From Nonomuraea coxensis DSM 45129 (GTDB lineage Bacteria > Actinomycetota > Actinomycetes > Streptosporangiales > Streptosporangiaceae): a DNA stretch of 64,000 nucleotides. Location of the stretch: NCBI RefSeq assembly GCF_019397265.1, contig NZ_CP068985.1, positions 6,564,001 through 6,628,000 of the forward strand, read 5' to 3'. Positions 1 through 64,000 of this stretch are shown in pieces (the stretch's first letter is position 1; every line of letters begins with the position of its first letter). A program made the position numbers and the translations under genes. Under the pieces are notes generated by a model. It had not been told where the DNA came from. It worked only from the letters and a program-made list of their open reading frames with translations, and searched no databases.

Positions 1-390
1 CGCCGCACGGCCGTGGCCGTCGGCCCCGCGCATCCGGCGGCGGACGTGCTGGCCCTGCTGGACGAGGGCAACGTCGTCGCCTTCGGCTGTCTCGGGCTGC
101 CGGGCGGGCCGCTCGCGCTGGCGGCGGACGTACGGCGGCGGGCCCGCGAGCTCGGGCTGCGCCCCCGCGCCCTGGACCGCCGGCTGGTGGCGGCGGCGAC
201 GCTGGGCGGGGCGCGGGCGCTCGGCATGGACCAGGGAGCCGGCCGGATCGGGACGCTGGGCCCCGGGGCGCGGGCCGACTTCGCGGTGCACGACGCGCGC
301 GGGCGTTATCCGTACGCGGCGCTGCTGGCCGGCGCGCCGTGCACCGGCGCGGTGCTCGGCGGCGCGATCATCTCGGGCACGCCAGAATGA
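1..390 (+). CDS. Amidohydrolase family protein, C-terminal part
   Basis: The frame is open from the first base, so the gene begins before the window and only the last 129 residues are seen. The tail reads ATLGGARALGM, then GRIGTLGPGARADFAV, then a short segment around ALLAGAP. This is the usual end of metal-dependent amidohydrolases of the chlorohydrolase/cytosine deaminase group, where the barrel closes and the composite beta-sandwich domain resumes. The metal-binding histidines lie upstream of the window, so the substrate cannot be inferred. It converges with the marR gene, with 18 bases between the stops. The family call is firm for the fold and open for the reaction. Confidence 0.7.
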   Translation, partial: RRTAVAVGPAHPAADVLALLDEGNVVAFGCLGLPGGPLALAADVRRRARELGLRPRALDRRLVAAATLGGARALGMDQGAGRIGTLGPGARADFAVHDARGRYPYAALLAGAPCTGAVLGGAIISGTPE

Positions 391-408
391 CGTCATCCGG
401 GGGGACGA

Positions 409-867
409 TCACCCTTCGCGGGCCTGATCGAGGTCACGCCCCCTCGCCTCCGCCGCCGCGTCCACGGTGGCGAGCAGCTCGCCCAGCTGCTCGCGCTGCT
501 CGGGCGTGAGCACCGAGAACAGGTCCTCGCCCGCCCGCCTGCGCGCGTCGCGGGTCCGCTCGTCCGCCACCCGCCCCGCCGCGGTCAGCTCGACCAGCGT
601 GGAACGGCGGTTGGCCGGATCGGTACGCCGCCGCACCAGCCCCGCCTCCTCCAGCGCGTCCACGACGGGCGTGAGCGAGCGCGGCACGATGCGCAGCTCC
701 TCGGCGAGTTGGACCATGCGCAGCGGCCGATCCGGATCGGCCGCGAGCACGCGCAGCGCCCGCGCGTGGCTCGGGCTGAGCCCCAGCGGGACCAGCCGCC
801 GCACGTAGCCGTGCCGCAGCCGCCGGTTGACCAGGTGCATCAGCTCCGCCAGCTCCCTCTCACCCAT
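409..867 (-). CDS. MarR-family transcriptional regulator
   Basis: A 152-residue winged-helix regulator. Residues about 25-110 carry the MarR core: a recognition helix region (LRMVQLAEELRIVPRSLTPV), then VDALEEAGLVRRRTDPANRR, which is the typical wing. It probably represses the ABC exporter that lies divergently beyond the intron, because marR/ABC-exporter pairs of this layout are common in actinomycetes; that role is inference. The ATG at 865-867 is the only good start. There is no Shine-Dalgarno sequence before it, and the 3' end of a group II intron lies only a few bases upstream, so its native leader is interrupted. The length is normal for the family. Confidence 0.85.
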   Translation of the reverse strand: MGERELAELMHLVNRRLRHGYVRRLVPLGLSPSHARALRVLAADPDRPLRMVQLAEELRIVPRSLTPVVDALEEAGLVRRRTDPANRRSTLVELTAAGRVADERTRDARRRAGEDLFSVLTPEQREQLGELLATVDAAAEARGRDLDQAREG

Positions 868-869
868 TG

Positions 870-2846
870 GTAGTCAGGGGCGCGGTGCCGTGAAGGCCCG
901 GTTCCCCATCCCCCTTTCAATTCCGTACGTGCGGTTTTCCCGCATACGGCTTACCGATGATCTTCTTGACATGGTTACGCCGCCTTCGGATAGCGAATCG
1001 TGCCACGCAGGCGATACAGGCCGTGCCCGTTGAACCACTCCTCGTTCCACTGCTCCACCTGACCGGCTCGCAGGTTGCGCCCCCGCTTCTTGATCATCAA
1101 ACGAAGCAGGCGCCACACCACGTAGTTGTCGATCTGACGGAACTTGGACGCGGCATTCCCGGTCCGGAAGTAGTTGCCCCAGCCGCGCAGGACCGGATTG
1201 AGATCCGCGATCACGTCACGGACATCCGTTCCCGACCGGCGGCGGTCGGTCCTCTCACGGACCTTGGACCGGAGCCGCTTCATCGCCGCCTGGCCGGGCC
1301 AGCGGTGCAGGTAGTAGCGGACGATCCGCTTCTGTTCCCACAACCGGCCCGACATGCGGGCCCTGAAGTGGCAGCCGAGGAAGTCGAGTCCTTCCCGGCC
1401 CTCTCTGAGGTCAACGATCTTCGTCTTACCCGGATGCAGCCTCAGCCCCAGCGAGGCGAGGATCTCCTCGACCGCCCTCAGGGCCGCTCCGGCCTGGGCT
1501 TGGCTGCGGCACAACACGACGCCGTCGTCGGCGTACCGCACCAACTCGCCCACCCCGAGCCTGGTCAGCTCGGCGTCCAGAACGTGCAGGTAGATGTTGG
1601 ACAACAACGGCGAGATCACACCGCCCTGAGGAGTTCCCGCGACCGTCCGCCGAACCTCCCCCTCCACCAGCACCCCTGCTTGAAGCCACTGCCGCAGCAG
1701 CTTGAGCACCCGCCGGTCCGACACCCGCCGTCCCACTTCAGCAAGAAGCCGATCATGAACGATCTCGCCGAAGTAGTTGACGATGTCGAATTCCACCACG
1801 AACACCCGGCCCTCGATGAAGCCCGTCCGCAGGCGTTCCTTGGCCTGCACGGCTGACCGCTTCGGCCGGAACCCGAACGAGCACGGCAGAAAACCGGCCT
1901 CGAAGATGGGCTCCAGCACCAGCTTGGCGGCCTGCTGAGCCACCCGGTCACGGATCGTGGGGATTCCCAGCGGGCGCTTGCCGCCGTGTGGTTTCGGGAT
2001 GTCCACCCGCCGCACCGGCGAGGGACGATAACGACCTTCCCGCAGGTCAGACTGGAGTTCGCCGAGCATCCGCCGCACCCCATACTCCTCCTGCACATAC
2101 GCCAGGCTCACTCGATCGACCCCGGCGGCACCCCTGTTGGCCCGGACCCGTTCCCACGCCTCCCACAGCACGTCACCTCTGTGGACACGGTCATACAGGG
2201 CATGGAAACGCCGCTCCGGCGACTGCTTGGCCGCAGTCCATAGCTTGCGTTGAAGTCGTCGCACGTTCAGGACGGACCCCTGCCCGTCCAGCACGACGGG
2301 CGATGGCCCGCCGGGGTCGTTGGACCCGCTCTCACGGGTCATGCCCTTGCGCTTACCCTCGCCACAAGCATGATCAAAGTGAGGGCCCTTCCCTCCCGGC
2401 GCGTTATGTTGCACGCCGATCACCGGTACTACGACCCCCTCGGACTCCCGCTGCCCTCCAGACGATTTCACCATCGGCTTATACGCCCGGTCTCTTGCCC
2501 GACGAAAGGCGTGGTCAGACGGGTCTCTCCTGTTCCGGCCCAGACCATGCACACGTGCCATCCTCCGTACCCCGGAAGAACCCGGCGGGCTGACCCTGGA
2601 CCAAGGCCTGCCGGACATGGCCTTCGCCGTGACATGAGCGGCTCGGCTTCTCCGTTGTGACTGTGACGAGGCTGCAAGGTTCGCTCAACGCTACGGCCCG
2701 CGTGCTTGCTCCCTCCAAAGAGGCTCTCGACACCCCGCTCAGCCCGCCATGTCTCCACGACGAACCGGGGCCTGCTACCGGGCGCTCCAGTGCTTACCCG
2801 GACGGGACTTTCACCCGTAGGCCTGGACCAGCTTCCAGGACGCAAC
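870..2846 (-). mobile_element. Group II intron with intron-encoded reverse transcriptase
   Basis: The ribozyme is read on the minus strand. Domain V lies at about 954-921: AGCCGTATGCGGG, then AAAACCGCACGTACGG, the expected hairpin with the AGC catalytic triad. A domain VI-like stem-loop follows to about 872. The 5' end is near 2846, where TTGCGTCC stands in place of the usual GTGCG start, followed by GGGTGAAAGTCCCGTC, a standard domain I segment. The encoded reverse transcriptase occupies the domain IV position. Both ends are uncertain by a few bases. The element lies between marR and the divergent ABC exporter, in marR orientation. No target duplication is expected for a retrohoming intron, and none is seen. 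Confidence 0.85.
975..2342 (-). CDS. ltrA: Group II intron reverse transcriptase/maturase
   Basis: A 455-residue LtrA-type protein that reverse-transcribes the intron and helps it splice. The reverse transcriptase domain covers about residues 55-335, with IPKPHGGKRPLGIPT, the GTPQGGVISPLLSNIYL block and the catalytic YADD at 270-273. The maturase (X) domain follows with the NPVLRGWGNYF motif near residue 390. The protein ends shortly after at IRYPKAA, with no HNH endonuclease domain and no paired cysteines, so it is of the endonuclease-lacking type, which usually retrohomes using replication-fork primers. The ATG at 2342 is preferred; the frame stays open further upstream, but that stretch is structured intron RNA. 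The gene is intact. Confidence 0.92.
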   Translation of the reverse strand: MTRESGSNDPGGPSPVVLDGQGSVLNVRRLQRKLWTAAKQSPERRFHALYDRVHRGDVLWEAWERVRANRGAAGVDRVSLAYVQEEYGVRRMLGELQSDLREGRYRPSPVRRVDIPKPHGGKRPLGIPTIRDRVAQQAAKLVLEPIFEAGFLPCSFGFRPKRSAVQAKERLRTGFIEGRVFVVEFDIVNYFGEIVHDRLLAEVGRRVSDRRVLKLLRQWLQAGVLVEGEVRRTVAGTPQGGVISPLLSNIYLHVLDAELTRLGVGELVRYADDGVVLCRSQAQAGAALRAVEEILASLGLRLHPGKTKIVDLREGREGLDFLGCHFRARMSGRLWEQKRIVRYYLHRWPGQAAMKRLRSKVRERTDRRRSGTDVRDVIADLNPVLRGWGNYFRTGNAASKFRQIDNYVVWRLLRLMIKKRGRNLRAGQVEQWNEEWFNGHGLYRLRGTIRYPKAA

Positions 2847-2849
2847 ATG

Positions 2850-2900
2850 CCGACAGTTTAGCCGGAACAAATATGAGTTAACCTCTGTTTGAGTGCGCAT
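2850..2900. promoter_or_regulatory. marR/ABC exporter intergenic control region
   Basis: This is the original divergent control region, now split from marR by the intron. It is markedly richer in A/T than its surroundings. On the plus strand GTTTA (2856-2860) and TTAAC (2878-2882) form an imperfect inverted pair that could be a MarR operator. On the minus strand TTAACT and TAAACT, 15 bases apart, could be the marR -35 and -10 hexamers. In that case transcription would start almost at the intron 5' boundary. The operator and promoter assignments are inference from short motifs. Confidence 0.4.
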
Positions 2901-2916
2901 CTGAAAGGAGCATCAC

Positions 2917-4671
2917 TTGGCGGAGGAGCACCACTCGGCGGAGGAACCACGCGCGCCCCTGCGGCGCATCGTCACCCTGTTCCGCGCCTACCGCGGCCGG
3001 CTGGCCCTGGTGGGCTCCCTCATCGTGCTGTCCTCGCTGGTGTCGCTCGCCTCGCCGTTCCTCCTCCGCGAGGTGCTGGACGTCGCCATCCCGGCCAGGG
3101 ACGCCGGGCTGCTCGCGCTGCTGTCCCTCGGCATGATCGCGGTGGCGGTCACCACCAGCGTGTTCGACGTGCTGCAGACGCTCATCTCGACGACGGTCGG
3201 CCAGCGGGTGATGCACGACCTGCGCATCGCCGTGTACGCGCACCTCCAGCGCATGTCCCTGGCCTTCTTCACCCGCACGAGGACCGGCGAGGTGCAGTCC
3301 CGCATCGCCAACGACATCGGCGGCATGCAGCAGGTCGTCACCTCGACCGCCTCGTCCTTCGTCTCGAACCTCACCACCGTGATCGCGACGATCGCCGCCA
3401 TGGTCGCGCTCGACTGGCGGCTGACCGTGATCTCCCTCCTGCTGCTGCCGCTGTTCGTGTGGATCAGCCGCAGGGTCGGCGCCGAGCGCAAGCGCATCAC
3501 CTCCGAACGGCAGCGCAAGCTCGCCACGATCGCCTCGATGGTCCAGGAGTCGCTGTCGGTCAGCGGCATCCTGCTCGGCCGGACGATGGGCCGCTCCGAC
3601 GCGCTGACCGAGCGCTTCGGCCGCGCCTCCGACGAGCTGGCCGACCTCGGCGTACGCATGAGCATGTCCGGGCGGTGGCGGCAGGCGTCCATCCAGATCG
3701 TCATGGCCGCGATGCCGGCGGTGGTCTACTGGGCGGTCGGCCACACGGGGGCCATCTCGGTCGGGACGCTGGTGGCGTTCACGACGCTGCAGACGAGCCT
3801 GTTCCGGCCGGCGGTGTCGCTGCTGCGGCTGGGCGTGGAGGTGCAGACCTCGCTGGCGCTGTTCGGGCGCATCTTCGAGTACCTGGACCTGCCGATCGAC
3901 ATCCGGCCCGGCACGCGGACGCTGGAGCGGGTCCGGGGCGAGGTGCGTTTCGAGGGCGTCGAGTTCGCCTACGGCGACACGCCCACCCTGGGGGGCGTGG
4001 ACCTCACCGTCCCCGCCGGGTCGAGCGTGGCGGTCGTGGGCGAGACCGGCGCGGGCAAGACCACGCTGAGCTACCTGCCGCCCCGCCTGTACGACGTCAC
4101 CGGCGGCCGGGTGACCATCGACGGGGTGGACGTGCGTGAGCTGACGTTCGAGACGCTGAGCGCGACCGTCGGCGTGGTCTCGCAGGAGACCTACCTCTTC
4201 CACGCCTCGATCGCCGACAACCTGCGCTTCGCCCGGCCGGACGCGAGCGACGAGGAGCTGGAGGCGGCGGCCAGGGCCGCGCGCATCCACGACCACATCG
4301 CCGCCCTCCCCGACGGGTACGACACGCTGGTCGGCGAGCGCGGCTACCGCTTTTCCGGGGGAGAGAAACAGCGCCTCGCCATCGCGCGCACGCTGCTGCG
4401 CGACCCTCCGGTGCTGATCCTCGACGAGGCCACCAGCGCGCTCGACACGCAGACCGAGCGGGCGGTGCAGGAGGCGCTGGACGCGCTGGCGCGGGGGCGC
4501 ACGACGATCACGATCGCGCACCGGCTGTCCACGGTGCGGGACGCCGACCAGATCGTGGTGCTCGACCGCGGCCGGATCGCCGAGCGCGGCACCCACGAGG
4601 AGCTGATGGCGGCCGGCGGGCAGTACGCGGCGCTCGTCAGCCGGGACCGGCCCGAACTGCTGTCGGCCTGA
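2917..4671 (+). CDS. ABC transporter, fused permease and ATPase (exporter)
   Basis: A 584-residue half-transporter with membrane domain first and ATPase second, the layout of drug, lipid and peptide exporters. Hydrophobic segments run from about residues 28 to 300. The nucleotide-binding domain has Walker A GETGAGKT at 375-382, the signature FSGGEKQRLAIAR, Walker B VLILDEATSALD and the switch IAHRLST. It would work as a homodimer or with an unlinked partner. The TTG start at 2917 is chosen because AAAGGAG ends seven bases upstream. The substrate is unknown. The neighbouring MarR regulator suggests induction by a small toxic or phenolic ligand. The stop is followed by a 200-base gap before hsp20. 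Confidence 0.92.
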   Translation: MAEEHHSAEEPRAPLRRIVTLFRAYRGRLALVGSLIVLSSLVSLASPFLLREVLDVAIPARDAGLLALLSLGMIAVAVTTSVFDVLQTLISTTVGQRVMHDLRIAVYAHLQRMSLAFFTRTRTGEVQSRIANDIGGMQQVVTSTASSFVSNLTTVIATIAAMVALDWRLTVISLLLLPLFVWISRRVGAERKRITSERQRKLATIASMVQESLSVSGILLGRTMGRSDALTERFGRASDELADLGVRMSMSGRWRQASIQIVMAAMPAVVYWAVGHTGAISVGTLVAFTTLQTSLFRPAVSLLRLGVEVQTSLALFGRIFEYLDLPIDIRPGTRTLERVRGEVRFEGVEFAYGDTPTLGGVDLTVPAGSSVAVVGETGAGKTTLSYLPPRLYDVTGGRVTIDGVDVRELTFETLSATVGVVSQETYLFHASIADNLRFARPDASDEELEAAARAARIHDHIAALPDGYDTLVGERGYRFSGGEKQRLAIARTLLRDPPVLILDEATSALDTQTERAVQEALDALARGRTTITIAHRLSTVRDADQIVVLDRGRIAERGTHEELMAAGGQYAALVSRDRPELLSA

Positions 4672-4790
4672 CCGCCCCGGGGACACGACGGGCCGGAGTC
4701 CCGGGCCGCCCGCCATCGCCACGGCCCTGTCGCGCCGCCGGTAGGCCCCCGCGCGAGGCCGGCCCTTCGGACAGCGTTTCCTTCCCTCAC

Positions 4791-4840
4791 TTGCCTTCCC
4801 CTCGCGCTGGAGCTAACCTGTAACTGTACTTGGAGGTTAG
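4791..4840 (+). promoter_or_regulatory. hsp20 promoter with overlapping inverted-repeat operator
   Basis: TTGCCT (4791-4796) and TAACCT (4814-4819) are 17 bases apart, a good housekeeping-type promoter. The -10 hexamer lies inside a perfect 7-base inverted repeat, CTAACCT (4813-4819) and AGGTTAG (4834-4840), with a 14-base spacer. A repressor bound here would cover the -10 box and start site. The HspR-like MerR protein encoded in the same operon is the obvious candidate, by analogy with HspR binding at its HAIR repeats; that link is inference. Confidence 0.6.
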
Positions 4841-4874
4841 ATACAACCAAGAGCGCAGCGAGGAGGTCCCAACC

Positions 4875-5303
4875 ATGCTTCTCACCTCGATCGACCCGTT
4901 CATCCAGGAGTTCGAGCGGCAGTTCAACCGCCTGGCCCGGCAGTCCTTCGACAACGGCTCACCCATGCCGATGGACGGCCTGCGCCGTGACGGCGACGTG
5001 GTCCTGCGCTTCGACCTCCCCGGCATCGACCCCGACTCCATCGAGGTCACCGTGGACCGCGGCGTCCTCAGCGTCAGCGCGCGCCGCGAGGAGGAGATCG
5101 GCGAGCAGGAGCGGCTGTTCGTGCGCGAGCGCCCCATGGGCACCTTCACCCGCCGGGTCTACCTGTCGGAGCACCTCGACAGCGACAGGATCGACGCGGC
5201 CTACGCCAACGGCGTGCTCACCGTCCGCATCCCGGTGCTGGAGCGGGCCAAGCCGCGCAAGGTCGAGATCCAGCGCGGCGACGCCAAGGCCATCAGGGCC
5301 TGA
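4875..5303 (+). CDS. Hsp20/alpha-crystallin small heat-shock protein
   Basis: A 142-residue cytoplasmic holdase chaperone. The alpha-crystallin domain covers about residues 38-130: it starts at VVLRFDLPGIDPDSIEV and ends with ANGVLTVRIPV, the family hallmark. The N-terminal arm (LLTSIDPFIQEFERQFNRLA) is typical of actinobacterial HSP18-type proteins. The start at 4875 is set by GGAGG seven bases upstream. It is the first gene of a probable two-gene unit with the MerR regulator, with a strong hairpin between them. Repression through the overlapping operator and relief on heat stress is the expected control. Confidence 0.93.
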   Translation: MLLTSIDPFIQEFERQFNRLARQSFDNGSPMPMDGLRRDGDVVLRFDLPGIDPDSIEVTVDRGVLSVSARREEEIGEQERLFVRERPMGTFTRRVYLSEHLDSDRIDAAYANGVLTVRIPVLERAKPRKVEIQRGDAKAIRA

Positions 5304-5315
5304 CCCGCGCGGCGC

Positions 5316-5341
5316 GGGGGCGGACGCCACCGTCCGCCCCC
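5316..5341 (+). terminator. Hairpin between hsp20 and merR (attenuator-like)
   Basis: GGGGGCGGACG and CGTCCGCCCCC form a perfect 11-bp stem with a CCAC loop. No T-tract follows. It ends 16 bases before the ribosome-binding site of the MerR gene, so it could lower expression of the regulator relative to the chaperone or protect the upstream mRNA from decay. Confidence 0.6.
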
Positions 5342-5360
5342 GTAGCATGAGGAGGTCATG

Positions 5361-5672
5361 ATGGCCGATCTGCCCTTCGACGACGAGCACGCCCCGCTCT
5401 ACTCCCTCGGGCAGGTGGCGTCGATGCTCAACGTCCAGCAGGCCTACCTGCGCCGCCTCGACCAGCACGACGTGGTCACGCCGCGCCGCTCCGAGGGCGG
5501 CCAGCGGCGCTACTCCCGCCGTGACGTCCTGATCGTCCAGCACGTCACCCGCATGGCCGACGAGGGCATGACCCTCATCGCCATCCGCCGCATCCTGGAG
5601 CTCGAACGCGAGCTCGCCGCGCTCCGCGAGGAGCTGAAGCGGACCCGCGAGCGCCTGCGCGAGCTGGAGTGA
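5361..5672 (+). CDS. MerR-family regulator, HspR-like
   Basis: A 103-residue DNA-binding protein. Residues 13-80 form a MerR helix-turn-helix domain (YSLGQVASMLNVQQAYLRRLDQ, then RRSEGGQRRYSRRDV). A coiled-coil tail follows (LELERELAALREEL). The sequence closely follows HspR, the actinobacterial heat-shock repressor, and the position beside hsp20 supports an autoregulated repressor role. Two ATG codons are adjacent at 5358 and 5361. The second is preferred because GGAGG is five bases from it but only two from the first. No effector-binding domain is present, as in HspR. The true genome HspR is normally in the dnaK operon, so this is probably a paralogue dedicated to hsp20. Confidence 0.85.
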   Translation: MADLPFDDEHAPLYSLGQVASMLNVQQAYLRRLDQHDVVTPRRSEGGQRRYSRRDVLIVQHVTRMADEGMTLIAIRRILELERELAALREELKRTRERLRELE

Positions 5673-5678
5673 CCTGGC

Positions 5679-5703
5679 GATTGGACGGCGTTCCCTTGGG
5701 TAG
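5679..5703 (+). promoter_or_regulatory. SigB-type promoter for the hemerythrin gene
   Basis: GATT (5679-5682), a 15-base spacer and GGGTAG (5698-5703) match the actinobacterial SigB-type pattern GNNT-N14-16-GGGTA. The start codon is only 11 bases beyond the -10 element, so the transcript would be leaderless or nearly so, which fits the absence of a Shine-Dalgarno sequence. Confidence 0.5.
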
Positions 5704-5714
5704 CGCTTGACCCC

Positions 5715-6263
5715 ATGGCAACCGACGTCATCACCCTGATCATGAAGGACCACCGGACCGTCGAATCCCTCTTCGAGCGGCTCAAGAAGGGCGAGGGCGA
5801 CACCGAGGCCACCGTGGCCGAGCTGCACGCCCTCCTGGTCGCGCACGCCCGTGCCGAGGAGGACCGCGTCTACCCCGGCCTCGACGCCCACCACGGCGTC
5901 GAGGAGCACAAGGAGGCCGAGGTCCTGCTCGACGCGCTCGTACGGGCCACCCCCGGCACCCCCGAGTTCCGCTCCACCCTGGAGAAGCTCGTCGAGTCGG
6001 TGCAGCACCACGTCGAGGAGGAGGAGAGCGACATTCTCCCCGCCCTGCGGAAATCCGCGGACGACAAGCGGCTCCAGGAGCTCGGACGAGCCTTCGAGGA
6101 GCGCAGGAACGCCGAGCTGAAGGCCCTCGGCGGGCCCTCCAGGACCACCGAGGACGCCACCAAGGCCGAGCTGTACGAGCAGGCGCAGCGCGCCGACATC
6201 CCCGGCCGTTCCCAGATGGACAAGGAAGAGCTGACCGAAGCCCTCAAGCGGGCAGATTCCTAG
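5715..6263 (+). CDS. Hemerythrin HHE domain protein with Rho-N-like tail
   Basis: A 182-residue protein. Residues about 5-130 form a four-helix HHE domain that would bind a di-iron centre, with histidines in MKDHRTVESLF, VAHARAEEDRVYPGL, HHGVEEHKEAE and VQHHVEEEESDILPAL. A short C-terminal module (TKAELYEQAQRADIPGRSQM) resembles the Rho N-terminal/SAP-like helix pair often attached to these proteins. Proteins of this class are linked to oxygen, nitric oxide or redox stress. The upstream SigB-type promoter and the adjacent hsp20 locus agree with a stress role. The exact ligand is not deducible. Confidence 0.85.
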   Translation: MATDVITLIMKDHRTVESLFERLKKGEGDTEATVAELHALLVAHARAEEDRVYPGLDAHHGVEEHKEAEVLLDALVRATPGTPEFRSTLEKLVESVQHHVEEEESDILPALRKSADDKRLQELGRAFEERRNAELKALGGPSRTTEDATKAELYEQAQRADIPGRSQMDKEELTEALKRADS

Positions 6264-6287
6264 GATTTCGCCGCGGTCCGGGGGTAG
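6264..6287 (+). promoter_or_regulatory. SigB-type promoter for the DUF5709 gene
   Basis: GATT (6264-6267), 14 bases, then GGGTAG (6282-6287). The pattern is the same as before the hemerythrin gene 585 bases upstream, which makes chance less likely. A GGGGG ribosome-binding site follows immediately before the ATG at 6297. Confidence 0.5.
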
Positions 6288-6296
6288 GGGGACCTT

Positions 6297-6632
6297 ATGA
6301 GTCAACTACCTCCGGACCGGTTCGGAATGAGCGACGAACAGGACATCGAGGTCTCGGAGTGGACCGACGACCTCGGGCTCAACCACGAGGTCGTCCCCGA
6401 CGACCCGCGGCATCGGGACACGCTCGACGAGCGGTTGTGGCGCGAGGCGCCCGAACGCCTGCACGAGCCGCGCTCGAAGCACCGGCTCACGCAGCCCGAC
6501 GAGGGCCTGGAGCCGGATCGGGAAGACGAGGAAGTGGCCGAGGACCAGGGCGCCGACGGCGGCGATCTGTCGGCCGAGGAGCGGGCGATCCACATCGACT
6601 TCGGCGAGGACCTCGACGAGGACTTCAGGTGA
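6297..6632 (+). CDS. DUF5709 family protein
   Basis: A 111-residue, strongly acidic, hydrophilic protein with no membrane segment or signal peptide. It has the hallmarks of DUF5709: RDTLDERLWREAPE in the middle and AEERAIHID near the end. The family has no assigned function but is widespread in actinomycetes and often found among stress genes. The start is fixed by a GGGGG site six bases before the ATG. The SigB-type promoter directly upstream is the best clue to its role. Confidence 0.7.
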   Translation: MSQLPPDRFGMSDEQDIEVSEWTDDLGLNHEVVPDDPRHRDTLDERLWREAPERLHEPRSKHRLTQPDEGLEPDREDEEVAEDQGADGGDLSAEERAIHIDFGEDLDEDFR

Positions 6633-6752
6633 GGGCCTGAGGCGAGGACGTCGCGAGTGAAGGCGTCGCGTGACGGACGCCCCGTGACGTCCCCCGTGTG
6701 AAGGCGTCGGGTGAAGACGCCGGGCGGGCTTCAGGTGAGCCCGCAACCGCCG

Positions 6753-7406
6753 CTACGTCAGCCGCCGCGCGGCCGCCAGGACCTCGTGCAGGTCGTCGAC
6801 GACCACGTCGGCGGCCCCTGCCTCCGGCCGCGCGGCGTGCAGATAGCCCCAGGGGCCGCGGCGCAGGAGCGCGGTGCGCATGCCCGCCCGGCCCGCCGGG
6901 AGCACGTCGTTGTCGAGCCGGTCGCCGACGTAGAGAATCTCGCCGGGCTCTCTCCCGGCCACCGCCGCCACCTTGGCGAAGAACTCCGGCTGCGGCTTGG
7001 CCACCCCCCACCCCTCGGAGGTGTGGACGGAGTCGGCCGGCAGCTCCAGCGCGACCAGCGCGTCATAGGCCCGGCGCGGCTGGTTGCCCGCGATGATCAC
7101 CTGGTAGCCGGCCTCGCGCAGCGCGCCAAGCGCCGCGCGGACGTCCGGATAGAGGTCGTCGCCGTCGAAGTGGTTGCGCAGCCCGTCCGGGTCGTCCCGC
7201 TCCCACGCCGCCTCCTCGGCCACGAGGTCGATGCCCGGCCGGATGATCTCGAACGCCTCGCCGTGCGGCCGGTCCAGCGCGGCCATGCCGCCGAGCGCGC
7301 CCATGAGCACGAAGTGGCTCACGCCGATCCGCTCGGCCCACCGCGTCCAGATGCGCGTCTCGTCGATCAACGTCTCGCCGATGTCGAACACCACAGCCCT
7401 GACCAT
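6753..7406 (-). CDS. HAD-superfamily hydrolase
   Basis: A 217-residue HAD-type phosphatase. Motif I is VVFDIGETL at the N-terminus; here the second conserved aspartate is replaced by glycine-glutamate (DIGET), a variant seen in several haloacid dehalogenase-like subfamilies. Motif II is IIAGNQ, a lysine lies in GWGVAKPQPEFF (motif III), and motif IV is ILYVGDRLDNDV. The ATG at 7406 is preferred because it starts directly at motif I and has a purine-rich GGGGG upstream. The substrate is unknown. It lies downstream of hrpA on the same strand, 121 bases away. Confidence 0.85.
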   Translation of the reverse strand: MVRAVVFDIGETLIDETRIWTRWAERIGVSHFVLMGALGGMAALDRPHGEAFEIIRPGIDLVAEEAAWERDDPDGLRNHFDGDDLYPDVRAALGALREAGYQVIIAGNQPRRAYDALVALELPADSVHTSEGWGVAKPQPEFFAKVAAVAGREPGEILYVGDRLDNDVLPAGRAGMRTALLRRGPWGYLHAARPEAGAADVVVDDLHEVLAAARRLT

Positions 7407-7527
7407 CGATCCCCCTGCACTCCGCAATCCACCGCAAACCGGAATTCTCGCACGCTCGGCTCCGCCTCCCGCGACAGGCCGGTACAACCCAGTCAGAGGA
7501 GATCGACATGCCGCGCACGGCCGATCT

Positions 7528-10500
7528 TCATGACGTGAGCTTGTCCATCGCCTTGGTGATGCGCTTCTCGCTGATCGGCGTGGGAGTGCCCAGGGTCTGG
7601 GCGAAGAAGCTGACCCTCAGCTCCTCGATCATCCAGCGGATCTCCGTCACGTCAGGGTCACCGCGCCGCGCCGGCGGCAGCTTGTCCAGCAGGTCGTGGT
7701 AGTCGTCCTCGACCTTGTGCACCCGGTCCATCCACTCCTGGTCGCGCCACGGGTCCTCGGGCAGCTTGGTGAGGCGGCGCTCGGCGGCGCGGATGTAGCG
7801 GAGCAGGTCGGACAGGCGGCGGTGGCCGGTCGCCGTGACGAACCCCTTGTAGATCAGGTGCTTGAGCTGGTCGCGGAGGTCGTCGGTGGCGGCGCTCGGA
7901 CGCAGGGCGTCGAGGCGGGCCGCCGCCTCGTGCCAGACGGCCAGGATCTGCTCCACCTTCGCCAGCACCCCGGCCGCCGTGTCGTGCAGGTCGGCGCGCA
8001 CGTGCTGGTAGAGGCGGTCGAAGGCGACCGGGTCCCAGGCGGGGCCGCCGGCCTCCTCCATGAGCTGGTCGACGGCCGCGTTGACCACGTCGTCGAAGAG
8101 CGCGACCGCGCCGCCGTGCGGGCTGCGCGACAGCGCCAGCTTGGCCTGGTTGCTCAGGCCGGCCAGCAGGGACTTGGCCGGGTTGGTGACGTTGAGCAGG
8201 AGCAGGCGGCGCACGCCCGGCCAGTGGGCGCGGCGCTGCTCGGCCTCGGTCTCGAAGATCTTGACGGAGACGGAGTCGCCGGCGTCCACGAGCGCCGGGT
8301 AGCCCTTCATCCTGCCCTGCTCGAACACCCGCGGCAGGCTGCCGAAACTCCAGGTGCGCAGGCCCGTCCGCTCCAGGTCGTCGCCGGCCTCGGCGAGCGT
8401 CTGACGCAGCCGCGGCGCGAGGCGGCGCTTGAGCGCGTCGAGGTCCTTGTCCTCGGCCAGCGTGCGCTTGCGCTCGTCGATCACCCGGTACGTGATCCGC
8501 AGATGGTCGGGGATCTGGTCGAGCTGCCAGGCCTCGCGCGGCACCCGGACGCCGGTCAGGCGCAGCAGCTCGCGCTCCACGGCGGCCAGCAGCGGCTCGC
8601 CCCCCGGCCGGACCGCGGCCAGCACCTGCTTGGCGTAGTTGGGCGCGGGCACGAAGTTGCGGCGCAGGTTCTTCGGCAGGGAGCGGATCAGCGCCGTGAT
8701 CAGCTCCTCGCGCAGGCCGGGGATCTGCCAGTCGAAGCCGTCGGAGCCGACCTGGTTGAGCACCTGGAGCGGCACGTGCACGGTGACGCCGTCGGCGTCG
8801 GCCCCCGGCTCGAACTGGTAGGTCAGCCGCATCCGCTGGCCGAGCTGCTTCCAGGTGTCGGGGTAGTCGCGGGCGCTGACGTCGGCGCCCTCGTTGACCA
8901 GCATCTCCGGCGAGAACGTGAGCAGGTCGGGCGTCTGCTGCCTGGCCGTCTTCCACCAGGAGTCGAAGTGCCGGGCCGAGACCACGTCGGCGGGGACGCG
9001 CTGGTCGTAGAAGTCGAACAGGGCCTCGTCGCCCACCATGATGTCGCGCCGGCGGGCGCGGTTCTCCAGCTCCTCGACCTCGCCGAGCAGCTTGCGGTTG
9101 TCCTTGAGGAAGCGGTGGTGGGTGTCCCAGTCGCCCTCGACCAGGGCGTGCCGGATGAACAGCTCGCGGCACAGGTCGGGGTCGATGCGGCCGTAGTTGA
9201 CCTTGCGGCCGACGACGAGGGGCACGCCGTAGAGCGTGACCTTCTCCAGGGCGATGACCGCGCCCTGGTTCTTCTCCCAGTGGGGCTCGGAGTAGGTGCG
9301 TTTGACCAGGTGCTGGGCGAGGGGTTCGACCCAGGCGGGCTCGATCTTGGCGTTGACCCGCGCCCAGAGCCTGGAGGTCTCGACGAGCTCCGCCGACATG
9401 ATCCACTGCGGCTGCTTCTTGGCGAGGGAGGAGCCGGGGAAGATGGCGAAGCGGGCGTTGCGGGCGCCGAGGTATTCCTGGATCGGCCGCCGGCCGCCCT
9501 CGGCCGGGCGCTGCTTGTCGAGCACGTCCTTGACGCCGATGTGCGACAGCAGCCCGACCAGCAGCGACACGTGCACGTGGTAGGGGTCGGCGGGTGCGCT
9601 GTCGGGCTGGACCCCGAGCGACTGGCGGAGCTGGCTGTAGATGTCCTGCCACTCCCGGACGCGCAGGTAATTGAGGAACTCGGCCTTGCACAGCCGGCGG
9701 AACGCGCTGGAGGACAGCTCCCGCTGCTTGTCGCGCAGGTAGTTCCACAGGTTGAGGTGGGCCATGAAGTCGGAGTCGGGGTCGGCGAAGCGGCGGTGCT
9801 TCTCGTCGGCCTGCTGCTGCTTGTCGGCGGGCCGCTCGCGCGGGTCCTGGATGGACAGGGCGGCGGCGATGACCATGACCTCGCGCAGGCAGCCGTTCTT
9901 CTCCGCCTCCAGCACCATGCGGCCGAGCCGCGGGTCGACCGGCAGGGTGGCGAGCTTGCGGCCGATCGGCGTGAGCCGGCCCTGCGCGTCGAAGGCGCCC
10001 AGCTCGTGCAGCAGGTTGACGCCGTCCTTGACCTGGCGGCGGTCCGGCGGCTCGACGAACGGGAACGCCTCGATGTCGCCGAGCCCGATCGCGGTCATCT
10101 GCAGGATGACCGAGGCCAGGTTGGTCCGCAGGATCTCGGGGTCGGTGAACTCGGGCCGGCTGAGGAAGTCCTCCTCCTCGTACAGCCGGACGCAGATGCC
10201 GTCGGAGGTGCGGCCCGAGCGGCCCTTGCGCTGGTTGGCGCTCGCCTGCGAGATGGGCTCGATGGGCAGGCGCTGGACCTTGGTGCGGTGGCTGTAGCGG
10301 GAGATGCGGGCGAAGCCGGGGTCCACGACGTATTTGATGCCGGGGACGGTGAGCGAGGTCTCGGCCACGTTGGTGGCGAGGACGATGCGGCGGCCGGTGT
10401 GCGACTGGAAGACGCGGTGCTGCTCGGCGGCGCTGAGCCGGGCGTAGAGCGGCAGGATCTCGGTGTTGCGGAACTCGGCCTTGGCGAGGGCGTCGGCGGC

Positions 10501-11403
10501 GTCGCGGATCTCCCGCTCGCCGGACAGGAACACGAGGATATCGCCCGGCCCCTCGGCGACCAGCTCGCGGCAGGCGTTGACGATGCCCTGGGTCTGGTCG
10601 TCGTCGTCCTCCAGCGGCCGGTAGCGCACCTCGACCGGGTAGGTGCGGCCGGAGACCTCGATGATCGGCGCGTCGCCGAAGTGCCGGGAGAAGCGCTCGG
10701 GGTCGATGGTGGCGCTGGTGATGATGACCTTGAGGTCGGGGCGCTCGGGCAGGAGCTGCTTGAGGTAGCCGAGGATGAAGTCGATGTTGAGGCTGCGCTC
10801 GTGGGCCTCGTCGATGATCAGGGTGTCGTACTGGTCGAGCAGGCGGTCGTTCTGCAGCTCGGCCAGCAGGATGCCGTCGGTCATCAGCTTGACGAGGGTG
10901 CGCTCGCTCGCCTGGTCGGTGAAGCGCACCTTGTAGCCGACGACCTCGCCGAGGCCGGTGCCGAGCTCCTCGGCGACGCGCTCGGCGACCGTGCGGGCGG
11001 CGATGCGGCGGGGCTGGGTGTGGCCGATCAGGCCGCGTACGCCGCGCCCCAGCTCCAGGCAGATCTTCGGGATCTGGGTCGTCTTGCCGGACCCGGTCTC
11101 GCCGGCGATGATCACGACCTGGTGGTCGCGGATCGCGGCGAGGATGTCGTCCTTGCGCTGCGAGACCGGAAGCTGCTCCGGATAGCTGATGACGGGCACG
11201 GCCGCGCGGCGGCGTTCGAGACGCCGCTCGGCGCGTTCGACGTCGGCCAGGATCTCGGCGACGATCTTGTCGCGGGTGTCGCGGGAGCGGATCCTGCGCA
11301 TGCCGTCGAGCCTGCGCCGCAGCCGCCGCTGGTCGCGCGGCATGAGCTCGGGCAGGCGGGACTGGAGGTCGGCGAGCGGAGAGGACAAGGAAGGCGTTCC
11401 CAT
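7528..11403 (-). CDS. hrpA: ATP-dependent RNA helicase HrpA
   Basis: A 1291-residue DEAH-box helicase of full HrpA length. Walker A is GETGSGKTTQ at 101-110, the DEAH box is LIIDEAHERS, followed by SAT (TSATID), then GRSGRT in motif VI. The HA2 winged-helix and OB-fold domains follow, and the long C-terminal DUF3418 region is characteristic of bacterial HrpA. It remodels RNA or ribonucleoprotein complexes in the cytoplasm. The ATG at 11403 has only a weak ribosome site. The polyphosphate glucokinase gene lies upstream on the same strand, 99 bases away, so cotranscription is possible. Confidence 0.95.
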   Translation of the reverse strand: MGTPSLSSPLADLQSRLPELMPRDQRRLRRRLDGMRRIRSRDTRDKIVAEILADVERAERRLERRRAAVPVISYPEQLPVSQRKDDILAAIRDHQVVIIAGETGSGKTTQIPKICLELGRGVRGLIGHTQPRRIAARTVAERVAEELGTGLGEVVGYKVRFTDQASERTLVKLMTDGILLAELQNDRLLDQYDTLIIDEAHERSLNIDFILGYLKQLLPERPDLKVIITSATIDPERFSRHFGDAPIIEVSGRTYPVEVRYRPLEDDDDQTQGIVNACRELVAEGPGDILVFLSGEREIRDAADALAKAEFRNTEILPLYARLSAAEQHRVFQSHTGRRIVLATNVAETSLTVPGIKYVVDPGFARISRYSHRTKVQRLPIEPISQASANQRKGRSGRTSDGICVRLYEEEDFLSRPEFTDPEILRTNLASVILQMTAIGLGDIEAFPFVEPPDRRQVKDGVNLLHELGAFDAQGRLTPIGRKLATLPVDPRLGRMVLEAEKNGCLREVMVIAAALSIQDPRERPADKQQQADEKHRRFADPDSDFMAHLNLWNYLRDKQRELSSSAFRRLCKAEFLNYLRVREWQDIYSQLRQSLGVQPDSAPADPYHVHVSLLVGLLSHIGVKDVLDKQRPAEGGRRPIQEYLGARNARFAIFPGSSLAKKQPQWIMSAELVETSRLWARVNAKIEPAWVEPLAQHLVKRTYSEPHWEKNQGAVIALEKVTLYGVPLVVGRKVNYGRIDPDLCRELFIRHALVEGDWDTHHRFLKDNRKLLGEVEELENRARRRDIMVGDEALFDFYDQRVPADVVSARHFDSWWKTARQQTPDLLTFSPEMLVNEGADVSARDYPDTWKQLGQRMRLTYQFEPGADADGVTVHVPLQVLNQVGSDGFDWQIPGLREELITALIRSLPKNLRRNFVPAPNYAKQVLAAVRPGGEPLLAAVERELLRLTGVRVPREAWQLDQIPDHLRITYRVIDERKRTLAEDKDLDALKRRLAPRLRQTLAEAGDDLERTGLRTWSFGSLPRVFEQGRMKGYPALVDAGDSVSVKIFETEAEQRRAHWPGVRRLLLLNVTNPAKSLLAGLSNQAKLALSRSPHGGAVALFDDVVNAAVDQLMEEAGGPAWDPVAFDRLYQHVRADLHDTAAGVLAKVEQILAVWHEAAARLDALRPSAATDDLRDQLKHLIYKGFVTATGHRRLSDLLRYIRAAERRLTKLPEDPWRDQEWMDRVHKVEDDYHDLLDKLPPARRGDPDVTEIRWMIEELRVSFFAQTLGTPTPISEKRITKAMDKLTS

Positions 11404-11502
11404 ACTGCTTCAAGGATATTTGAGCCCCGCAGGAGCGCGGCCAACGGCCCATCGTGCCTCACCGCCCGCGGCAGGCGCATCCCAATATCGGCAGGTCACC
11501 GG

Positions 11503-12219
11503 TCAGGGGCGGGCGGCCAGGGCCGCGCCGATGATGCCGGCCTCGTTCTGCAGCCCGGCGGGCACCACGCGGGTGCGCAGCGTGACGTGCGGCAGGAACT
11601 TCTCGGCCTTCTTGCTGACGCCCCCGCCGATCACGATGAGCGACGGCGAGAACAGCATCTCCACGTGCTCCAGGTATTCCTGGACCCGCTCGGCCCACTT
11701 CTCCCAGCTCAGGTCGTGCTCCTCGCGGGCCCGGGAGGAGGCCCGGTGCTCGGCGTCCTTGCCGTGGAGCTGCAGGTGCCCCAGCTCGGTGTTGGGCACC
11801 AGCACGCCGTCGCGGAACAGGGCGCTGCCGATGCCGGTCCCGAAGGTCAGCATGAGCACGGTGCCCCGCTCCCCGCGCCCACGGCCGAACACCATCTCGG
11901 CCACGCCGGCCGCGTCGGCGTCGTTGAGCACGCTCGCCCCGCCGAACAGCGCCGCCGCGTCCACCCCGATCCACGACCGGTCGACGTTGGCGGCCGTGCG
12001 CACCACGCCGTCCGTGACCACGCCGGGGAAGGTCACCCCGACCGGCCCGGACCAGGCGAAATGCTCCCGGATCTCGCGTACGGCGACCGCGACCGCGTCG
12101 GGGCGCGACGGCTCCGGGGTGGGGATCCTCAGGCGCTCCTCGGTCAGCTCGCCGGCCTCGGTGTCCACGGGGGCGCCCTTGATCCCCGAACCGCCGATGT
12201 CGATGCCCAGCACGTTCAT
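11503..12219 (-). CDS. ppgK: Polyphosphate glucokinase
   Basis: A 238-residue ROK-fold kinase that phosphorylates glucose with inorganic polyphosphate or ATP. The N-terminal phosphate-binding motif is [15 protein letters not shown], followed by TFPGVV, then NDADAAG (catalytic aspartate in the ROK family), then [11 protein letters not shown]. It lacks the CxCGxxGC zinc motif of ordinary ROK kinases, as PpgK proteins do. The start at 12219 is chosen because it precedes the phosphate-binding motif directly and has a GGAAGGG site upstream. The length is slightly below the usual 250-260 residues but complete. Confidence 0.92.
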
Positions 12220-12343
12220 GCCTGTCCCTTCCCCGATCTGACGCGGTCGAATGCGTCTGACGATTTTTCCCCGCGACGGAACCTGAACCTGCCTCCGCCC
12301 GTCCACGTACCTCCCGTCACAAGCGCTAACTAGGAGGCAACGG

Positions 12344-13492
12344 ATGCGGCCACGCATCATCACACTCTGCGCTGTTGCGGTCGTCTTGGGAGCGACTCTC
12401 ACCACTCCCGCACACGCCACCACCAGGACTCGTTTCGACGTCATCAACCTTGTGTCGGACGTCCAGGGCAAAGCCCCGGTCACCGACGCCAAGGTCGTCA
12501 ACCCGTGGGGCCTGGCCATGGGCAAGACACTGTGGGTCTCCAACACGGGCACGGGCACCGCCACGGTCTACTCCGGCACCGGGAAGAAGGAGCAGACCGA
12601 GGTGTGGATCCCGGGCGGAGCACCCACCGGCCAGGTCTTCAACCCCGGCAGCGGCTTCACCGTCAAGGGCAAGCCCGCCACGTTCATCTTCTCCAGCCCG
12701 AGCGGCGCCATCACCGGCTGGAACGCCGAGGTGGACCCGAAGAACGCCGTCATCGCCGCGTTCACCCGGGGCGCCGACTACAAGGGGCTGGAGCTCGTCC
12801 AGACCGAGGACGACGCCTTCCTGCTGGCCGCCGACTTCGCCGGTGGCCGCATCCACGCCTTCGACCAGGACTTCCGGCGCATCCGCCTGTCGCGCTGGCA
12901 GTTCAGGGACCCGGGGGTGCCGGGCAACTACCACGCCTACAACGTGGCGGTGGCCAACGGCAACATCTGGGTGTCGTACGCGCTGCGTGACCCGTCCACC
13001 GGCAAGCCGGTCTTCGGCAACGGCAAGGGCTTCGTGAGCCGCTTCAACGCCTCCGGCCGCGTCACCGGCCGCATCTCCCGCGTCGGGCTGAACGCCCCCT
13101 GGGGCATCACCGCCGCGCCCAGGGGCTGGGGCCAGTACGCCGGCGCGCTGCTCGTCGGCAACTTCGGCGACGGCACCGTGCACGCCTACAAGCGCAGCCG
13201 TCACCTCGGCGCGCTGACCACGGCGAACGGCCGGCCGATCGTGCTGCCGGGGCTGTGGGACCTGGAGCCGGGCACCGCGGCCACCGGCGGCGAGCGCTCC
13301 CTGTGGTTCTCCGCGGGCATCGACGGCACCAAGCACGGCCTGATCGGCGTCATCACCCCGCAGGGCGTGAAGCCGACCTCCACCGGCGCGGCGGCCAACC
13401 CGCCCGCCTCCCCCAGGCACCCCTCGGGGCACAAAACGAGCGCCCCCGCCACCACCTCGCCGTCCTCCCAGAACCCGTACGGCGGGTACTAG
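12344..13492 (+). CDS. Secreted TIGR03118 family protein
   Basis: A 382-residue exported protein. A signal peptide covers residues 1-25 and ends at PAHA. The mature part starts with a block around VINLVSD and VVNPWGLA, followed by [12 protein letters not shown], the signature of TIGR03118 proteins, which are thought to be beta-propellers. The C-terminal 40 residues are rich in Pro, Ser and Thr and look disordered. The ATG is supported by AGGAGG six bases upstream. The function is unknown. It converges with the HAD gene at 13647 across a double hairpin. Confidence 0.85.
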
Positions 13493-13507
13493 GCCGGCGC
13501 TCCCGCG

Positions 13508-13579
13508 CCGCCGTCCCCGGCGGGCTGCTCTGCCCGGCGAGGAGCGCAGCTCGCCGGGGCAGCGAGCCGGGGACGGCGG
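13508..13579. terminator. Large nested hairpin between convergent genes
   Basis: CCGCCGTCCCCGGC (13508-13521) pairs perfectly with GCCGGGGACGGCGG (13566-13579). Inside it, TGCCCGGCGAG (13531-13541) pairs with CTCGCCGGGGCA with one bulge. The cruciform lies 16 bases after the TIGR03118 stop and serves both strands. Confidence 0.75.
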
Positions 13580-13590
13580 TCCCGCAGGCG

Positions 13591-13624
13591 TTTCCGGCGC
13601 GGCCGGCGCGAGCCGCGCCGGAAA
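13591..13624. terminator. Second bidirectional terminator hairpin
   Basis: TTTCCGGCGCGGC (13591-13603) and GCCGCGCCGGAAA (13612-13624) are perfect 13-base arms around an 8-base loop. The AAA/TTT flanks give a short U-run on either strand. It ends 22 bases before the stop of the minus-strand HAD gene. Confidence 0.75.
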
Positions 13625-13646
13625 CAACCCCCGCCGGGGTAAGAGG

Positions 13647-14243
13647 TCAGAACGCCCCGGCGAGCACGGCCGCCAGGTCGGCCGCCGTGCGGAAGTGCAC
13701 GCCGGTCATGCCGAGGGCCGTCGCGGCCTCGACGTTCGGCAGCCGGTCGTCGACGAACAGGCAGCGCTCCGGCGGCACGCCGGCCCGCTCGGCGGCGATC
13801 TCGTAGATGCGCGGGTCGGGCTTGGCCACCCGCACCCGGTAGCTGCTGACCAGGTCGTCGGCGAAGTGGCGGAGGCCGAGCCGGTCGAGGTGCTCCTCCA
13901 CGGTGTCCATGGCGTTGGTCACGAGGATCACGGGGACGTGCCGCTGCGCGCTCGCCAGTAGCGCCCTGACCTCCTCGTCGACGAAGAACGGCACCTCCAG
14001 GAACTCGGCGACCGCCGACCGGGCCGCCTCTCCCCCGCCGAGCGCGGCGACGACGGACTCCGCCCACTCCGCCTCGGTGGCGAGGCCCAGCGTGGGCGGC
14101 CCGATGAGGGCGGGGTCGAAGGCCGTCTTCCGCAACGGCAGGCCGTAACGGGCCTCGATCTCGGCCTGGACCCCGTGGTCGAACTGGCGCAGCACACCGT
14201 CAAGGTCCGACAGGACCGCATCAAACCGGATCACAGCCCTCAT
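13647..14243 (-). CDS. HAD-superfamily hydrolase
   Basis: A 198-residue HAD hydrolase of the haloacid dehalogenase/beta-phosphoglucomutase type. Motif I is VLSDLDGVL near residue 10. A cap domain spans about residues 20-85. Motif II is ILVTNAMDT, motif III contains the lysine in VRVAKPDPRIYE, and motif IV is CLFVDDRLPNVEAA. All catalytic residues are present. The ATG at 14243 places motif I at the usual distance; upstream in-frame codons overlap the divergent promoter region. The substrate is unknown. Confidence 0.88.
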   Translation of the reverse strand: MRAVIRFDAVLSDLDGVLRQFDHGVQAEIEARYGLPLRKTAFDPALIGPPTLGLATEAEWAESVVAALGGGEAARSAVAEFLEVPFFVDEEVRALLASAQRHVPVILVTNAMDTVEEHLDRLGLRHFADDLVSSYRVRVAKPDPRIYEIAAERAGVPPERCLFVDDRLPNVEAATALGMTGVHFRTAADLAAVLAGAF

Positions 14244-14341
14244 TGTCGCAGCTCGCGCCTTTCCCTTACCACCGGAAGGTGCCTGAGCGATCGTCGGCAC
14301 TACCATCTCCGAGACAGGATTCGGTATCGGAACGGTAGGGC

Positions 14342-15160
14342 ATGAACGATCACCGGCTGCCACGTGAGCTGTGCCGGCTGTTCCCCGACGGCGGCAGGGG
14401 ACGGGGCCTCGGCGCGCCGCTGCCTCCGGGCGAGCTCGTCTGGCCCGATCCCGGTTACACGGGGCAGGGCGAGGCGTCGACGCCCGCGTTCTGGATGAGC
14501 TCCGAGCCGGTCGCCGGCGAGGACTGGGCGCTCATGCGCGCGTGGCATCCGCGCAGCGGGCTGTGGCCGCTGCTGCTGGACGAGTCCACGCAGCCGTGGG
14601 CGGTGGGGCAGGTCGTCCCCGACGATCCCCGGCAGGTCGACCACTTCACCGCCGAGGGCTTCATGGCCGAGGTGTGGCAGGAGTGGGTGGCGCGGATGCC
14701 GGCGGACGCGCTGGAGGAGCTGGAGCCGTACGGCGCGATCTGTCCTGGCCCGGCGCCGCCGGGCGTGCTCAGGGCCGATCCCGAGGCGGTCGCCGACTGG
14801 TACGCGGGCCGGCTCGCCGCGCGGAGCCTGCCGCTCGGCCTGGTCGCCGCGGCGCGGGGGGCGGACGCGCTGGCCGTCATGGGCTGGCAGGGGGCGCTGC
14901 ACCACAACGAGTGGATGGTGCCGATGGCGGCGGTCGTGCGGAGCTGGGAGGAGCGGTTCGGGGCTCGGGTGGTGGGCGTGGGCTTCAACACGCTCGACCT
15001 GAGCGTGGCGGCTCCACCGGTGGATCCGGAGCACGCGCTGCACGTGGCGGCCGAGCACTGGGCGTTCTGCCCGGACAACGTCGTGCAGGGCGCCGGCGAC
15101 CTGCGGGGGTACGCCGAGCAGATCATCGGCGGCCACACGTGGTCGTTCTGGTGGGACTGA
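14342..15160 (+). CDS. DUF4253 domain-containing protein
   Basis: A 272-residue soluble protein. The C-terminal 110 residues carry the DUF4253 features: ADALAVMGWQGALHHN, then VVRSWEERFGARVVGVGFNTLDLSV, then EHWAFCPDNV and a final tryptophan-rich end. The N-terminal half is divergent and rich in Trp and Pro. Many DUF4253 proteins resemble SUKH-type immunity proteins in size and Trp-rich style, but the function is not established. No toxin gene is adjacent. GTAGGG precedes the ATG. The gene converges with the methyltransferase at 15167, six bases from stop to stop. Confidence 0.8.
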   Translation: MNDHRLPRELCRLFPDGGRGRGLGAPLPPGELVWPDPGYTGQGEASTPAFWMSSEPVAGEDWALMRAWHPRSGLWPLLLDESTQPWAVGQVVPDDPRQVDHFTAEGFMAEVWQEWVARMPADALEELEPYGAICPGPAPPGVLRADPEAVADWYAGRLAARSLPLGLVAAARGADALAVMGWQGALHHNEWMVPMAAVVRSWEERFGARVVGVGFNTLDLSVAAPPVDPEHALHVAAEHWAFCPDNVVQGAGDLRGYAEQIIGGHTWSFWWD

Positions 15161-15166
15161 GACCGC

Positions 15167-16000
15167 TCACGGGATGCGGGCCAGCGCGCCGTAGGTGCCC
15201 GAGGCGCCGGGGTCGTCCAGGCCGGCGGCGTCGTGACCGTCGGGCCGCCACTCCGGGACCCACACCAGCCCGGGATCGACCAGCACCAGGCCGTCCAGCA
15301 GCGCCGCCACCTCCTCCCTGGAGCGGATCGCGTGGCCGGGCAGCGTCATCGCCAGCAGGTCGTGGATGGCGGGCAGCAGTTCGGGCGGCACCGCGTCGAA
15401 CGTGGTCTGCAGCAGCGACAGGTAGCTGCCCTCCGCCACCGCCTGGCGGAGGCGCTTGATCACGTAGTGGAAGTACTCCTCGTCGTTCAGGCTGTGGGTG
15501 GACAGCAGCAGCACCGCCACGGGCCGGTCCCAGTCGAGGAAGGTCCGCATGACGCGGTCGTCGAGGATCTCGTCGATGTCGCGGACGTCGCCCTCGACGA
15601 CGCGGACGAGGTCGGTGACGGGCTCGATGGTCGCCCGCGCCCCGGCCAGCACCATGGGATCGTTCTCCACGTAGACGACGCGGGGCCGGCCGCCCGCGAG
15701 CGCGTCGCGGGCCACGTCGTGCAGCTGCCGCCCGGCGGGCAGCCCGCTGGGCACGCCGCTGCCGACGACGGCGAATTGCTCGACGCCCTCGGCGGCGAGC
15801 CAGCGCACCACACGGCGCACGTGGTGCAGCACCGCCCGCGCGGCATTCGTCGTTATCGGAGCCGCCAGGTCATAACGCCGTACGGCGTCCCGGTCGGCCA
15901 CGAAGTTGTTCTTTCCACCCGCGGCCGCGTCGAGGATACGGGTGGCACTGGCCTGGGTCATCTCCAGCTTCGCCAAGTTTCGGATGGCACGCTGACGCAT
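15167..16000 (-). CDS. S-adenosyl methyltransferase (PF04672 family)
   Basis: A 277-residue protein of the actinobacterial SAM-dependent methyltransferase family PF04672 (formerly DUF574). It has RILDAAAGGKNNFVADRD at residues 21-38, a glycine-containing loop in VVGSGVPSG, the acidic strand end VVYVENDPMVL and the C-terminal YGALARIP. The family is greatly expanded in Streptomyces and Streptosporangiales. Substrates are mostly unknown. The ATG at 16000 is supported by AAAGGGG about nine bases upstream. The 157-base gap before it is A/T-rich compared with the surroundings and must hold its promoter. Confidence 0.88.
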   Translation of the reverse strand: MRQRAIRNLAKLEMTQASATRILDAAAGGKNNFVADRDAVRRYDLAAPITTNAARAVLHHVRRVVRWLAAEGVEQFAVVGSGVPSGLPAGRQLHDVARDALAGGRPRVVYVENDPMVLAGARATIEPVTDLVRVVEGDVRDIDEILDDRVMRTFLDWDRPVAVLLLSTHSLNDEEYFHYVIKRLRQAVAEGSYLSLLQTTFDAVPPELLPAIHDLLAMTLPGHAIRSREEVAALLDGLVLVDPGLVWVPEWRPDGHDAAGLDDPGASGTYGALARIP

Positions 16001-16157
16001 TGAGTGTTGCCCCTTTCCCCTCGCCCACAATCTCGGGAAAAGTTGTCCTTTCGGACCCCACTCGATGACCCAAGCCTTATGATCCCCGCCGCGCGGGAGA
16101 ACACAACACGAAATGCCATTAGTTTTCGGTATATCTGGCTGACCGCCGAGAAAACGA

Positions 16158-17414
16158 TCACTTACCGAGCGAACGCGAAAGCCTTTCGCAATGGGCGCTC
16201 AGCAGCTCGACGGTCTCCTCGCGGGTGGTCGTCGTCACCGACAGCTTGGTGAACGCCTGGTGGTAGGACTCCACCGCGCCGGTGTCGGTGAGCAGCTCGT
16301 CGCGGTCGATGCCGTGGGCGCAGGCGACGTCGGCCTCGAACGCCTCCGCGAAGCGCCAGAGCGTGAAGGGGCCGGTGCGCGGCACGTAGGCGGGGTCGTC
16401 CATCGGCACCACGTGCAGCGAGACGTTGGGCCGCTTGGCCTGGTCCATCAGCGTCTCCAGCTGGCGGAGCTGGATGTGCCTGCCGACGATCGAGCGCAGC
16501 AGCACGCTCTCGTCGATGATCGCCCACAGCACGACGCCGCTGTCGCGGTTGAGCGCCTCCTGGCGGGCCATCACCAGGGCGAGCGCCTCCTCGACGGTCG
16601 GCTGGCCGAGGGTGGCCGGGCCCATCACGGTGACCGCGGCGCGGGCGTATTCCTCGGTCTGCAGCAGCGGCGGCACGAACTGAGTGTGGAAGGTGCGGAT
16701 CAGCGTGGCCCGCCGCTCCAGCGCGTAGGTGGTGGCCAGCCAGACCGGGATGGAGTGCGCGTCGTACCAGGCGGCCTCGCGCTCGCCGCGGGCCAGCGAC
16801 AGGACGTATTCGCGGATCGGCGGCGAGCCGACGCCGAAGAGGGTGAGCAGGCGCTCGACGGTGATCGGCGGCGGCGCGAGCCGGCCCTCCTCGATGGCGG
16901 CGATCGGCGCCGCGCCCTTGCCGAGCGCGGTCTCGACCTGCTCCACCGACAGGTCGGCGGCCAGCCGCAGGCCGTGCAGCCGGCGGCCGAGCGCGCGGCG
17001 CTGCGGGCCGGTCAGCGGGGCGGCGGCCTCGGGGATGCCGTCGGCGGGCTCGGGCTCGTCGGGCAGGCCCTCGGCCCTGCGGGCGAGCTCGACCACGCCG
17101 CGCAGCACGCTCAGCGACGCCTCGGACAGGCCCGAGGCGGACAGGCCGAGCGTGGCGGCGCGCACCTGGAGGTCCTCCACGGCGCCGGACTCCAGGTGGT
17201 CGTCGCCGACCAGCCAGCCCACGCTCACCTGGAGGCAGGAGGCCAGCGCCCGCAGCACCTGGAGCGTCGGGTTGGTCTGTTTGCCCGTGCGGAGCTGGCT
17301 GACGTAGGCGCGGGTGATGGGGATGCCCGCCTCCGTCAGCGTGGAGGCGACCTGCGCGCCGGTGAATCCGCGCTTGGTCAGCGCGAGATCGAGCCGCTCG
17401 GCGAAGTTCGCCAC
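16158..17414 (-). CDS. XRE-family regulator with two HTH domains and DUF5753
   Basis: A 418-residue regulator. The first helix-turn-helix is at about residues 5-70 (VASTLTEAGIPITRAYVSQL). A second, more degenerate one is at about 140-200 (LRLAADLSVEQVETALGKGA). DUF5753 follows from about 210 (REAAWYDAHSIPVWLATTYALE). DUF5753 proteins usually have a single HTH and often pair with a DUF397 protein; none is seen here. The GTG start has GGAGG six bases upstream. It is divergent from the 17645 operon and may control it, an inference from position only. Confidence 0.85.
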   Translation of the reverse strand: MANFAERLDLALTKRGFTGAQVASTLTEAGIPITRAYVSQLRTGKQTNPTLQVLRALASCLQVSVGWLVGDDHLESGAVEDLQVRAATLGLSASGLSEASLSVLRGVVELARRAEGLPDEPEPADGIPEAAAPLTGPQRRALGRRLHGLRLAADLSVEQVETALGKGAAPIAAIEEGRLAPPPITVERLLTLFGVGSPPIREYVLSLARGEREAAWYDAHSIPVWLATTYALERRATLIRTFHTQFVPPLLQTEEYARAAVTVMGPATLGQPTVEEALALVMARQEALNRDSGVVLWAIIDESVLLRSIVGRHIQLRQLETLMDQAKRPNVSLHVVPMDDPAYVPRTGPFTLWRFAEAFEADVACAHGIDRDELLTDTGAVESYHQAFTKLSVTTTTREETVELLSAHCERLSRSLGK

Positions 17415-17533
17415 GGCACACCTCCTACTGCCCGTGAACTTTTCCAGCGTAAGGGACGCGGGGCCCGGTGTCCCCCGCCATGCGGGCTAGCTCTGCCCCG
17501 CGGGTGGGAACCAACTTATGCGGAAACTGCCAG

Positions 17534-17563
17534 TTGACATAGCCCCCTCTCGAAGCAGACTAT
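17534..17563 (+). promoter_or_regulatory. Putative promoter of the 17645-23063 operon
   Basis: A consensus TTGACA (17534-17539) is followed after 18 bases by GACTAT (17558-17563). The leader of about 75 bases leads to GGAGG and the ATG at 17645. A consensus -35 box stands out in this G/C-rich genome. Confidence 0.45.
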
Positions 17564-17644
17564 CGGAGCACGCTGATAAGTGGGGCTTAACGGCCGGAAG
17601 ATTCTGCAGAGAGTTCCCCGACGAGGAGGTGGCCGGAGGTGACC

Positions 17645-18397
17645 ATGGAAGTCTCGGGCGGTTCCTGGTTCCAAGAGGATTCGGTCCCTTCCGTCCAGGA
17701 GCGCGTGGTACATCGCATCTGCAGCCGCGTCACCGAGGCCGACGTGCACGTGGCCGACCTGCCGCTGGGCGGCGTCCAGGTCTGGCTGGACGACGCCGGC
17801 GACCGCTGGCGCCACTACCACCGGATGGCCCGCGAGCTGCGACTGGCCGGCTGGCACACGGAGACGGGACCCGACCGGCTGCTGCTGCTCGGCTGGAGCT
17901 CGGTGTGCCTGAGCCACCGGGCGAGAATGCTGGGCGCGGCCCTGTCGGGACGGCTCGCCGACTTCGACCGTACGGCGTTCACCGCCGTCATGGCCGCCAC
18001 CCGGCTGCTGCACGACGGCTTCCCCGCCCAGGACCTCGCCGCCGAGGTGGAGGCGCGCTGCCGCCGCCTGCTGCGCTGGCCCGAGCGGCTGGCCGACCTC
18101 GACGGCCTCCAGCGCACGTCGTCGCTGGAGCCCATGCGGCTCCGCCTGGCCCAGGTGGCCGGGCTGGAGGCCAAGGTGGGCCGGCGCTGCGGCGAGCACC
18201 TGGCGCTCGCGGCCAAGGTCGCGCGGATGGTCGCCGGCGGCGCGATGCCGGCCGCCGCCCGCGCGGGCGCCCCGCGTGCCCGGCAGGCCGGCCGGACGGC
18301 CGAGCGGGCCGGGCTGGGCGAGCGGGCCGGGCTGACCGAGCGCATGGTCCGCGCCAGCGTGCCCAACCTGGCCCTGAGCGTGGTGACCGCGCGATGA
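17645..18397 (+). CDS. Conserved-looking protein of unknown function
   Basis: A 250-residue soluble protein, not recognised. The first 180 residues look globular, with VHVADLPLGGVQVWLDDAGD near the start and several amphipathic helices (HRARMLGAALSGRL, DLAAEVEARCRRLLRW). The last 60 residues are rich in Arg and Ala and probably disordered. There is no signal peptide or membrane segment. The ATG at 17645 has GGAGG five bases upstream. It is the first gene after a consensus promoter, and its stop overlaps the next start by ATGA, so it heads the operon that contains the isomerase and monooxygenase. Confidence 0.7.
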   Translation: MEVSGGSWFQEDSVPSVQERVVHRICSRVTEADVHVADLPLGGVQVWLDDAGDRWRHYHRMARELRLAGWHTETGPDRLLLLGWSSVCLSHRARMLGAALSGRLADFDRTAFTAVMAATRLLHDGFPAQDLAAEVEARCRRLLRWPERLADLDGLQRTSSLEPMRLRLAQVAGLEAKVGRRCGEHLALAAKVARMVAGGAMPAAARAGAPRARQAGRTAERAGLGERAGLTERMVRASVPNLALSVVTAR

Positions 18398-19134
18398 CGA
18401 CCACCTCACCTCACACGTACGCGCCGCCGCCCTGGAGCGGGCGCCGGCCGGTCGCGACCGACCGGCCCGGCCCGCTCGTCCCCTCAGGGGGACCGGCGGC
18501 GCGCCTGGCGCTGGCCCCGGCGCTGTCCTGCCTTCCCGGCACCGTGCGGCACGTGCCCGACAAAGTCGGCGCGGTGCTGTTGGCCAGCGCGGTAGCGGCT
18601 GGCGTGCTGGCCAAACCGGAGGACAGCGCCTGGGGTCGGCTTGGTCCGCGTTCGCCGGGGTGCGGGGTTCCGCCCCGCCCCCGGCGACGCGCGGCCCCGA
18701 CGACAGATCACTTCACCGAAATGCTGATGACCACAAGGGACGGGATCATCTCTGGCGGGGGTCCCGTCCCGTGCGGAGGCCGCGCGAGGCGTGCCTCCGT
18801 GTCCGAGGCCGTCGGCATGGGGGCGATGCCGGGCAGTGCGATCGGCGTGACGGGCGCCGCTGTGCTGATCGGCCGGCCGTTCGGGAACGGTCCGGCGCCC
18901 ATGCGTTCCTCCGTGCTGGTGGCCGCCCTGATGGCCGCCGTTCCGCTCGACTCCGCGGCGCTGGTGCGGGTCGCCGCCGCGTCGAGCCATGAGACCGCAC
19001 GTCGATCACACCGACGATCTCGACGTCGATCTCAGCGCGCGGCAGGTGGAGGGCCGGCGATGCCGAGCCGGCCCTCTGCCCACTCCGTGCGCGACCGGTT
19101 TCATCGGGTCTCCAGCCCAGCCATGCACCGATAG
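18394..19134 (+). CDS. Hypothetical protein, possibly translationally coupled
   Basis: The 246-residue frame begins at an ATG that overlaps the preceding stop (ATGA). Residues 1-90 and about 115-200 have normal G/C third positions and a hydrophobic stretch (SAIGVTGAAVLIG and SSVLVAALMAAVPL), which may be membrane-associated. The part between them and the Arg/Ser-rich last 45 residues look non-coding. It may therefore be a real gene with poorly conserved linkers, a fused pair of small genes, or partly spurious. No family is recognised. Confidence 0.35.
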   Translation: MTTTSPHTYAPPPWSGRRPVATDRPGPLVPSGGPAARLALAPALSCLPGTVRHVPDKVGAVLLASAVAAGVLAKPEDSAWGRLGPRSPGCGVPPRPRRRAAPTTDHFTEMLMTTRDGIISGGGPVPCGGRARRASVSEAVGMGAMPGSAIGVTGAAVLIGRPFGNGPAPMRSSVLVAALMAAVPLDSAALVRVAAASSHETARRSHRRSRRRSQRAAGGGPAMPSRPSAHSVRDRFHRVSSPAMHR

Positions 19135-19146
19135 ACAGGAGCGGAC

Positions 19147-19326
19147 ATGCTCGCCGACGAGACGCACAGGTCACGACCACACGAGGTTCGCCCGGCCCGG
19201 CCAGGGCCGCCGCACGACGAGCCCGGCCCCGAGGCGGGAGCGCGTGGAGCGCACCGGCTGCGCAGGATCCGCCACGTGCCCGCGCACGCGCCCATCGACC
19301 GGACGCCGCGGCGCCGTGCGCACTGA
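19147..19326 (+). CDS. Small hypothetical protein
   Basis: A 59-residue frame that is highly basic (Arg, His, Pro). Its ATG has GGAG six bases upstream and it fills the gap between two operon members, ending 25 bases before the isomerase start. Third positions are mostly G or C, as in neighbouring genes. There is no membrane segment and no known motif. Its existence rests on the ribosome site and position. Confidence 0.35.
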   Translation: MLADETHRSRPHEVRPARPGPPHDEPGPEAGARGAHRLRRIRHVPAHAPIDRTPRRRAH

Positions 19327-19351
19327 TCCCGCCGCTCCCGAGGAGACCTCG

Positions 19352-20170
19352 ATGCGCACCCGTTCGGTGGTGAGCCGCGGCAGGGTGGGCGTGATCGTGG
19401 CGCCCGCGAACCCGTCGGCGGAACCGGAGCTGACCCGCCTGCTCGGGTCGCGGGCCGACATGCACGTCGCCCGCTTCCCCGTGCGGCGCGGGCTGCCCCT
19501 GGCCGAGCGCCTGGAGAGCTACAACGACGAGCTCCCCCTCATGGTGTACGCCTTCGACGGCCTGCCGCTCAACGCCATGGTCATGGCCTGCAGCGAGCCC
19601 CGCTACCTGCTCGGCCCCGACGAGGACCGCGAGCAGTGCGCGCGGCTGAGCGCGGCGGCCGGCGCGCCGTTCGCCTCGTCGACCCTCGCCACGAGGGAGG
19701 CGCTGGCGCACGTCGGCGTGAGCGACATCGTGCTGGTGTCGCCGTACCAGCCGTGGCTGACGGAGCTGGCCGAGCGCTTCTGGAAGACCGCCGGGCTGAC
19801 GGTCACCCAGACGGTGCAGGTACGCGCCAAGACCGGCTACTCCTCGTACGCCGTCACCCCCTCCGAGCTGATCAGCCAGGTCGAGCTGGCCGACGTGCCC
19901 GAGGACGCGGTGCTGCTGTTCACCGGCACCGGCCTGCCCACGCTGCCCGTGCTCGGGCCGCTGAGCACCGGCAACGACCGGCTGCTGCTCACCTCGAACC
20001 TCTGCACGGCCTGGTGGGCGCTGTCGCGGGCCACCGGCCAGCGCGTGACGCTGAGCCGCGTCCCCCACCGCAGCCGCGTCCCCGCGCAGGGAGGTCACGT
20101 CCCGGCGCAGGGGAGCCCCGTGCCGTCGCAGGGGAGCCCGATCCCCGCGCAGGGGAGGCGCCCGGCATGA
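19352..20170 (+). CDS. Asp/Glu racemase superfamily, maleate cis-trans isomerase-like
   Basis: A 272-residue cytoplasmic protein of the family that includes maleate isomerase and arylmalonate decarboxylase. These enzymes use two cysteines on opposite faces of a substrate carboxylate. Here Asn20 (VAPANPSAEPE), Cys80 (NAMVMACSEP) and Cys218 (LTSNLCTAWW) occupy the expected positions, so it should be active. The tail from residue 243 is four 7-residue repeats of the type VPAQGSP, outside the fold. GGAG precedes the ATG. Its stop overlaps the start of the FAD monooxygenase (ATGA), which suggests the two act on one pathway, perhaps a diacid or aromatic compound. The substrate is unknown. Confidence 0.78.
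   Translation: MRTRSVVSRGRVGVIVAPANPSAEPELTRLLGSRADMHVARFPVRRGLPLAERLESYNDELPLMVYAFDGLPLNAMVMACSEPRYLLGPDEDREQCARLSAAAGAPFASSTLATREALAHVGVSDIVLVSPYQPWLTELAERFWKTAGLTVTQTVQVRAKTGYSSYAVTPSELISQVELADVPEDAVLLFTGTGLPTLPVLGPLSTGNDRLLLTSNLCTAWWALSRATGQRVTLSRVPHRSRVPAQGGHVPAQGSPVPSQGSPIPAQGRRPA
20078..20161 (+). repeat. Four 21-bp tandem repeats in the isomerase tail
   Basis: Copies begin at 20078, 20099, 20120 and 20141, each built around CCGCGCAGGGGAG-like sequence. The period is a multiple of three, so the frame is kept and a flexible Pro/Gln/Gly tail results. Confidence 0.8.
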
Positions 20171-21333
20171 ACGGCGTCATCGTGGTGGGTGCGGGGCCCG
20201 CGGGACTGACCGCGGCGCTCTCGCTGGCCAGGGCGGCGATCCCGGTCACCGTGCTGGAGAGCGGGAACGAGCCGCCGCGCCGGCCACGCGCCTGCACCTT
20301 CCACCCGGCCACGCTCGACCTGCTCGACGGGCTGGGCGTGGCGGCGGGGCTGGTCGCGGGAGGCCGCGTCGTGGACCGGGTCCAGTGGCGCGACCGGCTC
20401 GGCACCGTGCTCGCCGAGATGGGCATGAACCGGCTGGACGGGCTGACCCGGCATCCGTTCCGGGTCCACGCCGACCAGAACGCGCTCACGCCGCTGCTGC
20501 TGCGGGCGCTCGCCGTCTACGGCGACGCCGACGTGCGCTTCGGCGCCCGCGTGGACGGCGTGGCCGAGGGCGGCACCGGCATCCGGGTCCGGGTGGGCCA
20601 CACCTGGACGCGGGCCAGGTACCTCATCGCCGCCGACGGCGCGCAGAGCACCGTGCGGGCCGCGCTGGGGCTGCCGTTCCCCCGGTCGGGGCACATCGCG
20701 CAGGCGCTGCGGGTGTTCACCGACTCGCCGCTGGACCGGCTGCTGCCGAGCCTCGCGCCGCTCACGCACGTACGGGACGTCCAGCAGTCGTGCACCCTGT
20801 TCGGGCTCTCCGACCACTGGCGGATCATCTTCAAGATCCCCGTGGACGGGCACGAGCCGCTGTCGCAGGGGAACCTGTCGATGCTGGTCCGCCGGGCGCT
20901 GCCGGGCGCGGGCGGCCCGATCCGGGTGGCCGGCGCGGACCGGTTCGCCCTGTCGCGGGGGGTGCTGCCGTCGTACCGGTGCGGGCGGGTGCTGTTCGTC
21001 GGCGACGCGGCGCACCTGACCTCGACGGTCGGCGGGCTCAACATGAACGCCGGCATCCACGACGCCGCTGAGGCCGCCCAGGTGATCGCCGCCGTGCTGC
21101 GCGGCCACGCCAGGCCGGCCGCGCTGGAGGCGTGGGCGTGGCGGCGGCGCTCGGTGCTGATGCAGCGGGTGCTGCCGCGCGGCGAGACCCGGCTGGTGGG
21201 CGTGCGCGAGCACGACAACGCCCGGCTGGCCGCGGCCATGGACGGGTTGCGGGCGATCGCCGGCGACCCCGACGCGACCCGGGCGTACCTGGCCCAGGCG
21301 TCCCTGCTCGACAACGTGCCGGGACGAACGTGA
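20167..21333 (+). CDS. FAD-dependent monooxygenase
   Basis: A 388-residue class A flavoprotein hydroxylase of the UbiH/PHBH fold. The Rossmann motif is VVGAGPAGLTAALSLARA at residues 5-22, a second motif is the YLIAADGAQSTVR block (DG motif), and the FAD ribityl motif is VLFVGDAAHLTSTVGGLNMN. These enzymes use NAD(P)H and oxygen to hydroxylate aromatic or polyketide substrates. It lacks a C-terminal thioredoxin-like extension. It is translationally coupled to the isomerase before it. The aromatic substrate is not predictable. The two genes together would fit oxidation and isomerisation in degradation or tailoring of an aromatic acid. Confidence 0.85.
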   Translation: MNGVIVVGAGPAGLTAALSLARAAIPVTVLESGNEPPRRPRACTFHPATLDLLDGLGVAAGLVAGGRVVDRVQWRDRLGTVLAEMGMNRLDGLTRHPFRVHADQNALTPLLLRALAVYGDADVRFGARVDGVAEGGTGIRVRVGHTWTRARYLIAADGAQSTVRAALGLPFPRSGHIAQALRVFTDSPLDRLLPSLAPLTHVRDVQQSCTLFGLSDHWRIIFKIPVDGHEPLSQGNLSMLVRRALPGAGGPIRVAGADRFALSRGVLPSYRCGRVLFVGDAAHLTSTVGGLNMNAGIHDAAEAAQVIAAVLRGHARPAALEAWAWRRRSVLMQRVLPRGETRLVGVREHDNARLAAAMDGLRAIAGDPDATRAYLAQASLLDNVPGRT

Positions 21334-21350
21334 CGAGGAGGTGACGCCGG

Positions 21351-23063
21351 ATGTGGCAGACGCTGTCCGACGACGCGCGGCAGGCCGTCCGCGACCTGTG
21401 CGACCAGCACGGGGCGCGCCTGTACGACTACTGCCGCACCGAGCTGGCCGCGGGCGACGCCGAACAGGCGGTCGCGGGCGCGCTGCTGACGGCTCACCTG
21501 TACGCCGGGCGCGTGAGCGACCCGGCCCTGACCCGGCCCTGGCTGTACGCGCTGGCCCGCGCGCACCGCGCCGTCGTGGCCAAACCGGCCAGCATCGGCT
21601 CCTGGTCCCGCCCCGGCCGCATGTCGGAGCTGCTGCCCGAGGCGCTGCTGTCGCTGGAGCGGCCGCAGCGCGAGCTGCTGGACCTGTCGGTACGGCACGG
21701 CCTGGCCGACATCGAGCTCGCCACGATCTTCGAGCTGGACGTGGCCGAGGTGCGCGCGATCGTGACCCGGGCCGCGGCCGGCCTTGAGGAGTGGTTCGCC
21801 GCGATCATCGCCGCGCGCGGCCCCGAAGGGTGCGAGGACCTGACCGCGCGGGTGTCGGCGTGGGTCGCCGCGCCCGGCCGCCGGGCCAGGGCGAGGCTCG
21901 GCCGCCACATCCAGTCCTGCGCGACCTGCCGGGCCGCGCCCAGGACCGTGTCGGCGGCGGCGCTGCTGCGCCGGCTGCCGATCGCCACCGTGCCCGGCAC
22001 CCTCGCGAACCGGCTGGCGTCTGCGCAGCCTCTGCCCGGAGAGGGACCTCTCTGGCGGGCGGACGGCTTTCCCGTGCAGGCACGCACACTGGTGGAGACC
22101 GGCCCCGCGGAGACTGGCCGCTGGGCCTCCGCTCCACCGGTCGCCGACGCCACGCCGTCCGTCCCCGTCGCCGACCCCACGACGGCGACGCAGGGAAAGC
22201 CCTGGTCGGCGGCGGGCGCGGCCGCCGCCGACCAGGAGCTCCCGGCCGCTCCCGCGGTGCGCGGGCGGCATCCGTTCGCGCCGCAGAGCCGGACCAGGGC
22301 GTTCCGCGGGGGCGCGTACACCGACAAGCTCGTCTACAGCACCACGCTCAAGGGCGAGAGCAACGGCCACGCCAGGTCGCCCGACGCGATCATCCGCTAC
22401 GGCGGCATCACGATGAGCGGCGAGCCGGGCGGCGCGGGCAAGCCGTGGCAGGAGTACTGGAAGGAGCCGCCCGACGACGACCCGGAGGCGGGCGCCCCGA
22501 TCCGCGCGGTGTCCCGGCTGGCGCTGCTCATGGGCGTGGGCCTGCTCGCGGCCGGCCTGGTGTGGGCGCTGCTGAACGCCCGTGACCACCCGGCCGTCGT
22601 CACCAAGGCGGCGGCGCAGACGAACGTGCTGCTGGAGCGGCCCTCGAAGTGGGTGGCCAAGGTCACCGCGCCCACGCCCGAGCCGGTCCCCGCCGGGCGC
22701 TCCGGGCTGAGCAGCGTGCCGAGGACGGCGGAGCTGCCGAAGCCGGCGCCGCCGGTGGCGCGGCTGACGCCCTCGTCGATCTCGCTGGGCGCGGCCCGCG
22801 CCGGGTCGTTCGCGCTGGCGTGCACGGGCCGCTGCACGATCACCTCGGTCAGCGCCACGTCCGGCCTGTCGGTCTCGGGCCGGAACTTCCGGGTACGCGA
22901 GCGGGCCGCCGAGTGCGGCGAGCGGGACCGCGGCGGCCGGATCGTGGTCCGCTGGGCCGGCACGGCCACGGGCGACGGCGTACGCACCGGCGGCACGACG
23001 TCCGCGCGGGGCACGCTGACCCTCGACGTGAGCTGGACCGCCGGCCGGGGCCCCTGCGCGTAG
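21351..23063 (+). CDS. Sigma-factor-like/anti-sigma-like membrane fusion protein
   Basis: A 570-residue protein. Residues 1-150 resemble an ECF sigma factor: a region-2-like helix block (GARLYDYCRTELAAGDAEQAV, read here in parts) and a region-4-like block (HGLADIELATIFELDVAEVRAIV). Residues 160-200 look like a zinc anti-sigma domain, with His186-x3-Cys190-x2-Cys193. A Pro/Ala-rich linker leads to one membrane helix (about 389-410), then about 160 extracellular residues with paired cysteines. The sigma part lacks the strong acidic region 2 motif, so it may not bind core polymerase. AGGAGG precedes the ATG. It ends the operon at a hairpin. Confidence 0.7.
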   Translation: MWQTLSDDARQAVRDLCDQHGARLYDYCRTELAAGDAEQAVAGALLTAHLYAGRVSDPALTRPWLYALARAHRAVVAKPASIGSWSRPGRMSELLPEALLSLERPQRELLDLSVRHGLADIELATIFELDVAEVRAIVTRAAAGLEEWFAAIIAARGPEGCEDLTARVSAWVAAPGRRARARLGRHIQSCATCRAAPRTVSAAALLRRLPIATVPGTLANRLASAQPLPGEGPLWRADGFPVQARTLVETGPAETGRWASAPPVADATPSVPVADPTTATQGKPWSAAGAAAADQELPAAPAVRGRHPFAPQSRTRAFRGGAYTDKLVYSTTLKGESNGHARSPDAIIRYGGITMSGEPGGAGKPWQEYWKEPPDDDPEAGAPIRAVSRLALLMGVGLLAAGLVWALLNARDHPAVVTKAAAQTNVLLERPSKWVAKVTAPTPEPVPAGRSGLSSVPRTAELPKPAPPVARLTPSSISLGAARAGSFALACTGRCTITSVSATSGLSVSGRNFRVRERAAECGERDRGGRIVVRWAGTATGDGVRTGGTTSARGTLTLDVSWTAGRGPCA

Positions 23064-23072
23064 GGGCCCCGG
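23045..23072 (+). terminator. Terminator hairpin overlapping the stop codon
   Basis: CCGGGGCCCCT (23045-23055) and AGGGGCCCCGG (23062-23072) form an 11-bp stem with a 6-base loop. The TAG stop of the sigma-like gene (23061-23063) lies in the loop and stem. It ends eight bases before the IS target site. Confidence 0.7.
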
Positions 23073-23144
23073 GGGCGGGTCTAGGAGCCTTCTGATGATG
23101 TTGCTGACTTCCGATCATGTAGGCCGAGGTTCAGGCTGGACAGC

Positions 23145-24773
23145 ATGATGGGGCATCGTCCCGAGCGGCCGGTAGGGCCGGATGTGTGGAGCACCTGCCG
23201 GGAGTTGATCCCGGCAGGGAGCGTGTACGCCTTCCTGGCCGACCACCGCGATGAGCTGTTTCCCGAGGAGATGTTCGCCGACCTGTATGCCGCGACCGAT
23301 GGCCGGCCGAGCATCCCGCCGCAGATGCTGGCGTGTGTGCTGGTGTTGCAGGCATTGCTGCATCACTCCGATCCTGAAGCCGCGCTGGCGGTGCGCTGTG
23401 ATCTGCGCTGGAAGGCCGCCTGCGGGCTGGGACTGCAGGATCGGGGCTTCGATCCCTCCCTGCTGGTGTACTTCCGGCAGCGGCTGCGCAGGTCGGGCGA
23501 CCCGAACCGGATCTTTGCCCGGGTCAGCCGCCTGGCCGCCGGCAGCGGGGCCCTGCGCGGCCGGACCCGGCGGGTGCTGGACTCGGCCGTGCTGGACGAC
23601 GCGGTGGCCACCCAGGACACCATCACCCAGCTGATCGCGGCGATCCGGCGGGCGGGCAGGCAGGTGCCCGGCGCCGCCCAGGTGATCGCCGGACATTGTC
23701 ATGCCACCGACTACACCGAGGCGGGCAAACCCGCCATCGCCTGGAACGACGCCACGGCACGGCAGGAACTGGTGTCCGGCCTGGTCACCGATGCGCTCAC
23801 GGTGGTGGCCGCGTTCGAGACGGCCGCGCTGGCGGGCGAGCTGGACGAGACGGCCGGCCAGGCGCTGGCGCTGCTGGCGCTGGTGGCCGGGCAGGATGTC
23901 GAACCGGCCGAGGGCTCTGACGGCACCGATGGGCGCTGGCGGATCGCGCGCAAGGTCGCCACCGACCGGGTCATCTCCACCGTCGACGCCCAGGCCCGGC
24001 ACGTGCACAAGACCGTGCACCACCGGCAGGACGGCTACAAGGCGCATGTCGTGATCGAGCCCGATACCGGACTGTTCACCGGCGTCCGGCTGACCATGGC
24101 CACCGGAGCCGGCAACCACGAGGCGGTGGTCGGTGTCGATCTACTGGCCGAGCCACCCGCCGAGCCACCCGCCGAGCCACCCGCCGACCCGCCGGCCGGC
24201 CCGGCGACGTTCGAGGTGCTGGGCGACACGGCGTATGGCACCGGAGACGCCCGCGCCGCGCTGGCCGCTGCCGGGCACTTCGTCATCTTCAAGCCCGCAC
24301 CCCTGCGCCCGGCGGTGCCCGGCGGCTTCACCATCGACGACTTCCATGTCGATGAGGCTGCGGGCACGGTCACCTGCCCAGCTGATGTGACACGGCGCCT
24401 CACCGCGGCACGGTCGGTGACCTTCGGAGCCGCCTGCCGGTCCTGCCCGTTCCGGCAACGCTGCACGACCAGCAAGAACGGTCGTTCCTTACAGGTGCAT
24501 CCACACGACGCCCTGTTACGACAGGCCCGTCATGCCTGGGCCACCGATCCCGGCCTGACCGCCACCTACCGGCAGCACCGCCCCATGGTCGAACGCTCCA
24601 TCGCCTGGCTCATCGGCGCCGACGGCGGCGCCCGCAAGCTCCGCTACCGCGGCGTCCAGCGCAACAACCTCTGGCTCCACCTCCGGGCAGCCGCCCTGAA
24701 CCTGCGTCGCCTGATCAACCTCGGACTCACTCCCACCCAGGGCACCTGGGCGCTCCAGCCGGCCACCGGCTGA
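23145..24773 (+). CDS. IS1182-family transposase
   Basis: A 542-residue DDE transposase, uninterrupted. The N-terminal domain (SVYAFLADHRDELFP and MLACVLVLQALLHHSD) is the DUF772-type domain of this family. The catalytic candidates are Asp in RVLDSAVLDDA, Asp in EVLGDTAYGTG and Glu in RPMVERSIAWL. A cysteine cluster (CRSCPFRQRC) precedes the last block, as in other members. Around residue 335 three exact 12-base repeats encode AEPPAEPPAEPP in a loop. The start at 23145 is followed at once by a second ATG, and either may be used. Confidence 0.93.
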   Translation: MMGHRPERPVGPDVWSTCRELIPAGSVYAFLADHRDELFPEEMFADLYAATDGRPSIPPQMLACVLVLQALLHHSDPEAALAVRCDLRWKAACGLGLQDRGFDPSLLVYFRQRLRRSGDPNRIFARVSRLAAGSGALRGRTRRVLDSAVLDDAVATQDTITQLIAAIRRAGRQVPGAAQVIAGHCHATDYTEAGKPAIAWNDATARQELVSGLVTDALTVVAAFETAALAGELDETAGQALALLALVAGQDVEPAEGSDGTDGRWRIARKVATDRVISTVDAQARHVHKTVHHRQDGYKAHVVIEPDTGLFTGVRLTMATGAGNHEAVVGVDLLAEPPAEPPAEPPADPPAGPATFEVLGDTAYGTGDARAALAAAGHFVIFKPAPLRPAVPGGFTIDDFHVDEAAGTVTCPADVTRRLTAARSVTFGAACRSCPFRQRCTTSKNGRSLQVHPHDALLRQARHAWATDPGLTATYRQHRPMVERSIAWLIGADGGARKLRYRGVQRNNLWLHLRAAALNLRRLINLGLTPTQGTWALQPATG

Positions 24774-24802
24774 AGCGCCCGCAGCGAGCAACAGCGGGCG
24801 CT
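24774..24802 (+). terminator. Hairpin after the transposase gene
   Basis: AGCGCCCGC (24774-24782) and GCGGGCGCT (24794-24802) are perfect 9-base arms immediately after the stop codon, inside the insertion sequence. Confidence 0.6.
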
Positions 24803-24877
24803 GTTCCGTCGAAGATCTGACCGTTCAGCAGCCCTCTACCTGCCGACCATCACGCAAACAACATTTTCAGAAGGCTC

Positions 24878-26812
24878 CTAGAAGAAGGTGAACTCCGCCT
24901 CGGGCTGCGGCAGCTCCACCCGGTCCGGGCCGCGGAACCTGGCCTGGTCCTGCGGCAGGTCCGCGAGCGGCGTCCCGAGCACGAACGGCACGGCGACGGC
25001 GCTCCTCGACAGGTCGACGGTGACGGTGGCGCCGGTCCCGCGCTCCCCCGTGTAGGTGGAGTCGGTGCCGGCGATCACGAGGCCGATCCTGTGGCCCTTC
25101 TTGAAGGTGTAGTCCTGCGGCAGCGTCAGCCACTTGACGGTGCCGTACGTGCCGACCGGCAGCGGCTGGGCCTCGCTGAGCGAGTCACGGTTCTGGACGT
25201 CGATCCAGCCGCGGGCGACGATCTCCAGCGGGCGGGTGGCGACGTTCGTGACGACCTTCCGGTAGCAGCCGTCGTCGGCCGTGGTGCTCTCGCCCCAGCA
25301 GTCCTCCTCGGTGAGCGTGGTGATGCCCTGGCCGCGCCGCCAGTCGACGCGGGCCCGCTCGCCGAAGTCGACGAGCAGGGCGGTCAGGTTGGCGGTCGGC
25401 TTGTTCAGCTTGACCCGCAGGTCGGCGGTGGGCGTGCCGGACAGGCGCAGGTCCAGCGGGAGCGCGCCGGTGGTGAAGGCGACCCGGCCGGGGTGGGCGG
25501 TGCCGACGTCGGCCACCATGTCGTTCTCGCTCATGGCCACGTCGGTGAAGGTCGCGGTGCTGTTCCTGGCGGCCGGCCGGAGGCCGAGCGAGCCGTCGGC
25601 CGAGGGCCGCAGCGACGCCTTGATCGCGAACGGCGCGGGCCAGTCGCGCTGGGTGATCCACTGGGCGGGGCCGATCTCCACGTCGGCGCGGGGCTCCTGC
25701 GCGATGCCGTTGCGCACGCCGTGCAGGTAGTGGTCGAACCAGCGGTGCAGGGTGTCCACCCAGAGCCCGCGCCGGCCCTCGAAGTCGAACGGGTCCACGT
25801 GCTGGGTCTGGCCGACCCAGATCTTGCGCGGCACGCCCCGGTCGGCGAGTGCCTTCCACCAGGTGGAGAAGTTGTCCGGCCGGACGTTCAGGTCGTTGAC
25901 CGTGTGCACGGCGAAGACGCTGGCCCGGACCTTGGAGGCGTCGCCGAGCAGGCCCTTGATGTAGTCGCGCTCGGCCCAGAAGGCGTTGTAGTCGCCGGTG
26001 TCGTCGCCGTCCTCGGCGTCCATCCGGTCGCGGACCGCCTGGCACTTGGCCTCGGGGTCGGTGTCGATGTAGTTGGCCAGCCAGGAGGCGTAGTCGTAGT
26101 TGTAGATCACGCCGTTCGAGCGCTGGTACTTGTACCAGGAGCTGATGGCCGAGATCGGCACGATCGTCTTCAGGCCGGGCACGCCGGTGGCGGCGACGGC
26201 GTTGGCCAGCGTGCCGTCGTACGACTTGCCGATCATCGCGGCGCTGCCGGTGGTCCAGTCGGCGACGGCCGGGCTGCCGTCGGCCCTGGTGGCCTTGGCG
26301 CGGCCGTTCAGCCAGTCGATGACGGCCTTGCCGCCCAGCACGTCGGCCTTGCCGCCGACGTCGGGGCAGCCGTCGGACCTGGTGGTGCCGAGCATGTCGA
26401 CGTTGAGCACGGCGTAGCCGCGCGGGACGAAGTAGTTGTCGTAGAAGAGCGGGAACCTCACGACGTTGCCCGCCGCGTCGTAGACCTTGCGCTCGCCTTC
26501 GTTGCCGCGGCCGGAGTTGTCGTAGTAGGGGCTCTCGTCGATGATCACCGGCACCTTGAGGCCGGGGCCGGACTCCTTGGGGCGGATGATGTCCACGCGC
26601 ACCTTGTCGAGCGCGCCGTCGGCGTCGCTGTCGACGGGGGACTCGACGTACACGTGCTCGCGTACGGCGTCGGTGTAGGAGAAGACCGGCTGGGTGCGGC
26701 CGTTCTCGACGGTGATGGCGGGGGTGGCGGCCCGCGCGGGGAGCGCCGTGACGGTCGTGGCCGCCAGGGTGGTGGCGGCGACGGCGACGAGGGCCGGGCG
26801 TAAGGATGACAC
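24878..26812 (-). CDS. Secreted Xaa-Pro dipeptidyl-peptidase (S15/CocE family)
   Basis: A 644-residue exported serine peptidase that removes X-Pro dipeptides. The GTG at 26812 is chosen because GGAGG is six bases upstream and the first 30 residues then form a clean signal peptide ending at PARA. The alpha/beta-hydrolase core has the nucleophile in MIGKSYDGTLA (Ser about 197), the acid in VHTVNDLNVRP (Asp about 307) and the base in GQTQHVDPF (His about 338). The C-terminal galactose-binding-like domain of the X-Pro family follows from about 390. The TAG stop lies in the CTAG duplicated by the IS. It is divergent from a FadR-type regulator. Confidence 0.92.
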   Translation of the reverse strand: MSSLRPALVAVAATTLAATTVTALPARAATPAITVENGRTQPVFSYTDAVREHVYVESPVDSDADGALDKVRVDIIRPKESGPGLKVPVIIDESPYYDNSGRGNEGERKVYDAAGNVVRFPLFYDNYFVPRGYAVLNVDMLGTTRSDGCPDVGGKADVLGGKAVIDWLNGRAKATRADGSPAVADWTTGSAAMIGKSYDGTLANAVAATGVPGLKTIVPISAISSWYKYQRSNGVIYNYDYASWLANYIDTDPEAKCQAVRDRMDAEDGDDTGDYNAFWAERDYIKGLLGDASKVRASVFAVHTVNDLNVRPDNFSTWWKALADRGVPRKIWVGQTQHVDPFDFEGRRGLWVDTLHRWFDHYLHGVRNGIAQEPRADVEIGPAQWITQRDWPAPFAIKASLRPSADGSLGLRPAARNSTATFTDVAMSENDMVADVGTAHPGRVAFTTGALPLDLRLSGTPTADLRVKLNKPTANLTALLVDFGERARVDWRRGQGITTLTEEDCWGESTTADDGCYRKVVTNVATRPLEIVARGWIDVQNRDSLSEAQPLPVGTYGTVKWLTLPQDYTFKKGHRIGLVIAGTDSTYTGERGTGATVTVDLSRSAVAVPFVLGTPLADLPQDQARFRGPDRVELPQPEAEFTFF

Positions 26813-26858
26813 GCATGACCTCCAGAGGAGCATCCGGGACAAATCGCAATCTCTCAGA

Positions 26859-26873
26859 CAGTTGGGGAAACTG
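26859..26873. promoter_or_regulatory. Short palindrome between peptidase and FadR-type regulator
   Basis: CAGTT-GGGGA-AACTG is a perfect 5-base inverted repeat in the divergent control region, upstream of the peptidase start. It could be the operator of the adjacent GntR protein; the size is right, but the motif is short. Confidence 0.3.
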
Positions 26874-26990
26874 ACAAGATTTGACCTCTGGATGGCCAGG
26901 TTCGGGCGCTCGGCGGCACTCCCCGCACGACCCTGCCGCGAGCGCAGAGCTTAGGGTGATAGTCCCCAGCCGAAGGAGAAGAGGGGGCAC

Positions 26991-27650
26991 ATGCGCAACG
27001 TCGCGCGGACCTCGCTCGTCGACGCCGCGATCGGCGAACTCCGCCGGGAGATCGCCGAAGGCACCTGGCCGGTCGGGACGAAGATCCCGTCCGAGAGCCG
27101 GCTCGCCGAGAGCCTCGGCATGAGCCGCCTGTCGGTGCGCGAGGCGGTGCGCGTCCTCGTCCACGCCGGGCTCCTGCACACGCGGCAGGGCGACGGCACC
27201 TATGTCACCGCGACCGACGAGTCCAGGGTCGCGCTGCGCCGCCGCCTCGACACGGCCGCCGCCATGGACATCATCGACGTGCGCCGCGGCCTCGACCTCG
27301 TGGCCGCGCGCCTGGCCGCCGGCCGGCGCACCGGCGAGGACGTGACCGCGCTGCGCGAGATCCTCGCCCGCAGGGCCGACGCCGCCCGGGCCGGCGACCT
27401 CGACGGCTTCGCCGACGCCGACGTCGAGTTTCACGTGCGGGTGGCCGACGCCGCCCACAACGCGCTCCTCGCCGACCTCTACCGCGGCATGAGCGACGCG
27501 CTGCGCGACAGCGTACGCGACCAGGAGGAGGCGGCGCTGACGCCGGACACCTCCCACGAGGAGCTGCTGGGCGCGATCGAGGACGGCGACCCGGGGCGCG
27601 CGGTCGCCGTCTCGATCGCCATCCTCGACCAGCAGGTACGCGACCTCTGA
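26991..27650 (+). CDS. FadR-type GntR regulator (FCD domain)
   Basis: A 219-residue regulator. The N-terminal GntR winged helix (residues 8-75) has IPSESRLAESLGMSRLSVRE and the wing LLHTRQGDGTYV. The C-terminal all-helical FCD domain (about 85-215) has DIIDVRRGLDLVAARLAA, then a metal-site-like series DADVEFHVRVADAAHN and THSEELLGAI-like TSHEELLGAIEDGD. FCD proteins bind carboxylic acids through an Asp/His metal site. It may control the divergent peptidase. AGGGGG precedes the ATG. Confidence 0.88.
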   Translation: MRNVARTSLVDAAIGELRREIAEGTWPVGTKIPSESRLAESLGMSRLSVREAVRVLVHAGLLHTRQGDGTYVTATDESRVALRRRLDTAAAMDIIDVRRGLDLVAARLAAGRRTGEDVTALREILARRADAARAGDLDGFADADVEFHVRVADAAHNALLADLYRGMSDALRDSVRDQEEAALTPDTSHEELLGAIEDGDPGRAVAVSIAILDQQVRDL

Positions 27651-27696
27651 CCGCCCTCTCCCCGGGCCGAGGCAGGCAGGGCCCAGCAGCCGGGGC

Positions 27697-28521
27697 TCAG
27701 CCGGAGATGACGATGGTCTCGGCGGACGGGTCGCGCGGCAGCGGGGGCTCCTCGTCCTCCGCCGCCCGCCGCCTGGCCAGCCACCACCCCGCGCCCACGA
27801 GCGCCGCTCCCCCGGCCGCGGCGAGCGGCAGCGTCCACGCCGGCACCCCGGCGCCCTCCGCCACCCGCACCGGAGACGGCGGCGGGACCGCCGCGGCCGG
27901 CGCGGAGTCCGCGACCGTACCGGGCGCGGCCGTGCCGGGCGCCGCGACCGTACCAGGCGCGGCCGTGCCGGGCGCCGCGACCGTACCAGGCGCGGCCGTG
28001 CCAGGCGCGGCCGTACCTGGCGCCGCGGCCGTGCCCGGCGTGGGCCGCGCGGCCGACGCCGGCTCCCCCGGCAGGTCGGGGAAGCCCGGAGGCCGCACCG
28101 CGCCCCAGTAGTCGGCCCCCTGCGCCACGAAGGCGTCGATCGACTCCTTCCGCGCCGGCTCGGCCTTCAGCCCGCCGGGCACGGACACCGTCCCGGCCGC
28201 GTACGGCGCGAAGATCCCCTGCAGCCCCTCGACCTTCCAGTCGCCCGCCGGCAGCACCACGGAGGCGGCGTAGTGCCCGGCCTCGGGCAGCGGCGTGCCG
28301 GGGAAGGTCAGGCTCTCGCCGCCGGCCCGGGTGAAGCGCAGGCCCACCGGCGTCAACTCGCCCTCGTACGGATGGGTGCCGTGCTGCAGCACCCAGAAGC
28401 CCAGCGTGTAGGACGTCCCCGCCGCGAACCGGCCGGGCGCGGGGTCCAGGGACGTCTCCGCCCACCCCCCGCTCGTGCCGCCGAGCCATCCGGCGACCAG
28501 CAGAGCCAGAATCCATCTCAT
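27697..28521 (-). CDS. Exported protein with C-terminal membrane anchor, unknown function
   Basis: A 274-residue surface protein. Residues 1-22 are a signal peptide (RWILALLVAGWLGG). Residues 23-135 form a beta-rich extracellular domain with SYTLGFWVLQHGT. A low-complexity Ala/Pro/Gly/Thr stalk follows (about 150-205), encoded by 33-base repeats. A membrane helix (WTLPLAAAGGAALVGAGWWLA) and a basic RRR stop-transfer come next, then an acidic tail. The layout resembles sortase-independent surface anchors. The start at 28521 gives the cleanest signal peptide. No family is recognised. Confidence 0.72.
   Translation of the reverse strand: MRWILALLVAGWLGGTSGGWAETSLDPAPGRFAAGTSYTLGFWVLQHGTHPYEGELTPVGLRFTRAGGESLTFPGTPLPEAGHYAASVVLPAGDWKVEGLQGIFAPYAAGTVSVPGGLKAEPARKESIDAFVAQGADYWGAVRPPGFPDLPGEPASAARPTPGTAAAPGTAAPGTAAPGTVAAPGTAAPGTVAAPGTAAPGTVADSAPAAAVPPPSPVRVAEGAGVPAWTLPLAAAGGAALVGAGWWLARRRAAEDEEPPLPRDPSAETIVISG
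27911..27991. repeat. 33-bp tandem repeats encoding the Ala-Pro-Gly-Thr stalk
   Basis: Units of about 33 bases begin at 27911, 27944 and 27977, each combining GCGACCGTACC and GCGGCCGTGCC modules. They remain in frame inside the surface protein gene and continue in a more degenerate form to about 28040. Confidence 0.75.
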
Positions 28522-28575
28522 GCGCCGGATACACCGCGGGCCGGGCGGAGGTTCCCAGGGAATCGACATTTCCCG

Positions 28576-28770
28576 ATGGCAGGCGCGTCATTCCCGGCCG
28601 CGACGCGCACAATGAAGAGGCAGGGCGAGAATTCGGCGAGGAGCGAGGAGATCAGGCTGACCGCGCAGCAGGCCGACATGTGGTCGCGGGGCGCGTTCGC
28701 CGTCTATCTGGCGCTGGTCGACGCCGGCCGGATCAGCCCGCGCATCCCGGGCGACGGCGCCCGCCAGTAG
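28576..28770 (+). CDS. Small hypothetical protein
   Basis: A 64-residue frame, or 52 residues if the internal ATG at 28612 is used. The sequence after the second start looks coding: EEIRLTAQQADMWSRGAFAV, then YLALVDAGRISPRIPGDG. It lies alone on the plus strand between two minus-strand genes, and its stop is 19 bases before the methyltransferase stop. No clear ribosome site is seen and no family is recognised. Confidence 0.35.
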   Translation: MAGASFPAATRTMKRQGENSARSEEIRLTAQQADMWSRGAFAVYLALVDAGRISPRIPGDGARQ

Positions 28771-28789
28771 CCGCGCGCTCCGCCCCGGA

Positions 28790-29440
28790 TCAGGGGTTTC
28801 GCGCGCGCCCCAGGATGTGGGTCAGCGTCGGCGACGACGGCAGCGGCTTGAAGGGGAAGCGCTCGCACTCCTCGACGACGAGCCCGCTGTCGCGCAGGGC
28901 GCGGGCGGTGTCGCGGTTGGGGTGGCAGTCGCCGGTGAACCGCCGCCACAGCGGCGTGACGGCGTGCTGGAGCAGGCTCACCGCGGGGCGGGAGGAGCGT
29001 ACGTGCTCGAAGAAGCGCACCTCGCCGCCGGGCCTGAGCACGCGGCGCACCTCGGCCAGGGCGGCCCGCTGGTCCGGCACCGAGCACAGCACCAGCGACA
29101 GGACCACCGCGTCGCAGTCGCCGTCGGCGACGGGCAGCGCCCCGGCGTGGCCGGCCACCACCCGCACGGGCGCCTTCGCGGCTCCCGACGCCCGCTCGGC
29201 GAACTCCCGCAGCACGTCGTCCGGCTCGACCGCGACGACCTCGCGCACCTCGGCCGGGTAGTGCGCGAAGTTGAGCCCGTTGCCCGCGCCGACCTCGACG
29301 ACCCGCCCCGACAGGCCGGCCAGCAGGCGCCCGCGCAGCTCGCCGGTGGCCCGGGACTCCGCCTCGGCGCTCAGCCTGGCGTACGCGCGGGCGAAGCGCG
29401 GATGCTGGAACCGCGACAGGTCCTGCGAGAGATCACCCAT
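28790..29440 (-). CDS. Class I SAM-dependent methyltransferase
   Basis: A 216-residue methyltransferase. The SAM-binding loop is VVEVGAGNGLNFAHYP at residues 46-61, the acidic strand end is VVAVEPDDVL, and the later motif VVLSLVLCSVPDQRAAL leads to LRPGGEVRFFEHV. The pattern is close to the METTL7/UbiE-like group of small methyltransferases, whose bacterial substrates are mostly unknown. The ATG at 29440 has GGTGGGGG upstream. It is a stand-alone gene. Confidence 0.85.
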   Translation of the reverse strand: MGDLSQDLSRFQHPRFARAYARLSAEAESRATGELRGRLLAGLSGRVVEVGAGNGLNFAHYPAEVREVVAVEPDDVLREFAERASGAAKAPVRVVAGHAGALPVADGDCDAVVLSLVLCSVPDQRAALAEVRRVLRPGGEVRFFEHVRSSRPAVSLLQHAVTPLWRRFTGDCHPNRDTARALRDSGLVVEECERFPFKPLPSSPTLTHILGRARNP

Positions 29441-29541
29441 GGCCCCCACCGTAGGTCAGGACAGGGCGAGGCGCGCGAGGGCGCCGGACGCCGCCTCGGC
29501 CCGTGCGGGTGGCCTCCCGTGATCCCGGGAGGCCCGTCCGG

Positions 29542-30102
29542 TCAGGACGCCTTGTTGGTCATAAGGTCTGTGATCTTCCACTGGCCGCCCTTGTCGGCCA
29601 GCAGGAACAGCTCGCGGTAGGCGTTGTCGCCCTGCTTGCTGCGCGCGCGGACCACCGCGTACTGCGGGCCGAGGTCGCGCGAGTCCTCGATGGTGTGCGT
29701 GGCCTTGGCCATGTCCTTGTTCTTGAGCTGGTCCTGGAAGAGGGAGCGGATCGCGTTCCCGCCGGTCGCCGTGGCCTTGCCGGCCAGGGCGACCACCGCG
29801 TCGTCGGAGAAGGCGCCGACGACCTGGTCCACGTTGCCCGACTTGACCGCGTCGAAGAAGCCCTGGACGACCGAGCGCGCCTGCGCGGCCCCGGCGGTGC
29901 CGGTGGGCGAGGCCGTGCCGGTGCCCATGGGCGACTCCATGCCGGTGCCGGTCTGCTCCGGCGACGTCATGTCGGTGGGCGAGGCCGGGCTCGCCGCGCC
30001 CTTCATGGCCTGTGTGTCGGTGCCCGCGGCGCAGCCCGCCACCAGCAGGGCGGGAAGGACGGCGGCCAGCAGGAGTGCCCTGCGGTGAGAAATCTTGCTC
30101 AT
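29542..30102 (-). CDS. Lipoprotein with SnoaL/NTF2-like domain
   Basis: A 186-residue exported lipoprotein. The signal peptide ends in the lipobox LLVAGC, so lipidation at Cys23 is expected. A Thr/Ser/Pro/Gly linker spans residues 30-72. The C-terminal 110 residues look like an NTF2/SnoaL-type fold (SVVQGFFDAVKSGNVDQVVG, then ITDLMTNKAS at the end), as in nuclear-transport-factor-2-like proteins. No catalytic residue pattern is recognised; it may bind a small molecule or serve as a scaffold. The ATG at 30102 gives the proper signal peptide. Confidence 0.75.
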   Translation of the reverse strand: MSKISHRRALLLAAVLPALLVAGCAAGTDTQAMKGAASPASPTDMTSPEQTGTGMESPMGTGTASPTGTAGAAQARSVVQGFFDAVKSGNVDQVVGAFSDDAVVALAGKATATGGNAIRSLFQDQLKNKDMAKATHTIEDSRDLGPQYAVVRARSKQGDNAYRELFLLADKGGQWKITDLMTNKAS

Positions 30103-30193
30103 GGCCGCTTTGATGCCCCCGCAGTCGATCAACGAATGCGCGGTTTAGGCACTTTCGACGGGTTCTTTACCTGGTCCGGTATTACTCGACTGA

Positions 30194-30430
30194 ATGACCC
30201 GATCCGCTGAGACCGTTCAGAGCCATGATCGTTGCCGCGGCGAGACCAGCGGAGCGGGAGCCCCCGATACCGTCCCTCCAGTGCCGCGAACCCAGGCGAA
30301 TCCGGACCCCCTCCCCCAGCGCGAGGACGCCGAGCGCTGCGACAGCTCGGAGGCGGGACGCCGCTGCGTCCTGCCCGCGGGCCACCGCAGCCCGCACGTC
30401 TACCCGCCCGCCGAGGAGCCCCGGCGCTGA
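30194..30430 (+). CDS. Small Cys/His-containing hypothetical protein
   Basis: A 78-residue frame, or 49 residues from the GTG at 30281. The C-terminal half holds CDSSEAGRRCVLPAGHRSPH, a Cys-x8-Cys-x5-His-x3-His arrangement like a small zinc-binding knuckle seen in many short actinobacterial proteins. The N-terminal part is low complexity. It has no evident ribosome site. It converges with nirD, four bases from stop to stop. Confidence 0.4.
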   Translation: MTRSAETVQSHDRCRGETSGAGAPDTVPPVPRTQANPDPLPQREDAERCDSSEAGRRCVLPAGHRSPHVYPPAEEPRR

Positions 30431-30433
30431 CGG

Positions 30434-30760
30434 CTACGCCCGCACCTCCACCGCGGCGCCCGCCAGCCGCACCCCGTAAACCGGCACGCGCACGCCCCGC
30501 TCGTCCAGGCAGTCTCCCGTCGCCAGCGAGAACACCTGCTTGTGCAGTGGCGAGGCCACGGTCGGCTCCCCCTTCCTGGTGCCGACGATGCCGCGCGAGA
30601 GCACGTACGCCCCGCTGAACGGATCCAGGTTGTCCAGCGCGTGCAGGCCGCCGTCCCAGGTGCGGAACAGCGCGACCTGCCGGCCCGCCACCAGCACGCA
30701 CACGCCGCGCTCCGGCAGCAGGTCGTCGTAGGCGCACACCGGCGTCCACGCGGCGCTCAT
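30434..30760 (-). CDS. nirD: Nitrite reductase (NADH) small subunit
   Basis: A 108-residue Rieske-fold subunit that partners NirB in assimilatory reduction of nitrite to ammonium. The fold is recognisable (VCVLVAGRQVALFRTWDGG, then ASPLHKQVFSLATGDCLDE). The usual Rieske cluster ligands are absent: the first CxH is replaced by LDPF and only one His remains in PLHK. This is normal for NirD, which binds no iron-sulfur cluster. Its ATG overlaps the nirB stop by ATGA, so it is the last gene of the nitrate operon. Confidence 0.9.
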   Translation of the reverse strand: MSAAWTPVCAYDDLLPERGVCVLVAGRQVALFRTWDGGLHALDNLDPFSGAYVLSRGIVGTRKGEPTVASPLHKQVFSLATGDCLDERGVRVPVYGVRLAGAAVEVRA

Positions 30761-33186
30761 CGGGCCATCACCGGCTTGATCTGGCCGCGCTCGCGCTCGA
30801 ACACGATCGACGGGTCGGGGACGCCGGGCGCGTTGACGAAGCTGACGAAGCGCCGCAGCTTGTCCGGGTCGTCCAGGGTGGCCGACCACTCGTCGGCGTA
30901 CGTGGCGACGTGGTGCGCCATCTGCGCGTCGAGGTCGGCGCAGATGCCCAGCGAGTCTTCCATGATCACCTCACGCAGGTGGGCGAGGCCGCCCTCCAGC
31001 GACTCCACCCACGCGGCGGTGCGCTGCAGACGGTCGGCCGTGCGGACGTAGTACATGAGGAACCGGTCGATGGTCCTGACGAGCTCCTCGGTGGACAGGC
31101 CGGCGGCCAGCAGGTCGGCGTGGCGCGGCCGGAAGCCGCCGTTGCCCCCGACGTACAGGTTCCAGCCGTCCTCGGTCGCGATGACGCCGAAGTCCTTCGA
31201 GCGGGCCTCGGCGCACTCGCGCGCGCAGCCGGAGACCGCGGACTTCAGCTTGTGCGGCGCGCGCAGGCCCCGGTAGCGCAGCTCCAGCTCGATCGCCAGC
31301 CCCACCGAGTCCTGCACGCCGTAACGGCACCAGGTGGAGCCGACGCACGACTTCACCGTGCGCAGCGCCTTGCCGTAGGCGTGGCCGGACTCGAACCCGG
31401 CGTCCACGAGCCGCCGCCAGATGAGCGGAAGCTGCTCGACGCGGGCGCCGAACAGGTCGATGCGCTGGCCGCCGGTGATCTTCGTGTAGAGGCCGAAGTC
31501 GCGGGCCACCTCGCCGATCACGATCAGCTTCTCGGGCGTGATCTCGCCGCCGGGGATGCGCGGCACGACCGAGTAGGTGCCGTTCTTCTGGATGTTGGCG
31601 AGGAAGGCGTCGTTGGTGTCCTGGAGCGCGGCCCGCTCGCCCTCCAGCACGTGCCCGTTGTGCAGCGAGGCCAGGATGGAGGCCACGGCCGGCTTGCAGA
31701 CGTCGCAGCCCCGCCCCTGCCCGTGCTCGGCGATGAGCCGCGAGAACGTGGTGATCTTCCGGACCCGTACGATGTCGAACAGCTCGGCCCGCGAGTGCCC
31801 GAAGTGCTCGCACAGCGCCTTGCCGACCTCGACGCCCGACCTCTCCAGCAGCTGCTTCAGCAGCGGCACGCACGAGCCGCACGTGGTGCCCGCGCGGGTG
31901 CACGCCTTCAGCCCCGTCACGTCGGTGACGCCCCGGTCCGCGACGGCGGCGCGGACGTCGCCCGCGCACACGTTGTTGCAGGAGCAGACCAGCGCCTCGT
32001 CGGGCAGGTCCAGGCTCGCCCCCGCGCCGCTGAAGAGCAGGTCGGACGGCGGGGCGGGCAGCTCCTTGCCCACGTAGGGCCGCAGCGAGGCGTACGGCGA
32101 GGCGTCGCCCACGCAGATGCCGCCGAGCAGCGTCCGCGCGTCGTCGCTGACGAACAGCTTCTTGTAGACGCCGGCCACCGGGTCCATGTAGGTGACGTCC
32201 AGCGCCCCCGTCATGGCCCCGAACTGGGCGACCTCGACCCCGAGCAGCTTCAGCTTGGTGGACAGGTCCGCGCCCGTGAACGCCGCGGAACCACCCGTGA
32301 TCCGGTCGGCGGCGACCTCCGCCATCGTGGCACACGGCCCGGCCAGGCCGTAGATCATGCCGCCGGCCAGCGCGCACTCGCCGATCGCGTAGATCGACGG
32401 GTCGGAGGTGCGCATCCCCTCGTCGACCACGACGCCGCCCCGCTCGCCCACCTCCAGCCCCGCGGCGCGGGCCAGCTCGTCGCGCGGCCTGATGCCCGCC
32501 GAGAACACCACGACCTGCGCCTCCAGCAGCGTCCCGTCCGGCGTGCGCAGCCCGGCGACGCGGCCCGCGCCGTCGAGGACGACCTCCCGCACGCCCGAGC
32601 CCGCGTGCACGCCGAGCCCCAGGCCCTCGATGTGCCGCCGGAGCACCGCGCCGCCGCCCTCGTCCACCTGCCGCGGCATCAGCCAGGGGCTCATCTCCAC
32701 GATGTGCGCCTTCAGCCCGAGCGCCCGCAGCGCGTCGGCCGCCTCCAGGCCGAGCAGGCCGCCGCCGACCACGACGCCCTCGGCCGCGTCCTTGGCGGCG
32801 GTCCTGATGGCGTCCAGGTCCTCGATCGTGCGGTAGACGTGGGCGTGCTCCGCGCCGGGCACCGGCGGCACGAACGGCGCCGAGCCGGTGGCCAGCACCA
32901 GCACGTCGTACGGCACCGCGTCGCCGCCCGCGGTGAACACCCGCCGCGCCTCCCGGTCGACGCCGGTGACGCGGGTGCCCAGCCGGGTGACGGTGCCCTC
33001 GGGCACGTCGTAGGCGAGGTCGTCGGCGGTGGTGCCGGACAGGTACGAGGTCAGCCGCACCCGGTCGTAGGCCGGCAGCGGCTCCTCCCCGATCACGGTG
33101 ACGCGCCCGCCGAAGCCCTTGTCCCTGAGGCTTTCGACGAGCCGGTGGGCGGCCGGTCCGTACCCGACCACGACGAGCTCCTTCAT
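30757..33186 (-). CDS. nirB: Nitrite reductase (NADH) large subunit
   Basis: An 809-residue siroheme enzyme reducing nitrite to ammonium with NAD(P)H. The FAD/NAD(P) oxidoreductase domain fills residues 1-400 (VVVGYGPAAHRLVESL; VVVGGGLLGLEAADAL). A BFD-like [2Fe-2S] domain follows with CSCNN and CTRAGTTCGSC. A second cysteine pair is CDVC. The C-terminal siroheme/[4Fe-4S] part has CVGSTWC and SGCARECAEA, the four cluster cysteines. The ATG at 33186 has GGAAGGGAG upstream and overlaps the stop of the preceding gene (ATGA). It is complete. Confidence 0.96.
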   Translation of the reverse strand: MKELVVVGYGPAAHRLVESLRDKGFGGRVTVIGEEPLPAYDRVRLTSYLSGTTADDLAYDVPEGTVTRLGTRVTGVDREARRVFTAGGDAVPYDVLVLATGSAPFVPPVPGAEHAHVYRTIEDLDAIRTAAKDAAEGVVVGGGLLGLEAADALRALGLKAHIVEMSPWLMPRQVDEGGGAVLRRHIEGLGLGVHAGSGVREVVLDGAGRVAGLRTPDGTLLEAQVVVFSAGIRPRDELARAAGLEVGERGGVVVDEGMRTSDPSIYAIGECALAGGMIYGLAGPCATMAEVAADRITGGSAAFTGADLSTKLKLLGVEVAQFGAMTGALDVTYMDPVAGVYKKLFVSDDARTLLGGICVGDASPYASLRPYVGKELPAPPSDLLFSGAGASLDLPDEALVCSCNNVCAGDVRAAVADRGVTDVTGLKACTRAGTTCGSCVPLLKQLLERSGVEVGKALCEHFGHSRAELFDIVRVRKITTFSRLIAEHGQGRGCDVCKPAVASILASLHNGHVLEGERAALQDTNDAFLANIQKNGTYSVVPRIPGGEITPEKLIVIGEVARDFGLYTKITGGQRIDLFGARVEQLPLIWRRLVDAGFESGHAYGKALRTVKSCVGSTWCRYGVQDSVGLAIELELRYRGLRAPHKLKSAVSGCARECAEARSKDFGVIATEDGWNLYVGGNGGFRPRHADLLAAGLSTEELVRTIDRFLMYYVRTADRLQRTAAWVESLEGGLAHLREVIMEDSLGICADLDAQMAHHVATYADEWSATLDDPDKLRRFVSFVNAPGVPDPSIVFERERGQIKPVMAR

Positions 33187-34577
33187 ACCGGGCTCCCTTC
33201 CTGTTCGCACAGCCAGCCGACGATGCCTTCCACGGCGTCGCGGCAGGTTCCGCATCCGGTGGTGGCGCGGGTGGCGGCGGCCACCCCGGCGAGGTCACGC
33301 GCCCCCGCCTCCCAGCACGCCCTGATCTGGCCCTTGGTCACGTCGTTGCACCGGCAGACCGTGGCCGCGTCCGGCATGAGCGTCGGGCTGTCGGCCACGG
33401 GCGCCGCCGACAGCCCGGGGAACAGCAGCCCCGCCCGGTCGCCCGGCACCGGCCCGCCGCGGTCGAAGAGCTGGGTGAGCGTGCCGACGGCGTCGCTCTC
33501 GCCCAGCAGGATCGCGCCGACCAGGCGGCCGTCACGGATGACGAGCTTGCGGTAGGTGCCGCGGGCGCGGTGGCTGAACCTGACCACCTCGGCGTGCTCC
33601 TCGGTGAGGTGGGTCTCGCCCATGGCGGCCAGTTCGACGCTGCGCGCCTTCAGCCGGGTCACCAGGCGGGAGCCGCGGTAGAGCGCCTTGCCGCCGGTGA
33701 TGACGTCGGCGGCGACGGCGGCCTGCTCCCAGGCGGGGGCGACCAGGCCGTAGACGGTGCCGTCGTGCTCGGCGCACTCCCCGATCGCGAAGATCGACGG
33801 GTCGTCGGTCCGCAGCTCGTCGTCCACGACGACGCCTCTCCGCACCTCCAGCCCGGCCTCGGCGGCGAGGCCCGTGACCGGGCGGACGCCGCAGGCCAGC
33901 ACCACGAGCCCGCCCTCGACCAGCTCGCCGCCGGCCAGCCGGACCCCGTCCTCCAGCACCTCCTCGGCGGAGACGCCGGTGCGGATCTCCACGCCGAGCC
34001 CGGCCAGCGTCTCGCCCAGCACCTCGCCGGCCTCGACGTCGAGCTGACGCTCCATGAGGTGCCCGGCGAGGTGCAGCAGCGTCACCGGCAGGCCGCGCCC
34101 GGCCAGGCCGCGGGCCGCCTCGACGCCGAGCAGCCCGCCGCCGACGACCACGGCCCGGCCGGCCCGCCCAGCGGCGTCGAGGATGCGCGCGCAGTCGTCC
34201 AGGGTGCGGAACGGCACGGCCCGGTCGACGCCGGGGATCGGCGGCACGACGGCGTCGCTGCCGGTGGCCAGCACCAGCAGGTCGTACGGCTCCCGCCGGC
34301 CGCTCGCGGTGACGACGTGCCTGGTCTCCCTGTCGAGGTGGGCGACGGCGTCGCCGAAGACCGCCTCGACGTCGTGGGCGGCGTACCAGGAGGCGTCGAG
34401 CAGCCGCACCTGGTCGGGGCGGGAGCCGCCGGCCAGCACGTCGGACAGCAGCACCCGGTTGTAGGGCCGGCACGACTCCGCGCCGAACACGGTGATCCTG
34501 ACGTGGGGGTCGCGGGCGCGCACCTCGCTGACGAGCCGCGACCCGGCCATCCCGTTGCCCACGACGACGAGCCTCAT
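33183..34577 (-). CDS. NasB-like FAD/[2Fe-2S] nitrate reductase electron-transfer subunit
   Basis: A 464-residue flavoprotein built like the first half of NirB. FAD binding is VVVGNGMAGSRLVSEV, NAD(P)H binding is AVVVGGGLLGVEAARGL, and the closing FAD motif is IFAIGECAEHDG. The C-terminal BFD-like [2Fe-2S] domain has CRCND and TGCGTC. Such proteins pass electrons from NAD(P)H to the assimilatory nitrate reductase; NasB/NasC naming differs among organisms. It overlaps both neighbours by four bases, between nasA and nirB. It lacks a siroheme domain, so it is not a duplicate nitrite reductase. Confidence 0.88.
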   Translation of the reverse strand: MRLVVVGNGMAGSRLVSEVRARDPHVRITVFGAESCRPYNRVLLSDVLAGGSRPDQVRLLDASWYAAHDVEAVFGDAVAHLDRETRHVVTASGRREPYDLLVLATGSDAVVPPIPGVDRAVPFRTLDDCARILDAAGRAGRAVVVGGGLLGVEAARGLAGRGLPVTLLHLAGHLMERQLDVEAGEVLGETLAGLGVEIRTGVSAEEVLEDGVRLAGGELVEGGLVVLACGVRPVTGLAAEAGLEVRRGVVVDDELRTDDPSIFAIGECAEHDGTVYGLVAPAWEQAAVAADVITGGKALYRGSRLVTRLKARSVELAAMGETHLTEEHAEVVRFSHRARGTYRKLVIRDGRLVGAILLGESDAVGTLTQLFDRGGPVPGDRAGLLFPGLSAAPVADSPTLMPDAATVCRCNDVTKGQIRACWEAGARDLAGVAAATRATTGCGTCRDAVEGIVGWLCEQEGSPV

Positions 34578-36595
34578 GAGTCCCTCTCCACCCTGACCGC
34601 GCAGACCTTGAACTCCGGCATCCTCGACGTCGGGTCGAGCGCCGGGTTGGTGAGCCGGTTGGCGCCCTCCCAGTGGAAGGGCATGAACACGGTGTCGCGC
34701 CTGACGGCGTCGCTGATCCGGGCGACGGCCTTCGCCTCGCCCCTCCTGCTGGTGAGCCGCACCATGTCCCCGGCGGCGATCTCCAGCCGCTCGGCGAGGT
34801 CGGGGTGCAGCTCGACGAACGGCTCGGGCGCGGCCCGCACGAGCGGCGCGATCCTGCGCGTCTGCGCGCCGCTCTGGTAGTGGGCCAGCACCCGGCCGGT
34901 GGTCAGGTGGACCGGGTAGTCCTCGTCCGGCTCCTCGGCCGCCGGCCGGTGCCGGACGGGCACGAACCTGGCCAGGCCGTCCGGATGCGCGAAGCGGTCG
35001 AGGAAGGGGCGCGGGGTGCCCGGGTGCCCCGGCTCAGGGCAGGGCCAGAAGACGCCCTTCTCCTCGGCGATGCGCTCGTAGGTGATGCCGGAGTAGTCGG
35101 CGGGCCCGCCCCGGCCGGCCCTGCGCAGCTCGTCGAACACCTCGGCCGGCTCGGTGGCGAACCGGTGTCCCAGCCGCGCGGCGAGGCCCGCCATGACCTC
35201 CAGGTCGCTCCGCACGCCGTCCGGCGGGGCGACGGCCGGCCTGCGCAGCAGCACCCGCCCTTCGAGGTTGGTCATGGTGCCGCCCTCCTCGGCCCACTGC
35301 GTCACCGGGAACACCACGTCGGCCTGGGCGGCGGTCTCCGACAGGACGAAGTCGCAGACGACGAGCAGGTCCAGGGCGGCGATCCGGGCGGCGACGTGCT
35401 CGGCGGCCGGGGCCGAGACCAGCGGGTTGGAGCCGAACACCAGCAGCGCCCTCGGCCCGCCCGGGGTGCCGAGCGCGTCCAGCAGCTCGTACGCCGACCG
35501 CCCCGGCCCCGGCAGCGACTCGGGCGGCACGCCCCACACCCCGGCCACGTGCGCCCGCGCCGCCGGGTCGTCGATCCTGCGGTAGCCGGGGAGCTGGTCG
35601 GCCTTCTGGCCGTGCTCCCTGCCGCCCTGGCCGTTGCCCTGCCCGGTCACGCAGCCGTAGCCGGAGCCGACGCGGCCCGGCAAGCCGAGCGCGAGGGCGA
35701 GGTTGACGAAGGCGGTGACCGTGTCGGTGCCCTTGGCCTGCTGCTCGGCGCCGCGGCCGGTCAGCACGTACGCGTTCGCCGCGGCGGCGAGGGCGCGCAC
35801 CGCCTGCCGCATCCGGTGGACGGGCACGCCGGTGATCCGCTCCACCCGCTCGGGCCACCACTCCGCCAGCGAGGTGCGCACGCCGGCGAAGCCGGTGGTG
35901 CGGGCGGCCACGTACTCCTCGTCCACCAGGCCCTCGGCGACGACGAGGTGCAGCAGGCCGAGGGCGAGCGCCAGGTCGGTGCCGGGGGCGGGCTGCAGGT
36001 GCAGCCAGGCGAGCCTGGCGGTCCTGGTGCGGCGCGGGTCGACGACGATCAGCCGCGGCCGTTCCAGGTGGCGGACGAGCGGCGGCATGGTCTCGGCCAC
36101 GTTGGCGCCGGCCAGCAGGACGACGTCGGCCGCGGCCAGGTCGGTGAGCGGGAACGGCATCCCCCGGTCCATGCCGAACGCCCGGATCGAGGCGGCGGCG
36201 GCCGAGGACATGCAGAAGCGGCCGTTGTAGTCGATCTGGCTGGTGCCGAGCGCCACCCGGGCGAACTTGCCCAGCGTGTACGCCTTCTCGTTGGTCAGGC
36301 CGCCCCCGCCGAACACGGCCACGGCGTCGGGGCCGTGCTCGGCGCGGAGCGCGGACAGCCGGCCGGCGACGTGGTCGAGCGCCACGTCCCACTCCACCGG
36401 CTCCCCGTGCAGGAGGGGCGTGGTCAGCCGCTCGCCGCTGGTGAGCAGCTCGCCCGCCGTCCAGCCCTTCTGGCAGAGCGCGCCCGAGGCGTTGGCGGGG
36501 ATGTCGGTCCTGGGCCCGACCACCAAGCCTGGGCCGATCTCCATGCCGCACTGCAGGGCGCAGTACGGGCAGTGCGTCTTCACCGGCTCGCCCAC
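34574..36595 (-). CDS. nasA: Assimilatory nitrate reductase, molybdopterin catalytic subunit
   Basis: A 673-residue bis-MGD enzyme reducing nitrate to nitrite in the cytoplasm. The N-terminal [4Fe-4S] site is HCPYCALQC followed by CQKGW near residue 40, with the lysine typical of the Nas type. Molybdopterin-binding segments follow (YNGRFCMSSAAAA, then FGSNPLVSAP), and the C-terminal MGD domain has LTTGRVLAHYQSGAQTRR. There is no twin-arginine signal, as expected for a cytoplasmic enzyme. The GTG at 36595 is two bases after the narK stop and has GAGGG eight bases upstream. The protein lacks the C-terminal BFD domain of some NasA, supplied here by the neighbour. Confidence 0.94.
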   Translation of the reverse strand: MGEPVKTHCPYCALQCGMEIGPGLVVGPRTDIPANASGALCQKGWTAGELLTSGERLTTPLLHGEPVEWDVALDHVAGRLSALRAEHGPDAVAVFGGGGLTNEKAYTLGKFARVALGTSQIDYNGRFCMSSAAAASIRAFGMDRGMPFPLTDLAAADVVLLAGANVAETMPPLVRHLERPRLIVVDPRRTRTARLAWLHLQPAPGTDLALALGLLHLVVAEGLVDEEYVAARTTGFAGVRTSLAEWWPERVERITGVPVHRMRQAVRALAAAANAYVLTGRGAEQQAKGTDTVTAFVNLALALGLPGRVGSGYGCVTGQGNGQGGREHGQKADQLPGYRRIDDPAARAHVAGVWGVPPESLPGPGRSAYELLDALGTPGGPRALLVFGSNPLVSAPAAEHVAARIAALDLLVVCDFVLSETAAQADVVFPVTQWAEEGGTMTNLEGRVLLRRPAVAPPDGVRSDLEVMAGLAARLGHRFATEPAEVFDELRRAGRGGPADYSGITYERIAEEKGVFWPCPEPGHPGTPRPFLDRFAHPDGLARFVPVRHRPAAEEPDEDYPVHLTTGRVLAHYQSGAQTRRIAPLVRAAPEPFVELHPDLAERLEIAAGDMVRLTSRRGEAKAVARISDAVRRDTVFMPFHWEGANRLTNPALDPTSRMPEFKVCAVRVERDS

Positions 36596-36597
36596 GG

Positions 36598-37908
36598 TCA
36601 GACCCTCGCGTGGGCGAGGCTGGCCACGACCCGGACGCCGACCCTGCGCGTGTAGCACCACCAGGTGAGCGCGAAGCAGGTGGCGTAGAAGAGGCCGAAG
36701 GCGAGGAAGGCCGGGGCGGGCGAGCCGGAGGCGGCGAACGACATCCCGAACGCGCGGTTGATGAGGAACCCGCCGAGCGCGCCGACCGCCGAGATGACGC
36801 CGATCGCGGCCGACGCCTGCCGCTTGCCGTACAGCAGGGCCTCCTCCCCCTCGCCGCGCTCGGCCACGGCCTTGGCCTGGAAGATCGCCGGGATCATCCG
36901 GTACGTGGAGCCGTTGCCGATGCCCGAGGTGAGGAACAGGAGCTGGAAGGCCAGGAAGAACGGCCAGAAGCCGCCGCCCTCGCCGGCCGCCCAGACCAGC
37001 AGGACGCCGCCGCCCATCGCGGCGAAGTTCCACAGGGTGACCGGCGCGCCGCCCAGCCGGTCGGCCAGCCAGCCGCCGAACGGCCGGACGAGCGAGCCGA
37101 CGAGGGGCCCGGCGAAGGCGACGGCCGCGTACGGGGAGTCGGGGAACAGGCTCTTGCTGAGCAGCGGGAAGGCGGTGGAGTAGCCGATGAACGAGCCGAA
37201 CGTGCCGATGTACAGGAACGACATGATCCACGTCTGGGCCTTGCCTGCCACCGCGACCTGCTCGCGCGGGTTCGCCCTGGCGGTGGTCAGGTTGTCCATG
37301 AAGAACCAGGCGCAGGCGGCGGCCACCACGATGAACGGGATCCAGAACCAGCCGGCCGCGGCCAGCCCGAACGCGCCGATCACCAGCGGCATGACGAGCT
37401 GCACCGAGCTCACGCCGACGTTGCCGCCCGCGGCGTTGAGCCCGAGCGCCACCCCCTGCTTGGCGCGGGGATAGAAGTAGGTGATGTTGGCCATGCTGGA
37501 GGCGAAGTTCCCGCCGCCGAACCCGGCGAGGGCCGCGATCACCAGGAACAGCCAGTAGGGCGTGCCCGGGTCGTTCACCGCCACCGCGAGCAGCACGGCG
37601 GGGATCAGCAGCAGCACCGCGCTGACCACGGTGAAGTTGCGCCCGCCGAACCTGGCGGGGCCGAAGGTGTACGGCAGGCGCAGCGCCGAGCCGATCAGGT
37701 TGGGCAGCGCGACCAGCCAGAACAGCTGGTCGGTGGTGAACTCGTAGGAGCCCATCCTGGTCGCGACGATGCTCCACAGGGTCCACACGGTGAAGCCGAG
37801 GTGCTCGGCGAGGATCGAGAAGACCAGGTTGCGCCGTGCGACGCGCTTTCCTGAGCTCTCCCAGAAAGCTGGGTCATCGGGGTGCCAGTCGGCGATCCAG
37901 CGCGCCAT
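36598..37908 (-). CDS. narK: Nitrate/nitrite transporter of the MFS
   Basis: A 436-residue membrane protein with 12 predicted helices that imports nitrate. NarK/NasA-type signatures are the block with GGGNFASSMANITYFYP and the second nitrate signature region around GSFIGYSTAFPLL. A conserved GIGNGSTYRMIPAIF lies in the C-terminal half. It is the first gene of the operon narK-nasA-nasB-like-nirB-nirD. The ATG at 37908 has AGGAG upstream. Its control region carries GTNAC-type repeats and is shared with the divergent small membrane gene. Confidence 0.94.
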   Translation of the reverse strand: MARWIADWHPDDPAFWESSGKRVARRNLVFSILAEHLGFTVWTLWSIVATRMGSYEFTTDQLFWLVALPNLIGSALRLPYTFGPARFGGRNFTVVSAVLLLIPAVLLAVAVNDPGTPYWLFLVIAALAGFGGGNFASSMANITYFYPRAKQGVALGLNAAGGNVGVSSVQLVMPLVIGAFGLAAAGWFWIPFIVVAAACAWFFMDNLTTARANPREQVAVAGKAQTWIMSFLYIGTFGSFIGYSTAFPLLSKSLFPDSPYAAVAFAGPLVGSLVRPFGGWLADRLGGAPVTLWNFAAMGGGVLLVWAAGEGGGFWPFFLAFQLLFLTSGIGNGSTYRMIPAIFQAKAVAERGEGEEALLYGKRQASAAIGVISAVGALGGFLINRAFGMSFAASGSPAPAFLAFGLFYATCFALTWWCYTRRVGVRVVASLAHARV

Positions 37909-37990
37909 CGACCTCTCCTACGCTCGGCGTCGGGAGCTCCACCGTAGGAATCGGTCGTTACGCACGCTGACGTTCCGTGGCTGTGCGCTC

Positions 37991-38066
37991 GTTACGGGTG
38001 ATTCACCGCGGTAACAAGCCACGCACAAGCGTCACGCCGGAAACATGCGCGTAATGCCCGGTTACC
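37991..38066. promoter_or_regulatory. Cluster of GTNAC-type sites (GlnR-like) upstream of narK
   Basis: GTTAC (37991), GTAAC (38011), GTCAC (38031), GAAAC (38040), GTAAT (38051) and GTTAC (38061) recur at roughly 10-base intervals. GAAAC and GTAAT are six bases apart, matching half of the actinobacterial GlnR consensus GTNAC-n6-GAAAC. A palindrome GGTGATTCACC lies at 37997-38007. GlnR control of nitrate assimilation is established in actinomycetes; binding here is inference. Confidence 0.5.
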
Positions 38067-38109
38067 GCCGCCTTCCTGGGGTAACGACACTCTCAGCAAG
38101 GGGGGAATC

Positions 38110-38400
38110 ATGATCAAAACACTTCACAAGATGGGCATCAAGTCCAACCACATGTACTTGGCGGGGATCGGCTCGGTCGGCCTGGCCCTCGCCACCTGGT
38201 TCACGTCCAAGAACAAGGAGGGAGCAGGGCTCGATCGCGCGGACCGATGGGGGATCTTCATCGGCGAGTGGGCGCCCACGTTCTTCGCCATGGGGGTCGC
38301 GCTGCGCATCGAGGAGACGCACCGCGAGCTGGAGGAATCCGAGATGGAGAGCTTCGGCCAGGCCCAGGGCGTGCGCAGCCGGTCGCACGCGGGCGTTTAA
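38110..38400 (+). CDS. Small membrane protein of unknown function
   Basis: A 96-residue protein with two hydrophobic segments (MYLAGIGSVGLALATWFT at about 15-32 and the region around GIFIGEWAPTFFAMGVAL) and a charged C-terminal tail (EETHRELEESEMES). GGGGGAATC leads to the ATG. It is divergent from narK and shares its control region, so it may respond to the same nitrogen signal, though this position may be incidental. No family is recognised. Confidence 0.7.
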   Translation: MIKTLHKMGIKSNHMYLAGIGSVGLALATWFTSKNKEGAGLDRADRWGIFIGEWAPTFFAMGVALRIEETHRELEESEMESFGQAQGVRSRSHAGV

Positions 38401-38418
38401 CCGGTCCGTCACGCGGGT

Positions 38419-38452
38419 CACGCGGGTCACGTCACCGTGCGTGACCCGCGTG
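38419..38452. terminator. Terminator hairpin with preceding direct repeats
   Basis: CACGCGGGTCACG (38419-38431) and CGTGACCCGCGTG (38440-38452) are perfect 13-base arms with an 8-base loop. Just before it GGTCACGC recurs, so the left arm has alternative pairing registers. It separates two convergent genes. Confidence 0.75.
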
Positions 38453-38472
38453 GCCTCCGGCGCGGGCGCCCC

Positions 38473-38958
38473 TCAGGCGGGGTCGAGGGCGCGGCCCGCC
38501 AGCCGCCGCAGCGGCTCGTCCGTGAGCCGGTACTTGTGCCAGTCGTCCTGGCGCTCGGCGCCGAGGTTCTCGTAGAAGCCGATGCTCGGCTCGTTCCAGT
38601 CGAGCACCGCCCACTCCATGCGCTGGTAGCCGCGCTCGGCGCAGATCCTGCCCAGCTCCCCCATGAGCGCCGATCCGAGACCGCTGCCCCGGTGGCTCGG
38701 ACGCACGTAGAGGTCCTCCATGTAGACGCCGTGCACGCCCCGCCAGGTCGAGAAGGTCAGGAACCACAGGACGAAACCGGCGACCTCGCCGTCGATCTCG
38801 GCGATGTGGGCGAAGACGGCGGGCCGCTCGCCGAACAGCGCGGCGCGCAGGCTCTCCTCGGTGGCGCGCACCTCGTGGGCGGCCTTCTCGTACTCGGCCA
38901 GTTCGCGGATCAGGTCGAGGATGACGGGCACGTCGTCGGGGGTAGCGGGACGAATCAT
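38473..38958 (-). CDS. GNAT acetyltransferase, diamine/spermidine acetyltransferase-like
   Basis: A 161-residue acetyltransferase that transfers acetyl from acetyl-CoA to an amine. The pattern follows the SAT family: IRPATPDDVPVILDLIREL at the start, AEIDGEVAGFVLWFLTFSTW, EDLYVRPSHRGSGLGSALM (the acetyl-CoA-binding R/Q-x-x-G-x-G/A loop) and LDWNEPSIGFYENLGA. Polyamine or similar diamine substrates are likely by resemblance to SAT1. The ATG at 38958 is preferred over the GTG six bases upstream. Confidence 0.85.
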   Translation of the reverse strand: MIRPATPDDVPVILDLIRELAEYEKAAHEVRATEESLRAALFGERPAVFAHIAEIDGEVAGFVLWFLTFSTWRGVHGVYMEDLYVRPSHRGSGLGSALMGELGRICAERGYQRMEWAVLDWNEPSIGFYENLGAERQDDWHKYRLTDEPLRRLAGRALDPA

Positions 38959-39007
38959 GCCCACCAGGGTACGGCCAGGTCAGACCTGCCCCGCTCCCCC
39001 CGTCCCG

Positions 39008-39985
39008 CTACCAGCGGTCGTGGACCTGCGGGCGGATCAGCTCGTCGTAGACCTCATCGACCGCCTCCAGCGTCGCGGCCGGCAGCGGGGCGAGCCCGGC
39101 GGCGGCCGCGTTGGCGGCGGCCTGGGCCGGGTTGCGGGCGCCGGGGATGACGACCGAGACCCCCTCCTGGTCGAGGATCCAGCGCAGCGCGAACTGCGCC
39201 GTCGTCGCCCCCTCCGGCACCAGGGGAGCCAGCCGCCGCACCGCCTCCAGGCCGGTCGCGAAGTCGACGCCCGAGAACGTCTCGCCCACGTCGAACGCCT
39301 CGCCGTGCCGGTTGAAGGTGCGGTGGTCGTCGGGCGCGAACGTGGTGTGCTCGTCGTAGCGGCCCGACAGCAGGCCGCTGGCCAGCGGGACGCGGGCGAT
39401 GATGCCGACCCCGGCCTCGCGGGCCGCTGGCAGCACCCGCTCCAGCGGCTTCAGGCGGAAGGCGTTGAGGATGATCTGCACGCTCGCCACGTTCGGGCGG
39501 GCGATGGCGGTCAGCGCCTCCTCACAGGTCTCCACGCTGACGCCGTACGCGGCGATCTTCTCCTCCGCGACCAGCGTGTCGAGGGCGTCGAAGACCGCGT
39601 CCGTGGAGTAGACGGGCGTCGGCGGGCAGTGGAGCTGCACCAGGTCGATCGTGTCCACGCCGAGGTTCTGGCGGGAACGCTCGTTCCAGGCCCGGAAGTT
39701 GGACATCACGTAGTTGGCGGGGATCTGCTCCATCCGCCGGCCCATCTTCGTGGCGACGGTCAGGCCGGGACGGCCCTTGGCGAAGCGGCCCACGAGCTGC
39801 TCGCTGCGGCCGTCGCCGTACACGTCGGCGGTGTCGATGAAGGTGACGCCCGCGTCGGCGGCGGCGGACAGCGTGGCGAGGGCCTCGTCCTCGGAGACCT
39901 CGCCCCAGTCGGCGCCGAGCTGCCAGGCGCCGAGGCCGATGACGCCGACCTCGCGGCCGGTGCGTCCCAATATGCGGTGTTCCAT
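39008..39985 (-). CDS. Aldo/keto reductase
   Basis: A 325-residue NADPH-dependent oxidoreductase with a TIM-barrel fold. The N-terminus is ILGRTGREVGVIGLGAWQLG. The catalytic residues are Asp and Tyr in TFIDTADVYGDGRSE, Lys in LTVATKMGRR, and His in DLVQLHCPPT. The C-terminal phosphate-binding segment is VVIPGARNPAQAAAN. Members of this subgroup reduce aldehydes or ketones of unknown physiological identity. It lies downstream of the MocR-type gene on the same strand, 116 bases away, so it is a possible target of that regulator. Confidence 0.92.
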   Translation of the reverse strand: MEHRILGRTGREVGVIGLGAWQLGADWGEVSEDEALATLSAAADAGVTFIDTADVYGDGRSEQLVGRFAKGRPGLTVATKMGRRMEQIPANYVMSNFRAWNERSRQNLGVDTIDLVQLHCPPTPVYSTDAVFDALDTLVAEEKIAAYGVSVETCEEALTAIARPNVASVQIILNAFRLKPLERVLPAAREAGVGIIARVPLASGLLSGRYDEHTTFAPDDHRTFNRHGEAFDVGETFSGVDFATGLEAVRRLAPLVPEGATTAQFALRWILDQEGVSVVIPGARNPAQAAANAAAAGLAPLPAATLEAVDEVYDELIRPQVHDRW

Positions 39986-40101
39986 CAGGGTGGCTCGCTT
40001 CCTTTGCGTACTGCCTCGTATTCCACCACGTGGGGTGGTACGGGGCCGAGTCGAGCCGGGGCGCGCCTCCTTTCCGCGGCCCGGCCGGCCGGCCGCGCGG
40101 G

Positions 40102-41589
40102 TCAGGCGACCGTCCGGCCGCCGCCGGGCTCCGGCCAGGCGGCGGTGCCGAGCGTGCGGGTCAGGATCCGCAGGACCCGGCGGAGCGTGACGCCGTCCAG
40201 ATGCCCGTAGTGCAGGACGAGGCCGTTGCCGAGCGCGTGCATGCCGCCGGGCCGCTGGTAGTAGGCGCCGAGCCCGGCCACCGCGATCCGCCGCTCGCGC
40301 AGCGTCTCCAGCACGGCGGCGGCCTCCATCCGGTCAGGCAGCAGGAGGGTCACCGCGGCCCCGGTGTCCGCGCCGAGCGGGCGGATCCCCGGGTACGCCG
40401 CCAGCGCCTGCCGGACAAGCGTCCGCTTGGCCGCGTACTGGGCGGCCAAGCGGGCCGCGCGGCGCGCCACGGTCCCCGAGGCCAGCAGGTCGGCCAGCGC
40501 GAGCTGGCAGGTGTGCGACGGCTGCGCGGGCGCGGCGCGCTCCGCCGTCCGGCGCGGGGCGACCACGAACGCCGTCCGCAGCGACGGCGTCAGCACGTCA
40601 CGGAACGTCCCCACCATCGCCCCCGCCTCGCCGGCCCCGGCCGCGAGCACACTCGGCAACACCCCGGCCCGCCCGCCGCCCGCACCCTCAGGCAGGCCGC
40701 CGGGCACATCGCGGGGGAGGCCGCCGGGGAGACCGCCCGGCAGGCCGCCGGGGAGGCCGTCGAGGAGGCCGTCGAAGGCGGGCTCGATCACCAGGCCGCC
40801 GCCGCGCCGGGCCCACGCCGCGAGCGCCCGCCGCCGCTCGAGCGGCATCCGCGTCCCCAGAGGGTCGCCGCGTTCCGGCAGGACCGCGACCACGTCACAC
40901 CCCCGGGGAATCAGGTCGGGCCGCGCGCCCGCCCCGTCCGAGGGCAGCGGGAGCACCGTGCCGAGGCGCGCGTACGCGGCCCTCAGCGACGGCGGAGCCG
41001 GGTCCTCCAGCGCGATCACCGGCCGCCGCGCGCCGCAGTGCCCGCGCAGCAGCACCTCCAGCGCCTCACCGTAGCCCGCCGCGACCACGATCTCATGCCG
41101 GTCGAGCACCAGGCCGCGGGCCTCCCGCAGGTACGCCGCGATCGCCGTCCGCAGCTCCGGCAGCCCCGCCGGCGGCACCCCGCCGGCCGGCGGCGCCTGC
41201 CGGCCCGCCCGCCCCCACGCCTCCCGCCACGCGGCCAGGGGGAACCCCTGCTCACTCGGCCGCCCGCGCCGCAGGTCGACGAGCTCGCCCGGCGCGGGCC
41301 GACGGCCGTGGGGCGGGGCCGGCTCGGGACCGCCGCTGACGTACGTGCCGGACCCGTGCCGCCCCTCGACGCACCCCTCGGCCAGCAACTTCTCGAACGC
41401 CGCCAGCACCACGCCCCGCGAGACCCCGAGGGCGGCGGCCAGCGTACGGGTGGACGGCATCCGGGTGTGCGGAGCGAGCCGGCCGGTCCTGATGGCCTCG
41501 CCGAGCTGCGCCGCGAGCTGGGCCTGCAGCGGCTCGCGCAGATCGCGGTCGAGACGGAGCGGCACGGTGAGTCGTTGCGCGGTGCGCAT
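40102..41589 (-). CDS. MocR/PdxR-type GntR regulator with degenerate aminotransferase domain
   Basis: A 495-residue regulator. The GntR winged helix covers residues 10-85 (MPSTRTLAAALGVSRGVVLAAFEKL, read in two parts). The rest aligns with a fold-type I aminotransferase domain that normally binds PLP. Here the PLP residues are lost: the usual GTFSK (Schiff-base lysine) is GTFRD, the usual EDDYDSEF is EPAFDGLL, and the usual TPSHQYPTG is LPERGDPLG. After the second block a Gly-Leu-Pro repeat (GLPGGLPGGLPGGLP) is inserted. It is intact as a frame, so it probably senses something other than PLP, or has no ligand. The start at 41589 has no strong ribosome site. Confidence 0.85.
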   Translation of the reverse strand: MRTAQRLTVPLRLDRDLREPLQAQLAAQLGEAIRTGRLAPHTRMPSTRTLAAALGVSRGVVLAAFEKLLAEGCVEGRHGSGTYVSGGPEPAPPHGRRPAPGELVDLRRGRPSEQGFPLAAWREAWGRAGRQAPPAGGVPPAGLPELRTAIAAYLREARGLVLDRHEIVVAAGYGEALEVLLRGHCGARRPVIALEDPAPPSLRAAYARLGTVLPLPSDGAGARPDLIPRGCDVVAVLPERGDPLGTRMPLERRRALAAWARRGGGLVIEPAFDGLLDGLPGGLPGGLPGGLPRDVPGGLPEGAGGGRAGVLPSVLAAGAGEAGAMVGTFRDVLTPSLRTAFVVAPRRTAERAAPAQPSHTCQLALADLLASGTVARRAARLAAQYAAKRTLVRQALAAYPGIRPLGADTGAAVTLLLPDRMEAAAVLETLRERRIAVAGLGAYYQRPGGMHALGNGLVLHYGHLDGVTLRRVLRILTRTLGTAAWPEPGGGRTVA

Positions 41590-41679
41590 ATGGACGTTCT
41601 CCCTGGAAACGATCGAAACGGATCCTCACCCTGCGGGCGTGCCATCCCGTTCCATCGCCGGGCCGTCGCCCAGTCGCCG

Positions 41680-43626
41680 TCACCGGGGCCGATAGCAGCA
41701 GCGAAGTCCCGTCTGCACCGACGCGCGCAGTTCCTCCCCGATCACCGGATCCACCGCCGCGATCCGCGACAGCGCCCGCCGGATCGCCTTCCCCACCGCG
41801 ATCCTGGCCCGTTCCTCGCCGCCCGCGAACGGCCGCGCCCGCCCGCCGATCCCGGTGGCCGCCGCCAGCTCCGCCACCAGCCATTCGCGCTCCAGGCGCA
41901 GCGCCGACGCCCGTTCCAGGTCGTTCATCTCCTCCAGCTCGTCGATCTCGGCCTGGAGCTGCGTCAGCCGCTCGCGGTAGGAGTGCCGGGCGACGTCGTC
42001 CAGCACGGGCTGGGCCGAGGAGCCCTCACCCTCCTGCGACCAGGTGCCCGCCGCCAGGTCGGCGGCCAGGATCTCCCGCCCGGGATGGGCGACGAGCGCC
42101 GCCAGGTGGGCCATCCCGACGCTGTGGTCCGCCACCGCGACCCGCCCGCCCAGCTCGATCCGCCAGTGCCGCCCGTCGCGGTGGAACCGGCACGTCCGCC
42201 GCGCCTCGCCGCCCCGGCCGTCGACGCCGCCCGCAACGCTGCCGACCACGCCGGGCAGCGTCATCCCCAGGTCCCTGGCCTCCCGCGCCGCCGCGGCCAG
42301 CTCGGCGCGCGCCTCCCCGTCCCGAGGCCCGTCGCGCAACGCCAGCGCCTGCCCCAGCCGGCACCGCGACAACGCCGCCGCCGGCCAGTGCCCCAGCGCC
42401 AGGTTCGCCTGCACGGCGGCGCGCAGATGCCGTACGGCCAGGTCCAGGTCCCCCATGGTCAGCGCGGCCATGCCCAGCGCGTGCTCCACCGACCCGAAGC
42501 ACACGACCCCGAGACTGCCGATCACCGGCAGCCCGGCGTACGGGCCGAGCAGCGCGTACGCCCGCGCCGCCGTGCCCGCGTCCTGCAGCAGGTGCGCCGT
42601 CTCGGCCACGAAGTACATCGAGACCAGCCAGGAGCTCGACCGGGGCAGGTCGGCGAGGTCGCGCCCCCGTACCCGGGCCAGGTGCCCGGCCGCCAGCCGA
42701 TGATCCCCCGCGACCGCCGCGACCAGCGCCAGGCCCGCCAGGTAGGAGTTGTCGACCGGGCTGAGCGTCGGCGAACTGGCCAGGTCGCGCACCCCCGGCA
42801 GGAGCTCGGCGGCACGCCCCTGGAACCAGCGGATGGCGCCGAGCTGGCCGCCGAGCCAGCCGGTGGCGTCCATGTCGCCGGCCTTGACGCCCCGCTCGAA
42901 GCACTCACCGGCCAGCTTCTCCGCCTCGTCGAACCGGCCCGCGCGGATGGCGAGCATGACCTCGACGGCGTTGACGACGTACCCGACCGCGAGGTAGGCG
43001 TGCTCGCGCAGCAGCCGGCGCAGCTCCTCCAGGCAGCGCTCGGCGTGCGGGTCGGCCGCCATGAACAGGTCGACGGTCCGCCACATCAGGCCCATCAGCA
43101 GGTCGCCCCGGCGCTCGGTGACCCCCGCCAGGCCGATCAGCTCGGCGGCCAGCTCGCGCCTGAGCGCCGCGTGCTCGGGACCGAGCAGGCAGTGGTGGGC
43201 CAGGCTGAGCGCCTCCGCGACGGCGAGCGGGTCCCCCGAGTCCCGCGCCTCGCGGAGCAGCCGCAGGGTCCCGGCATGCGTGCCGTTCCGGTAGTCGTCC
43301 TCGCCCTGGAGCCTGATCCGCAGCCGCAGCGCGGGCGGCGAGGACGGGTCGAGCAGGGACAGCGCCCGTAACTGCCGGGTACGCACCCGCTCCGACTCCG
43401 CCGACGTCCGGTGCTCCCGCACCCACCGCCCGCCGAGCCCCAGCGCCGCCAGCGCCAGCGCGATCGGGTCCCCGGACTGCTCGGCCTGACGGTAGGCGGC
43501 GTCGAACCAGCGCCGCGCGGTCTGCAGATCTCCGTTCACGTGCAGCGCCCGCTCGCCCAGAACGAGCGCCAGCCTGGCATCGAGACCCGGGGCCGGCAGC
43601 ACCTCCGGCCGTTGTGCTACGCCCAC
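41680..43626 (-). CDS. TPR protein with the C-terminal domain of AAA-type regulators
   Basis: A 648-residue soluble protein. Residues 20-460 consist of helical TPR-like repeats (for example RALHVNGDLQTARRWFDAAY). The last 180 residues match the C-terminal region found in large actinobacterial AAA-ATPase regulators: HSVGMAHLAALVAHPGREIL, the coiled segment SYRERLTQLQAEIDELEEM and the end VGKAIRRALSRIAAVDP. The ATPase half of those regulators is missing, and the GTG start at 43626 has AGGAG six bases upstream, so it is complete as it stands. It probably acts as a protein-interaction or signal domain. It is divergent from the small gene at 43765. Confidence 0.75.
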   Translation of the reverse strand: MGVAQRPEVLPAPGLDARLALVLGERALHVNGDLQTARRWFDAAYRQAEQSGDPIALALAALGLGGRWVREHRTSAESERVRTRQLRALSLLDPSSPPALRLRIRLQGEDDYRNGTHAGTLRLLREARDSGDPLAVAEALSLAHHCLLGPEHAALRRELAAELIGLAGVTERRGDLLMGLMWRTVDLFMAADPHAERCLEELRRLLREHAYLAVGYVVNAVEVMLAIRAGRFDEAEKLAGECFERGVKAGDMDATGWLGGQLGAIRWFQGRAAELLPGVRDLASSPTLSPVDNSYLAGLALVAAVAGDHRLAAGHLARVRGRDLADLPRSSSWLVSMYFVAETAHLLQDAGTAARAYALLGPYAGLPVIGSLGVVCFGSVEHALGMAALTMGDLDLAVRHLRAAVQANLALGHWPAAALSRCRLGQALALRDGPRDGEARAELAAAAREARDLGMTLPGVVGSVAGGVDGRGGEARRTCRFHRDGRHWRIELGGRVAVADHSVGMAHLAALVAHPGREILAADLAAGTWSQEGEGSSAQPVLDDVARHSYRERLTQLQAEIDELEEMNDLERASALRLEREWLVAELAAATGIGGRARPFAGGEERARIAVGKAIRRALSRIAAVDPVIGEELRASVQTGLRCCYRPR

Positions 43627-43764
43627 ACTCCGCTCCTGTCGGTCCTCTGGGCTGAGCCTGCGAACGGCCCCCCGAATACCGTTCGAGGGTTTGGACGTCG
43701 AAGATTCCCCCGCGGTTCAATCGAGTCGAAACTGTCGGTGCCGCACGGAAGAATGCGGAGCACC

Positions 43765-43932
43765 ATGATTCCTTTCAACGCCATGCTCTCCCCGGGTGGC
43801 GACATCGTCGTCTTCTACGTGGGCTCCGAGCCCCGCATGACCCCCGACCAGGCTCTCGCGTTCGCCGACCAGCTCCGCGCCCTCGCCGGCGCCGGCGAGC
43901 AGCCGGCCCCCGCCCTGGCCGCCGCCGTCTGA
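43765..43932 (+). CDS. Small hypothetical protein beside the TPR gene
   Basis: A 55-residue protein: an N-terminal hydrophobic-beta part (NAMLSPGGDIVVFYVGSEPR), then a helix (TPDQALAFADQLRALAGA) and an Ala/Pro tail. GGAG lies five bases before the ATG at 43765; an in-frame ATG at 43753 is a poorer start. No family is recognised. Divergence from the TPR protein gene suggests a partner or peptide-like product, but nothing proves it. Confidence 0.6.
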   Translation: MIPFNAMLSPGGDIVVFYVGSEPRMTPDQALAFADQLRALAGAGEQPAPALAAAV

Positions 43933-43999
43933 CCCTCCCGGCCCTCCTCCGGCCCCGTCCGTCATCATGACTCATGTCTGACTCGAGGAGCCCGCCCAC

Positions 44000-44308
44000 A
44001 TGGACATGTCGGGACCGTCGGTCTTCATGGCCGTGGCCGGATGCGCCCTGGCCGCACTCGGCGTCCACACACTGGTCACCGGGCGGCTCTCCTACGGGTC
44101 GAAACGCCGGCGCGCGCGGCTCCGGCCACGCCCGCGCGGCCTGGGCCAGCTCCTCATGGGGCTCGGCCTCGCCCTCCTGCCACTGTCCAGCGCCCTGGCG
44201 AGCCCGTCGTCCGCGCTGTACCACGTGGTGTTCTTCGCATCGGCCGGCTGCCTGGTGGCCGGGATCTGCTCCCTCTGCGCCGCGATGGCCCCCCACCGCC
44301 GGCCCTGA
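44000..44308 (+). CDS. Small membrane protein of unknown function
   Basis: A 102-residue protein with three hydrophobic segments (VFMAVAGCALAALGVHTLV, LLMGLGLALLPLSSALA, and VVFFASAGCLVAGICSLC) and a basic loop with RRRARLRPRPRG between the first two. GAGGAG precedes the ATG. It follows the small gene at 43765 by 67 bases and may be cotranscribed. No family is recognised. Confidence 0.65.
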   Translation: MDMSGPSVFMAVAGCALAALGVHTLVTGRLSYGSKRRRARLRPRPRGLGQLLMGLGLALLPLSSALASPSSALYHVVFFASAGCLVAGICSLCAAMAPHRRP

Positions 44309-44317
44309 GGAAAGCAG

Positions 44318-44379
44318 CGGCAGAACGCCCACAGAGGCGGCGGCAGAACGCCCACACACCCTCCGGCAGAACGCCCACA
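44318..44379 (+). repeat. Three 16-bp direct repeats at a 23-bp period
   Basis: CGGCAGAACGCCCACA begins at 44318, 44341 and 44364, exactly 23 bases apart, with unrelated 7-base spacers. The copies are identical. They lie in the gene-free stretch between the membrane gene and a broken ATPase gene. Confidence 0.9.
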
Positions 44380-44422
44380 CAGCCACCTCTACCTGCGGTA
44401 ATCTGCGAGACCGTGACGTACA

Positions 44423-44669
44423 GTCGTCGTGCTGAACGGCGCCTGGCAGGCCGGCAAGAGCACGCTGGCGGCACTGATCGCCGACCACGTCGCCGACGCG
44501 CGTCAGCTATCGGCCCCCTGCTGGAGAACTTCGTCCCCAGCGAGGTGACCGGCTCGGCGCGCGGTTTCGCGCGGGGTTCGTGCTCCATGCCGGGGAGCAG
44601 GCGCCGGCGTTCGGCGAGAAGCTGCGGGCCCTACCCATCTCAGCCCTGTGGACGCTCGGGAACGCTTAA
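44423..44669 (+). pseudogene. Remnant of a DUF4143-type ATP-binding protein
   Basis: Three pieces of a DUF4143 ATPase survive in three different frames. They are VVLNGAWQAGKSTLA with a Walker A motif (from 44423), LLENFVPSEV (from 44518) and GFVLHAGEQAPAFGEKLRAL to the stop (44574-44669). Each matches the intact homologue 1.6 kb downstream (LVNGARQSGKSTLV, LLEGFVLMEL, GLVLHTGTQTFSFGDRML). About a thousand bases of the gene are missing, so it cannot give a working protein. Confidence 0.75.
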
Positions 44670-44692
44670 GGAGGACCGGCGCGGGTGGGCGC

Positions 44693-45079
44693 TCAGCCCT
44701 CCTGCGCCCGCTGCTGCTTGAGGCGGAGCGCCTCCTTGCGGGCCTCGGCCTGGACGGACCGCTCGTGCTCCAGCCACGCCGGGTTCTCCGCCTTGATCTC
44801 GTCGATCTCGGCGGTGGTGAGCGGCTCGGTGATGCCGCTTCTGGCCAGCCCGGAGATGGAGACCCCGAGCTTGGCGGCCACGACCTGCTTGGGGTGCGGG
44901 CCGTTGCGGCGCAGGTCGGCGAGCCAGGCGGGCGGCTTCGCCTGCAGGGCGTTCAGCTCGTCCCTGGAGACCGGCCCGGCCCGGAACTCGGCGGGAGTGG
45001 CCGAGAGGAGGACCCCCAGCTTCTTCGCCGCGGTCTCGGGCTTCATCGTCTGGACGGTCTTCGGTTTGGGCGACGGCAT
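44693..45079 (-). CDS. DUF5997 family protein
   Basis: A 128-residue protein. The N-terminus MKPETAAKKLGVLL and the following block PAEFRAGPVSRDELNALQ are typical of DUF5997. It then has WLADLRRNGPHPKQVVAAKL and a charged helical tail (EAEARKEALRLKQQRA-like). The family is small, actinobacterial and of unknown function. It is commonly found divergent from a LysR-substrate-domain protein, as it is here. The ATG at 45079 is the natural start; longer readings run through the neighbour. Confidence 0.82.
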   Translation of the reverse strand: MPSPKPKTVQTMKPETAAKKLGVLLSATPAEFRAGPVSRDELNALQAKPPAWLADLRRNGPHPKQVVAAKLGVSISGLARSGITEPLTTAEIDEIKAENPAWLEHERSVQAEARKEALRLKQQRAQEG

Positions 45080-45133
45080 GACGCCAAGCGTAGCCAGTCG
45101 GAAGGGGTTCCCTGACATCGGTACGCTGAGGCG

Positions 45134-45871
45134 GTGACCGATGGTGAGAGTGGCAGGGCGTTCCGGTTGGCGTACGCGCCCGGGGTGACACCCGCCAAAT
45201 GGGCCAACATCTGGGCCGAGCGGTTGCCCGACGTACCACTGACCCTGGTCGCGGTCCCCGCCGCCGAGGTGGTGGCGCTCCTGCGGGACGGCGGCGCCGA
45301 CGCCGGATTCGTCCGGATGCCGGCCGACCGCGACGTGCTCAGCGTGATCCCCCTCTACGTGGAGACCACGGTGGTCGTGGTGCCCAAGGACCACGCGGTG
45401 GCCGCCGCCGACGAGGTCACCCTCACCGACCTGGCCGACGACGAGATCCTCCACCCCCTGGACGACGCCCTGGAGTGGACGGCTCTGCCGGGGCTGCCCG
45501 CGTTCACCCGCCCGGCCACGACGGGCGAGGCGGTCGAGCTGGTCGCGAGCGGCGCCGGGCTCCTGGTGGTGCCGCAGTCGCTGGCGCGCCTCCACCACCG
45601 CAGGGACCTCACGTACCGGCCGCTGCTCGACGCGCCGCAGTCGCAGGTCGGCCTGGCCTGGCCCACCGACGCGACCACGGACCTGGTGGAGGATTTCATC
45701 GGCATCGTACGAGGCCGCACGGTCAACAGCTCCCGAGGCCGCATCCCCGCCCCCGCCCCCGAGAAGCCGGCCCAGCGCCGCAAGGAACGCAAGCCCGACC
45801 GGACCGCCTCCGGCCGCCGCGCCACACCTCCGCCGCCGAGCCGCGGGAGGAAGGGCAAGCGAAGCCGCTGA
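45134..45871 (+). CDS. LysR-type substrate-binding domain protein without HTH
   Basis: A 245-residue protein. Residues 10-200 form a periplasmic-binding-fold domain as in LysR regulators: FRLAYAPGVTPAKWANIW, then VPLTLVAVPAAEVVALL, then VVVPKDHAVA and LVASGAGLLVVPQSLARLH. The N-terminal helix-turn-helix is absent and the start is a GTG immediately before the domain, so it is an orphan effector domain. The C-terminal 45 residues are basic, rich in Arg, Lys and Pro. It is divergent from DUF5997, an arrangement repeated in many actinomycetes, which suggests the two work together. Confidence 0.82.
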   Translation: MTDGESGRAFRLAYAPGVTPAKWANIWAERLPDVPLTLVAVPAAEVVALLRDGGADAGFVRMPADRDVLSVIPLYVETTVVVVPKDHAVAAADEVTLTDLADDEILHPLDDALEWTALPGLPAFTRPATTGEAVELVASGAGLLVVPQSLARLHHRRDLTYRPLLDAPQSQVGLAWPTDATTDLVEDFIGIVRGRTVNSSRGRIPAPAPEKPAQRRKERKPDRTASGRRATPPPPSRGRKGKRSR

Positions 45872-46013
45872 CCCGCACGGCGGCGAGAAGCATCCGACCC
45901 CTGTGCGAGCGACCGTCACACCAAGCGAGTCGCGACCATTTCCCCATGAGTGTCGCGACCAACTCACCACGACATCAGCGACTGGCTCACCACGAGCTGT
46001 CATGATGGAGTGC

Positions 46014-47273
46014 ATGGTCACCACCCCGCTCGGACGCCTGATCCACCGTCACGCGGAGCAGAGAGTCGAGGACGCACTGGCCGACACGCGCGTCGTCCTG
46101 GTCAACGGCGCGCGGCAGTCGGGCAAGAGCACGCTGGTCCGGCGGCTCGCCAGAGCAGACGGCACCGAGTGGCGTGACCTCGACGATCCACTGACCCTTC
46201 GAGCCGCGTTGAGCGACCCCAGCGGCTTCGTCGACTTCCCTGAGCCCATGGTCATCGACGAGATCCAGCGCGCCCCGGAACTGCTGCTCGCCATCAAATC
46301 CCAAGTGGACGCCGACCCGAGACCCGGCAGATACCTGCTCACCGGCTCCTCCCGGCTGCTCGCCCTGCGTGGCCTGCCGGACACCCTGCCCGGGCGAATG
46401 GAAACCATCGAACTGTGGCCTTTCGCCCAGGGCGAGATCGACGGCCTTCCTGACGCCTTCATCGACGCGGTGTTCACGCACGGCCCGAGCATCCGGCACA
46501 CCTCCCGGCTCACCCGGGCCGACTACGCGGACCGCCTGGTCCGCGGCGGCTACCCGGAGGCCGTGGCCCGCACCAACCCTCGACGCAGGCAACGCTTCTT
46601 CGACTCCTACGTCGGCGATCTGATCAACCGTGACGTGAGGCAGCTGTCGGAGATAGAACGCACCGCGGAGCTACGCGCGTTGGTCAGGTCCCTGGCGGCC
46701 AGGTCCGGGCAACTCCTCGTCGTTCAGGCGCTGGGCCGTGACCTCGGCCTGCCCGGCACCACCACCGCCAGATTCCTGGCGCTGCTGGAAGAGGTCTTCC
46801 TCATCAAACGCGTCCCCGCCTGGTCGAAGAACATCAGCAGCCGGGCCATCCACACCCCCAAGGTCGCCTTCGTCGACTCAGGAGTGGCCGCGAACCTGCT
46901 GGGCGTCGACGCGCACAGCCTCCTCCGGCCTGGTTCCGCGTTCGGGCCGCTGCTGGAGGGCTTCGTCCTGATGGAGCTGGCCCGGCAGGCGACCTGGACG
47001 GACACCTTGGTCGACCTGTACCACTACCGGACCAAGGACAAGGTCGAGGTGGACGCCGTCCTGGAGAGCCGTCAGGGCCTGGTCGTGGGCATCGAGGTCA
47101 AAGCCGCCTCCACCGTACGACCGGACGACTTCAAAGGGCTCCGTCACCTTGCGGAACGGGTGGGCCCCGACTTCGTCGCCGGTCTGGTCCTGCACACTGG
47201 CACGCAGACGTTCTCCTTCGGCGATCGGATGCTGGCCGTCCCGGTCGGCGCCCTGTGGGAGACAACGGCATGA
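46014..47273 (+). CDS. ATP-binding protein with DUF4143 domain
   Basis: A 419-residue P-loop protein. Walker A is VLVNGARQSGKSTLV at about 29-43, Walker B is MVIDEIQRAPELL, and sensor-like LLTGSSRLLAL follows. The DUF4143 domain, with a nuclease-like fold, fills about 200-380 and includes KVAFVDSGVAANLLG, LLEGFVLMELAR and EVDAVLESRQGLVVGIEVKA (the E/D-x-x-x-E-x-K nuclease-type motif). These proteins occur in mobile regions and have been linked to toxin-antitoxin-like or DNA-handling roles without a settled function. Starts at 46002 and 46005 are possible; 46014 has GGAG near it. Confidence 0.85.
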   Translation: MVTTPLGRLIHRHAEQRVEDALADTRVVLVNGARQSGKSTLVRRLARADGTEWRDLDDPLTLRAALSDPSGFVDFPEPMVIDEIQRAPELLLAIKSQVDADPRPGRYLLTGSSRLLALRGLPDTLPGRMETIELWPFAQGEIDGLPDAFIDAVFTHGPSIRHTSRLTRADYADRLVRGGYPEAVARTNPRRRQRFFDSYVGDLINRDVRQLSEIERTAELRALVRSLAARSGQLLVVQALGRDLGLPGTTTARFLALLEEVFLIKRVPAWSKNISSRAIHTPKVAFVDSGVAANLLGVDAHSLLRPGSAFGPLLEGFVLMELARQATWTDTLVDLYHYRTKDKVEVDAVLESRQGLVVGIEVKAASTVRPDDFKGLRHLAERVGPDFVAGLVLHTGTQTFSFGDRMLAVPVGALWETTA

Positions 47274-47420
47274 GCGGGAGGGCGCCTGCTCGATCGCGCG
47301 TGGGCAGGCAGCCCGGAGCCGGACGGTGGCCGATCCCGGCGAGCACCCGGTCGAGTGTCGGCCGGCGTGTCCACGGATGACGGGCTGATCGCCCGCGTCA
47401 ACCGCCGCCGGCCGCGCCGT

Positions 47421-47630
47421 TCAGGAGCCGACGCGCTCGCGCCCCTTGTCCGTCAACGACGCCAGGTGCACTGCTACGCCGAAGGTGGTGAAGCCTGACC
47501 TGGCCGCCTCTGTGAACCCTGCGATGACCCTCTCTGACGGGAACTCCTTGACCAGGACGTCATAAGCTGCGAATCCGTGGTCCCGGATGGCGGCGAGGAC
47601 GATGTCCGTGGTCAACTCGGGGTGGGTCAC
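47421..47630 (-). CDS. Small hypothetical protein, winged-helix-like
   Basis: A 69-residue protein beginning at a GTG with GGAGGAAATC directly before it, a strong ribosome site. The sequence DIVLAAIRDHGFAAYDVLVK then VHLASLTDKGRERV ends like a small winged helix. It may be complete or the surviving end of a longer gene. It is downstream of the decayed oxidoreductase on the same strand. No family is recognised with confidence. Confidence 0.5.
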   Translation of the reverse strand: MTHPELTTDIVLAAIRDHGFAAYDVLVKEFPSERVIAGFTEAARSGFTTFGVAVHLASLTDKGRERVGS

Positions 47631-47692
47631 GATTTCCTCCAGCAGGTCGCCTTGCCCCCTACGGTCCCACCGTCTGCCGAAGCCTGCCACCC

Positions 47693-48679
47693 TCAATACG
47701 CTCGCCCGGCGACGCTCTTCGTCATGACCGCGCGAGGGGCCGGGTTCCCCCCCTTGCGGCCGGTCAGGCGCGCGGCGATGACGTCGGCCGCCAGCCACGC
47801 CATCGGATTCGCCGAGGCGCAGGACATCCGCAGCGGCCTGCCACCGGCTCCTTCGGCGAGCGCGGCGTCGCCGACCGCGTACACGTCGGGGTGCGAGACC
47901 GATCGCATGCCGGCGTCGACGATGATCCGGCCCGTTCCTGACACCTTCAGGGTGGTGGCGGCAGCGAGCGGGTGCACGGTGAAACCCGCGGTCCACACGG
48001 TCACCTGGGCCCGGATCTCGCCGCCCGCGGCGGTTACCACGCCGTTCGCCTCGACGCACGTGATGTCGGCATGGTCGTGAACCGTGATGCCGAGCCGGTC
48101 CAGGGCGCCGCGCAGGTGGCGCTGGGCCTTGTCGCTGAGCCGGCCGCCGACGCGCCCGCGGGCGGCGATCGCGACCTCAAGGTCCGGGTGGGCCTCGGCG
48201 ATCTCGGTGGCGGTCTCGATGCCGGTCAGGCCGCCGCCCACGATCAGCACGGTCCCGCCGGGCTCCACCTCGCCCAGGCGCGCCCGCAGCCGGAGGGCGG
48301 CCTGCCTGCCGGCCACGTCGTGGGCGTGCTCCGCGACGCCGGGGACGCCGTGAACGGCGACGGCGCTGCCATGGCGTACACGAGGGTGTCATAGGCGAGG
48401 GTCTCACCGCCGAGCTCGACGGTCCTGCCTTCCACGTCGACGGCGGTGACCCGCGCGGTCCGTACGTGTACGCCGGTGCCCGCGTTGAGGTCGCGCAGGG
48501 GGCGGGGCCGCAGGTCCTGCCCGCTCGCGAGCTGGTGCAGGCGGATCCGTTCGACGAACTCCGGGTCGCCGTTCACCAGGGTGATCTCGACGTCGTCGCG
48601 GTGCCAGCCTCCTGGCGAGGCGACCGGCCGTGTTGGCTCCGGCGTACCCGGCTCCCAGGACGACGATGCGGTGCTTCAT
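47693..48679 (-). pseudogene. Frameshifted, 3'-truncated FAD-dependent oxidoreductase (NDH-2-like)
   Basis: The start MKHRIVVLGAGYAGANTAGRL is intact. One extra G near 48603 shifts the frame; the reading then continues as NGDPEFVERIRLHQLASGQD in the next frame. One missing base near 48371 (ATGGCAGC for expected ATGGGCAGC) brings it back to the original frame, which continues as TVLIVGGGLTGIETATEIAE and VYAVGDAALAEGAGG. The homology stops at about AARLTGR near 47755, followed by unrelated residues to the stop, so the C-terminal membrane-binding part is lost. The gene is the natural partner of the sigma factor just upstream. Confidence 0.82.
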
Positions 48680-48682
48680 GGC

Positions 48683-49189
48683 TCACTCCTGTCTGGTTGC
48701 TTCCACCTCCTGAACCGGACAGGCGCGCGATCCCTGACAGGGACCAGGTGTGATGTGGGTCACCAGCGCGCCGGGAGCGGGCGATGGGGTCCGGCGACCG
48801 CCCACTGGCGCGCGATACGCCTCCATCAGGGTGAGCATCGCCATGGAGACCGACTCGCGCTGCTCGAAGGTGTCGGCGGGACCGAGCATCCGATCCCCGT
48901 CCAGCACCTGCTCAGGAAGCCACTGCCCCACGTACGTCTCCCGCCTGGCCCGCGCCGAGGCGAGCTGGTTGAGGCAGAGGTTGGTGAGCACCTTCGTCAG
49001 CCACGCTTCGGGCGTCTCGATCCGTTCCCGATCCGCCGCGTGCCAGCGCAGGTACGTGTCCTGCACCGCGTCCTCCGCATCACAGGCCGACCCGAGCAGC
49101 CGGTAGGCGATCGCTTCCAGACGGCCCCTGAAGCTCTCGAACAGCTCGGCCTCGTACGTGCGGAGCGACATTGCCCCGTGATCGGCCAT
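48683..49189 (-). pseudogene. Truncated SigJ-type (ECF41-like) sigma factor
   Basis: The first 115 residues are a good ECF sigma domain: FESFRGRLEAIAYRLLGSAC, then DAEDAVQDTYLRWHAADR (region 2), then PEAWLTKVLTNLCLNQLASA and ESVSMAMLTLME. The sequence then changes to unrelated residues (AYRAPVGGRRTPSPAPG) and stops after 168 residues. Region 4 and the C-terminal SnoaL-like domain, about 180 residues, are missing, so it should not be active. The loss looks like a deletion joining region 2 to the leader of the downstream oxidoreductase. ECF41 sigma factors normally sit beside such oxidoreductases. Confidence 0.78.
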
Positions 49190-49385
49190 GCGCGCAGGCC
49201 GCGTCCACGTGATTCGAACACGGGGCAAGCCGCCGACATCTCTGCCGAATCGTTGCCCGTCCCCAGCGAGAGCCGGACGACACCAGCCGGCACCCACGTC
49301 CGGGACACCCATCTCGGCGGCGCGGAGGCCAGCCGCCCGAGCCGCGCGGCGGAGCACTGTCGCCTCGAAAGAAAGTCTGAGCCCC

Positions 49386-49817
49386 TCAGACCGGTGCTGT
49401 CCGAGTCGTGCTGCGGGGTCTCATGCCCCACACGGAAACCTCAACGGTGACCTTGAGGTTGCCGAGCGGGTCAGCCCTGCTCAGCTCCTCCATGAGTGCC
49501 TCCTGGGAGAGGCCGGGCGGCCCATAGCGGGCGTACCACTTCTGACCATCGATCGTGGAGACGGAGATGCGTTGCTCGTCGGCGACAAGAGTCGCTTCGC
49601 TTACCCTGCCTTCACGCACCTCGCGAAGAATGAACGAGATATCACGCTTGCCGTAAGGGTCGTACGTCACGAAAGCCACGAACGCACCTGTCAGGACATG
49701 TGCGATGACCAGCATCGTCAGCAGCTTGACCCGCGACCTGGAGGGGCTGCGCTTAGACAAGGGATCGACCACGGCAACTCTTTCGTTCGGCTGGTCACGC
49801 ATGCCATGCATTTTCAT
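49386..49817 (-). CDS. Small membrane protein with an FtsH extracellular-domain-like region
   Basis: A 143-residue protein. A membrane helix (LLTMLVIAHVLTGAFVAFVTY) follows a short basic N-terminus. The remaining 90 residues (DISFILREVREGRVSEATLV, then ISVSTIDGQKWYARYGPPGL) resemble the small domain that FtsH carries outside the membrane, but the AAA and protease domains are absent. It may be a regulator or a remnant. The start is uncertain: ATG at 49817 and at 49802 are both possible without ribosome sites. It stands alone within the decayed region. Confidence 0.5.
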   Translation of the reverse strand: MKMHGMRDQPNERVAVVDPLSKRSPSRSRVKLLTMLVIAHVLTGAFVAFVTYDPYGKRDISFILREVREGRVSEATLVADEQRISVSTIDGQKWYARYGPPGLSQEALMEELSRADPLGNLKVTVEVSVWGMRPRSTTRTAPV

Positions 49818-49934
49818 CGCGAACGACGAGCATTGCACCGAGACCGTCCAGGAAGGGCCTGGAGTATCCCACGATCTGCAGCGGTTGGCGGACGCTTCAA
49901 CCCTGACAACAGTGGCCGTCAAAGAGACGAGACA

Positions 49935-50410
49935 TCACCAACACCTGGGGTCCCAAAGGCTGCGTCCGAGGTACTGGGCGTCCAAGTCGACAATCACGGT
50001 CTGGTATTCGTATCCGGCTTCACGACGCGTCGGTTGCGGATACCCGTGTCGCACCCAGGCATCGATTGAGAAGTCGGCGTCGATCTCGTCATCCCTGGCG
50101 ATCCTGGCGGTCTCGTAATGCTTCAGCACTTCCTCGACAGGCCTGTCCGTGACCACGTCGAAACGCACGTGGAAGAGGCAGTCACCCGAATCACCGCTCA
50201 CCTTGGACTGCGGCCCGTAGAAGCTGGGCGCCGAGCCTCCCGGCGGCATCGGGTACTGCACCACCCGATCCACGAGTCGCGACAACTGAAGTCGTGCATC
50301 CAGGCAGGTGCCCAGAAGATCGCGTAGATGAGGAGCACCAGTGCCAACACGAACAGCGCCGGACGAAGCCGTGGTGAGCGACCCAACACAGTGATCGACA
50401 TGAGTCGCAT
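49935..50410 (-). pseudogene. Frameshifted small membrane protein gene
   Basis: The first part, starting at an ATG with AGGA upstream (MRLMSITVLGRSPRLRPALF), has one membrane helix (LFVLALVLLIYAIFWAPA). After about HDFSCRDS near 50280 the reading must shift by one base to continue as LVDRVVQYPMPPGGSAPSFY, then HVRFDVVTDRPVEEVLKHYE, to the stop at 49935. Neither half alone looks complete. It could instead be two overlapping genes. The protein, of about 156 residues if repaired, is not recognised. Confidence 0.45.
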
Positions 50411-50562
50411 CCTGTCCTACGGGCCGGACCATCGGCTACGGCCCACTCCCAGGCATCCGCCTAGGCCCGCCCGGCCGCACGCCCGGCACCGGGGCCGTGA
50501 TGGAGCGCAGGCGGCCTCGCGGCCTGAGGCCCGCTCGATGTGGCCTGATGGCACGCTGATAC

Positions 50563-50814
50563 TCAAGAGCGTCGACGCTCACGAATCCCCGCCTCGATCC
50601 GCAGCCCAACGCCGATCAGGGCCATGATCCACAGACCAACGAGCCACGGCCACGAGGGGGATCGCTCATCGAAGATCAGAATCCCGAACGATATGGCGAC
50701 GCCGGCGACCATGGCGACAGTCCCGATGTTTCTGACCGTTTCATAGTCCTTGGGAGCATCGGCCGGCGAACGGTTGGGCTGGGGACCCTCAGGCTCAGTC
50801 ACGGCGGAGAGCAT
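50563..50814 (-). CDS. Small membrane protein of unknown function
   Basis: An 83-residue protein with two hydrophobic segments (TVAMVAGVAISFGILIF and WPWLVGLWIMALIGVGL), a proline-rich N-terminus and a basic end (RERRRS). The ATG at 50814 has a weak site (GGG). No family is recognised. It is close to other small membrane genes in the decayed stretch and could be part of the same foreign material. Confidence 0.5.
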   Translation of the reverse strand: MLSAVTEPEGPQPNRSPADAPKDYETVRNIGTVAMVAGVAISFGILIFDERSPSWPWLVGLWIMALIGVGLRIEAGIRERRRS

Positions 50815-50902
50815 CCCATATGGGACCGAACGACAGGGATCCCTGTCGACAGTTCTGCGGATCGATCGGCTCGATGCCCAGTGTGGTGGGCGCGCCCTAC
50901 CG

Positions 50903-51097
50903 GACATTCAGGAGTTCAGCGTCTCCCGCGCGCATGCCCTTGGCCAAGGAGGCCAAGCAGTTGGGCATGCCGAAGAACGTGCCGATCTTGGCGGTCTTCG
51001 ACACGGTGCGTGACGCCTCCGGCCGGCCGCTGACGGTCGTTCAGGTCCTGCTACCTACGATCGGCACGAGCTGGAAGACGCCTGCCCGATCGTGTGA
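50903..51097 (+). pseudogene. Fragment of a GntR regulator (UTRA effector domain end)
   Basis: Only the end of a UTRA-type GntR regulator remains. DIQEFSVS (from 50903) is followed by a one-base insertion at about 50927. Then comes ARMPLAKEAKQLGMPKNVPI followed by LAVFDTVRDASGRPLTVVQV, and a one-base loss near 51057, after which DRHELEDACPIV runs to the stop at 51095-51097. The DNA-binding half is gone. It overlaps the 3' end of the convergent gene at 51055. Confidence 0.7.
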
Positions 51098-51462
51098 GGC
51101 ACGACGACCACTTGATCTTCGTCCTCGTAGATGATCCTGCCTGGGTCCGCCGATTCGAGGCGTACGCACTTCACGCCGTGGGCGGCGAGGATGGCCAGGT
51201 AGCCCGGCACCCGCTGGATGAGGTGGCCGGCTGACGCCTTGAACCAAGCCGCCGCTCCCGGATTGATGCCGCGATCGTAGACAGTGGCGTCCACGGTCGC
51301 GGGGTCGGTGAAGTTGGCCTCGTACCAGGCGTTGTTCTCGCGTCTGAACGCCTCTTCCTCATCCGACAGGCGTCCTTGTCCGGCGAGGCTGTTGAGCAGG
51401 CCGAACACGCCGGGGTGGGTTCCGCGGCTGTTCGGCGTGGGGCTCTGGAACCTCACGTACAT
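51055..51462 (-). CDS. Hypothetical protein
   Basis: A 135-residue soluble protein with YVRFQSPTPNSRGTHPGVFG, then LSDEEEAFRRENNAWYEANF, then NPGAAAWFKASAGHLIQRVP and YLAILAAHGVKC, and finally VVVVPHTI. It looks like a family of short actinomycete proteins of unknown function. The start at 51462 is preferred because GAGGGA is six bases upstream. The last 14 codons overlap the UTRA fragment on the other strand, which suggests its original 3' end was altered when the fragment was formed. Confidence 0.65.
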   Translation of the reverse strand: MYVRFQSPTPNSRGTHPGVFGLLNSLAGQGRLSDEEEAFRRENNAWYEANFTDPATVDATVYDRGINPGAAAWFKASAGHLIQRVPGYLAILAAHGVKCVRLESADPGRIIYEDEDQVVVVPHTIGQASSSSCRS

Positions 51463-51617
51463 CGGCGTTCCCTCGTGATCAGCCAGCTCCGGCGAGATCT
51501 TCATGAACGACAAGATCAACACCTGCGACTCGGACGACGAAGATGGACCTTCAGGGATACTCTCCCACGTGACGGGACGACAGCCCCGTGGCGCGACCGC
51601 TGCAGGGCTCCTGATGC

Positions 51618-51692
51618 TGGTGGGCGGTACTGGGTTCGAACCAGTGACCCCTCGCTTGTAAGGCGAGTGCTCTACCGCTGAGCTAACCGCCC
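51618..51692 (-). tRNA. tRNA-Val (anticodon UAC)
   Basis: The cloverleaf reads on the minus strand from 51692. The acceptor is GGGCGGT pairing with ACCGCCC, the D-arm has AGCTCAGCGGTAGAGC, and the anticodon stem CTCGC/GCGAG encloses CTTACAA (anticodon TAC). The T-arm is CTGGTTCGAACCCAG. The CCA end is encoded (51618-51620). Its 3' end faces the decayed region. Confidence 0.95.
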
Positions 51693-51709
51693 CTGATCGG
51701 CACTACACC

Positions 51710-52702
51710 TTACGACACCAAGGGGGCCGATCGCACATCCACGGCCCACCCGGGGCCCAGGTCCGGGCGGCCGGCGGCGCGCCAGCCCAGGAGGGCGGCG
51801 CCGAGCATGCCGGCGTCGACGCCGAGCGCGGCCGGGATCAGCGGCGGGGCGTCGCGGAAGGCCAGGCGCTTGACCAGGCGCGTACGGACGGGGTCGAACA
51901 GCGCCGGCCCGGCCTCGGCGAGGCCGCCACCGAGGACGATGGCGGAGGGGTCCAGCAGCAGCGTGTACGTGGCCAGCGCGAGCGACAGCGCCTCGACGGC
52001 CTCGTCCCAGATCTCGATGGCGATGGGGTCGTCGGAGGTGACCACCTGCTCGGCCCTGACGCCTTCGACGCCGGCCCGCCGGCTGTAGCGGCGGCCCACG
52101 GAGGCGCCCGAGGCGTACGTCTCCAGGCAGCCGAACTGGCCGCAGGCGCACTGTTCGCCGTCAGGGAAGACGGGGGTGTGGCCGATCTCGCCGGCCCAGC
52201 CGGAGGAGCCGCCGTACGGCTCGCCACGGATGACGGTGGCGCCGGCGATGCCGGTGCCGATGGGGAGGAAGAGGAAGTCGGCCACGTCGCGGCCGGCGCC
52301 GAGGACGCTCTCGGCGAGGCCGCCGGTACGGACGTCGTGGCCCAGCATGACCGGGATGTCCAGCGTGGTGAACGCCGAGGCGGGGACGTCCCGCCAGCCG
52401 AGGTTGGTGGCGTAGATGGCGGCGTGCTCGGAGACCAGGCCGGGCACGGCGAGGCCCACGCCGGCCGGTTCCCCGTCGCCGGCGGCGGCGAGGTGGCCGA
52501 TGAAGTCGGAGATGGCGGCCACGACCGCGTCCCCGCCCTCGGTGCGCGGGGTGGGGCGCCGCTCGCTCAGCAGCACCTTGCCGGAGTCGCTGACCAGGCC
52601 GCCCTTCATGGACGTGCCACCCACGTCGAGCGCGACGACGAACGACGAGCCGCCCGGCGTGCTGCTCGGCCTGCTGCTCGGCGTACTCCTCAATGCGGAC
52701 AC
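51710..52702 (-). CDS. ROK family sugar kinase
   Basis: A 330-residue sugar kinase, probably glucokinase-like, phosphorylating a hexose with ATP. The N-terminal phosphate-binding motif is VVALDVGGTSMKGGLV, the catalytic Asp lies in MLGHDVRTGG, and the ROK zinc motif is complete (GHTPVFPDGEQCACGQFGC followed by LE). Further motifs are FLPIGTGIAGA and VLGGGLAEAG. It lacks an N-terminal HTH, so it is an enzyme rather than a repressor. The GTG start at 52702 gives a 20-residue Ser/Pro-rich leader without a ribosome site, so the true start may be slightly different. Confidence 0.9.
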   Translation of the reverse strand: MSALRSTPSSRPSSTPGGSSFVVALDVGGTSMKGGLVSDSGKVLLSERRPTPRTEGGDAVVAAISDFIGHLAAAGDGEPAGVGLAVPGLVSEHAAIYATNLGWRDVPASAFTTLDIPVMLGHDVRTGGLAESVLGAGRDVADFLFLPIGTGIAGATVIRGEPYGGSSGWAGEIGHTPVFPDGEQCACGQFGCLETYASGASVGRRYSRRAGVEGVRAEQVVTSDDPIAIEIWDEAVEALSLALATYTLLLDPSAIVLGGGLAEAGPALFDPVRTRLVKRLAFRDAPPLIPAALGVDAGMLGAALLGWRAAGRPDLGPGWAVDVRSAPLVS

Positions 52703-52757
52703 GGTAGGAGACGATAGCGCAGCTCATCCGGTGGCCGGGAAAGCCCCCTGCGGGAGG

Positions 52758-53081
52758 TCAGGCGCGGCCGAGCACGCGGTTGAGCGCGGCCTCCACCTCC
52801 GCCGACAGTCCGGCAGGCGGCGCCTGCGTCGTGGACGAGCAGGTCGGTCCCTTGCCCGAGCGGGCCATCCGGACGGCTCCGCAGGCCCGGCACTCCACCT
52901 CGCCGAGCCGGCAGATGAGCGCCGTGGACCCGCAGGTGCCGCAGTGGTCCAGGTCGAGGTCGTGCAGGCGTTGACAGTCCGGGCAGATCAGCACCTGGGA
53001 CTCCTCGCGCACCCCGCGCTGCCACGGGCTGGAGCCGCGGACCGGGTCCGTCTGCCGGGCCCCGCAGCGGTAGCAGGGCAT
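52758..53081 (-). CDS. Zinc-ribbon protein of unknown function
   Basis: A 107-residue protein with four CxxC pairs in its first 65 residues (MPCYRCGA, VLICPDCQRL, HCGTCGS and VECRACGAV), forming two zinc ribbons. The remainder is a flexible stretch and a helix (LSAEVEAALNRVLGRA). GGAGG is six bases before the ATG. It follows the peroxiredoxin on the same strand by 26 bases, so it may be cotranscribed. The function is unknown; nucleic-acid or protein binding is possible. Confidence 0.75.
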   Translation of the reverse strand: MPCYRCGARQTDPVRGSSPWQRGVREESQVLICPDCQRLHDLDLDHCGTCGSTALICRLGEVECRACGAVRMARSGKGPTCSSTTQAPPAGLSAEVEAALNRVLGRA

Positions 53082-53107
53082 CGTTGCCTCCGAAGTCAGT
53101 GCCGGGG

Positions 53108-53572
53108 TCAGTGGATGTCGGCGAGCGCCTTGACGTAGTCGGCGACGTCGCGCGCGGCGGAGATCGGGTTGATCACCGACCATCGGGTCACGCCCTCGCC
53201 GTCGATGATGAAGGTGCCCCTGCGTGCGAGCCCCTTCGTCTCGTCGAACACACCGTACGCCTGCGCGACCTGTCCGTGTGGCCAGAAGTCGGAGAGCAGC
53301 GAGAAGGGGTAACCCTGGCGATCCGCCCAGGCGCGGAGGGTGAAGACGGAGTCGACCGAGACCGTCAGCACCCGCACGTCGTCGCCGAACGCGGTGTCGC
53401 GCAGCGCGTCCAGCTCGCTGCCGCAGATGCCGCTGAAGGCAAGCGGATAGAAGACCAGCACGACCTTGCGGCCCCTGAGCCGCGACAGGCGCACCGGAGC
53501 GCCGTGCTGGTCCTGCAGCTCGAAGTCCGGAGCCGGGGCGCCGACCTCGACAGGATGTGCGTTCACGCCCAT
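53108..53572 (-). CDS. Peroxiredoxin, AhpE type
   Basis: A 154-residue one-cysteine peroxiredoxin that reduces hydroperoxides. The thioredoxin fold has PAPDFELQDQHGAPVRLS, then LVFYPLAFSGICGSELDAL with the peroxidatic cysteine, the pattern of mycobacterial AhpE. The partner residues Thr/Ser (PLAFSGIC) and Arg are present (DETKGLARRGTF). There is no second cysteine, so the reductant is probably mycothiol/mycoredoxin as for AhpE. The ATG at 53572 begins shortly before the fold. Confidence 0.88.
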   Translation of the reverse strand: MGVNAHPVEVGAPAPDFELQDQHGAPVRLSRLRGRKVVLVFYPLAFSGICGSELDALRDTAFGDDVRVLTVSVDSVFTLRAWADRQGYPFSLLSDFWPHGQVAQAYGVFDETKGLARRGTFIIDGEGVTRWSVINPISAARDVADYVKALADIH

Positions 53573-53628
53573 ATCCTGCCGTATGGCGGGCGCCGTGACT
53601 CCTTGGGTCGATGCTTTCTGCGGGTCCT

Positions 53629-54057
53629 TTACCTCCGGCCCTTGGGCGTCACGAGCCGGGTGCCGGACCAGTCGGGGGCTGCGGAGACGCTGCTGGTCTG
53701 CGACAGACCCGCGGTCGCGGCGTCTTCCCCGATGTCGCTCGGCTCCACGTGGCCCTCGCGTCCGGCCTTGGGGGTGAGCAGCCAGATCTGGCCGCCCTCG
53801 GCGAGTGCACGCATGGCGTTGGTCAGCGTGTCGAAGAGGTCTCCGTCGCCGTCGCGCCACCACAGCAGCACCACGTCCACGACCTCGTCGCTTTCCTCGT
53901 CCAGCAGTTCGGTGCCGGTCAGGTTCTCGATGGAGTCACGGAGATCGTCGTCGACGTCCTCGTCCCAGCCGATCTCCTGCACCACCTGACCCGGCTTGAG
54001 GCCGAGTCGTTCGGCCAGGCCGCGCTCGCCCTGCGCCTGACCCGCGGTCGCGCTCAC
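53629..54057 (-). CDS. DUF3052 family protein
   Basis: A 142-residue acidic soluble protein with GLAERLGLKPGQVVQEIGWD, then ELLDEESDEVVDVVLLWWRD and GGQIWLLTPKAGREGHVEPS, the pattern of DUF3052, conserved across actinomycetes. The GTG at 54057 has GGAGGG six bases upstream. The function is unknown. The gene lies upstream of the peroxiredoxin and may share its transcript. Confidence 0.85.
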   Translation of the reverse strand: MSATAGQAQGERGLAERLGLKPGQVVQEIGWDEDVDDDLRDSIENLTGTELLDEESDEVVDVVLLWWRDGDGDLFDTLTNAMRALAEGGQIWLLTPKAGREGHVEPSDIGEDAATAGLSQTSSVSAAPDWSGTRLVTPKGRR

Positions 54058-54174
54058 GTTTATCCCTCCTGCTTGAGTGGCCCCGCTTATGCGGTTTATC
54101 GCTTCGGGACAGTCCACACGCTGTGACCCTCAGTCGTCAACGGTCGCCACGGGTACGGCCGTAGTCGGCCAGTT

Positions 54175-54582
54175 TCAATGCGACAAAAACGACAGGCGAA
54201 CCTGACGTTGCGTATTGTCGACGTTCAGGTCCACAAGGGCGACGGACTGCCACGTGCCGAGCGCCATCCGCCCGCCGAGCACCGGTACGGTCGCGTACGG
54301 CGGAATCAGCGCGGGCATGACGTGCGACCTGCCGTGACCGCGCGAGCCGTGCCGATGCCGCCATCGGTCGTCGGCCGGCAGCAGCTCCCGCAGCGCCGCG
54401 AGCAGGTCGTCGTCGCTGCCGGAGCCCAGCTCCAGCAGGGCGACCCCGGCGGTGGCGTGCGGCACGAAGATGTGCAGCAGGCCGTCCCCGCCCTGACCGC
54501 GGACGAATTCGGCGCACTGGCCGGTGATGTCGTGCACGGTCTCTCGCGAACCTGTGGCCACAGAGATGATTTCTGATCTCAC
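54175..54582 (-). CDS. YjbQ family protein (secondary thiamine-phosphate synthase type)
   Basis: A 135-residue protein of the UPF0047/YjbQ family. It carries GDGLLHIFVPHATAGVALLE, then RGHGRSHVMPALIPPYATVP and GRMALGTWQSVALVDL, with conserved His and Asp residues of the family fold. Family members have weak thiamine-phosphate synthase activity; the true role is unsettled. The start is a GTG at 54582 with a poor ribosome site. The DUF1918 gene ends nine bases upstream on the same strand, so the two are probably cotranscribed. Confidence 0.85.
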   Translation of the reverse strand: MRSEIISVATGSRETVHDITGQCAEFVRGQGGDGLLHIFVPHATAGVALLELGSGSDDDLLAALRELLPADDRWRHRHGSRGHGRSHVMPALIPPYATVPVLGGRMALGTWQSVALVDLNVDNTQRQVRLSFLSH

Positions 54583-54591
54583 GAACTGATC

Positions 54592-54774
54592 TTACGTAGG
54601 CACATCGACGGCATCAGGGCCGGGAAACTCCGGCCCGCTGTGCCCGCCGCCGGAGCGCGCCACGCGGGGCTGCTCCCCGTACGAGCCCTGGGCCTCCGTG
54701 ATGACGCCGCTCCTGTCCTTTTCCTCCACGCCGCCGGCGTGGGCCAGGAGACGGTCTCCTGCCGTTGCCTTCAT
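54592..54774 (-). CDS. DUF1918 family small protein
   Basis: A 60-residue protein with MKATAGDRLLAHAGGVEEKD, then GVITEAQGSYGEQPR and the ending HSGPEFPGPDAVDV, the DUF1918 fold. Its usual WxDGHE block has changed to GGGHSGPE. GGGAGG is close before the ATG, with an AAGG further out. Members are small actinobacterial proteins, probably SH3-like, without assigned function. Confidence 0.72.
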   Translation of the reverse strand: MKATAGDRLLAHAGGVEEKDRSGVITEAQGSYGEQPRVARSGGGHSGPEFPGPDAVDVPT

Positions 54775-54892
54775 ACCTCCCACCTTGGCCCCCGGAAAGC
54801 CGGACGAAAAGACCATGTCCCTAGAACAGGTGATTTTTACCTCCCTCTTCTGGGGGAGGACCCGGGACTGACCGGGACGTTACGCTGCGCGG

Positions 54893-56428
54893 GTGTGGGG
54901 TTCCGGGCTGCGCGGGCGGATGGCGGCCTCGTACGTGCTGGTCACGACCACCGCCGTCTTCCTGGTCGAGGCCGTGATCGCGGCGACGTTCCTGATCCCG
55001 CAGGCCAACGCCTCCGACCTCGCCGCGGTGCTGCAGGAGCAGGCGTCGAGCGACGCGCAGGTGATCGGCCTGGAGGTGGCGAGGCTGAGCGTCCCCGGCC
55101 GGGTCGGCGACAGACCCGCCGTCCCCGACGTTCCGGACGTCCCGGACCTTCCCGACCTGCCGGGCCGTGCCGGGGCGGGCGACCGCGAGCTGCTGCGGGC
55201 GGCCGTGGCGGCGGCAGGGAGACGTACGCTCGCGGGCGGCGCCCGGCCGCACGCCGAGCCCGGCCTCGCCATGCTGGAGACCGTCGTCGGCGTGGACGGC
55301 GTGATCCTGGCGGCCTCCGCCCCCCGCATCCACCCCCTGGGCACCGAGCTGGACGTGCCGCTGCCGCCGCTCGGCCGGGAGAACGCGGGCGAGCGCCGCA
55401 CCACGGCGGGGCCGGCGGTCTGGCACGTCAGCCCGATCCTCCGCAAGGAGCAGGTGGGGCCGCTCGGGGTCGAGGTGATCGGGTACGTGCACGTCCAGGC
55501 CCCGGCCGACGCCGAGGTCGAGTCCGCGCCCAGCCTCGCGCCCATGATCGTCCCAACGCTGCTGGTGCTCGGCCTGGTGCTGCCGGTGGGACTGGTGTTC
55601 GGGCTGCTGAGCACCCGGCGGCTGATCGGCCGCCTGCGCCGGCTGGCCGCGGTCACGACGGCGGTGGCGGCGGGCGACTTCCGCCCCCGGGTCGAGGTCT
55701 CGGGCTCGGACGAGGTGAGCACGCTGGAGCAGTCGTTCAACGTCATGACCGACCGGCTGGGCGCTGCCGTCGAGTCGGCCAGGCTCACCGCGCGCACCGA
55801 GGCGCGGCAGGCCGAACGCGGCCGGATCGCGCGGGAGCTGCACGACTCGATCTCCCAGGACCTGTTCTCGCTGAGCCTGCTGGCCGCGGGCATGCGCAGG
55901 GCCGCCCCCGAGGAGCTGCGCGGCCAGGCGGAGGCGATGGAGCGGGCCTCCGCCCGCGCGATGCGCGAGATGCGGGCGCTGCTGCTGGAGCTGCGGCCGG
56001 TGGCTCTGGAGGACGCGGGACTGCTGCCCGCGCTGGAGGAGCTGTGCCGGGCGTACGAGACCAGGCTCGGCGTCCGGGTCGAGGCGGCGCTGGAGGAGGT
56101 CGCGCTGGAAGCGGCGGCCGAGCACGCGGTGCTGCGGCTGGTCCAGGAGGCGCTGGGCAATGCGGTCAAGCACGCCGCCCCCTCCCGGGTGGAGGTGCGG
56201 CTCGGGCGCGGCGCGGACGGCGCGGTCACCGTCTCGGTGTCGGACGACGGCTCGGGCTTCGACCCGGCGGACGTCGCCGGGCGGCACGGCATGGGGCTGA
56301 CGCTGATGCGGGAACGGGTGACGGAGCTCGGCGGGCGCCTCGACGTCCGCAGCGACGCGAACGGGACGACGGTGACGGCGACGCTGACAGGGGCGGGGGC
56401 GGCGGCGGGGGCGGTGGGGCGCGCGTGA
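54893..56428 (+). CDS. Two-component sensor histidine kinase (NarL-type, HisKA_3)
   Basis: A 511-residue membrane kinase. The first helix is about 12-35, an extracellular sensor region runs from about 36 to 215, the second helix is at about 218-240 (MIVPTLLVLGLVLPVGLVFG) and a HAMP domain follows. The HisKA_3 phosphoacceptor is in GRIARELHDSISQDLF (His about 312). The ATPase domain has the N box in EALGNAVKHAAPS and the G boxes in SDDGSGFDPADV and GMGLTLMRERV. A proline/aspartate run (VPDVPDVPDLPDLP) lies in the sensor loop. It overlaps the response regulator by GTGA. The signal is unknown. Confidence 0.92.
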   Translation: MWGSGLRGRMAASYVLVTTTAVFLVEAVIAATFLIPQANASDLAAVLQEQASSDAQVIGLEVARLSVPGRVGDRPAVPDVPDVPDLPDLPGRAGAGDRELLRAAVAAAGRRTLAGGARPHAEPGLAMLETVVGVDGVILAASAPRIHPLGTELDVPLPPLGRENAGERRTTAGPAVWHVSPILRKEQVGPLGVEVIGYVHVQAPADAEVESAPSLAPMIVPTLLVLGLVLPVGLVFGLLSTRRLIGRLRRLAAVTTAVAAGDFRPRVEVSGSDEVSTLEQSFNVMTDRLGAAVESARLTARTEARQAERGRIARELHDSISQDLFSLSLLAAGMRRAAPEELRGQAEAMERASARAMREMRALLLELRPVALEDAGLLPALEELCRAYETRLGVRVEAALEEVALEAAAEHAVLRLVQEALGNAVKHAAPSRVEVRLGRGADGAVTVSVSDDGSGFDPADVAGRHGMGLTLMRERVTELGGRLDVRSDANGTTVTATLTGAGAAAGAVGRA

Positions 56429-57117
56429 GCATCCGGGTGCTGATCGTGGACGACCACGAGGTGGTGCGGCAGGGGCTGCGCTTCGTCCTGGAGCAGGAGG
56501 ACGGGATCGAGGTCGCGGGCGAGGCGGGCGACGGCGAGGCCGCCCTGCGGGCCGTACGCGCCCTGCGGCCGGACGTGGTGCTCCTCGACCTCGTCATGCC
56601 AGGAACGGACGGGCTGGGGACGCTACGGGCCCTCAGGGAGGCCAGTGACGGACCGGGCGGACCGGGCGAACCGGGCGGACCGGACCGACCCGCGCCCGCG
56701 GTCATCGTGCTGACGTCGTTCCAGGAGGAGGACCAGGTGGTGGAGGCGGTGCGCCTGGGCGCGCTGTCGTACCTGTCGAAGACAAGCGCCGTGGACCGGG
56801 TGGTCGAGGCGGTGCGCGCGGCCGCCGGCGGCGGCAGCGTGCTGGAGCCGGGCATCGCGGCGCTGCTGGTGCGCCAGGTGGGGCGCGCCGGGCGCCCCCG
56901 GCCGCTCGACACGCTCACCCCGAGGGAACGCGACGTGCTGGGGGCGCTGGCCCGTGGCCGCTCGAACGCCGAGATCGCCCGCGACCTCCGCATGGGGAGG
57001 GAGACCGTCAAGTCGCACGTCAGCAGCATCCTCGCCAAGCTCGGCGTGTCGGACCGGACGCAGGCCGCCATCTACGCCCTCCAGCAGGGGCTCGTGCCGC
57101 TCGACGAGGCTCTTTGA
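56425..57117 (+). CDS. Response regulator, NarL/LuxR family
   Basis: A 230-residue partner of the preceding kinase. The receiver domain has IRVLIVDDHEVVRQGL and VVLLDLVMPGTDGL, with the phosphoacceptor aspartate, and ends with YLSKTSAVDRVVEAVRA. A Gly/Pro-rich insertion (GPGGPGEPGGPDRP) interrupts it near residue 80. The C-terminal LuxR HTH is LTPRERDVLGALARGRSNAE, then VKSHVSSILAKLGVSDRTQA. The GTG overlaps the kinase stop (GTGA), giving translational coupling. The targets are unknown. Confidence 0.93.
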   Translation: MSIRVLIVDDHEVVRQGLRFVLEQEDGIEVAGEAGDGEAALRAVRALRPDVVLLDLVMPGTDGLGTLRALREASDGPGGPGEPGGPDRPAPAVIVLTSFQEEDQVVEAVRLGALSYLSKTSAVDRVVEAVRAAAGGGSVLEPGIAALLVRQVGRAGRPRPLDTLTPRERDVLGALARGRSNAEIARDLRMGRETVKSHVSSILAKLGVSDRTQAAIYALQQGLVPLDEAL

Positions 57118-57155
57118 CGCCTCGGCGGCAGCCCTGCGGCGGGCCGCGGGAGGCG
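57118..57155 (+). terminator. Hairpin after the response regulator gene
   Basis: CGCCTC (57118-57123) pairs with GAGGCG (57150-57155) and encloses a G/C-rich inner stem (CCTGCGGC/GCCGCGGG, imperfect). It begins immediately after the stop codon. The following 100 bases contain further G/C-rich inverted sequence but no gene. Confidence 0.5.
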
Positions 57156-57282
57156 TGACCGCTAGACTCGGCCGGCCGCCCGGTGACGCCCTGCCCCCTC
57201 GTGGGAGGGCCGGGCACGGCAGGCAGGGGCCCCGTGGAGCAGCACCGGGACACGCGAGCGAAATTTCGTTCATTTTGCTGTC

Positions 57283-57474
57283 TTGTTAAAATGCTCCCGG
57301 GATGTAACCTTTGACTGCGAATCGTCCTACCATCGGTGGTCTAGGCCATCGAAAAGTCCCTGCCAGCAGGGACACGCTGGTTACCGGCCAGTAGAGATGC
57401 GTTTTCTACGGCTAGAGACCAGGATGGAAGACGACCAGACCCAGACATCAGTCATTCTCGGAAGGCGAGACCCA
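57283..57474 (+). promoter_or_regulatory. aceE promoter and structured leader
   Basis: TTGTTA (57283-57288) and TAACCT (57305-57310), 16 bases apart, are a likely promoter. A perfect palindrome CGAAATTTCG (57259-57268) lies just upstream and could be an operator. The leader of about 160 bases contains GTCCCTG (57356-57362) and CAGGGAC (57367-57373), a perfect 7-bp stem, then CTGG/CCAG. No gene is seen between 57118 and the aceE start apart from short unsupported frames. Confidence 0.45.
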
Positions 57475-60222
57475 GTGGCTTCCGGACGCCAGCGATTCTC
57501 GATCATCAGCGACGGCCTACCCAGCCAGCTGCCTGATGTCGATCCCAGTGAGACCAACGAGTGGCTCGAGTCTCTCGACAACGTCGTCAAGACCGAAGGC
57601 CGCACCAGAGCCCGCTACCTGATGCTGCGCATGCTGGAGCGGGCCCGCGAGCACCAGGTCGGCGTGCCGGGCCTGCGGAGCACCGACTACATCAACACCA
57701 TCCCGCCGGAGCGCGAGCCCTGGTTCCCGGGTGACGAGCACGTCGAGCGCCGCATCCGTGCCTACATCCGCTGGAACGCGGCGGTCATGGTGTCCCGGGC
57801 CAACGCCCGCACCAACGTCGGCGGTCACATCGCGACCTACGCCTCCGCCGCGTCGCTCTACGAGGTGGGCTTCAACCACTTCTTCCGCGGCAAGGACCAC
57901 GGCGAGTCGGGCGACCAGGTCTTCTTCCAGGGCCACGCCGCGCCGGGCATCTACGCCCGCGCCTTCCTGGAGGGCCGGCTCAACGAGTCGCAGCTCGACG
58001 CGTTCCGCCAGGAGCTGTCGCACGGCTTCCACGGCCTGCCCTCCTACCCGCACCCGCGGCTCATGCCCGACTTCTGGGAGTTCCCGACCGTCTCCATGGG
58101 CCTCGGCCCGATCGGCGCGATCTACCAGGCGCGGTTCAACCGCTACCTGCTCAACCGCCAGATCAAGGACACCAGCCGCAGCCACGTGTGGGCCTTCCTC
58201 GGCGACGGCGAGATGGACGAGCCCGAGTCGCTCGGCGCCATCGGCGTGGCCGCCCGCGAGGAGCTGGACAACCTCACGTTCGTCATCAACTGCAACCTGC
58301 AGCGGCTCGACGGCCCCGTACGCGGCAACGGCAAGATCATCCAGGAGCTGGAGTCCTACTTCCGCGGCGCCGGCTGGAACGTCATCAAGGTCGTCTGGGG
58401 CCGCGACTGGGACCCGCTGCTCGCCGCCGACGTCGACGGCGTGCTGGTCAACCAGATGAACACCACGCCCGACGGCCAGTTCCAGACCTACTCGGTCGAG
58501 TCGGGCGCCTACATCCGCGAGCACTTCTTCGGCTCCGACCCGCGCCTGCGCAAGATGGTCGAGCACCTGTCCGACGACGACATCCGCAAGCTGTCGCGCG
58601 GCGGCCACGACTACCGCAAGGTCTACGCGGCCTTCAAGGCGGCCCGCGAGCACGTCGGCCAGCCGACCGTGATCCTCGCCCAGACCATCAAGGGCTGGAC
58701 CCTCGGCAAGGACTTCGAGGCGCGCAACGCCACGCACCAGATGAAGAAGCTCACCAAGGCCGAGCTCAAGGAGTTCAGGGACCGGCTCTACCTGCCGATC
58801 CCCGACTCGGCGCTGGAAGGCGACCTGCCGCCCTACTTCCACCCGGGCGAGAACGACGCCGAGATCCAGTACATGAAGGAGCGCCGGGCCGCGCTCGGCG
58901 GCGTGCTGCCGAAGCGCGTCCAGCGGGCCAAGCCGATCAAGCTGCCGGGCGACGAGGTCTACAAGTCCTTCGGCAAGGGCTCCGGCAAGCAGCAGGTGGC
59001 CACCACCATGGCGTTCGTCCGCCTGCTCAAGGACCTCATGCGCGACAAGGAGATCGGCCACCGGTTCGTGCCGATCATCCCCGACGAGGCGCGCACGTTC
59101 GGCATGGACGCCATGTTCCCGTCGGCGAAGATCTACTCGCCGCACGGCCAGACGTACGAGGCCGTCGACCGGGAGCTGCTGCTGTCGTACAAGGAGGCCG
59201 TGCAGGGCCAGATCCTGCACGAGGGCATCAGCGAGTCGGGCTCGATGGCCTCGGCGATCGCCGCCGGCACCTCCTACGCCACGCACGGCGAGCACATGAT
59301 CCCGATCTACATCTTCTACTCGATGTTCGGGTGGCAGCGCACCGGCGACCAGATGTGGCAGATGGGCGACCAGATGACCCGCGGCTTCCTGCTGGGCGCC
59401 ACGGCCGGCCGCACCACGCTCAACGGCGAGGGCCTGCAGCACGAGGACGGCCACACGCCGCTCATCGCCTCCACCAACCCCGCCGCGATCTCCTACGACC
59501 CGTCATGGGCGTTCGAGGTGGCCCACATCGTCAAGGACGGCCTGCGGCGCATGTACGGCGACCAGCCGGAGGACGTCTTCTACTACCTGACCGTCTACAA
59601 CGAGCCCTACCTGCAGCCCGCCGAGCCGGCGAACCTCGACGTGCAGGCCCTGCTCAAGGGTCTCTACAAGTTCGCCGAGGGGCCGCGGACGGAGGGCCCG
59701 AAGGCCAACATCCTGTCCTCGGGCGTGGCCGGCCCGTGGGCGATGGAGGCGCAGCGCCTGCTCGCCGAGGACTGGGGCGTCTCCGCCGACGTGTGGTCGG
59801 CCACGTCCTGGTCGGAGCTGCGCCGCGAGGCGCTGGCCTGCGAGGAGCACAACCTGCTCAACCCGGAGGCCGAGCAGCGCGTCCCCTACGTCACCCAGGC
59901 GCTGTCCGGCGCCCAGGGGCCGTTCGTGGGGGTCAGCGACTACATGAAGGCCGTCCAGGACCAGATCGCGCAGTGGGTGCCGGGTGACTGGTCCTCGCTG
60001 GGCACCGACGGGTTCGGCCTGTCCGACACGCGCTCGGCGCTGCGCCGCCACTTCCACGTGGACGCGGCCTCGATCACGCTGGCGGTGCTGACCCAGCTCG
60101 TACGCCGCAAGGAGCTCGACGGCGAGGTGCTGCGCGAGGCCATCGCCCGCTACCACCTCAAGAACGGCGTCACCGAGGCCGGCGGCGCGGAGAGCAACGA
60201 CACCCAGTCGATGGGCGTCTGA
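57475..60222 (+). CDS. aceE: Pyruvate dehydrogenase E1 component, homodimeric type
   Basis: A 915-residue thiamine diphosphate enzyme decarboxylating pyruvate for the PDH complex. The order is homodimeric (AceE): TPP-binding region with [16 protein letters not shown] and [11 protein letters not shown] (the GDG...N motif), then the pyrimidine domain with [20 protein letters not shown], then the transketolase C-terminal domain. The GTG at 57475 is preferred, with GGAAGG upstream and homologous N-termini; the ATG at 57424 would add 17 residues. Control may act through the long leader. A strong terminator follows. Confidence 0.95.
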
Positions 60223-60231
60223 CAGATCGGT

Positions 60232-60272
60232 CAGGGACGCTCCCGCGGAGGTCATTCGCGGGAGCGTCCCTG
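60232..60272 (+). terminator. Strong terminator after aceE
   Basis: CAGGGACGCTCCCGCG (60232-60247) and CGCGGGAGCGTCCCTG (60257-60272) are perfect 16-base arms around a 9-base loop, followed by TGTTC. It begins ten bases after the aceE stop codon. Confidence 0.85.
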
Positions 60273-60397
60273 TGTTCGGGGGACGGACGGGTGAGGCGGC
60301 ACGTTAGGAGGGGTACGGGCCGCCTCACCCACGTTTGGTGCGACGTCGCGTATTGTGGGCACTCTTCCCCCGGAGTAGACGAGGGGAAGTTTGTGCC

Positions 60398-61903
60398 ATG
60401 CGAGGTGTCCTAGCCGCCGCGCTGCTCGTCGCGGCCGCCGGCTGTTCCGCCGTTCCAGCCGACCCCGCCGTGCGGTCCGCCACAGGGCTCCAGGGCAGCG
60501 CCGCCCAGGTCGAATGGGGTCCGTGCACCGACATCAAGCGCCCTGACGGCGAGCCGCCGGCCCGTCAGGACAGCTCGGTGCGGTGCGGCAAGCTCGCGGT
60601 GCCGCTCGACTACGACAAGCCGGACGGCGAGAAGATCGATCTGGCGCTGATCAAGATGCCGGCGACTGGGCAGCGGCTCGGCTCGATGGTGTTCAACTTC
60701 GGCGGCCCGGGAGCCTCCGGCGTGGACACGCTGGACCAGGCGGGCAAGGCCCTCGCCCCGCTGCGCACCCGCTACGACCTGGTCAGCTTCGACCCGCGTG
60801 GCGTCGAGCGCAGCTCCGGGGTGCGGTGCGGCGACGGCGCCCAGATGGATCGCTTCACCGCCCTCGACACGCTGCCGCCCGACGACCGCACGCACCGCGA
60901 GGGCGCGCAGATGAACAAGCAGTTCGCCGCCCTGTGCGAGAAGAACTCCGGCAAGATCCTGCCCTACGTCGGCACCGTCAACGCCGCCCGTGACATGGAC
61001 CGCATCCGCGCCGCCGTGGGCGACCCCAAGCTCAACTACGTCGGCATGTCGTACGGCACCCAGCTCGGCGCCGTCTACGCCACCCTGTTCCCCAAGAACG
61101 TGGGCCGCATGGTGCTGGACGCGCCGCTCGACCCGACGATCACCTTCGAGCAGCGTACGATCGCGCAGACGCGCGGCTTCCAGCACGCCTACGACAGCTT
61201 CCTGAAGGCGTGCGTGAAGGACGGCACGTGCGCGGTCGGCAAGGACGTGGCGACGGCCAACACCAACGTCGAGAACCTCATGAACGAGCTGACCGCCAAG
61301 CCCATCAAGGTCGGCGACCGCGAGCTCACCCAGGGGCTCGCCTCGACGGGCGTGGCCGCCGCGCTGTACTCCGAGCTGACCTGGCCGTTCCTGGAGCAGG
61401 CGCTCAGCGAGGCGCTGCACGGCCGCGGCGAGGCGCTGCTCTACCTGGCCGACACCTACACCGGGCGGTCCACGGACGGCAGCTACTCGACGCAGATGAC
61501 CAGCTTCCCCGCCATCACCTGCGTGGACACCGCCGAACGGCCGAGCGAGGCCGAGCTGCGGCGCACCGAGCAGCAGGCGATGCGGATCTCGCCGCTGTTC
61601 GGCAGCGAGGGGTCCGGCGGGCTGTGCCGGGTGTGGCCGGTCAAGGGCAGCGACCAGGCGCGGCACGTGAACGCGACCGGCTCCGCGCCGATCCTGGTGA
61701 TCGGCGGCAAGGGCGACCCGGCCACGCCGTACGAGTGGGCGCCCAAGCTGACGGAGCAGCTCAAGACCGCGACGCTGGTGACGTACGAGGGCGAGGGGCA
61801 CGGCGCCTACCTGTCCGGCAGCAAGTGCATCCAGGGGCTCGTGGACACCTATCTCATCAACGGAAAAGTGCCCCAGAAGGGCGCCACCTGCCCGGCGGCC
61901 TAG
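60398..61903 (+). CDS. Secreted lipoprotein alpha/beta hydrolase, TAP-like peptidase (S33)
   Basis: A 501-residue exported enzyme of the tripeptidyl-aminopeptidase (SlpD/SlpE) type. The signal peptide ends in the lipobox LVAAAGC, so it is anchored to the membrane. The alpha/beta-hydrolase core has MVFNFGGPGASGVD (oxyanion loop), the nucleophile in YVGMSYGTQLGAVYA, the TAP-type C-terminal domain, the acid in VIGGKGDPATP and the base in YEGEGHGAYL. It would cleave N-terminal tripeptides or similar peptides outside the cell. GAGGGG precedes the ATG at 60398 with a rather wide spacing. Confidence 0.9.
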   Translation: MRGVLAAALLVAAAGCSAVPADPAVRSATGLQGSAAQVEWGPCTDIKRPDGEPPARQDSSVRCGKLAVPLDYDKPDGEKIDLALIKMPATGQRLGSMVFNFGGPGASGVDTLDQAGKALAPLRTRYDLVSFDPRGVERSSGVRCGDGAQMDRFTALDTLPPDDRTHREGAQMNKQFAALCEKNSGKILPYVGTVNAARDMDRIRAAVGDPKLNYVGMSYGTQLGAVYATLFPKNVGRMVLDAPLDPTITFEQRTIAQTRGFQHAYDSFLKACVKDGTCAVGKDVATANTNVENLMNELTAKPIKVGDRELTQGLASTGVAAALYSELTWPFLEQALSEALHGRGEALLYLADTYTGRSTDGSYSTQMTSFPAITCVDTAERPSEAELRRTEQQAMRISPLFGSEGSGGLCRVWPVKGSDQARHVNATGSAPILVIGGKGDPATPYEWAPKLTEQLKTATLVTYEGEGHGAYLSGSKCIQGLVDTYLINGKVPQKGATCPAA

Positions 61904-61913
61904 TCTGGGGCGG

Positions 61914-62687
61914 GTGAACTACGAGCCGCTGATCGAGCAGGAAACCGAACGCCTCGCCGAGCTCGCCGAGCTCGCGGGCGACCTGTCCGCGCCCGTGCCC
62001 TCCTGCCCGGGGTGGACGATGGCCGAGCTGGTCACGCACGTCGGGCAGACGCACCGCTGGGCGGTGCACATGCTGCGCAACCAGGTGCAGGAGCGCGTGT
62101 GGTCGCGCCAGGTGCCGAGCGGGCTGCCCGAGGGGCGCGACGGGGACGCGGAGTGGCTGCGGGCTGGCGCGGCCGAGCTGGTGCGCACGCTGCGCGAGAC
62201 CGACCCGGACCTGCCGGTCTGGACCTGGGGACCGGACGGGCGGGCGGCCTGGTGGCCGCGGCGGATGGCGTACGAGCTGGTCGTGCACCGGGTCGACGCC
62301 GAGCTCGCGCTCGGTGTCGACCCGGTGATCCCGGCGGCGACCGCCGTGGACGGCGTCGAGGAGTTCCTGCACAATCTGCCGTCCGCGGTGTGGGTCACCC
62401 GGCCGCTGGCGGAGCTCGGCGTGGAGGGGGCCACGATCCACCTCCACGCCACCGACCCCGCCGGCGCCGTCCCGGGGTCCGGGGGCGCCCAGGGCGAGTG
62501 GACGATCACGCAGGGCCCCGCGGGGCGCGTCGAGTGGACGCGCGGCCACGCCAAGGGCGACGTCGCCGTGCGGGGCCCGGCCGCGGACCTGCTCCTGCTG
62601 CTCTACGGCCGCCGCTCGCCCGACGCGCTCACCCTCCACGGCGACCGCGACCTCCTGACCCGCTGGCTCACCGCCGCGGCCTTCTGA
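61914..62687 (+). CDS. Maleylpyruvate isomerase family protein (mycothiol-type DinB fold)
   Basis: A 257-residue protein. The N-terminal DinB-like helical bundle has CPGWTMAELVTHVGQTHRWA and the metal-binding pattern RMAYELVVHRVDAELAL (Glu-x3-His). The C-terminal domain is of the sterol-carrier-like type common in this family. Such proteins are mycothiol-dependent or mycothiol-transferring enzymes of the TIGR03083 group. The GTG at 61914 is ten bases after the preceding stop, so it is probably cotranscribed with the hydrolase. The exact substrate is unknown. A strong hairpin follows. Confidence 0.82.
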   Translation: MNYEPLIEQETERLAELAELAGDLSAPVPSCPGWTMAELVTHVGQTHRWAVHMLRNQVQERVWSRQVPSGLPEGRDGDAEWLRAGAAELVRTLRETDPDLPVWTWGPDGRAAWWPRRMAYELVVHRVDAELALGVDPVIPAATAVDGVEEFLHNLPSAVWVTRPLAELGVEGATIHLHATDPAGAVPGSGGAQGEWTITQGPAGRVEWTRGHAKGDVAVRGPAADLLLLLYGRRSPDALTLHGDRDLLTRWLTAAAF

Positions 62688-62713
62688 CCCGCGCCCTGGC
62701 GTTCACGTCAGGG

Positions 62714-62756
62714 CCCTGGACGCGCCGCCGCTCGGCGATCGGCGGCGTGTCCAGGG
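62714..62756 (+). terminator. Terminator hairpin after the DinB-fold gene
   Basis: CCCTGGACGCGCCGCC (62714-62729) pairs with GGCGGCGTGTCCAGGG (62741-62756) with a single G-U wobble and an 11-base loop. It lies 27 bases after the stop codon. Confidence 0.75.
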
Positions 62757-63084
62757 CGCGGGGTGACGACGCGCCGCCCGCGCAACCCCTGGTTGTGAGC
62801 CCTGAGGGGTGCGGCGGGCCGGCGCGGCCCCGTGGCGGCCGGGATCGGCGGGGAAGGCGCTTCCCCCGGCCGGCGCACGGGCCATCACCTGCGGTGGAAG
62901 ATCCGGAAGAGCCCGGCCGAGCCCCGGCGGGGACAGCTGGGGAGCCCGCCCGTGGCCGCCCTCGGACCAGGTCACCATGCCGTCCATCGCCGTCTCCCTC
63001 TTTCTCGAACAAGACAACGATCCATCCGTGGAGCGACAACCCTATGTCGGTGTTTCCTCTTGACTTTTCGAACATCTGGGTGAC
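62757..63084. other. Gene-free stretch
   Basis: Only short unsupported frames occur here, none with a ribosome site or recognisable product. The A/T content rises from about 62990 towards the WYL regulator gene end at 63085. No repeat, tRNA or clear promoter is seen. Confidence 0.5.
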
Positions 63085-63813
63085 CTAGTCGAGGAGCGTG
63101 CCGTGCGCGACCATCTCGGGGACGTCGGTGGCGAAGCCCTCCAGCGGCCGGTCGGGGCAGCGCTCGGCGGTGACGGCGGCGGCCGCGATGCGGTCGAGCC
63201 GGAAGACCCGCACGTCGTCGCGGAGCCGGCACCAGCCCACGAGATACCAGAACCCGCCGCGCCCGCCGAGGAAGACGCCGGGCTCGACGTCGCGCGAGGT
63301 GAGCGCGCCCTTGGCGTCGGCGTAGTCGAGCCGAAGCACCCGCCGCCGCAGCAGCGCCTCCTCGATGGCGCGCGAGACGTGCTCGGCGCCGAGCGGCCGG
63401 ACCTCCCCTGCGCCCTCGCCGGGACGGCGGACGAGCTGCACCCGGCGGGCCAGCTCGCGGGCCAGCTCGCCCTCCGGCCCCGGCATGGCGGCGACGACCT
63501 TGCGCAGGGCGCTCTGGGCGTGGCGGCCGAACGGCTGCTCGCCCGCCTGGCTGAGCGCCACCGCGATGGCCACGGCCTCGGCGGGGCTGAAGTTGAGCGG
63601 CGGCAGGGACATCTTCTTGTCGATGGCGTAGCCGCCCTTGCGGCCCGGCTCGGCGTAGATGGGCACGCCCGACTCCTGGAGCGCCGTGATGTCGCGCTCG
63701 ATCGTGCGTACGCTGACCTCGAACCGCTCGGCGAGCGCGCGGGCGGAGCGGCAGCGGGGCGCGATGGCGCGCAGGTCCTCGACGAGCGCGTAGAGCCGGT
63801 CGGTACGGTTCAC
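63085..63813 (-). CDS. WYL-domain transcriptional regulator (YafY type)
   Basis: A 242-residue regulator. The N-terminal winged helix is RLYALVEDLRAIAPRCRSA followed by LAERFEVSVRTIERDITALQ. The WYL domain covers about 125-205: RRVLRLDYADAKGALTSRDV, then GGFWYLVGWCRLRDDVRVFR. The WYL triad appears as WYLVGW. WYL domains bind nucleic acids or small ligands and in some cases sense DNA damage or phage signals. The GTG at 63813 starts the HTH; no ribosome site is seen, so translation may be leaderless. The 187 bases from here to the window end hold no supported gene. Confidence 0.88.
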   Translation of the reverse strand: MNRTDRLYALVEDLRAIAPRCRSARALAERFEVSVRTIERDITALQESGVPIYAEPGRKGGYAIDKKMSLPPLNFSPAEAVAIAVALSQAGEQPFGRHAQSALRKVVAAMPGPEGELARELARRVQLVRRPGEGAGEVRPLGAEHVSRAIEEALLRRRVLRLDYADAKGALTSRDVEPGVFLGGRGGFWYLVGWCRLRDDVRVFRLDRIAAAAVTAERCPDRPLEGFATDVPEMVAHGTLLD

Positions 63814-64000
63814 AGCCGTGACGCTACGTGCCGCCACCGACAATCGCGGCTCCAGGCGCTCCCCCGCCACAGCCTCCTGTCCGCGCGGCGACGGCTTTGT
63901 CACCGCGCCGGCCACCGTTCCCGGCCTTCCGAGCCGCTCCCCGGACCGGGCGCCTTTCCCATCGGGCAAACCTGGCCGCCTTTTCCGCCCGCCCCGCGCC

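Follow-up and report, generated by a model that had tools for sequence, protein, structure and literature searches.

The locus described here, in a window of 64,000 nucleotides (the whole stretch of DNA that was analysed), might be a reduced, still-selected specialised-metabolite cluster that draws on aminolevulinate/porphobilinogen (PBG), with a flavoprotein monooxygenase (FMO) oxidising and an Asp/Glu racemase superfamily protein (AMD) processing what is supplied, a reading to which we assign a probability of roughly 0.5. The reduction of the locus is well supported, while the substrate and product of the pathway are inferred. Three parts make up the operon: a module of tailoring enzymes, a U252/MFS module and a regulator of the sigma type. 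In the window it is a reduced remnant. The specialised-pathway reading was adopted because duplicated hem genes cluster with AMD-FMO, the HemBs of these clusters have diverged, an MFS exporter gene survives as a relic in the window, and dN/dS is low against Nonomuraea wenchangensis (L003); the recurrence of U252 and of the sigma-like protein SIGF with the enzymes in a second copy (L106) was also counted in its favour. No described cluster of this content was found in the open-licence PubMed Central literature, and the larger gene cluster behind the window locus is apparently undescribed.

The window belongs to the chromosome of Nonomuraea, a soil actinomycete. Four of its called open reading frames run in the same direction on the forward strand: U252 (17639–18397, starting at GTG 17639 or ATG 17645), AMD (19352–20170), FMO (20167–21333, 388 aa) and SIGF (21351–23063), a fusion of sigma-like, zinc-motif and membrane parts. 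The ATG of FMO overlaps the stop of AMD in an ATGA at 20167–20170, and 17 bases separate the stop of FMO from the start of SIGF, so the joining of genes by such overlaps or short gaps, as given in the initial annotation, holds for AMD-FMO and FMO-SIGF but fails for U252 and AMD, which are 954 bases apart. This gap contains the remains of an MFS exporter gene (18394–19134, forward strand), still overlapping U252 in an ATGA, as well as a small gene of the s71 family in degraded form upstream of AMD (19147–19326, forward strand). The former had been taken for a gene of a second unknown protein, a proposal that we rejected, since tblastn gave 51% identity to MFS residues 407–469 at 18787–18975, dN/dS was 0.81 (one pair with few changes, dS 0.045), and intact MFS genes of 529–530 aa occupy the same place in L027, L028, L030 and L031, with that of L027 matching Pfam MFS_1. 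The start of the 19147–19326 frame resembles the MLxDExxRS.PHEV of other Nonomuraea s71 copies and the C-terminal IxxIDQAL end is missing; because tblastn detected no s71 in the window at E ≤ 1e-3, homology was assigned from position and inspection, and s71 was detected in 19 of the 26 reduced named Nonomuraea loci. U252 matched nothing in Pfam or NCBIfam at E ≤ 1, and a Foldseek search of the PDB with its AF2 model (pLDDT 80.0) was likewise empty at E ≤ 0.001. The top Foldseek matches, to ribosome recycling factor, were discounted (E 0.01 or worse, TM mostly <0.3). The dN/dS of U252 ranges between 0.30 and 0.43 (four pairs).

The promoter proposed ahead of the unit was recovered as TTGACA (17534–17539), an 18-base spacer and GACTAT (17558–17563). 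Of the 31 sequences searched (the window and L003–L032), all but L024 contained the pattern TTGACA-N18-NA(C/G)TAT; as L024 lacks this intergene, the promoter is kept in 30/30 comparable sequences, the window included. A mechanical sigma-70 scan of the window returned no site there, and it was conservation that revealed it. Two motifs that resemble each other, beginning at 17525 and 17577 (17525–17593 with the promoter, forward strand), could be operators. Divergent from the unit is an XRE/DUF5753 regulator gene (16158–17414, reverse strand; Pfam DUF5753 E 1.8e-43, HTH_31 E 6.2e-15). Together with U252 it precedes AMD in every named Nonomuraea locus but the truncated L024 (29 of 30). Its product would be the probable local regulator of this unit.

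The unit closes with SIGF, in agreement with the sensor-like membrane protein annotated in last position. In order, SIGF carries an ECF-sigma-like N-terminus, an HxxxCxxC zinc anti-sigma motif, a hydrophobic stretch read by eye near residues 389–407 and a Pro-rich C-terminus, which is presumably extracytoplasmic. Its sigma matches are weak, with NCBIfam E values of 0.006–0.2 and region 2 seen through such weak NCBIfam matches only, while Pfam sigma region 4 was found weakly in 10 of 15 SIGF members (best 0.00039; 20.5 bits for L027 against a cut-off of 25.7). Residues H186, C190 and C193 are invariant in all 15 members and make up the HxxxCxxC motif expected of the fused anti-sigma type. Going by the passages on architecture in PMC5826349 and PMC8999054, ECF48, ECF52 and ECF53 sigma factors have a fused anti-sigma part (SCO4117), and SIGF resembles them, as far as described there, in having a sigma-like domain, zinc motif, hydrophobic segment and Pro-rich C-terminal part in that order, but differs in that its sigma domains have diverged, with no Pfam sigma match found in the window member. 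No carbohydrate-binding domain was present among the Pfam matches of the 15 members.

FMO is a class A flavoprotein monooxygenase, matching Pfam FAD_binding_3 over residues 4–333 of 388 (E 1.8e-49). Its nearest PDB sequences, similar over nearly the whole length, are PnpA (6ain, E 2.5e-33) and HspB (6-hydroxy-3-succinoylpyridine 3-monooxygenase; 7da9, E 5.1e-32), from which it differs in its partner genes. AMD scored 28.1 bits against Pfam Amdase (cut-off 25.9) and 21.8 bits against the arylmalonate decarboxylase NCBIfam equivalog, far from the cut-off of 225. Foldseek placed its AF2 model (pLDDT 80.5) closest to 4ix1, followed by arylmalonate decarboxylase (AMDase, 3eis) and maleate isomerase (4fq5), so the predicted fold is shared with AMDase (3eis/2vlb, E 5.5e-10) and maleate isomerase (4fq5, 2xed, E 8.9e-10) while the sequence match to both is weak. 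In the alignment to Iso, Cys80 of the window protein takes the place of the first catalytic Cys and Gly192 that of the second (C200), which leaves it one Cys short of a maleate cis-trans isomerase; AMDase, with what the titles of mutant entries 3ixl and 3ixm suggest to be Gly74 and Cys188, has the reverse arrangement (Gly first, single Cys second). Across a table of 50 AMD sequences (which omits L001, L002, short genome-search loci, L110, L111, L128 and L129), Cys80 was retained in 48 and missing in L022 and L029, and the second site held Gly in 47, Asp in one and Cys in two (L025 and L026, which do have both cysteines of the isomerase). The one-Cys arrangement is thus not universal. The proposed coupling of an isomerase to a monooxygenase therefore survives as the ATGA overlap but not in the isomerase label, and the assignment of AMD as a maleate isomerase in diacid conversion was rejected as stated.

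Selection and gene order indicate a real operon rather than a chance array. Against L003, dN/dS was 0.12 for FMO and 0.15 for AMD; against more distant loci it was 0.24–0.47 and 0.33–0.58, respectively (0.47 and 0.58 being L031), and so below 1 throughout, and the order of the genes is kept across the named Nonomuraea loci. AMD was detected in 48 of 54 Nonomuraea genomes. SIGF follows AMD in all 30 named Nonomuraea loci, FMO is present in 25, with five keeping AMD without it, and in 26 the search detected neither HYD, a second racemase-superfamily protein, nor HEMB. At the same site as this reduced form, the remaining four (L027, L028, L030 and L031) carry a long form with an MFS gene, two small proteins, a GlutR-dimerisation-domain protein, AMD, FMO, HYD and a second ALAD (HemB). 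Two further Nonomuraea (L108 and L109) also have the long cluster, with no second small gene detected in L109. In G1127 (L106), U252, MFS, AMD, FMO, HYD, HEMB and SIGF occur together as a second, diverged copy, with an additional TPP-enzyme gene between MFS and AMD. The order AMD-FMO-HYD-HEMB-HEMA-ACD-HEML (ACD being a CoA ligase) was observed in Saccharothrix (L033); HYD matched 12 Streptomyces genomes, and 11 of them show this order as well. These 11 clusters also carry glutamyl-tRNA synthetase and MFS genes, and one lies on a named linear plasmid. The positions of cluster genes were taken from tblastn because simple ORF calling mis-called several of them (e.g., L033 and L074), and a Rhodoferax MAG (L034, 24% identity) was left out of all counts. 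The view of the window gene set as the original system is not supported; the set is a reduced remnant.

The expectation that these genes would travel together was borne out in part: U252, AMD, FMO and SIGF recur together in Nonomuraea, but the Saccharothrix and Streptomyces stretches examined have AMD-FMO with neither U252 nor SIGF, and short stretches of other genomes show U252 next to MFS genes but no AMD-FMO. Relatives of AMD were also found without hem genes, both with FMO (L076 and L129) and without it (L075, L077 and L128), and relatives of HYD without the cluster (L092, L093 and L105). By inspection, AMD-FMO in L076 and L129 adjoins binding-protein transporter-, aldehyde dehydrogenase- and glyoxalase-like genes, which would suit a small pair of catabolic or detoxifying enzymes whose substrate is an external aromatic or N-heterocycle, as when nicotine or nitrophenol is degraded, the hem genes in other hosts being a separate passenger. 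Maleate isomerase is part of nicotine catabolism, which, like the kinship of FMO to PnpA and HspB, speaks for such a pair. We nevertheless consider it doubtful, as HYD and HEMB stand directly 3′ of AMD-FMO in four named Nonomuraea, Saccharothrix and 11 Streptomyces, the window AMD lacks the second isomerase Cys, and, in the window and the long Nonomuraea loci listed, inspection of the genes flanking the pair revealed neither a ring-cleavage nor an amidase gene. More broadly, no partner of nicotine or nicotinate degradation (ring-cleavage dioxygenase, deformylase or amidase) was recognised among the called genes, which were inspected by eye, with family searches for some of the flanking ORFs.

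For ALAD and GlutR, the cluster genes are additional copies in the genomes tested. Two ALADs were found in all five cluster genomes tested and one in each of five others, including the window genome, and two GlutRs in 7/7 Streptomyces and in the Saccharothrix tested, against one in each of the three Nonomuraea tested; the clusters are accordingly not housekeeping heme operons, in which a single set would run on to HemC/HemD. No hemC or hemD was annotated in the L094 region read, where the plasmid gene table describes itself as incomplete. All 19 cluster HemBs share GD(V/I)NLDExTxHGH(V/T)G, whereas all 10 housekeeping HemBs have D(T/C)CLDEFTxxGHCG, so that the cluster proteins, second copies in the genomes tested, lack two metal-site cysteines, which we take to be zinc ligands. 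Like porphobilinogen synthase, they keep both active-site lysines (29/29 with the housekeeping proteins), and the L027 protein scores 440.4 bits against the porphobilinogen synthase model, above the cut-off of 297. The alignment did not include L107, where tblastn gave a HemB fragment only, and in a tree without any Streptomyces housekeeping copy the node uniting all cluster HemBs had a support of 0.749. The hem copies could alternatively serve resistance or backup: the full cluster would then provide early tetrapyrrole synthesis under zinc limitation or in the presence of a HemA/HemL/HemB inhibitor, which AMD, FMO and HYD would make or destroy. GluRS-, HemA-, HemL- and HemB-like genes all occur in the Streptomyces cluster, with HemA as a second copy, and the loss of the two cysteines is what would be expected of zinc-independent backup enzymes. 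We regard this as unlikely, however, since AMD-FMO is kept even where the duplicates are gone, and its position immediately 5′ of HYD and HEMB in the Streptomyces, Saccharothrix and four Nonomuraea loci fits a pathway better.

It is very unlikely, in our estimate, that AMD-FMO was repurposed in the window lineage for another pathway under XRE and SIGF, with the ancestral product no longer made. The absence of HYD and HEMB from 26 of the 30 loci, as searched, and of FMO from five, as well as the departures at Cys80 and the second site, are compatible with such a change, but the dN/dS of 0.12–0.15 against L003, the Cys80 of 48/50 sequences and the housekeeping HemB still present in the window genome argue against it.

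For the specialised pathway, the context points to aminolevulinate/porphobilinogen rather than a diacid. In the full form, duplicated C5-pathway enzymes (in Streptomyces glutamyl-tRNA synthetase, HemA, HemL and the HemB without two metal-site cysteines) would supply a private pool of 5-aminolevulinate and PBG. FMO would oxidise the supplied product, AMD and HYD might then act on it through carboxylate chemistry, whether by decarboxylation, isomerisation or opening of a ring. Export would fall to an MFS or DMT protein. Most Nonomuraea, the window included, would have lost the supply genes, HYD and the exporter, loss being here the presumed direction rather than gain, and retained AMD-FMO, possibly fed by the housekeeping heme pathway. 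U252, the divergent XRE/DUF5753 regulator and the presumably membrane-bound SIGF would form the local control layer, in which the zinc anti-sigma part of SIGF probably keeps the protein at the membrane until a signal leads to its release by proteolysis, a mode modelled on that proposed for ECF48/52/53-type sigmas in the passages cited above. Of the undescribed, self-regulated conversion unit of the initial annotation, the probable local regulation and apparent lack of a description thus stand, but the diacid conversion does not. That hem genes lie beside FMO and AMD is no proof that either enzyme uses PBG, and the source of the product could be aminolevulinate. Also weighing against the specialised pathway are the Cys80 and second-site exceptions, the five loci without FMO, the hem-free AMD and HYD relatives, the TPP-enzyme gene in L106, the 0.749 HemB node and the rise of dN/dS with distance.

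Taken further, and tentatively, the locus may belong to an undescribed class of actinomycete pathway that diverts PBG from tetrapyrrole synthesis, via a private C5 route, a HemB altered in its metal site, FMO and two racemase-superfamily enzymes whose active sites are altered too, to an exported non-tetrapyrrole molecule, most Nonomuraea having then given up the private supply while leaving the two tailoring enzymes under the control of a membrane-bound sigma factor. One named Streptomyces strain carries a full cluster on a plasmid that has been sequenced, which opens the product to direct testing. If the reading is true, early heme-pathway genes would have been duplicated en bloc for use in a specialised pathway, and a universal building block would serve as a natural-product precursor outside the tetrapyrroles. 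The series from the full form in Streptomyces through the intermediate form in some Nonomuraea to the reduced form in the window would then record how supply genes were shed and tailoring enzymes kept.

The window lies on a single contig, at 6,564,001–6,628,000 of the 9.07 Mb chromosome, and the unit analyzed in it contains plus-strand ORFs for U252 (17639/17645–18397), AMD, an Asp/Glu racemase-superfamily protein (19352–20170), the FAD monooxygenase FMO (20167–21333) and SIGF, a fusion of sigma-like, zinc-motif and membrane parts (21351–23063). U252 gave no match at E ≤ 1 in Pfam or NCBIfam, and its predicted model (pLDDT 80.0) matched no PDB entry at E ≤ 0.001. Upstream of U252, on the minus strand, family matches revealed an XRE/DUF5753 regulator and a Methyltransf_19 protein. 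The promoter TTGACA-N18-GACTAT spans 17534–17563. Though a fixed-consensus promoter scan of the window found none, the form TTGACA-N18-NA(C/G)TAT was observed once per sequence in all 30 sequences having the XRE–U252 intergene (31 searched, namely the window and loci L003–L032, with L024 lacking this intergene), and this conservation bears out the promoter proposed in the initial annotation. Two related motifs, at 17525 (overlapping the -35 box) and 17577 (downstream), are kept in the same 30 sequences and might be operator sites of the divergent XRE protein. The initial annotation had described a promoter-led operon of unknown proteins, an isomerase, an FAD monooxygenase and a sigma/anti-sigma-like membrane protein; its observation was partly confirmed and its interpretation partly supported. 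Together with the promoter, the claimed translational coupling of isomerase and monooxygenase held, as an ATGA overlap couples the AMD and FMO reading frames, while its unknown "second gene" looks like an MFS relic, located by tblastn at 18787–18975, with an ORF dN/dS of 0.81 against N. wenchangensis (L003), where divergence is small (dS 0.045).

Among named genomes, the AMD search obtained 32 loci, with 30 from Nonomuraea and one each from Saccharothrix and a distant MAG. All 30 named Nonomuraea loci have SIGF after AMD. XRE and U252 accompany them in 29, the remaining locus, L024, being cut short; 25 contain FMO, which is absent from L023, L024, L025, L026 and L029. With the window's own genome counted, AMD was detected in 48 of 54 Nonomuraea genomes (E ≤ 1e-20; a second copy in two), in 9 of 150 genomes sampled family-wide, six of them Nonomuraea, and in 5 of 396 sampled phylum-wide; a search for U252 relatives over 150 genomes of the family gave hits in 13.

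These loci differ in content. The space between U252 and AMD in L027, L028, L030 and L031 holds an intact MFS gene (529–530 aa), two small genes and a gene whose protein matches the GlutR dimerisation domain only (Pfam E 6.3e-12 in L028 and 1.7e-12 in L031; identified by tblastn in L027 and L030), and FMO is followed there by HYD, a second racemase-like protein (Asp/Glu-racemase-like in L027, Pfam E 6.7e-12), then by ALAD/HemB (L027, Pfam E 5.2e-128) and SIGF. Nonomuraea L108 and L109 also have this long form, with the second small gene not detected in L109. Neither HYD nor the cluster HemB was found in the reduced named loci (0 of 26), and the longest plus-strand ORF in their U252–AMD space is ≤411 aa in the 25 where it is visible. 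MFS fragments were found by tblastn in the gap of 15 of the 21 FMO-keeping reduced loci, and not in L010, L012, L013, L015, L016 and L019. Just before AMD, 19 of the 26 reduced loci have a small gene, s71, whose copy in the window (19147–19326) is degraded. In L027, U252 (4217–4975) and MFS (from 4972) share an ATGA overlap, matching the junction of U252 and the "second gene" in the window. The relics suggest that the reduced form arose from the long form by loss rather than by separate gain.

Fuller clusters were discovered outside Nonomuraea. The Saccharothrix locus L033 contains LuxR, an F420-type oxidoreductase, LysR, DMT, AMD, FMO, HYD, HEMB, HEMA, the CoA ligase ACD and HEML, with GluRS and MFS not found within its stretch. 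HYD was detected in 12 of 295 genomes of a genus taken to be Streptomyces (E ≤ 1e-20), and 11 of these share one gene order, GluRS, MFS, F420-type oxidoreductase, LysR, DMT, LuxR, AMD, FMO, HYD, HEMB, HEMA, ACD, HEML, OHR and CaiB, the twelfth (L105) having HYD without the cluster core. A 90 kb linear plasmid of Streptomyces sp. NBC_00704 (NZ_CP109002.1) carries one full cluster close to its end (L094, 64264–90356), adjoining genes for acyl-CoA dehydrogenase, phosphopantetheinyl transferase and flavin reductase; neither hemC nor hemD is annotated across this 26 kb stretch. Two ALAD copies were counted in all five cluster genomes tested (four Nonomuraea and Saccharothrix), and one in all five others, including the window's genome. 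GlutR copies, counted with an N-terminal domain model to which the dimer-only protein is invisible, number two in 7/7 Streptomyces and also in the Saccharothrix genome, and one in 3/3 Nonomuraea. The cluster HemBs carry GD(V/I)NLDExTxHGH(V/T)G (19/19) and the housekeeping ones D(T/C)CLDEFTxxGHCG (10/10), the cysteines missing from the former being presumably zinc-binding, and both active-site lysines are present in all 29. In the unrooted HemB tree the cluster copies separate from the housekeeping copies of Nonomuraea with a support of 1.000, in a group that includes the Saccharothrix housekeeping copy, the node uniting the cluster copies alone having a support of 0.749. No described cluster of such content came up in the open-licence library to which the literature search was confined.

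The AMD fold is that of arylmalonate decarboxylase and maleate isomerase (predicted model pLDDT 80.5; Foldseek). Aligned to the maleate isomerase Iso, its Cys80 meets the first cysteine (residue 82, numbered by offset from the C200A structure title) and its Gly192 meets residue 200. Cys80 is kept in 48 of 50 sequences (not in L022 and L029). At the second site 47 sequences have Gly, L077 has Asp, and L025 and L026 have Cys. The latter two thus carry a two-cysteine pair, and both, like L029, are without FMO. Judging by the titles of the mutant structures 3ixl and 3ixm, natural AMDase has Gly74/Cys188, and the window AMD (Cys80/Gly192) is therefore its mirror. HYD has no cysteine in either of the two motifs that carry the cysteines of the racemase superfamily (23/23 sequences). 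FMO belongs to the flavoprotein hydroxylases; of the solved structures, PnpA and HspB come closest to it, and both enzymes displace a substituent from a ring. What we infer of the cluster substrate comes from gene neighbourhood alone.

SIGF matches sigma models weakly (NCBIfam E 0.006–0.2); Pfam sigma region 4 was detected in 10 of 15 members (best E 0.00039), the window member having no match, and the H186/C190/C193 motif is invariant in all 15. Descriptions of ECF52 (PMC5826349) and of ECF48/52/53 sigmas (PMC8999054) give a fused zinc anti-sigma part, a membrane helix and a C-terminal extension, with proteolytic release expected; SIGF resembles these in anatomy and is a candidate member. Related proteins are encoded at two further sites of the window's genome, G000:C1:7275280 and 8789682–8790422 (sigma/zinc-motif part). 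An IS1182-family transposase (23145–24773; NCBIfam 301.1 bits, cut-off 270) lies directly downstream of SIGF and looks like an insertion, because SIGF in L003, from the nearest named relative (AMD protein 98% identical), ends 17 bases before a peptidase gene. Pairwise dN/dS against L003, from our own Nei-Gojobori script, was 0.15 for AMD, 0.12 for FMO, 0.30 for U252 and 0.41 for SIGF, climbing against more distant loci to 0.33–0.58, 0.24–0.47, ≤0.43 and ≤0.49, respectively.

Parts of the unit also occur in other combinations. Two Nonomuraea genomes have a second, diverged cluster copy: the one in G1127 (L106) keeps U252, MFS, AMD, FMO, HYD, HEMB and SIGF together, with an additional TPP-enzyme gene between MFS and AMD, and that in G1149 (L107) has HemB as a fragment only and no SIGF match. 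In L041, L042, L043 and L046, U252 relatives adjoin MFS-like genes, and neither AMD nor FMO lies in these stretches, which are about 3.5 kb long. The window's genome harbors, at L125:4131–8662 (G000:C1 about 3898130–3902661), a set made up of a U252 paralogue, an 83-aa protein that by eye is similar to s71, an FAD-linked oxidase-like protein and an MFS gene; L048, L049, L050 and L052 have the first three of these, and their stretches run out at that point. AMD relatives without hem genes were located in L075, L076, L077, L128 and L129 (FMO present in L076 and L129), and HYD relatives outside the cluster in L092, L093 and L105. The unit is best described as a composite of a tailoring module, a U252/MFS module and a sigma regulator, and the strongest result of the analysis is the reduction series, with its link to duplicated aminolevulinate/porphobilinogen genes.
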